A stretch of 22,941 nt of DNA from a virus. The notes beneath the pieces were generated by a model, which saw only the letters and a program-made list of their open reading frames with translations, did not search any database and was not told the origin of the DNA. The DNA lies in the IMG/VR virus record IMGVR_UViG_3300020450_000097, positions 1 through 22,941 of that record. One strand, written 5' to 3'. The translations under genes and the position numbers were made by a program. Positions 1-22,941 of this stretch are shown piece after piece. Position 1 is the stretch's first letter, and the number at the start of each line of letters is the position of its first letter.

Positions 1-180
1 ACGATGTTGTTCGCAGCGGTGTCGATGTCTTTAGCATCTGTGTTTGCTCTCCGAGCAGGTTTTCAGTCATGCTCCTTATACCCTGTCGAAACCATTGCAC
101 CCCCTCGTATGGAGGTGAGGAGAGTCGAACTCCTGTCCAAAATATCGGTGGCACCACCTACATGTCTTTTTAAGTCAATA
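1..180 (-). ncRNA. ssrA: Permuted (two-piece type) tmRNA, partial at window edge
   Basis: tmRNA rescues stalled ribosomes and adds a degradation tag. Reading the minus strand, the acceptor half comes first. It has a T-arm at 118-134 (AGGAG, loop TTCGACT, CTCCT) followed by CACCTCC at 111-117 and a discriminator A at 110. After only TACGA (105-109) the coding half begins with GGGGGTG at 98-104. GGGGGTG pairs with CACCTCC over all 7 positions (one G-U), giving a complete tRNA-like acceptor stem. The stretch GGTTTCGACAGGG follows, as in cyanobacterial tmRNA 5' ends. The tag starts with codons GCG AAC AAC ATC GT (14 to 1), reading A-N-N-I-V, the start of cyanobacterial tags. This 3'-half-before-5'-half order is the permuted form known from cyanobacteria and alphaproteobacteria. 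CCA is not encoded. The 5' end of the acceptor half is not resolved, and the rest of the tag lies outside the window. It directly follows the oxygenase stop codon at 189. Confidence 0.88.
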
Positions 181-188
181 CATCAGGA

Positions 189-779
189 CTATACAATCCA
201 TTGTATCCAAGAATATCTAACTCCTTTTGTAACTGGAGTTACTTCGTGTGGAAACAAATACAGTGCTGGAAATACTAACACACCTCCCTTTTTTATATTG
301 ACAGTGTGTTCTTCCCAGAATATAAAATCACCGCCTTCAAAGTCATCATTCAATACACCAACCACACTGGTAACAGGTATGCCTCTAAATTGTCCTTCAA
401 AAAAATCTCTAATATGATCGTAGTGTGGACTTAGATAATCACCAACATTATACTTATTGAATTTTATACCTGAGCAGGCTTCCCAAAATGAACCACCAGT
501 TTGACCATCATTAATGCCATAATAATTATATTTTTCATGGAAGGCATGAAACAACTCGTTATTTACATGTGGTTGTATTATACCTATGGCTTCTGGGGCG
601 GTTACGGTTGATTGCATCTTTGATTCTTTATCAATGTCAACCTGTTCAAAGTCCTGATACCACATGAAGTCATCCCATTCACGAGAATCTAAATGAGATA
701 CTATCTCATCACATTCCTGATGAGATAGCAAGTCATACTCAAATATATGGTCTTTAAGATTAGGGTACTTTAGGACCAT
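189..779 (-). CDS. 2-oxoglutarate/Fe(II)-dependent oxygenase (prolyl-4-hydroxylase type)
   Basis: This 196-residue protein has the ligand set of the P4H-like 2OG-Fe(II) oxygenase fold: H119 and D121 in PHYDH, distal H178 in FPHEV, and R188 in KGVRYSW as the likely 2-oxoglutarate-binding arginine. Such enzymes couple decarboxylation of 2-oxoglutarate to hydroxylation. The substrate cannot be read from the sequence. Genes of this kind are common in marine cyanophages. The start overlaps the end of the preceding small gene by 20 bases, and AGGTG lies about 10 bases upstream of the ATG. It is the last protein gene of the oxygenase operon, and its TAG stop is followed at once by the tmRNA. Confidence 0.85.
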   Translation of the reverse strand: MVLKYPNLKDHIFEYDLLSHQECDEIVSHLDSREWDDFMWYQDFEQVDIDKESKMQSTVTAPEAIGIIQPHVNNELFHAFHEKYNYYGINDGQTGGSFWEACSGIKFNKYNVGDYLSPHYDHIRDFFEGQFRGIPVTSVVGVLNDDFEGGDFIFWEEHTVNIKKGGVLVFPALYLFPHEVTPVTKGVRYSWIQWIV

Positions 780-903
780 CCTTTAGCACCTGTTTACCAG
801 TTTGTTTAGCAATGTATGCCGCTAGTTCTGGAGTCTCTTCCCATTCCCAGATCTGATTATGTTGGGGATTTTTTTTCTCAATCGTGTGTGTGCGTTTTAC
901 CAT
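760..903 (-). CDS. Small conserved-type hypothetical protein, 47 residues
   Basis: I do not recognise this protein. An upstream start at 969 would also keep the frame open, but the ATG at 903 is preceded by an excellent Shine-Dalgarno sequence (GAGGAGG, 6 bases before ATG), so I choose 903. The protein starts MVKRTHTIEKKNPQ and contains W-E-W-E-E and a basic C-terminal half. Its first 26 bases overlap the preceding gene and its last 20 overlap the oxygenase that follows, so it is translationally embedded in the operon. No motif suggests a function. Confidence 0.6.
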   Translation of the reverse strand: MVKRTHTIEKKNPQHNQIWEWEETPELAAYIAKQTGKQVLKDGPKVP

Positions 904-1159
904 TTTCAACCTCCTCTGATAATAGTGCAATTTCATGTTCAAGGCCAATGATTCTAAGTTCTGCGTCACTAGCCGCTCTTTCCAGAGCCCTTACGGAGTG
1001 AGATATTTTTGCAATCTCCTTACCGAAGGCATCTATATTTTGAAGTAATAGATTGTTTCCAAAACTCTGAGGATGCCCTTGTTCTGCGTAGGCAGTATCC
1101 TCTACTTCTTCGCATTTCTTGAGATATTCCTCTTTTGACATTCTGTTGTTGTCGCTCAT
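878..1159 (-). CDS. Small helical hypothetical protein, 93 residues
   Basis: This protein is not recognised. The C-terminal half (about residues 45-88) has a heptad-like pattern of hydrophobic residues (ISHSVRALERAASDAELRII) that suggests a coiled coil. The N-terminus is acidic and polar. Its ATG overlaps the stop of the preceding oxygenase gene by four bases (ATGA), which supports a real, translationally coupled gene. It ends in THTHD and overlaps the next small gene by 26 bases. Confidence 0.6.
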   Translation of the reverse strand: MSDNNRMSKEEYLKKCEEVEDTAYAEQGHPQSFGNNLLLQNIDAFGKEIAKISHSVRALERAASDAELRIIGLEHEIALLSEEVENGKTHTHD

Positions 1160-1680
1160 GAGTATTCCATGTAAATGTTTCCAGATATTGTAGTTCCCTC
1201 ATTGCCCGAGTTGACCATGTGCATGAGGAATGATGGGAATATAATTATACTCCCAGGCTCCAGTTTAGGTTTATAGTCTAACGGAAACTGGGGCAAAGTG
1301 CAACCAAAATGGTTCTGAATGTTATGAATTGAAGGATTAAAAAATGCAGTTTTTGATGTCACATCAACATATATCACATAACTCCATTGACTTTTAGGGT
1401 GTATGTGAGCATCTTGGTAATCATGTTTCTTGTAAACATTCCTCCATATGTGTCCAAACCTTGCGTTCTTACCCATGAGTTCGGCTGGGTAAAGATTTCT
1501 CTCTACTATACCAGATAAGTAAGCCCAGATTGATTCTGGAATTAATTCTTGTTTCTGTGATGAGAAACTAGACATAACTCCAGAATCCCAAGTGGGTTCT
1601 AGGGGAGCAAGAGGAATACAATCAAATTTAGTTACATCAACCTGATCTTCAAAGATAGGTATTCCGAAAATTTGTTTCAT
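1156..1680 (-). CDS. Putative 2OG-Fe(II) oxygenase, TIGR02466/PF13759-like
   Basis: This 174-residue protein carries the signature of the phage and bacterial family of putative 2OG-Fe(II) oxygenases: IWRNVYKKHDYQDAHIHP, then SQWSYVIYV, then a distal histidine H154 in FPSFLMHMVN. H92 and H94 are the likely first metal ligands. The position where relatives have an arginine after the distal histidine (R-I-S) reads G-T-T-I-S here, so the usual 2-oxoglutarate-binding arginine seems to be missing and activity is uncertain. It overlaps both neighbours by four bases (ATGA), placing it firmly in the same operon as two other oxygenase-fold proteins. The substrate is unknown. Confidence 0.75.
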   Translation of the reverse strand: MKQIFGIPIFEDQVDVTKFDCIPLAPLEPTWDSGVMSSFSSQKQELIPESIWAYLSGIVERNLYPAELMGKNARFGHIWRNVYKKHDYQDAHIHPKSQWSYVIYVDVTSKTAFFNPSIHNIQNHFGCTLPQFPLDYKPKLEPGSIIIFPSFLMHMVNSGNEGTTISGNIYMEYS

Positions 1681-2309
1681 TTTGATGGCAAAGGTTCAGT
1701 TCTCATTGTTTTATACACCAGACTCGCTCTGAGTCCACGATATATCTCGTTTGGTGGCATACCATGATGCCAAATGTTTCCCTTAAAGAATACAACTCTG
1801 CCTGGGGCAGGGTCTACACCTTGCCACTCATCATTTAATTTATACTTTATCTGTCCTCCCCACTCTGGTTGCCAATGTTTATTAACGTAGTAAACAAAAC
1901 TTATACCGTTATCACATGTGCAGTCTTGATGAGGCGTTGTATTGTGTATCCACTGTTGTCCATTTATCATTATCTCACCAAGTTCCACTTGAAAAGGTAA
2001 CGTATTCATAACAGCACTATAGATCATTTTGAAGGCACTATCCTGTGCAATATCATTTCTGTCTGGAGGAAATATCTGTTGTTTCAATGCTGGTGCTTCT
2101 TCCCATGTTGGGTCTGCACCAACATCCCTACCATCTTCGGCATATCCACTGGTATGTCCCCAGAACCAGTTGTATCCTGTCATCACCATGTCATGTACTT
2201 GGTGAACAAACCAAGGCGGGAAAATGTAATCTACAACGTAGACTTCATCCTTAGTCAGATCATACTGTGACCAATCTAAGAATTGCTCTCTGCAATCAAT
2301 GTGTATCAT
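1677..2309 (-). CDS. 2OG-Fe(II) oxygenase (PKHD/P4H-like)
   Basis: This 210-residue protein has H127 and D129 in TTPHQDC, a downstream W-G-G at 150-152, a distal histidine (H181 or H182) in NIWHHGMPP, and R194 in YRGLRASLVYK. Together these are the complete iron and 2-oxoglutarate ligand set of the double-stranded beta-helix oxygenases. The P-E-W-G-G stretch before the distal histidine is typical of prolyl-hydroxylase-like members. It is the first of three oxygenase-fold genes in this operon. The three share little obvious sequence beyond the metal motif, so they are unlikely to be recent duplicates. There is no clear Shine-Dalgarno, and the gap to the previous gene is 2 bases, so translation is probably coupled. 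Confidence 0.85.
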   Translation of the reverse strand: MIHIDCREQFLDWSQYDLTKDEVYVVDYIFPPWFVHQVHDMVMTGYNWFWGHTSGYAEDGRDVGADPTWEEAPALKQQIFPPDRNDIAQDSAFKMIYSAVMNTLPFQVELGEIMINGQQWIHNTTPHQDCTCDNGISFVYYVNKHWQPEWGGQIKYKLNDEWQGVDPAPGRVVFFKGNIWHHGMPPNEIYRGLRASLVYKTMRTEPLPSK

Positions 2310-2311
2310 AG

Positions 2312-2635
2312 TTAATAAAGCCAGTCTTGGTACTCGCCATCTACATCTAGTTCAGCGAGTTTACTCTCCTCTAATTGTTGTCTCATATCATCATGTAGTC
2401 TCTCCACTGCGGAAGGCAGTCCTTGTTGCCCAGGCAACTCACCCTCGTAAGTAGCGTTGACATCTACTATCTCAGGTGGTAATGGTCTAGGTGCTGGAAT
2501 CTTTCTATATGTAAATCCTTCACCCTCATGTAACATTATAGTTGTTATGGCATATTTTTCGTGACTGCAATCGCAATATTTTTGGCCTAGTCCATCATAG
2601 ACTGTCCAATATGGATAAAAATTGTCTGGTATCAT
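2312..2635 (-). CDS. Hypothetical protein, 107 residues
   Basis: This protein is not recognised. The frame opens earlier with a TTG at 2659, but the ATG at 2635 overlaps the stop of the preceding structural gene as ATGA, so I take 2635. The sequence begins MIPDNFYPYWTVYDGLGQKY, has Cys residues in Y-C-D-C-S-H, a proline-rich middle (PAPRPLPPE), and an acidic helical C-terminus ending DWLY. The C-D-C-S-H cluster could bind a metal, but only one such pair is seen. Its place after three probable virion genes suggests a virion-related or accessory role, which is inference only. Confidence 0.6.
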   Translation of the reverse strand: MIPDNFYPYWTVYDGLGQKYCDCSHEKYAITTIMLHEGEGFTYRKIPAPRPLPPEIVDVNATYEGELPGQQGLPSAVERLHDDMRQQLEESKLAELDVDGEYQDWLY

Positions 2636-4245
2636 GTTGTAATTCCAACGTCGTTCCAATTAAAGTCCTCTATAGTTTCTGCTTGTGATAATTGTCTCTT
2701 AGACTTAGCATTGTTGAATCCTATCGCTTGTAGGTATCCCCATGCTTTTGTCTCGTCCTCATCTCTTAGTCGTCGCAGTGAATCTGCTCCATTTATATAG
2801 TGATTTATTTTGGGTGTATTTGCATTAGTAATATTTTGAAGTTCAGTTTCTGCATTAATAATTGCAGTATCGTAAGTACTACAATCGCCTGGAATAGATC
2901 CACTAGGAGGCACGTTTGCATATCCTATACCCGAACCAGTTGACGATCCAGATGACACAATTACTCTCTGTCCTAAAGATGCGTACGCCTCACTAACATC
3001 CCCATCTTCATCCCTATTGACTACAAGTGGCCAGTTAAAATTGCCCATGTAATATTCTACCCTACCAGCACCCACTGCTGGTTCTGGATCTTCGACTATC
3101 TCTCTCCACTGTGCAGTAATATCTGGATCTCCATTGTTAATGAGTTCTAGTTGATGACCTTTTCCTATATTTGAATCTCTTGCTATACCTATTTCTACTG
3201 GGTCTATTGGACTCTTGGTAGATTCAAACTCTATGTTAGACACATCTCCAGGCCTAATGATTATAAACGAACTGCTAATACCTGTAGCGTTGGGAGGAGA
3301 ACTGAGTTCTGCAAAATAGTATGATGATACAATTCCAACATAGAATGATGTGCCTATGTCTTTGTTAATTGTTTGTGTTACTGCATTACTTAGAGTTGCA
3401 AAATCTAAAGTTATCTCTGCACCTGTAGTGATACCAGATGAATTGACAAAAGTTACAATACCAACAGCAGTTCCAAACCCTATGATGGTGGTTCCAGCAG
3501 CAATAATTCCATTACCACTTCTATCTTCAGCGCCATAAACCTCATCTCCAATACTGAAATGAGTTACAATTCCTATCTTTTTATCTACATATATTTTATT
3601 ATCACCTGATGTACAGAATCCACTCAACGGATAATTGTATTTGGCATAATCAGTGAGTCCAAATCCAGTTATAGATGTTGCTGCTCCTGCCTGAAATATA
3701 AAGGGATTTGATAATGAATCTGTTATGAAATCTCCTGTCTTTATGCCAGAAAGTCTACCTGTAGTAAATCCAGTAAGAGTTTCTGCATCACTATCAAATA
3801 TTACCAAAGAGTTACTACCTACGTTAGCGTCTGCATCATCTATTGTCTCTACTACATTAGACCCATACTCTCTATTCTTTGGAAACTTGTAATATTTTGG
3901 ACCATAATATCCTAAAAATCTAAATGTACTTGGATCTTTTACAACCTCATATACAACTGCTTCATCATCATCTATCTCTGTTGTTCCTACTTCTACCCAC
4001 GCTAAATCACTTCTACACCCATGAGATATCCTATTAAGATATGCCTGTTGTACAGCATTGATTTGAGCATTGATAGGATTTATGAGAGGTGGTATCTTAT
4101 TATCTAATTTAATTATTAACTCGTCGTACTCATCAATTATTACATCAGTCAAAGCCAATTGTTCATTAAGAACCGCTGTCTCGTCTACGAGTTGTTTTCT
4201 ACTCTCTCGTAGTCTCTTAGCAATTAACTCAGGATCTGCAGCCAT
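2632..4245 (-). CDS. Putative virion structural protein, 537 residues
   Basis: Residues 1-75 form a charged helical segment with heptad character (RESRKQLVDETAVLNEQLAL), probably a coiled-coil trimeriser. The long middle is rich in G, T, S, I and short beta-prone repeats such as G-I-x-T-G and I-x-G-F-G-T. The last 90 residues are again helical and charged. This helix, beta-rich shaft, helix layout fits cyanophage tail or baseplate accessory fibres, but no named domain can be assigned. It starts at a TAATG junction with the preceding structural gene and sits downstream of gp5, where T4-like cyanophages often carry uncharacterised virion proteins. Confidence 0.6.
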   Translation of the reverse strand: MAADPELIAKRLRESRKQLVDETAVLNEQLALTDVIIDEYDELIIKLDNKIPPLINPINAQINAVQQAYLNRISHGCRSDLAWVEVGTTEIDDDEAVVYEVVKDPSTFRFLGYYGPKYYKFPKNREYGSNVVETIDDADANVGSNSLVIFDSDAETLTGFTTGRLSGIKTGDFITDSLSNPFIFQAGAATSITGFGLTDYAKYNYPLSGFCTSGDNKIYVDKKIGIVTHFSIGDEVYGAEDRSGNGIIAAGTTIIGFGTAVGIVTFVNSSGITTGAEITLDFATLSNAVTQTINKDIGTSFYVGIVSSYYFAELSSPPNATGISSSFIIIRPGDVSNIEFESTKSPIDPVEIGIARDSNIGKGHQLELINNGDPDITAQWREIVEDPEPAVGAGRVEYYMGNFNWPLVVNRDEDGDVSEAYASLGQRVIVSSGSSTGSGIGYANVPPSGSIPGDCSTYDTAIINAETELQNITNANTPKINHYINGADSLRRLRDEDETKAWGYLQAIGFNNAKSKRQLSQAETIEDFNWNDVGITT

Positions 4246-5102
4246 TATTCTTCTCCTGTATCATCGGGTTCTACCTCTAATTTAGGTTGATCTTTTCTCT
4301 CTCCATACACTATGAAACTACAATGAATTTTAAATCCGTTGAAGTCATGTGGATTTACAACTATACTTGTCTTATCTTTCATTCTGGCTATAGTATAACA
4401 TAAAGTTTGATAAGATCCAATAGGTGTTAACTGAACTGTTATGGTATCATCATCGACTAAATCCTTCCAATAGTCAGGAAGTTCAATTTCATTCTTACCT
4501 TTCAATATGCCTCTGTAATATACTCCTATCTCTGGTCCTTCAAGGCATGTATGAACTAATCTCTTGCCTTTCTTTGATGGGTGTGGTATATCAAACTTCT
4601 TGAATGGTGCAGCAACCGAAGCGAAGGCACCAAAAGAAGCAACAATTCTTGGAGTAGCGATTCTCCCAGCAGCTAAAGCTCCACCTACAGTTACAACCGA
4701 GGCAACATTTAGATTCGCATTGATAGTGACTGTACCATTACATATGGTGAGTCCATTGTTAGTAGTGACACCATTTGTGATACTCGTAGAGTTTCTAATT
4801 GTAGGAGCAAACTTAGTGCATAAGGCGAAGTAGTTATTGAGTGTAAAGAAATTAGTTATACCTGTCCTAAAAATAGAAATACCATCAACTTGTAGAGAAG
4901 TTGGTGCTGGAATATTCATAGGAGGACCTATCATAACCGCAGCCTGCGGTATTCCAATATTAGGAACTAATCCAAAGAAACATGGTCCGTTAGCAGCAAC
5001 TGTGCCTGGAAACACCTTTGGCACACCTGGCAAGAAAGATGTATCTAATGCTCCTATAACGATTTTATCGCCAACATTAATTATAGAACAGGTATGTGCC
5101 AT
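4245..5102 (-). CDS. Putative virion structural protein with fibre-type C-terminal module
   Basis: This 285-residue protein has a hydrophobic, glycine-rich N-terminal half. The middle (about 100-160) is made of short repeats (ITNGVTTNNGLTICNGTVTI) resembling beta-helical fibre shafts. The C-terminal module holds KKFDIPHPSKKGKRLVHTC, then LEGPEIGVYYRG and IELPDYW, then TVQLTPIGSYQ. I recognise this pattern from phage tail-fibre and appendage proteins, next to or within their C-terminal heads. No S74 peptidase motif is seen. It starts directly after the stop of the preceding gene (TAAATG). Its role in the virion appendage is inferred from composition and context. Confidence 0.65.
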   Translation of the reverse strand: MAHTCSIINVGDKIVIGALDTSFLPGVPKVFPGTVAANGPCFFGLVPNIGIPQAAVMIGPPMNIPAPTSLQVDGISIFRTGITNFFTLNNYFALCTKFAPTIRNSTSITNGVTTNNGLTICNGTVTINANLNVASVVTVGGALAAGRIATPRIVASFGAFASVAAPFKKFDIPHPSKKGKRLVHTCLEGPEIGVYYRGILKGKNEIELPDYWKDLVDDDTITVQLTPIGSYQTLCYTIARMKDKTSIVVNPHDFNGFKIHCSFIVYGERKDQPKLEVEPDDTGEE

Positions 5103-5690
5103 TTAACCTAAGAAATCTTTGAATCTACTAGTGAATGAAAGGATAAGTCCCAAGAAACCACCTTGTTTTGAATCTGTTTGAGTTCCAGATGAAAGTTCTA
5201 CACCACCAGATTGATCTACAAAGTTACCACCCATACTTAATGTTTTCTTTCCTAAAACATTTGTAAGAGCACCGTCAAGGTCAATGATGGGAGCCTTAGT
5301 ATAGATGTGTTTAGTTGCTTTGATGGTCATTTCACCATCAGGATCATTGAGAGCGTGAAGTCTTATATTTCTTGCTCTTATCTCAATGTCTCCATCTTTT
5401 GCTTCAATTAATATGTTACCATTTGGAGCGGAGATTATTTTTGCCATATCTCCTTCATCCACCTTCATTCCTACAGTTTCATAGGATGTTCCATTTGTAA
5501 CTAACTTCTGTAATCCATCTTTATAAAAGGCGATACCTTGAATCTCGTCAGTCATTACTGAGAAATCAGTGTATTTACCTTTCAAATCTCCGTCAGGAAT
5601 TTTTATCCCAGAAGTAATTCTAAAGCCTGGATAGTTTGCATAGTATTCTTTAGTCTTCGGCGTTTGTTTGTCTAAATCTTCTTTACTCAT
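5103..5690 (-). CDS. Probable baseplate spike-associated protein, gp5/VgrG beta-helix-like
   Basis: This 195-residue protein has a central run (about residues 85-150) of alternating hydrophobic and polar residues (GNILIEAKDGDIEIRARNIR, then MTIKATKHIYTKAPIID). It resembles the triple-stranded beta-helix of T4 gp5 C and VgrG spike proteins. The C-terminus is a short hydrophobic segment (GGFLGLILSF) followed by a basic tail. It begins right after the gp5 stop codon (TAAATG). Because the neighbouring gp5 lacks an evident beta-helix, this protein may supply the spike or tip as a separate chain. That is inference. It could also be another structural protein with a short beta-solenoid. Confidence 0.6.
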   Translation of the reverse strand: MSKEDLDKQTPKTKEYYANYPGFRITSGIKIPDGDLKGKYTDFSVMTDEIQGIAFYKDGLQKLVTNGTSYETVGMKVDEGDMAKIISAPNGNILIEAKDGDIEIRARNIRLHALNDPDGEMTIKATKHIYTKAPIIDLDGALTNVLGKKTLSMGGNFVDQSGGVELSSGTQTDSKQGGFLGLILSFTSRFKDFLG

Positions 5691-8600
5691 TTAGTATCCT
5701 CCTCCGTAACCGCCGCCTCCGCCGCCACCAGAGGGAGGTGTGGGTGGAGGGCTAGGTGGCGCTGGTGGTGCTGGTGGTGGTGTTGGTGGTTGTTGTTGTT
5801 GCGGCTGTTGTTGCTGTGGCTGTTGTGTTTCTTGTGGCGGTGTATATTGTTGTGTGGTGTCACTTGTAGTAGTTGAACTGGTATCACTTGTAGTGGTTTC
5901 ACTTGTGGTGGTGGAAGCAGAAGCATCGGCCTGTGGTGATTGTTGATCGGTTGTTCTAGGTTGAGTATAAACCATCGGTGCTGACTGTCCTAGACTCTCT
6001 TCTCTCGTGTTATATATTACAGCATGAGGTTCATTTTTGTGAACCTTTCCTACCATTTTAACACCTCTATCAGGGTGAAGATGGAAATCTCCGTAGTAAG
6101 GATTACCATTGACCCACCCAATTTGTGTCTTACCTAAACCATAAACACAATCTATAACCTTAATAAAGAGACTTCCTCCAGCTCTAGCACCATCTGGTGT
6201 AGGTATTCCTGACCTACCACCACCAAATCCACCATCAATATTTGGAGCAGTTCCACTATCAGAAACAAAGTCAGGACTGTAAGACATAACAGGAAGTAAC
6301 TCTGCTCCTATTCCAGATTTTGTATTTATTGTGACCTCTGGTATGATTTTATGTTTATCTTGACAATTTATATTATTGATTCCAGCAATAGATCCAGCTG
6401 GAGTTAGAACTAAATCGAATGTACATGCACCAACTTGTCCACTATCTCCTGACGTATATCCTATGCCAGGCCTGTATGGAACCAAAGTGGTAACAATACC
6501 AACTGCTTCACTTCCTATTCCAGAAACTCCCTTAGTAGTAAAGTTGTAAGTGTCTGTCCTTCCTATACCAGCGAACTGATTATCATTCAAATCTAAGAAT
6601 GATCCCTCTGACATTGTAATATAGTATTCAGTGCTGCCTCTTAGATCCTGTTTCGGATCTATTCTAATAATTCTGTCTGATAAAAATTCTATTCTATCAC
6701 TCTTTATGTCAATTCTTTCGTGAATGACATTGGTTAGTGATTCTGTTATGACCACCTCTCCTTTTCCTTTAACAATTGGTTCATTAAAAGTAACCGAAAG
6801 AGATACAGATGTCTGCACACCAACAGCATTATCAGATGGAGTCGTAAATGTTATGAATGGATTTTCTAAATCAGTGTCCTCTGTGACAGGGTATTTTGGA
6901 GGGATTACATTTGTTGATGTACAATATCCAAATCCAGGCGATATCATATAGACATCTACAACTTTACCCTCATCATCTATAATTGCTTTCGCTCTTGCTC
7001 CACCACCATGTCTAGTCTTATCAATAATAGAGATTGTTGGTACGTCAGTGTAATTTCTGCCTGGTTCTATAATCTCTAGTGTTAATATACTTCCATCTAT
7101 TGAGGATACAATAGGAATTAAAACTGCGGTCTTTGTTCCATTTCCGAGAACTTCTACTTTTGGGGGGATACACTCACTCCAAGTGAAGCCTGGCGGAACT
7201 GCCATAGCCAAATCATCTTGAGTCTGAGGATTATTGGTTTTATTATTACAATCAAAGAACTCTACCGCTCCTCCTCCCATCATACTAAGAAGAGAGAATC
7301 TTGCTCTTGCATCATAAACTCCCGAACCAGATTCATTATCACCTGAGAAACCAGATGTATCAGCAAAGTTTTCTAACTTCTTGAGTATTTCTACATTATC
7401 TAATACACTCTCCATATTGGGGGATGGCAATTTAGATTTTCCTCCAGATTGTGTCCAATCATCATACTCCTTACATGATAAGTCAGTGCATGATAGGAAT
7501 GATAATAACATATCAACATAACTGCTTATCTTCCCAAATAAACCAGCGATCTTGCCTAATGACCCAAGTAACCAATCTAATCCGTCTAGCACTGGTTTGA
7601 GCGTTCTATTCACAGCGTCATATGCACTTGCCAAAAGGTTTGCCACTGCCTGTTCAACGGCACAAACTGTTGGATTTATTGCCTTTCCAATCATATCTGT
7701 CAACATATCTTTAATCAAGTCGAACAGATCGTTGAAACCAGTGTCAAATAAACAGAAAATTATGTCCAGAATTTTTTGTACAGCCTTAGAGATGAATGGT
7801 TTCTGTGGTTCTGGGACGATTAGTGCCTGTAGATCTCTAAATTGCTTTGATATAAAATTCATGACCTTTTCTCTAATAAGGTTCATGATCTTCTTCATTG
7901 CAGCACTTATCAACCTAGCTACCTTATTAGTTAATTTCCTAATATCCTTTATTGTATTCTCTGCTACATCAATCCATTCTCCAGCAAACTCAGTCAAAGA
8001 GTTGACTGTGGTTAGAAAACTACCTAGCTCATGTGCTATATCTCCTACAGCATCATCTTTACAACCATTGTTGAGTTTATGCGGGCCTGTTTGTACATTA
8101 CTGAAAGTCTGATCAATTTTTCTTTCTTTGCTTAATCCTTCTCCACCACCCTCTAGTTCGCCTTTTGTTTCGCCGTTTGTTTCCTCACCAACTTTATTTT
8201 CAGCATTTAATTTTGTTTGACTAACATCCTTATCTTTATTTCCAATTTCTTGATTCTTACTTGCAGGCATTGTTGTTTGCCCACCTATTTTTCTACCACT
8301 AACAACTCCAAAAGCATTTGCCTCTGTACCAGAAATACTTTCAACATCTGAATTAGTAGGACCATATCCAGATTTATTGTTTTGTCTTGCTAATGCACCA
8401 AATATAACTGGGTTTTGAGCTTCCTCACCATCCATAAAGAAACCAAAAACAGTTTCTCCTCCAACCATTCTTGAACTCTCGCCATAGCAACCCTGTCCAG
8501 ACCCAGAAGTTGCATCCACCAGAACATGAGCCCAAGGCAAATCTTTCTCGGGCAGTACCTCTGGGTCAAATGGATGATACCCTATTATTCTAACTTTACA

Positions 8601-8732
8601 TCTGTATGCCCATCCAGCATCCGTATCGGTGGCCTCTTGGCGCCAAACATCTGAATCAGCGACTCGGCCAATCCACCATACGAATCCATCTCGTCCAACA
8701 AAGTTGGTCTTTAAAAGGGCACTGTCTAACAT
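5691..8732 (-). CDS. gp5: Baseplate hub protein gp5-like, no lysozyme domain
   Basis: The protein has 1013 residues against 575 in T4 gp5. Residues 1-115 match the gp5/VgrG OB-fold (RVADSDVW, KVRIIGYHP, PWAHV, VFGFFMDGEEAQNPVIFGAL). Residues 225-420 are amphipathic helices. Residues 625-733 look like an SbsA-type Ig-like (Big_5) domain (TPSDNAVGVQTSVSLSVTFN, LRGSTEYYITMSEG). Residues 860-915 hold a histidine-rich module (GDFHLHPDRGVKMVGKVH). Residues 925-1013 are low complexity: T/S, then Q/P, then polyproline and glycine. I see no T4-type lysozyme motif and no gp5 C beta-helix. It starts at a TAATG junction with the 75-residue gene. The role as a central baseplate spike carrier is known for the family. 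The domain additions are what is unusual here. Confidence 0.85.
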   Translation of the reverse strand: MLDSALLKTNFVGRDGFVWWIGRVADSDVWRQEATDTDAGWAYRCKVRIIGYHPFDPEVLPEKDLPWAHVLVDATSGSGQGCYGESSRMVGGETVFGFFMDGEEAQNPVIFGALARQNNKSGYGPTNSDVESISGTEANAFGVVSGRKIGGQTTMPASKNQEIGNKDKDVSQTKLNAENKVGEETNGETKGELEGGGEGLSKERKIDQTFSNVQTGPHKLNNGCKDDAVGDIAHELGSFLTTVNSLTEFAGEWIDVAENTIKDIRKLTNKVARLISAAMKKIMNLIREKVMNFISKQFRDLQALIVPEPQKPFISKAVQKILDIIFCLFDTGFNDLFDLIKDMLTDMIGKAINPTVCAVEQAVANLLASAYDAVNRTLKPVLDGLDWLLGSLGKIAGLFGKISSYVDMLLSFLSCTDLSCKEYDDWTQSGGKSKLPSPNMESVLDNVEILKKLENFADTSGFSGDNESGSGVYDARARFSLLSMMGGGAVEFFDCNNKTNNPQTQDDLAMAVPPGFTWSECIPPKVEVLGNGTKTAVLIPIVSSIDGSILTLEIIEPGRNYTDVPTISIIDKTRHGGGARAKAIIDDEGKVVDVYMISPGFGYCTSTNVIPPKYPVTEDTDLENPFITFTTPSDNAVGVQTSVSLSVTFNEPIVKGKGEVVITESLTNVIHERIDIKSDRIEFLSDRIIRIDPKQDLRGSTEYYITMSEGSFLDLNDNQFAGIGRTDTYNFTTKGVSGIGSEAVGIVTTLVPYRPGIGYTSGDSGQVGACTFDLVLTPAGSIAGINNINCQDKHKIIPEVTINTKSGIGAELLPVMSYSPDFVSDSGTAPNIDGGFGGGRSGIPTPDGARAGGSLFIKVIDCVYGLGKTQIGWVNGNPYYGDFHLHPDRGVKMVGKVHKNEPHAVIYNTREESLGQSAPMVYTQPRTTDQQSPQADASASTTTSETTTSDTSSTTTSDTTQQYTPPQETQQPQQQQPQQQQPPTPPPAPPAPPSPPPTPPSGGGGGGGYGGGY
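5694..5960 (-). repeat. Low-complexity region encoding T/S, Q/P and polyG tail of gp5
   Basis: The last 89 codons of the gp5 gene consist of repeated Thr/Ser units (TTTSETTTSD, SSTTTSD), then Gln/Pro runs (QQPQQQQPQQQQPP), then PPAPPAPPSPPPTPP, then a glycine run with two Y. The DNA is markedly richer in G+C and more repetitive than its surroundings. Such tracts expand and contract by slippage and are likely disordered linkers or adhesive tails. Confidence 0.85.
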
Positions 8733-8959
8733 TAATCGTCATACACTAGGCACTCTGGTTCGTCAGGGTGCATATCACAGAATAGTTCTAAAGCGTTAGG
8801 ATCATGGTGATCACCCGCTTCGATCTCTTCTTTATGATGTTCAGCATATGTTTCTAATTCTTCTAGTTCTACCTTAGCATGTCTGCGAGCTGCAGGGTTT
8901 GCTAAAGGATCTTCTACGATTTTCTTGTCTTTTTCTATGTGGTCTTCGATTGATTTCAT
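8732..8959 (-). CDS. Small acidic hypothetical protein between hub genes, 75 residues
   Basis: This protein is not recognised by domain. It is highly charged and helical (KDKKIVEDPLANPAARRHAK, then VELEELETYAEHHKEEIEAG) and has two Cys near the C-terminus (LFCDMHPDEPECLVYDD). A strong Shine-Dalgarno AGGAGA lies 6 bases before the ATG. The gene is sandwiched between the gp27-like hub gene and gp5, overlapping the gp5 start as TAATG. In this position it could be an assembly chaperone or a minor hub component, but nothing in the sequence proves this. Confidence 0.65.
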   Translation of the reverse strand: MKSIEDHIEKDKKIVEDPLANPAARRHAKVELEELETYAEHHKEEIEAGDHHDPNALELFCDMHPDEPECLVYDD

Positions 8960-8967
8960 AGTTTCTC

Positions 8968-10356
8968 CTATTGTATTCCATATGAATCTCGTATGAGATT
9001 TAGGGATGTTGTATTTGTCCCTTCTTTTAACTCAAAATGATGTCTTACAGCTCTAATGAGGTAAAAACCACTGAGTTCTGTGTCAACTGTCTTACTTCCT
9101 CTTCCACCCGATTCCTCAGGTCCTACAGAGGGAAAGACTATCCTTATGACTCTACCAACCCTTAAGTTGATATTACATGGTATAACTATATTTAGGGACT
9201 GTTGGAAGAGCAATGAATATCTAGAGAAAGATTTTGCCATATCAGTGCTATCTCTTCCAGAATCTACCACCTTGTCATCAACTTTTGTTAATTCTGGATC
9301 CCACATTCCTGTGTCACCAACTCTTACCAAAACTCTTGAGGCAAATTTGGAAATATCTCCTTGTGGTATGGGAACATTGTCGCCAGCAGTCTTTATGTTA
9401 TCACCAATTTCTTCTTTTAAATTAAACAAATACGCATCTGCTTTCCATGTTAACGGATTATAGAAATATGTCAAGTTACCATACATTCCAACTCTTAAAT
9501 TTTTCTGTAGATCTGTAGTTTTGTCTGTGTAATGATCAATTATCTGTTTCTCGTTCTCGCTTCCTCTAGTAATAGTGTTTGAGTATGTGTATGTCTCTAT
9601 ACCTAACTCTTTTAATTCTCCGCTATCTGTTGGGTAATCCACCTGTGTTGCATCTACTAATCTATCAACAGATTTAAAGTGGAATCCTTTATAATCTTCG
9701 TAAAATACATATCCAGCGGTTCCCTTTGCTTCACTCCCAGCAGTTCCCTTGACCCCAGGCGTGCTGGGAATTGCCTTAGGGCACAACCATGTAAGGGTGT
9801 GGAAAGGTTTTCTATTATTTCCTATGAATCCATATGAAGTTATTGTATCCTCAACCTCCACTATTCTATCAGGATCTACTTGAAGAACATCCTCTAAAAT
9901 ACTTTTTACATGTGAGCTGATAGAAACTCTTGGATACCTAACCTGACACCTAGAAGTTTCATTCTTTAAATTTTCTAAAGTAGAACACTTTAACGTAAAT
10001 ATCTCCTGTCCTTCTGTTTGAGTCAACCCTTGAATTCCAATAACATACAGAGGATTTTTATCCTCATCTCCAAAAGTTATATCACCATAGGCAGTTCCTA
10101 TAACAAGATCTATTCTCTCATAACCTCTGATGGGAACTAAACTGTATAGACCAGAGGTATTGGATATTTTTAAATTGACGGTTATGGATGGTGATAATAA
10201 ATCCTCATAATAATCAAATGCCACAAGAGCTGGTGTAATATCTAGAGAGTCAGCAGTATTTTTAGCTTTGTCATCTGATCCACCCCTCTTAAAAACAATC
10301 TCTTGCTCAGGTGTAATTATTAGTTTTTTAAATTGTGTTTTTAAAATTGATGACAT
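8968..10356 (-). CDS. gp27: Baseplate hub protein, gp27-like
   Basis: This 462-residue protein sits just upstream of gp5, where T4-like and other contractile-tail phages keep the hub ring protein (gp27/gpD). It has the order expected of that fold: an N-terminal beta-rich domain (VAFDYYEDLLSPSITVNLKI, then SGLYSLVPIRGYERIDLVIG), a middle domain with a VSISSHVKSILEDVL helix and an HTLTWLCPKAIP segment, and a C-terminal beta domain (INLRVGRVIRIVFPS, SGFYLIRAVRHHFELKEG) typical of tube-like hub modules. T4 gp27 is 391 residues. The assignment rests on position and these patterns, as direct similarity to T4 gp27 is weak. The start overlaps the preceding stop as TAATG. Confidence 0.65.
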   Translation of the reverse strand: MSSILKTQFKKLIITPEQEIVFKRGGSDDKAKNTADSLDITPALVAFDYYEDLLSPSITVNLKISNTSGLYSLVPIRGYERIDLVIGTAYGDITFGDEDKNPLYVIGIQGLTQTEGQEIFTLKCSTLENLKNETSRCQVRYPRVSISSHVKSILEDVLQVDPDRIVEVEDTITSYGFIGNNRKPFHTLTWLCPKAIPSTPGVKGTAGSEAKGTAGYVFYEDYKGFHFKSVDRLVDATQVDYPTDSGELKELGIETYTYSNTITRGSENEKQIIDHYTDKTTDLQKNLRVGMYGNLTYFYNPLTWKADAYLFNLKEEIGDNIKTAGDNVPIPQGDISKFASRVLVRVGDTGMWDPELTKVDDKVVDSGRDSTDMAKSFSRYSLLFQQSLNIVIPCNINLRVGRVIRIVFPSVGPEESGGRGSKTVDTELSGFYLIRAVRHHFELKEGTNTTSLNLIRDSYGIQ

Positions 10357-12119
10357 TAACTAGCACCTAAACTTTGAATTGTTAACTGAGAGATCATAGC
10401 ATTTGTATCTACTGGCAAAAACATGATATCCATATCACCTGATCCATTGGGTTTAAATGCTTGTTGCGTTGGCATTTGTGGTTTTTCAACATTAGGAGGT
10501 ATCATTACAACCGAACTTGATCCTTCTCCTCCTCCTGCCATTGGAGTATCGTAATTCATATACTGTTGTGGTATGGTCATACCATCAACGACTGCATCAG
10601 GAGAAACTCCAACAGATGACACATTACTCTTAACATTCTTATCTCTTAACTGAATAACCTTCGCAGCAGCTTCCACCTTAGTTATACTACCATCATTATT
10701 AGCATCTAGACCTTTATTTGCTTCATACCTTTTCTCAAATTTCTTACTAATCGCACCTTCACCAAAGAGAACAAAGTCATCTGGTTTACCTACAGCAGCA
10801 GGGAATAATACACTCATGTAAAGATCAGATATATCTGCACCCTCGTTACCTATACGACCTTCTAAATTAGTCTTAAGATACTTATCAACGTATTCCAACT
10901 GTTGTGCTCTAGACATTTCGGATAGTTCTTCTGTAGTCGTTCCTAAAGACTTAGCAGTATCAGGCATGAACTGTATCAGACCAGTAGCACCAGAACCAGC
11001 CATGTTCTTTGTTGCTGGATCAAATGTTCCACCAGTTTCAAAATCCATCATTGCAAGAAGATCATTCTGTGGAATATTATACTTCTCAGATAACTCAGCT
11101 ATACCTGACATGAAATCTTCATCCCCTGCAACCTCTGGAGGTAGATCATAAGTCATTTCTGATTGAGGTTTTACCTCACCACCCATCATTGTTTGAACTG
11201 GTTGAGCTTTGGTTAAATGAACTGGAATTACTTTTTCGCCTTCTTCATCAACCTCTTTATCAGTAAGTTCTTCTGTAATCTCCTTATCTTTCTTGTTTGC
11301 AAATGGATTTTTTATACCCATCCATTTAGGTCCTAAGTACCCATCATCCTTCTCACTCCCAATAACATCTCTCACAGCGTTTACTGCATCAGAATTATTA
11401 ATAGCAGACGCTACCTCTTTTGTTTTTTCTATAATCTTACCAGTAGTGTCCGTTATAAAGTTCCATAGTCTTTTCATCAAACTAGGCCCTCCTCCAAACA
11501 ACTTACCTTGTTTAGATAAAAAGATAAACTTATCAACAGCCTCTTCAAAGGCATCAACATCTAATCCTTTTTTCTTTCTAGCAATAAATTTTCTCTTGTC
11601 AGGTTTCTCTCCATCTTCACTCACCTCACCTTCTTCACCTTCTTTTGGTTTTAGTTCTTTTGGTTCTTCTTTTTTCTTAGAGTTTATCTCAGATTCTTGT
11701 TTTGATGTTGCCTTCTTACTATCATCTGCACTTTCGTTGACATTTTTTAATCCATCATCTACCTTTTCTCTTTCTGCTTTTAGATCTTTTCTCATGGCAC
11801 GTTCATTGCCACCATACTGTTGATTGAGAACATCCGTTGTTGATGCAGCTTTAGCCTTACTCAACGAACCCCCTAACACTACAGGAAGAAGCAAAGCACT
11901 ACCTAGTAAAGCTTTACTAAGTCCTCCACTCTTCTTACCAGAACTGAAGTTCCTTGCAAACCTTCTTGCTTTCTTTAAGGTGGATCTGCCTGGAATATCA
12001 CTAGTCAAACTTGTACTAGTGGTTCCCATGAAACGAGCAAACCTTGATATGACACTCTCTGCCTTATCTACAGAACCCTGAGCTTTCTTTCTAACTGTTG
12101 CTATTGCTGCTTTACTCAT
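10356..12119 (-). CDS. Tail protein with lytic transglycosylase (SLT) domain
   Basis: This 587-residue protein starts with a basic segment and a hydrophobic stretch (ALLGSALLLPVVLGG, 70-84), followed by a long Lys/Glu-rich region (110-180). Residues 340-440 form a soluble-lytic-transglycosylase-like domain: LSEKYNIPQNDLLAMMDFE with candidate catalytic E361, then GSGATGLIQFMPDTAKSLG. Right after it, LDANNDGSITKVEA (471-484) looks like an EF-hand calcium loop. The C-terminus is G/P/M-rich. The domain cleaves peptidoglycan in known relatives, so this protein probably opens the cell wall during infection, replacing the lysozyme absent from gp5. Its position between the tape-measure candidate and the hub suggests it is carried in the tail tube or hub. 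TAATG junctions link both neighbours. Confidence 0.75.
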   Translation of the reverse strand: MSKAAIATVRKKAQGSVDKAESVISRFARFMGTTSTSLTSDIPGRSTLKKARRFARNFSSGKKSGGLSKALLGSALLLPVVLGGSLSKAKAASTTDVLNQQYGGNERAMRKDLKAEREKVDDGLKNVNESADDSKKATSKQESEINSKKKEEPKELKPKEGEEGEVSEDGEKPDKRKFIARKKKGLDVDAFEEAVDKFIFLSKQGKLFGGGPSLMKRLWNFITDTTGKIIEKTKEVASAINNSDAVNAVRDVIGSEKDDGYLGPKWMGIKNPFANKKDKEITEELTDKEVDEEGEKVIPVHLTKAQPVQTMMGGEVKPQSEMTYDLPPEVAGDEDFMSGIAELSEKYNIPQNDLLAMMDFETGGTFDPATKNMAGSGATGLIQFMPDTAKSLGTTTEELSEMSRAQQLEYVDKYLKTNLEGRIGNEGADISDLYMSVLFPAAVGKPDDFVLFGEGAISKKFEKRYEANKGLDANNDGSITKVEAAAKVIQLRDKNVKSNVSSVGVSPDAVVDGMTIPQQYMNYDTPMAGGGEGSSSVVMIPPNVEKPQMPTQQAFKPNGSGDMDIMFLPVDTNAMISQLTIQSLGAS

Positions 12120-13783
12120 TACATTGCATCCACTATATTAAATACAGATCTAGCATATTGAATGTGAATATTACTAATATCAATCGCTGGAAGAATGGGA
12201 ACTACATTCTTTGTGACGTTTTGTGTTCTCTGTATAGGAGTTTGACCAGCTCTCCTTTTTTTGTCCTGTGCTGGTATAGGAACAGGGAGTATTTCAGTTC
12301 CACCACCGCCTCCACCACCATCACCAGATGGTTTTATAGCTGGTTGAGAAATATCCTTAGATATATCCAACATATTATTAGAGGTATCTGATGATGCTTC
12401 TATAGTAGAATCTTTTTTATCTCCTTCTGTTTTTGATTTCCCTCCATCTGATTCTACACTCTCTTCTTTTTTGCCTCCTAACTTATTTGCAATGAACTTT
12501 CCACCCTTGATTATACCACCAGCCATGATACCCATAGGTGTTATCCCAATAACATCGCCTGCAAGAGATAGAATGTCTTTCTTACCTGGCTCACCCTGAG
12601 ATCCCAAAGATCCTTTATTTCCTTTATCACCAGATTCTCCTTTGTCTCCCTTAAGGAAGTTTTTGATTCCATCTATATGTGACCCACGAGAATCAAAATC
12701 AAACATGTTTCCTGTAGCAAAATCTAAACCACCAGCCAGTAACCTTTTCAATCCTTGTGGTTTTTGCTCCTCATCCTTATTAAAGTCTGGGTTTATTGGA
12801 GTTGGTTCTTTTTCTTTTTCCTCTGTCTCGCCACCTGATGTTGGAGTGATAGTCATTGCGCCACCTTGTTCCATCCTTAATATGGCATTAGGTGACTTAC
12901 CTCCCATAGCATCTTCTTGTGGATCTACTGTGGATTCAGTAGAAGTGTCTTCTGTACCTGTTTCATCCTTTATTTCTTTATCTTTTTCATCTTTTTTGGG
13001 TTTCTCGTCTTTTTGTCTACGTTTTCTCTTCTCTATCATATTAAGTTCACTTTGGAACTTTTCTATAATCTCATTGAATTTATCTCCGTCTATCTTATCC
13101 TCACCTTGTTTTTTCTTTTGAAGTCTTTTCTTTACTGCTCCAAATGCTTTCCCTGCAAGAACACCAGCGCCAAGAAGACCAGCACCCATAGCTATCTTAC
13201 CACCGACTGCAGCAACACCCATCGCTGCTGGCGCTGCCTTGAAAGCCATTGCCAGTAATCCTACCTTTGCAATATTCTTTATCAAACCTTTGAAGAATCC
13301 TCCTCCACCGCCTCTCGGTTTGGCTTTGGCCATCTTAGTGATCAGATCGACAATTATACCCTTAGCTTCACTTAAAAACTGTAAGTTTCTTTGTAGAGAG
13401 CTCTGTAATCCTCCCAAACTAGATGCGAAACTCTGTAATGAATTTAATCCACCATCAAATATCTTTCCTAGAAGAGCGTTAGGATCGAATTGATTTACCT
13501 TTGATGTTACCGACTTAGCAATTTTAGGAACAAGAGATTGAACCTTATTAGTTACAAGTCTACCTACCTTTCTTACACCACCTTGTTTTAAATCTGGTCT
13601 TATAGGTTCTAGACTTTTAGTATTTAAAAGAGAGTTCTTTCCCTGTACCTTACTCTTTAGACCTTTTACTCCACCCTTGACACCTTTTATTAGACCTTCT
13701 TTTTTCCCCTTAAAAAATTTGCCAGGATTAATCTTCTTCGTTGCCTTCCCAACATTTTTTAAGATAGATCCTACTTTAGCCAT
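12119..13783 (-). CDS. Tape-measure-like tail protein (gp29-position), 554 residues
   Basis: The gene follows the gp26/gp51 chaperone pair, the position that nearly always holds the tape measure in tailed phages, and the length is close to T4 gp29 (590). Residues 1-50 are very basic with KG-rich repeats. Residues 110-150 are helical. Residues 173-212 are strongly hydrophobic and Ala/Gly-rich (VGLLAMAFKAAPAAMGVAAV), as in tape-measure membrane segments. Residues 215-280 are densely charged. Residues 379-400 hold seven collagen-like Gly-X-Y triplets. There is a G run at 489-495 and a conserved-looking hydrophobic C-terminus. I see no direct gp29 signature, so the call relies on synteny and composition. 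The start overlaps the gp51-like gene by 8 bases. Confidence 0.55.
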   Translation of the reverse strand: MAKVGSILKNVGKATKKINPGKFFKGKKEGLIKGVKGGVKGLKSKVQGKNSLLNTKSLEPIRPDLKQGGVRKVGRLVTNKVQSLVPKIAKSVTSKVNQFDPNALLGKIFDGGLNSLQSFASSLGGLQSSLQRNLQFLSEAKGIIVDLITKMAKAKPRGGGGGFFKGLIKNIAKVGLLAMAFKAAPAAMGVAAVGGKIAMGAGLLGAGVLAGKAFGAVKKRLQKKKQGEDKIDGDKFNEIIEKFQSELNMIEKRKRRQKDEKPKKDEKDKEIKDETGTEDTSTESTVDPQEDAMGGKSPNAILRMEQGGAMTITPTSGGETEEKEKEPTPINPDFNKDEEQKPQGLKRLLAGGLDFATGNMFDFDSRGSHIDGIKNFLKGDKGESGDKGNKGSLGSQGEPGKKDILSLAGDVIGITPMGIMAGGIIKGGKFIANKLGGKKEESVESDGGKSKTEGDKKDSTIEASSDTSNNMLDISKDISQPAIKPSGDGGGGGGGTEILPVPIPAQDKKRRAGQTPIQRTQNVTKNVVPILPAIDISNIHIQYARSVFNIVDAM

Positions 13784-13967
13784 TTTTGATTTGTGCTTCC
13801 CTAGCTTTTTGTTTTAGGTTTTCTTCTTCAATGTGTAATCTAAGTAAGCCAACATAGATGTCCCTCTCCCAAGGCGGCATATTCTCAATTTCTGCTAGAG
13901 AATATTTATGAAACTGCATGAGAGCAAAATTGATTCGGAAGTATGTCTCAAGATTCATATGAGACAT
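13776..13967 (-). CDS. gp51: gp51-like baseplate hub assembly protein / chaperone downstream frame
   Basis: This 63-residue protein lies directly after gp26, as gene 51 does in T4. It contains LAEIENMPPWERDIYVGLLR and EEENLKQKA, a short helical pattern with the P-P-W-E-R core typical of the small tail-assembly chaperone downstream frames of contractile-tail phages. Its ATG is only 2 bases after the gp26 TAG, has just a poor Shine-Dalgarno (AGG one base before the ATG), and lies inside the 9-bp hairpin of the frameshift signal. The protein is therefore probably made mostly or partly as a C-terminal extension of gp26 by -1 frameshifting. A second ATG (M4, at 13958) is an alternative start. Confidence 0.65.
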   Translation of the reverse strand: MSHMNLETYFRINFALMQFHKYSLAEIENMPPWERDIYVGLLRLHIEEENLKQKAREAQIKNG

Positions 13968-13982
13968 ACCTAGGCGAAAAAA
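13941..13982 (-). promoter_or_regulatory. Programmed -1 ribosomal frameshift signal at the gp26/gp51 junction
   Basis: On the minus strand the last codons of gp26 form the slippery heptamer T TTT TTC (13982-13976) in the correct zero frame. Six bases follow (GCCTAG, holding the gp26 stop), then a perfect 9-bp hairpin: GTATGTCTC (13969-13961), an 11-base loop, GAGACATAC (13949-13941). The hairpin extends by a G-U and an A-U pair. Slipping back one base gives codons TTT TTT CGC CTA GGT ATG, which run without a stop into the gp51 frame and predict a 303-residue fusion (237+3+63). Heptamer, 5-9 base spacer and stem-loop are the standard architecture of -1 frameshift sites, and tail-assembly chaperone genes are the classic phage location (lambda G/GT, P2 E/E'). 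Confidence 0.8.
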
Positions 13983-14686
13983 TCCGTTAGCCCCTCTAGT
14001 ATTACAGTGTTTTCTTTCTTAGTATTGGGATTGGTTACTTTTAAAGTATGTTGTAGTTTAGGCATAGTTTCAAAGAACTTTTCAATCTTTGCAAACTGTG
14101 CTGATGTCAATGATTCGACCCATTCTTTGAGTTCTTTTTTAGTACACTCAGCTGCTGAGAACATATCCTTTTCATTATATACCATGTCAATACATGATGC
14201 TATAATCTCGAATGACTGTTCAACAGTGTCTTTATCATCTGTAAAATTGTTTTCAATAAACTGACTAAGAGAAGGATACTTCATCTTAACAATGTATCCA
14301 TCACCAATTTCAATATCTGTAGTATGTTCCTCTGATGTAATGACTTCTATATCATTGATAGGAACATTGACCGAAACCTCAGTCTCTCCATCATCTCCAC
14401 ATGTAACAATTAGATCTATTGATTCACCAACAGACTTGCCACGAATATTCAGAAACAAATATTCAATATCAAAGGCAGGGAGTTGTTCTACCTTGATCCC
14501 TCTTGTAATTACACAGGCTTTTATGACCTGTTTAACTGCATTAGTGATCTCTTTTTGGTTTCCACCTTCTAAAGCAAGTATGAGTATCTTTTCTTCTTTT
14601 ACCAAAAACGGTCTGTACTTCACAGTCTTTCCGTTTGAAGGTAATACCAATTCATGCTCAGAGGTCGTAATCTTAGGTAAGGGCAT
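13970..14686 (-). CDS. gp26: Baseplate hub subunit / tail assembly chaperone gp26
   Basis: This 238-residue protein matches the T4 gp26-type baseplate family (PF12322). Visible features are KYRPFLVKEEKILILALEGG near residue 24, IKVEQLPAFDIEYLFLNIRG in the middle, GYIVKMKYPSLSQFIE, and the helical C-terminus LKEWVESLTSAQFAKIEKFF followed by MPKLQH. T4 gp26 is 208 residues. It is the first gene of the hub block; a CTAAATAA motif and TAAAG lie in the 36 bases before the ATG. The last codons form a slippery sequence and the stop lies in a frameshift signal, so two products are expected: gp26 and a longer gp26-gp51 fusion. Confidence 0.85.
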   Translation of the reverse strand: MPLPKITTSEHELVLPSNGKTVKYRPFLVKEEKILILALEGGNQKEITNAVKQVIKACVITRGIKVEQLPAFDIEYLFLNIRGKSVGESIDLIVTCGDDGETEVSVNVPINDIEVITSEEHTTDIEIGDGYIVKMKYPSLSQFIENNFTDDKDTVEQSFEIIASCIDMVYNEKDMFSAAECTKKELKEWVESLTSAQFAKIEKFFETMPKLQHTLKVTNPNTKKENTVILEGLTDFFA

Positions 14687-14705
14687 AATATGTAATCATT
14701 CTTTA

Positions 14706-14713
14706 TTATTTAG
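14706..14713 (-). promoter_or_regulatory. Candidate late promoter CTAAATAA before gp26
   Basis: The minus strand reads CTCTAAATAATAAAG 20-27 bases before the gp26 ATG, in the only gap (36 bases) between gp54 and gp26. The core CTAAATAA differs from the T4 late consensus TATAAATA at one key position. The same 8-mer lies upstream of gp4 at 15776. Assignment is by motif and position only. Confidence 0.45.
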
Positions 14714-14722
14714 AGAGGTTTT

Positions 14723-15775
14723 TTAAGCTATGTTATTGTTGACATTAGCTAGATCATTTGTGCCTACTGGTGAGTTTTTAATGAAAAGATTTGTTCTATT
14801 ATCACCATCACTAATCACTTTACCTTGATTAGAGTCAGATGATGGTGGAGCACTACGATCATTACCAATCTCACCTTGATTCGTTACTATAATATACCTG
14901 TCATAAGCAAACTCTACCGTTACTTGTAAAACTGTTGAGTTTTGGTAAGTCAAAGCAACGTCCTGTATGGATGTGGGGAAAGCATTTATAAATTTGTAAC
15001 TAATCGCTTCTGGATCAAACATACCATATTTTTTATTCAACGCAAATCTATCTTTGTCATCTAATATGCGTACAAATGGATTGTCATTGGACTGTTCTTC
15101 TTTTGGAGCAGTCGAGTAATTTTTTAATTGAGATTGAGTTTGACCTACATTTCTTTCAAATTTAGTAATAGTTAGACTTTTCTTGTATTCATTTGGATAT
15201 CTGAATCTATGAAAAGAATTTGAATCTTGTGCTTTTGGGTATCCATCTGGATATCCCTGTGTGAGTCTTACATCCCCTTCGCCAACACCCGCTTTGTAGT
15301 ATAGAGGATTCATGAAATTAATCCACTCTTGAAATAATCTTAAAGAGGTGTAGTCTGATGGAATGTAATAAGTTATAGCAATATCATTATATGCTCTCTG
15401 TGTGGCAAATCTCTCAGTTATACCTTGTCTGCTTCCCTGTTCAGTTAAAGTAGACATGGCTGTTCCAGGCAATATTGCTTCCGTTGCTAATAAAGAATAT
15501 CTACGCATAGCAGCTGGAGTATCCATCACTCCACATGATGCCAACCAATTTTCTAAACTCTCTTCTAAATCTTCTGAAGCATTACTAGTTCCTTTTGCTA
15601 AGTCTAAATTAACAATATAAAAACTAGAGAGGGCAGGAGCACCCAATGCTGTTTGGAAATCTTCTTGAAACGCAAGGTCAAATTGACCTTTCTCAATACC
15701 ATCAGGTGTAGTGCCTGCATTGAATGGTCTTATCTTCTGAAAATAGTTTTTATTCGTCTGTCTACTTACTGGCAT
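14723..15775 (-). CDS. gp54: Baseplate tail-tube initiator gp54
   Basis: This 350-residue protein (T4 gp54: 320) carries the tube-fold C-terminal pattern of the gp19/gp48/gp54 group: YKFINAFPTSIQDVALTYQN, then STVLQVTVEFAYDRYIIV. The N-terminal half includes ENWLASCGVMDTPAAMRRYS and the segment NDIAITYYIPSDYTSLRLFQ followed by EWINFMNPLYY, as in tube-related proteins. gp54 sits on the baseplate over gp48 and starts tube polymerisation. The start at 15775 is only 33 bases from the divergent gp4 ATG, so any promoter of its own must lie inside gp4. It is not adjacent to gp48 on the same strand as it is in T4. Confidence 0.75.
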   Translation of the reverse strand: MPVSRQTNKNYFQKIRPFNAGTTPDGIEKGQFDLAFQEDFQTALGAPALSSFYIVNLDLAKGTSNASEDLEESLENWLASCGVMDTPAAMRRYSLLATEAILPGTAMSTLTEQGSRQGITERFATQRAYNDIAITYYIPSDYTSLRLFQEWINFMNPLYYKAGVGEGDVRLTQGYPDGYPKAQDSNSFHRFRYPNEYKKSLTITKFERNVGQTQSQLKNYSTAPKEEQSNDNPFVRILDDKDRFALNKKYGMFDPEAISYKFINAFPTSIQDVALTYQNSTVLQVTVEFAYDRYIIVTNQGEIGNDRSAPPSSDSNQGKVISDGDNRTNLFIKNSPVGTNDLANVNNNIA

Positions 15776-15783
15776 CTAAATAA
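15776..15783 (+). promoter_or_regulatory. Candidate late promoter CTAAATAA before gp4
   Basis: CTAAATAA abuts the divergent gp54 start codon, 25 bases before the gp4 ATG at 15809. A late-type start about 6 bases downstream would put the transcript 5' end just before or within the ATG at 15788, which favours 15803 or 15809 as translation start. The same 8-mer precedes gp26. This is a motif-only call. Confidence 0.4.
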
Positions 15784-15808
15784 AGTTATGACTTACCATA
15801 CTATGTAT

Positions 15809-16267
15809 ATGGCTTATAAGGGTAAATTTAAACCAAAACATATAAAAAAGTATAAAGGTGATCCCACTCAGATCATTTACCGCTCTCTTTGGGAGAAAAA
15901 GTTTATGGAATATTGTGATTTAACAGAGAATATAAGTCAATGGCAATCAGAGGAATTTTTCATACCATATAAAAATCCCTTAGATAGAAAGATACACAGA
16001 TACTTTCCTGATTTCTTTATCAAATATCAAGATGCAAACGGTAAGAAAAGGTCTGTGGTGATTGAAGTTAAACCAAAGAAACAATGTAAAGCCCCACCAA
16101 AGAACCCGAAGAGGAGAACTAAGGCATGGGCTCACGATGTTCAGACATGGGTTATTAATCAAGCGAAGTGGAAAGCAGCAGAACAATACTGTGCTGATAG
16201 AAAATATGAATTTAAGATCATGACCGAAGACGATTTAGGTATCTCACATGATCGTAGAAGATATTAA
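15809..16267 (+). CDS. gp4: Head completion protein gp4
   Basis: From the ATG at 15809 the protein is 152 residues, almost exactly T4 gp4 (150). Three in-frame ATGs lie close together (15788, 15803, 15809). I prefer 15809 for the length and the typical MAYKGKFKPK start, though none has a good Shine-Dalgarno. YRSLWEKKFMEYCD (24-37) is the family hallmark. RYFPDFFI with D68 and VVIEVKPKK with E86 and K88 form a PD-(D/E)XK-like nuclease core, as in the TnsA-type fold. In T4, gp4 finishes filled heads before tail joining. It heads the plus-strand island and overlaps the next gene by 20 bases. Confidence 0.8.
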   Translation: MAYKGKFKPKHIKKYKGDPTQIIYRSLWEKKFMEYCDLTENISQWQSEEFFIPYKNPLDRKIHRYFPDFFIKYQDANGKKRSVVIEVKPKKQCKAPPKNPKRRTKAWAHDVQTWVINQAKWKAAEQYCADRKYEFKIMTEDDLGISHDRRRY

Positions 16268-16742
16268 AGAACAAGCTGCTGGTGGTAGAAGAACCGCTGC
16301 ATGGTATGTTAATGCACTTTCTAGTGCCTTATCTCAAGTGCAGAATATAGATGTCAGCACACAAGATACTAGTGGAATATCTATTGGTGATCTATTTTTC
16401 TTCTCATACAGTCCATCTTTTCCAGAAAGATATGAGTTTTGGGATACTCAACCACTAGCAGTAGCACTTACTTTCTACCGAGATGGGTTTCTTGGATGCA
16501 ATTTACACTATGTAAATCCAGATTATCGTGATTCTGTTGCAGTGAGCCTACTAAATAGCGGCGGCGGAGCATCCGTTCCTAAAAATACCATACACAAATA
16601 CCTGTATTCTGGTATAGGAAATTTACAAAAAGTTCCAAGATCGGAAGATTGGGGGGAGATTGCTAAATTTCCCACAGAACAATTCATACAACAAAATGGT
16701 ATGAGATATCCAAAGACAAGAGCTTTTAACTGGAAAAAATGA
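16248..16742 (+). CDS. Hypothetical protein between gp4 and gp48, 164 residues
   Basis: No named family could be assigned. The central part, IGDLFFFSYSPSFPERYEFW then LAVALTFYRDGFLGCNLHYV, has the look of a conserved T4-like marine phage protein, with a proline-aromatic core and a D-G-F-L-G-x-N-L-H-Y motif. The N-terminus is helical (RRTAAWYVNALSSALSQVQN). The C-terminus ends RAFNWKK. It overlaps gp4 by 20 bases and gp48 by 4 (ATGA), so it is translated with head-completion and baseplate proteins and is probably a virion or assembly protein. Confidence 0.65.
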   Translation: MIVEDIKEQAAGGRRTAAWYVNALSSALSQVQNIDVSTQDTSGISIGDLFFFSYSPSFPERYEFWDTQPLAVALTFYRDGFLGCNLHYVNPDYRDSVAVSLLNSGGGASVPKNTIHKYLYSGIGNLQKVPRSEDWGEIAKFPTEQFIQQNGMRYPKTRAFNWKK

Positions 16743-18400
16743 CAGATTCTAATTTAACCGTAGATCCTAGATTCCCAAACAATCCTGCTGAATTTGGAGT
16801 AGAAATAAAGACAAATACTGTCATTAGGCAAACAGTAAAAGGGAGGGTGCAAGAATATAAAACTTTCTACAAAGACGGAAATACTGTAATCCTTCCTGTT
16901 GACGATAAAGGAGTAGTATTACCAAAAGCAGAACCAATATACAAAAACGGAAAATGGGATCAAAGTAAAATAACAACACCAAGTTCAAATAGCAGGGGTA
17001 GAAAAACAAACGTAACCATAGATGGATTACGAAAGACAAATGAAAATCCACCTACTTTTACGGGCGTTGTTAACGATCAACTCAAAGAATCTACAAAAAA
17101 TCATCAGCTTGCAGTTGGAGAGAGAGTTGGAGATTGGACAAAAACATCTGAATACACAACTAAAATACAAAAGAAAATAGATCGACTCCAAGCACAGTTG
17201 GATCAAGAAACAAATAATAGATCCAAACGAGCATTAAATTTTAAAATTAAGAGTCTACAAGAAAAATTAGATAAAGAAAATGATCTAAAATTACCAGGCG
17301 GACTAACTGGTGCTCTTGTAAGGGGAACGGAAAATTACGATAGTGAAGAAGATATAATGTTCTTCACCACTGTAAAATATCCAATGGATATGTCTGATCA
17401 ACAGGATCGTTTTTCTATAACATGTTATTCATATCAAGCTCCTTATGCTACTGCGACTGAGGGAAGTAATGTAGGATCAGCATACGGAGTTCAAAGATCA
17501 TCACCGTATAGAAAGAAGTTAGGTGCTGGTCTCTTATTACCCATGCCTAATAATATGGTAGATGGTAATGCAAGAAAATGGGAAGAAGACAATATAAACA
17601 CCCAAGCATTAGATGCTGTAAGAGCATCAATGAGTAATGGTATGTCACAGATCATAGCGGGTAAACTTGGACTCGGTGGATTCCAAGGGTTCCTTAAAAA
17701 TACCATGGCAACTCTTAGGAGTGCAACCCAACAGTCTGGTAGGCAAGAATTATTTGCAAACGAGATTAGTCAATTAGTTGGTGATATGGGATATGATGTA
17801 AGTGCAGACACTATATTAAGTAGAACTGCTGGTGTAATTGCTAATGCAAATACAGAATTACTGTTCGCTGGTGTATCCTTACGATCATTTGAATTTAACT
17901 GGTTGATGAGTCCAAGAGATATAAGAGAGGCAGCACAGGTAAGAATGATAATTCGTGCTTTGAAGCAGTGGTCTGCTCCTAGAAAATTAAAGAAACTTGT
18001 ATCGGGGAAATCTGGTGCAGATGCAAGGGGAACTGGACAGGCTGGTGGTCCTAGTTACTTCTTAGGAACTCCAAACATATTCAGACTAAGATATCTTACC
18101 GCTGGTAATAAAGATATTCTTGGTGTCAATAAATTTAAACCATGTGCTCTAACTGATATAAACCTCAACTATACTCCAGAAGGAATGTGGATGGCATATC
18201 AGGATGGTCAACCTGTCGCTGTACAGATGTCACTTAAATTTAATGAATTAGAACCTATATACAACACAGATTACAGTCCCGATGTAGCACCAGGCAGGGC
18301 GTTCAACAAGGATAATGAAAGAGCAGAGAATCCAGGCGATCTAATGCCTATAAGCATTATAAGACAGGATACACCTTACACAGCTGACGTAGGATACTAA
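16739..18400 (+). CDS. gp48: Baseplate tail-tube cap protein gp48
   Basis: The protein has 553 residues against 364 in T4. The conserved part is about residues 203-553: LLFAGVSLRSFEFNWLMSPR, then IREAAQVRMIIRALKQW, GGPSYFLGTPNIFRLRYL, and LTDINLNYTPEGMWMAYQDG with QPVAVQMSLKFNELEPIY. These are characteristic of gp48 and its tube-like fold. The N-terminal 200 residues are extra compared with T4 and include a coiled coil at about 140-182 (KIQKKIDRLQAQLDQETNNR, SLQEKLDKEN). gp48 caps the baseplate and, with gp54, starts the tail tube. Start and preceding stop overlap as ATGA, and gp53 begins 2 bases after its stop. Confidence 0.85.
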   Translation: MTDSNLTVDPRFPNNPAEFGVEIKTNTVIRQTVKGRVQEYKTFYKDGNTVILPVDDKGVVLPKAEPIYKNGKWDQSKITTPSSNSRGRKTNVTIDGLRKTNENPPTFTGVVNDQLKESTKNHQLAVGERVGDWTKTSEYTTKIQKKIDRLQAQLDQETNNRSKRALNFKIKSLQEKLDKENDLKLPGGLTGALVRGTENYDSEEDIMFFTTVKYPMDMSDQQDRFSITCYSYQAPYATATEGSNVGSAYGVQRSSPYRKKLGAGLLLPMPNNMVDGNARKWEEDNINTQALDAVRASMSNGMSQIIAGKLGLGGFQGFLKNTMATLRSATQQSGRQELFANEISQLVGDMGYDVSADTILSRTAGVIANANTELLFAGVSLRSFEFNWLMSPRDIREAAQVRMIIRALKQWSAPRKLKKLVSGKSGADARGTGQAGGPSYFLGTPNIFRLRYLTAGNKDILGVNKFKPCALTDINLNYTPEGMWMAYQDGQPVAVQMSLKFNELEPIYNTDYSPDVAPGRAFNKDNERAENPGDLMPISIIRQDTPYTADVGY

Positions 18401-18401
18401 A

Positions 18402-19154
18402 ATGCAAGGATATTTTTCTTATCTACCAAATATAAATTACGTTTCTAGATCTACCGATAGGAGTTCTAATGATGAGTTTATACAAGTTAAAAACATTTTC
18501 AAAAGAGCCAAGATCCGTGATGACATGTTGAATGTTGTCACAGGTTTTGAGGACTATACAATCGTAGGTGATGGAAGGCCAGAACAAGTAGCACAGAAAT
18601 TATACGGAGATCCTAGATTTGATTGGGTTGTATTGATAGCAAATAATATTACAAAGGTAAGAGATCAATGGCCTCTCACCGAAAATGATTTTAGAAATTT
18701 TCTTTTTGATAAGTATGGTAGTGAAGAGAAATTAGCAGAGATACATCACTATGAAACTAAAAAATTAGTAGATGATAATAATAGATTGGTAGTGCCAAGA
18801 GGACTAAGAGTTGATTCTAATTTCAATATGAAATATTTGGAGAGAAATACACTAAGACAAACAACAGTATCATACAGTGGTGTGCCCCTAAACAATACGT
18901 CAACAATTGACAGTGCTGGAACTGTAAGAGATGCCAATGGTAATACTATTATACATGAGAATATATTCCCAGTATCAAACTACATGTACGAATTAGATAT
19001 AAACGATGCCAAAAGAAGAATACAAGTCGTAAGACCAGCATTTCTAGATCGTGTTGTATCAGATATGGAAGATGTGATGAAGTATAAGAAATCATCACAA
19101 TATATTAATAAGAGACTTAAAAATGCAGACAACCCCAGACTAAGGGGAGGCTAA
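18402..19154 (+). CDS. gp53: Baseplate wedge subunit gp53
   Basis: This 250-residue protein begins with the family pattern MQGYFSYLPNINYVSR, then VKNIFKRAKIRDDML, IVGDGRPEQVAQKLYGDPRF and DWVVLIANNI. The QKLYG-DPRFDWVVLIAN stretch resembles the LysM-like module of gp53. T4 gp53 is 196 residues. It joins the wedges to the central hub in T4. It is the last gene of the plus-strand island. Its TAA stop merges into the A-tract of the bidirectional terminator. Confidence 0.85.
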   Translation: MQGYFSYLPNINYVSRSTDRSSNDEFIQVKNIFKRAKIRDDMLNVVTGFEDYTIVGDGRPEQVAQKLYGDPRFDWVVLIANNITKVRDQWPLTENDFRNFLFDKYGSEEKLAEIHHYETKKLVDDNNRLVVPRGLRVDSNFNMKYLERNTLRQTTVSYSGVPLNNTSTIDSAGTVRDANGNTIIHENIFPVSNYMYELDINDAKRRIQVVRPAFLDRVVSDMEDVMKYKKSSQYINKRLKNADNPRLRGG

Positions 19155-19185
19155 AAAAAAGGGGTCGTGAGACCCCTTTCTTATT
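19153..19185. terminator. Bidirectional rho-independent terminator between gp53 and gp32
   Basis: Eight A residues (19153-19160) precede GGGGTC-GTGA-GACCCC (19161-19176), followed by TTTC and more T. With the flanking AAA/TTT the stem is 9 bp with a GTGA tetraloop. Read on the minus strand, the hairpin is followed by TTTTTTTT, an ideal terminator for gp32. Read on the plus strand it is followed by TTTCTTATT, a weaker terminator for gp53. It separates two convergent genes only 33 bases apart. Confidence 0.9.
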
Positions 19186-19187
19186 GT

Positions 19188-20102
19188 TTACTCTTCAGCG
19201 AGTTTCTGGAAGTAACTTAGTGCGTCATCTTCCTCTTCATCCGTGGCAGATGTTGTAGCAGCACTTGCGAGATTAGCAAGTTCTTCATCTACAGTAGCAC
19301 CTTTACCTTCACTCACATCTTCAAGATCTTCGTCAGCAACTCTGCGTGTAGGTGTAACTACTTGTTTAGTTCCAAGAACTGTGTCTAAACGTGACTTGAG
19401 TTGTTCATATGTCTTGAACTGATCAGGGGCAGTAAATTCACTGAGGTCATAGATCTTGTCATAGATCTTCTCTAACTCAGCATCATCATCTAAAAGTGCC
19501 TCTGTCTTTCCGAACTCTGAACTATCGTAGTTCCAGAATCCAGCAACCTGTTTGATCTTCAACTTGAAGTTAGCACCTTGCCAAAAATCAAATGGATTGA
19601 TTGCTTCTTCATCATCGAACTCAGGTTGCATTGCAGCAGTGATCTTATCAAAGATCTTCTTACCAAACTTGTAAAGTTTTACTTGTCCTTCGTTCTCAGG
19701 ATTAGTAGAATCTTTTACAACATAGACGTTTGCATAGTAAGAAAGCTTACGCTTTTGTTTACGAGCAATATCTTTGTCTGATTCTCTACCACTGTTCCAG
19801 AGACTTCTATTGAGTTCTCCTACAGGATCATCCTTACCAATAGTGGTTAAACTATTCTCAATATACCAACCGCCTGTTCCTTGGAAAGCGTGACTCCAAA
19901 CTTGAGTCCATGGCAGTTCACAATTAGCATGTGCAGGGAGGAATCGAATAACTGCGTATCCGTTACCCGCTTTATCTACAGCTGGTTTCCAAAGACGTTC
20001 ATCAGTATTATTACCCTTCTCATTTAGTTTCTCAACTTTCTTCATTAACCTTTCGGTTAAAGAACCTGAGCGGGACTGTTTCTTTAATGCAGCAAATGAC
20101 AT
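19188..20102 (-). CDS. gp32: Single-stranded DNA-binding protein gp32
   Basis: This 304-residue protein (T4: 301) has the gp32 order. A basic N-terminus with a KKQSRSGS LAST-like motif is followed by an OB-fold core (YAVIRFLPAHANCELPW, GGWYIENSLTTIGKDDPV, KLSYYANVYVVKD, NPENEGQVKLYKFGKKIFDK, PFDFWQGANFKLKIKQVAGF) and an acidic C-terminus (ATDEEEDDALSYFQKLAEE) that recruits partners. The positions of the T4 zinc ligands are replaced: the T4 WYIETCSSTH...CPVC region reads WYIENSLTTI...DPVG here, so no zinc is expected. It protects replication and recombination intermediates. It has its own sigma-70-type promoter, a GGAGAA Shine-Dalgarno and a strong terminator, giving an independent transcription unit. 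Confidence 0.95.
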   Translation of the reverse strand: MSFAALKKQSRSGSLTERLMKKVEKLNEKGNNTDERLWKPAVDKAGNGYAVIRFLPAHANCELPWTQVWSHAFQGTGGWYIENSLTTIGKDDPVGELNRSLWNSGRESDKDIARKQKRKLSYYANVYVVKDSTNPENEGQVKLYKFGKKIFDKITAAMQPEFDDEEAINPFDFWQGANFKLKIKQVAGFWNYDSSEFGKTEALLDDDAELEKIYDKIYDLSEFTAPDQFKTYEQLKSRLDTVLGTKQVVTPTRRVADEDLEDVSEGKGATVDEELANLASAATTSATDEEEDDALSYFQKLAEE

Positions 20103-20140
20103 TAGTATTCTCCGTATTTTTGTATTGTTGGATTGTTTGT

Positions 20141-20169
20141 ATTATATCAGATAATTATGTATTAGTCAA
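20141..20169 (-). promoter_or_regulatory. Sigma-70-type early promoter of gp32
   Basis: The minus strand reads TTGACT (20169-20164), a 17-base spacer, and a perfect TATAAT (20146-20141), about 38 bases upstream of the gp32 ATG. Only the last base of the -35 box differs from the consensus TTGACA. The -35 box overlaps the stop codon of the DUF1825 gene. The host RNA polymerase should read it without phage factors. The leader before the ATG is about 30 bases and holds CGGAGAA as ribosome site. Confidence 0.85.
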
Positions 20170-20510
20170 TCAGGTAGATTGCTTTCTAAATTATCTAAAG
20201 TTACGGTTAGTGTATCAAAAAATTCTGAGATATTTTGATTCGGTTGTAAACCTAGAAATCTAGCAGATTCTAGAATCTGTTCTTTCATTTCAATAGCATC
20301 TTCGTCGTCCTTCTCTAGTGACAATCTGAACATAAAGTTCTTTTGCTTTTCAAGAAGTTGTCTCATCTTGCTAATATGTAAAAGTCCCTCTTCTGGTGTT
20401 TGAGGGTTTCTCATACCATTAACAGCAAGACCTGTCATTATATCTTCTTGCAACTCCTGTATCTCTGCCATGGCAGCCCTTACTGGAGCAGACTTGAAAA
20501 ATTCACTCAT
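20166..20510 (-). CDS. DUF1825-like protein of cyanobacteria and cyanophages
   Basis: This 114-residue helical protein starts MSEFFKSAPVRAAMAEIQEL and continues with KMRQLLEKQKNFMFRLSLEK, a pattern I recognise from DUF1825 proteins (PF08855) shared by cyanobacteria and their phages. Function is unknown. The presence of a host homologue suggests it may mimic or modulate a host protein. It sits between the small membrane protein and gp32. A T4-type late promoter (TATAAATA) lies 22 bases upstream, while the gp32 promoter overlaps its stop. It may therefore be expressed on a different schedule from gp32. Confidence 0.7.
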   Translation of the reverse strand: MSEFFKSAPVRAAMAEIQELQEDIMTGLAVNGMRNPQTPEEGLLHISKMRQLLEKQKNFMFRLSLEKDDEDAIEMKEQILESARFLGLQPNQNISEFFDTLTVTLDNLESNLPD

Positions 20511-20530
20511 TGTGCGACTTTAATACATTA

Positions 20531-20818
20531 CTATTTATATTTTTTTGATAACCATTTAGGTATATACACTAGTGATAACACGCCTCCCCACCAAATTGCA
20601 AGTGCGAGTATGTACACGTTTCTGGCTGGTCCTATGACAATCCCTAGAGTTACTAAAGATAACCATATCCAATCAAGAGTTGAGTGAAATTTTCTAAATC
20701 CACTTCCAAATCTTGCGATCAATGCTTCTCTACGTCTTGCAAACCAAGGCGATACATGCCTCATGATTACAAAACCTTCATTGAGAACCATTACTGTAAA
20801 TCCTATCCAAAATATCAT
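20531..20818 (-). CDS. Small membrane protein, 95 residues
   Basis: The hydrophobic segments MIFWIGFTVMVLNEGFVIM (1-19), WIWLSLVTLGIVIGP (about 50-64) and VYILALAIWWGGVLSLVYI (about 68-86) suggest two or three membrane passes, with a basic loop (FARRREALIARFGSGFRK) between the first and second. The C-terminus is very basic (PKWLSKKYK). I recognise no family. The start overlaps gp33 as ATGA. The stop lies inside the TATAAATA late-promoter motif of the next gene. Confidence 0.7.
   Translation of the reverse strand: MIFWIGFTVMVLNEGFVIMRHVSPWFARRREALIARFGSGFRKFHSTLDWIWLSLVTLGIVIGPARNVYILALAIWWGGVLSLVYIPKWLSKKYK
20532..20539 (-). promoter_or_regulatory. T4-type late promoter TATAAATA
   Basis: An exact match to the T4 late promoter element TATAAATA lies on the minus strand, 22 bases before the ATG of the DUF1825 gene and overlapping the stop codon of the membrane protein gene. 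T4-like cyanophages are known to use NATAAATA-type late promoters, read by RNA polymerase with gp55, gp33 and the clamp. Part of the motif is also coding (Y-K-stop), so chance cannot be fully excluded. Confidence 0.6.
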
Positions 20819-21069
20819 ATCGGCAATTTAGATTTAGAAGTTCTTTTAAGATAATTTAGTTCAGTTGCTTCTGCCTTTAACTTATCTTTGAGTGGTTTCG
20901 CTATCAATTTACCTACAGACTCAAACTCTATATTATTATCTTCACAATAACTTATTATTGCTTCAATATAATTAAGTTCAGAGTTAAGTACAAGTTGTTC
21001 AACATCGCTTGTAAACTTAGTCTGATCAAGAAATTTCTCTTTTATGAGATCATTAACCTCTTTCTCCAT
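20815..21069 (-). CDS. gp33: Late-transcription co-activator gp33
   Basis: From the ATG at 21069 the protein is 84 residues, the normal size for gp33. An earlier ATG at 21150 would overlap the nuclease gene by nearly 100 bases, whereas 21069 has GGAGAG just upstream. The C-terminal half, YIEAIISYCEDNNIEFESVG then KLIAKPLKDKLKAEATELN, follows the cyanophage gp33 pattern. In T4, gp33 bridges RNA polymerase and the sliding clamp so that gp55-containing polymerase can start late transcription. It overlaps the membrane-protein gene as ATGA and lies close to gp32, as in T4. Confidence 0.75.
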   Translation of the reverse strand: MEKEVNDLIKEKFLDQTKFTSDVEQLVLNSELNYIEAIISYCEDNNIEFESVGKLIAKPLKDKLKAEATELNYLKRTSKSKLPI

Positions 21070-21739
21070 ACTCTCCGAGCTTGTGGGTGACGAATTCTTT
21101 AATATACTTGGTAAGAAGTTTAATATACTCACCTTTGTTTCGTTTTTCATAAACTTTCACATCTCCATTATCAGCAACCATTAAGGTTACAATCTTCTTA
21201 ACAGGTGTGCCTGTCATCTCAAAATACATGCAGGCGTAAGCAGTTTCTTGTACGAAGTAGTTTTCCAACCACTTCTCTGGTTTAATCTTTTTAGATGTTT
21301 TGAAGTCAATTATTGCCAACTCTCCGTTATATTCGGCGATACAATCAACTCTTCCAGCAATACCGAAATACTCACTATATAGGGGTTTTTCTAAACAATG
21401 AATATTATCTATATTATTTAAAGATTCTCTTGCAGCAATCCACCTAGCTTTGGTAGTTGGTAATACGTTCTTCAAAGAATTAATATCTTCATTTAAAAGA
21501 TACTTTTCAACCAAATCATGAAACTTAGTGCCCCTATCAGTAGCAACTTTTGTTATTTTGTTTGCTTGTTCCTCACCTACTTTCTGTCTCCAGTTCTTGA
21601 ATATCTGACGATTATAGAAACTAGTTACGGAAGTAATAGAAGGAGCCTTCTTTCCACTCGGAAGAGTGTAGTATCTGACTCCATCTATAGTATTGGCTTC
21701 TAACTCAAAATCACCAAGTTTATTCAAGTGGGTAAACAT
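21053..21739 (-). CDS. PD-(D/E)XK (RecB-like) nuclease
   Basis: This 228-residue protein has the RecB-family nuclease motifs in order: RGTKFHDLVE with H74, GRVDCIA with D132, LAIIDFKTSKK with D145 and K147, and the Q-E-T-A-Y helix with Q164. The lysine in IDFKT and the Q-x-x-A-Y motif are diagnostic. A lone RecB-type domain of this size is usual for phage exonucleases acting in recombination, or breakdown of host DNA. The substrate is not decided by the sequence. It begins at a TAATG junction with phoH and its end overlaps the gp33 start by 17 bases. Confidence 0.85.
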   Translation of the reverse strand: MFTHLNKLGDFELEANTIDGVRYYTLPSGKKAPSITSVTSFYNRQIFKNWRQKVGEEQANKITKVATDRGTKFHDLVEKYLLNEDINSLKNVLPTTKARWIAARESLNNIDNIHCLEKPLYSEYFGIAGRVDCIAEYNGELAIIDFKTSKKIKPEKWLENYFVQETAYACMYFEMTGTPVKKIVTLMVADNGDVKVYEKRNKGEYIKLLTKYIKEFVTHKLGEYGERG

Positions 21740-22500
21740 TATAAAGACAAAGCGAGTTTAGTAACCAAGTAGTTTCTTACTAGACCAGAGCGAACAATGT
21801 CATCTATACCGAATTCAACTACACCAAAATCATCTTCCATGATCTCAATGATACGTTTAAAATCTAAAATGCCATTCTTCTCATTGGATTTTGTAAGATC
21901 CGTTTGAGTAGAATCTCCACAAAACATTATTTTACAGTTATCTCCTACTCTTGTTATTATACTATCTAATTCATGAAAATTCAAGTTTTGCATCTCATCT
22001 ACTAACACAATGCAATTATCAAGTGTTGTTCCCCTGATAAATGATGTGCTCCAGAATGATACAGTCTCTTGTGCTTTCAGATTACCGTATAACATTTCAA
22101 AGTCATTGTCTGATGGCATTTCAAACATATACTTTACCATATTCTTATATGGAATCTGATAGAGTGATGACTTATCCTCATGGTCGCCTGGCAAGAAACC
22201 AATCTCTCTTGTGGATACCAATGACCTGACAATATACACCTTATCATATGGTGTCATTTCGTCAAGTACATCTTTTAATGCCAAAAACAAACTGATAAAT
22301 GTTTTACCAGTTCCAGCACAACCATATGCAAATAAATTCTTTCCCTTACTATATTCTTCAAATAAAATCTTCTGATTATCTGTGATGGGTTCTACATCAA
22401 CCAACATACCATTGTTGATTGGTCTTTTCCTACGCATCTGTTTAGCTGTCATCCCTGCTCCAACAGTGCTATTAGTATTCCTTCTTTTTTTAGTTGACAT
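21739..22500 (-). CDS. phoH: PhoH-like P-loop ATPase
   Basis: This 253-residue protein has Walker A GCAGTGKT at 60-67, the PhoH hallmark VRSLVSTREIGFLPGDHEDK (91-110), Walker B CIVLVDEMQN (163-172), and the sensor segment MFCGDSTQTDL. The N-terminus is basic (KKRRNTN, QMRRKRP). PhoH proteins are ATPases of the UvrD/Rep-like P-loop group, proposed to act in RNA metabolism. In cyanophages phoH is nearly universal and its link to phosphate stress is unproven. The ATG has GAGGT 4 bases upstream and overlaps the preceding gene by 11 bases. Confidence 0.95.
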   Translation of the reverse strand: MSTKKRRNTNSTVGAGMTAKQMRRKRPINNGMLVDVEPITDNQKILFEEYSKGKNLFAYGCAGTGKTFISLFLALKDVLDEMTPYDKVYIVRSLVSTREIGFLPGDHEDKSSLYQIPYKNMVKYMFEMPSDNDFEMLYGNLKAQETVSFWSTSFIRGTTLDNCIVLVDEMQNLNFHELDSIITRVGDNCKIMFCGDSTQTDLTKSNEKNGILDFKRIIEIMEDDFGVVEFGIDDIVRSGLVRNYLVTKLALSL

Positions 22501-22759
22501 TAATACCTCTATTGGCTAAACGACCCTTGACTCCACCAGCTTTTTCAGATTTCTTTAGAATCTCACTCCAGCCTGGATGTTTGTTGTTGAGTTTGTCTTT
22601 CCACTCTCCAACCTCTCCTACGCCTGGAACCGTAGATGGATCTGAGTAATCCCTCGACCAATCGGGGTTATCTTCTTTCCATTGATCCCACTCCATGATA
22701 CTCATTACAACTTCTTTCTGTTCACCAGTTTTTGTGTTGACCACAGGGTATGTTGCCAT
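22490..22759 (-). CDS. Small FmdB-like hypothetical protein without cysteines
   Basis: The frame is open from 22825, but the ATG at 22759 has GGAGAA upstream and overlaps the preceding stop as TAATG, giving 89 residues. The sequence MATYPVVNTKTGEQKEVVMS, then EWDQWKEDNPDW and KHPGWSEILKKSEKAGG, resembles the layout of FmdB-type small zinc-ribbon proteins: a tyrosine after the start, T-G-E, M-S-I, and a W/D-N-P segment. All the zinc-ribbon cysteines are absent, so metal binding is unlikely. It precedes phoH and is probably co-expressed with it. The function is unknown and the FmdB relation is a weak inference. Confidence 0.7.
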   Translation of the reverse strand: MATYPVVNTKTGEQKEVVMSIMEWDQWKEDNPDWSRDYSDPSTVPGVGEVGEWKDKLNNKHPGWSEILKKSEKAGGVKGRLANRGINVN

Positions 22760-22941
22760 TAAGTTTCTTCTCCGTGAAGTTCTTTTTTGATTTGTTTTTG
22801 GATTTCTACCACACCATTTCTCCATTCTAATGCTTCAGAAACGATTGGAAACTGTTCTATGAATACAGTTTTACATGCTTGTGCAATGTCCATGTGTTCC
22901 TTCTGAGTTCCATGAGCGGATCTCAGATCAATATAATGAAT
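22759..22941 (-). CDS. Partial hypothetical protein (3' end only)
   Basis: An open frame enters at the window edge and ends with TAA at 22759-22761, overlapping the next ATG as TAATG. Sixty residues are visible, including AHGTQKEHMDIAQACKTVF, IEQFPIVSEALEWRNGV and the basic end QKQIKKELHGEET. They are mostly helical and not recognised. The tight junction and lack of stops support a real gene whose start lies beyond the window. Confidence 0.65.
   Translation of the reverse strand: MHYIDLRSAHGTQKEHMDIAQACKTVFIEQFPIVSEALEWRNGVVEIQKQIKKELHGEET

Follow-up and report, generated by a model that had tools for sequence, protein, structure and literature searches.

The window, the 22,941-nt stretch of viral DNA analysed here (positions 1 to 22,941 of IMG/VR record IMGVR_UViG_3300020450_000097), carries a genuine frameshift signal at its gp26/gp51 junction, and gp26 and the gp51 frame very probably encode one tail assembly chaperone that is made in two lengths by -1 frameshifting. 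Most ribosomes would halt at the gp26 TAG and yield the short form (TAC-N), and a minority would slip into the -1 frame at T TTT TTC and yield a 303-aa long form (TAC-NC) with the gp51 domain; the hairpin 6 nt downstream would aid slippage in the clade of the window. If lambda gpG/gpGT is a guide, the gp26 part present in both forms would coat the tape-measure protein, and tail-tube subunits would be recruited by the gp51 extension. We infer the occurrence of slippage, its efficiency and these tape-measure and tube contacts, whereas a chance origin of the junction signal is excluded by its conservation in relatives.

The junction and its genes in the window

At its 3' end gp26 reads GAT TTT TTC GCC TAG, followed by GTATGTCTCATATGAATCTTGAGACATAC, and the junction has the make-up of a -1 site: 1) an X XXY YYZ sequence in phase, 2) a -1 frame that is open into conserved coding sequence, running from 5' of the heptamer to a TAA at 13778-13776, and 3) a structure 6 nt downstream (range 5–9 nt). 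The in-frame heptamer (13982-13976) and the 6-base spacer holding the gp26 stop (13975-13970) agree with the preliminary description, and recomputing the fusion it had proposed gave the same 303 residues, i.e. 237 from gp26 (ending in T-D-F-F) plus 66. Its further claim that the gp51 ATG lies inside the hairpin behind a poor ribosome site also held, since the ATG at 13967-13965 is within the 5' arm of the stem and has an AGG directly 5' of it as its sole SD-like element.

Table 1. Features of the gp26/gp51 junction and of the neighbouring genes
Feature	Position	Strand	Basis
Tail tube gene preceding gp26, position of lambda V	14723..15775	-	phrog_45 E 2.2e-28; PF23849 E 3.8e-8
gp26, short chaperone form (TAC-N), 238 aa	13970..14686	-	PF12322 E 1.2e-73; phrog_150 E 6e-78
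Slippery heptamer T TTT TTC, gp26 frame	13976..13982	-	in-phase; invariant across relatives
6-nt spacer GCCTAG with gp26 stop TAG (13972-13970)	13970..13975	-	sequence
Stem-loop, putative frameshift stimulator, 9-nt loop	13939..13971	-	folding z, synonymous-recoding z, compensatory changes
-1 extension (gp51 / TAC-C part), 66 codons past F-F, then TAA	13776..13976	-	phrog_634 E 6.3e-25
gp51 as separate ORF, own ATG, 63 aa	13776..13967	-	S-SSM7 annotated alike
Next gene, 554 aa, tape-measure position	12119..13783	-	start overlaps gp51 end by 8 nt (ATGGCTAA)

The short and long forms share the N-terminal domain, and the extension is conserved, both as gp26 plus -1 extension and in T4 gp51, a fused equivalent. 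The family matched by the -1 product, phrog_634, is labelled 'baseplate hub assembly catalyst' gp51. Of the 282 positions of the phrog_150 profile, the last part (240-276) corresponds to gp51, and this suggests that the family includes fused proteins.

The tail tube gene lies directly upstream of gp26, and the 554-aa gene downstream had no clear family match in profile searches; in HTVC008M and phiM12 the tape measure is annotated two genes downstream of gp51. The overlap between the end of gp51 and the start of the 554-aa gene (8 nt, 13776-13783) has the commonest spacing at this position (29 of 111 relatives, followed by an 11-nt overlap in 14) and suggests translational coupling. The AlphaFold model of gp26 (pLDDT 87) had as its top two VIA-align matches in the PDB the HK97 tail assembly chaperone (Z 7.9) and YqbN (Z 7.2), both over residues 1-88; since a Z under 8 can reflect a coincidental or common arrangement, these matches are suggestive of a TAC-like fold and fall short of proof. 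A Foldseek search of the model against the PDB gave nothing significant (E 1.6), and the gp26 profile found nothing below E 0.66 among PDB sequences. T4 gp26 and gp51 have been classed as chaperones of hub assembly; gp51 is required there yet absent from the final particle (PMC3004832).

Elsewhere in the window, a 79-aa His/Asn/Gln-rich ORF (5687-5926) lies in another frame inside the Pro/Gly/Gln-rich end of the gene at 5691-8732 and is probably an artefact of composition.

Conservation of the heptamer and the start of gp51

TTTTTTC was found in the gp26 frame, close to the stop, at 81 of 81 loci, i.e. the window and the 80 nearest IMG/VR loci (gp26 identity 57–86%), with the gp51 domain in the -1 frame wherever the contig was long enough. 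A wider set of 146 distinct relatives with a T TTT TT(C/T) junction and a gp51-like domain in the -1 frame was gathered by a script requiring TTTTTT(C/T); because this set was selected on the heptamer, the conservation claim is limited to the loci seen that end in F-F, and every fully sequenced frameshift-type locus of this kind has the heptamer. Distant carriers include the pelagiphage HTVC008M, Melnitz-3, phiM12, Aeh1, Ps15, S13, OLIVR5 and Vibrio K567, and dozens of metagenomic contigs share the junction as well.

If gp26 and gp51 were instead two separate proteins, translation of gp51 would begin at its own ATG, in coupling with the termination of gp26, and the T-rich stretch would do no more than encode a conserved F-F C-terminus. 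We regard this as very improbable, although the window gp51 does have an ATG and public records enter gp26 and gp51 as two genes. The residue before F-F varies, its codon being AGT, TCT, GAT, AAT, GCT, ACT, GGT or CAT, yet the third base is T in all 146 junctions, while T-ending codons account for 32–79% of the codons for those residues in related gp26 coding sequence (TTT for 69% of Phe codons). A natural control is provided by T4, Moon, p000v and IME08, in which gp51 is a separate long gene and gp26 retains F-F spelled TTC TTT, which is not slippery; the idea that F-F alone dictates the heptamer was rejected on these grounds.

Start codons also argue against independent translation. With the first F taken as codon 0, 61 of the 146 junctions have no ATG in the -1 frame until codon 17 or later, past the conserved stretch xxALSHDSLxxYY, and 41 have no start before codon 16 even when ATG, GTG and TTG are all counted. 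Since they have no early start codon, these phages could make the full gp51 domain only as a fusion. The records themselves were discounted as evidence for independent gp51 starts because several entries begin at internal ATGs: in S-RIM8, HTVC008M and Melnitz-3 the gp51 entry does not span the whole open -1 frame and omits the conserved N-terminal stretch (in S-RIM8 and HTVC008M it is cut short at an internal ATG), and in Aeh1 gp51 is unannotated. The suggestion in the preliminary description that frameshifting is the main route to the gp51 domain is thus supported by relatives without a start codon there, as judged from their junction sequences; as the window gp51 has its own ATG, some separate gp51 may also be made.

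The heptamer is missing in Kutterviruses, Vibrio YC/GR28A and Vibrio K397, which keep both parts and lack F-F altogether. The two Vibrio phage groups have a stop-start overlap, TAATG, as would be expected of two separately translated proteins. In the Kutterviruses (L090, 3277-3325; L189 to L203), a gp51-like extension follows gp26 in the -1 frame, with neither an X XXY YYZ heptamer at the junction nor an ATG at the start of the extension, and the junction GATTTTCATTTAATTTTTGAAATTGATTTA hardly changes although protein identity is about 70%. This junction is possibly a non-canonical recoding site.

RNA structure downstream of the heptamer

The stem consists of 10 Watson-Crick pairs (13969-13960 with 13950-13941), or 12 pairs when the outer A-U and G-U are included (13971-13960 with 13950-13939); the perfect hairpin reported in the preliminary description is therefore present, but not at the size given there (9 bp, extendable to 11). 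It has a minimum free energy of -18.4 kcal/mol (z -5.7), and none of 200 dinucleotide shuffles was as stable. Compared with 200 random synonymous recodings, in which the -1 protein is unchanged, the downstream RNA of the window has a z of -3.04, and z was below -1 at 65% of the 146 junctions. Across 119 loci, z averaged -2.07 in a 48-nt segment beginning four codons past the start of the heptamer, -1.51 one codon further and -0.94 two codons further; at seven positions remote from the junction the mean was -0.05 to -0.76. Judged by these recodings, the hairpin region is more stable than its coding demands, which argues that RNA structure has been selected.

Compensatory changes point the same way. 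Within the clade of the window, one stem position is occupied by U-A, G-U, U-G and A-U, another changes from C-G to U-A, and a third from U-A to A-U or C-G. None of 500 shuffles reached the observed share of paired cells (71.6% vs 68.8%), the observed number of cells with two-sided change (29 vs 15.6) or the observed covariation score, but the count of pairs that change on both sides was no higher than in the shuffles (4 vs 4.2).

The RNA structure also bears on the origin of the -1 product by transcriptional rather than ribosomal slippage on the T run. The run is indeed longer in some relatives (8 T in HTVC008M and Melnitz-3), but 130 of the 146 junctions have just six T and then C, in exact codon phase, and the RNA that follows is selected for structure, as expected of a ribosomal signal; we consider transcriptional slippage the least probable of the explanations, with hardly any weight.

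The notion that the exact hairpin is universal was rejected: of the 118 junctions sharing the spacing of the window, only 47 preserve 7 or more of the 9 stem pairs that were scored. Other clades have a different stem, e.g. TAGGCCTCT/AGAGGCCTA in L101, and no stem was found at the junctions of L018 and L156. The hairpin is probably a clade-specific stimulator of slippage and the heptamer the constant part; many relatives have the heptamer but not this exact stem, which would thus be auxiliary at most. Aligning the junction in relatives, as the preliminary description had proposed, thus bore out the heptamer as near-universal and restricted the exact hairpin to a clade, and its view that loss of the hairpin in relatives would refute frameshifting was misleading, the heptamer persisting where that hairpin does not. 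In a more speculative and rather unlikely reading, the hairpin would both stimulate slippage and hide the gp51 start, the gp51 domain being made only as a fusion, and the doses of long chaperone and putative tape measure would be tied by one frameshift because the start of the 554-aa gene overlaps the end of the gp51 frame.

T4 and other tail assembly chaperones

T4 genes 26 and 51 are divergent, and since they lie on opposite strands their fusion by frameshifting is impossible. Unlike the cyanophage gp51, T4 gp51 is no small protein: its residues 1-201 form a second PF12322 domain (3.9e-52), it covers nearly all of the phrog_150 profile (2.6e-84), and its last 40 residues (207-246) are recognised by a profile derived exclusively from -1 extensions (iE 1e-5), which also matches phiP4-3, IME13 and RB43 (6.8e-12 to 9e-8). 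By these profile matches, T4 gp51 combines a complete gp26-like domain with the gp51 extension and is a naturally fused homologue; T4 thus encodes its short form (26) and long form (51) as two genes. The device can therefore not be extended to the T4 26-51 pair itself, to which the preliminary description had referred, T4 gp51 already being the long form.

Two further arrangements were observed. In the Pseudotevenvirus RB43 (L204, 3001-4294), a gp51-like long form is followed on the same strand, with a few-base overlap, by a 185-aa protein that matches the gp26 profile weakly, the arrangement being tandem, not divergent. For Citrobacter phage Moon (L212, 1-398), the annotation places a 'GT-like fusion' at gp27/gp28; judged by PF12322 and the gp51 extension, the chaperone pair would be gp26/gp51, and the gp27/gp28 label is possibly a misannotation.

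As proposed here, lambda G/GT and P2 E/E' comprise a short form and a -1 frameshifted long form, and they have the tail tube gene on one side and the tape-measure position on the other, V preceding G in lambda as the tail tube gene precedes gp26. In contrast, the lambda heptamer, G GGA AAG, differs from the T TTT TTC of the window, and protein homology of the lambda and P2 chaperones to gp26 rests on the weak fold match only. The likeness to lambda drawn in the preliminary description is nevertheless strongly supported, as a -1 frameshift device, by the comparative evidence. Vladimirov et al. (2022) reportedly found frameshifting to be conserved in several T4-like groups, with T4 using genes 26 and 51.

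Atkins (2016) described the G-T frameshift as widely conserved in long-tailed phages 'except T4' (PMC5009743). The preliminary description knew of no account of the device for the T4 26-51 pair, but the gp26/gp51 -1 frameshift of T4-like phages is already known (Vladimirov, Gautam and Davidson, Virology 2022, 566:9-15), as passages of PMC10885494 and PMC12846349 relate, and the chaperones concerned are the same genes as gp26/gp51 of the window. The relevant passages of these two articles also report that some T4-like phages have one short gene and one fused long gene (PMC10885494) and that the TAC-N genes of T4-like phages contain a poly-T slippery sequence (PMC12846349). In another phage family, the Vandenendeviridae/Andersonviridae, a poly-T -1 frameshift on a GTTTTT motif likewise ends TAC-N, and the downstream part has been misannotated as a separate gene, as here (PMC12846349). 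What is added here is the scale of conservation, the start-codon losses and the covarying hairpin.

The finding is thus a well-supported instance of a known device. It assigns a marine T4-like cyanophage firmly to the group of phages with a frameshifted tail chaperone, from which T4 was once thought to be missing; T4 arrived at the same two lengths by way of two genes. In records of cyanophages, pelagiphages and similar phages, in which gp51 is at present often missing (Aeh1) or truncated at an internal ATG (S-RIM8, HTVC008M), gp26/gp51 should be annotated as one ribosomal-slippage gene.
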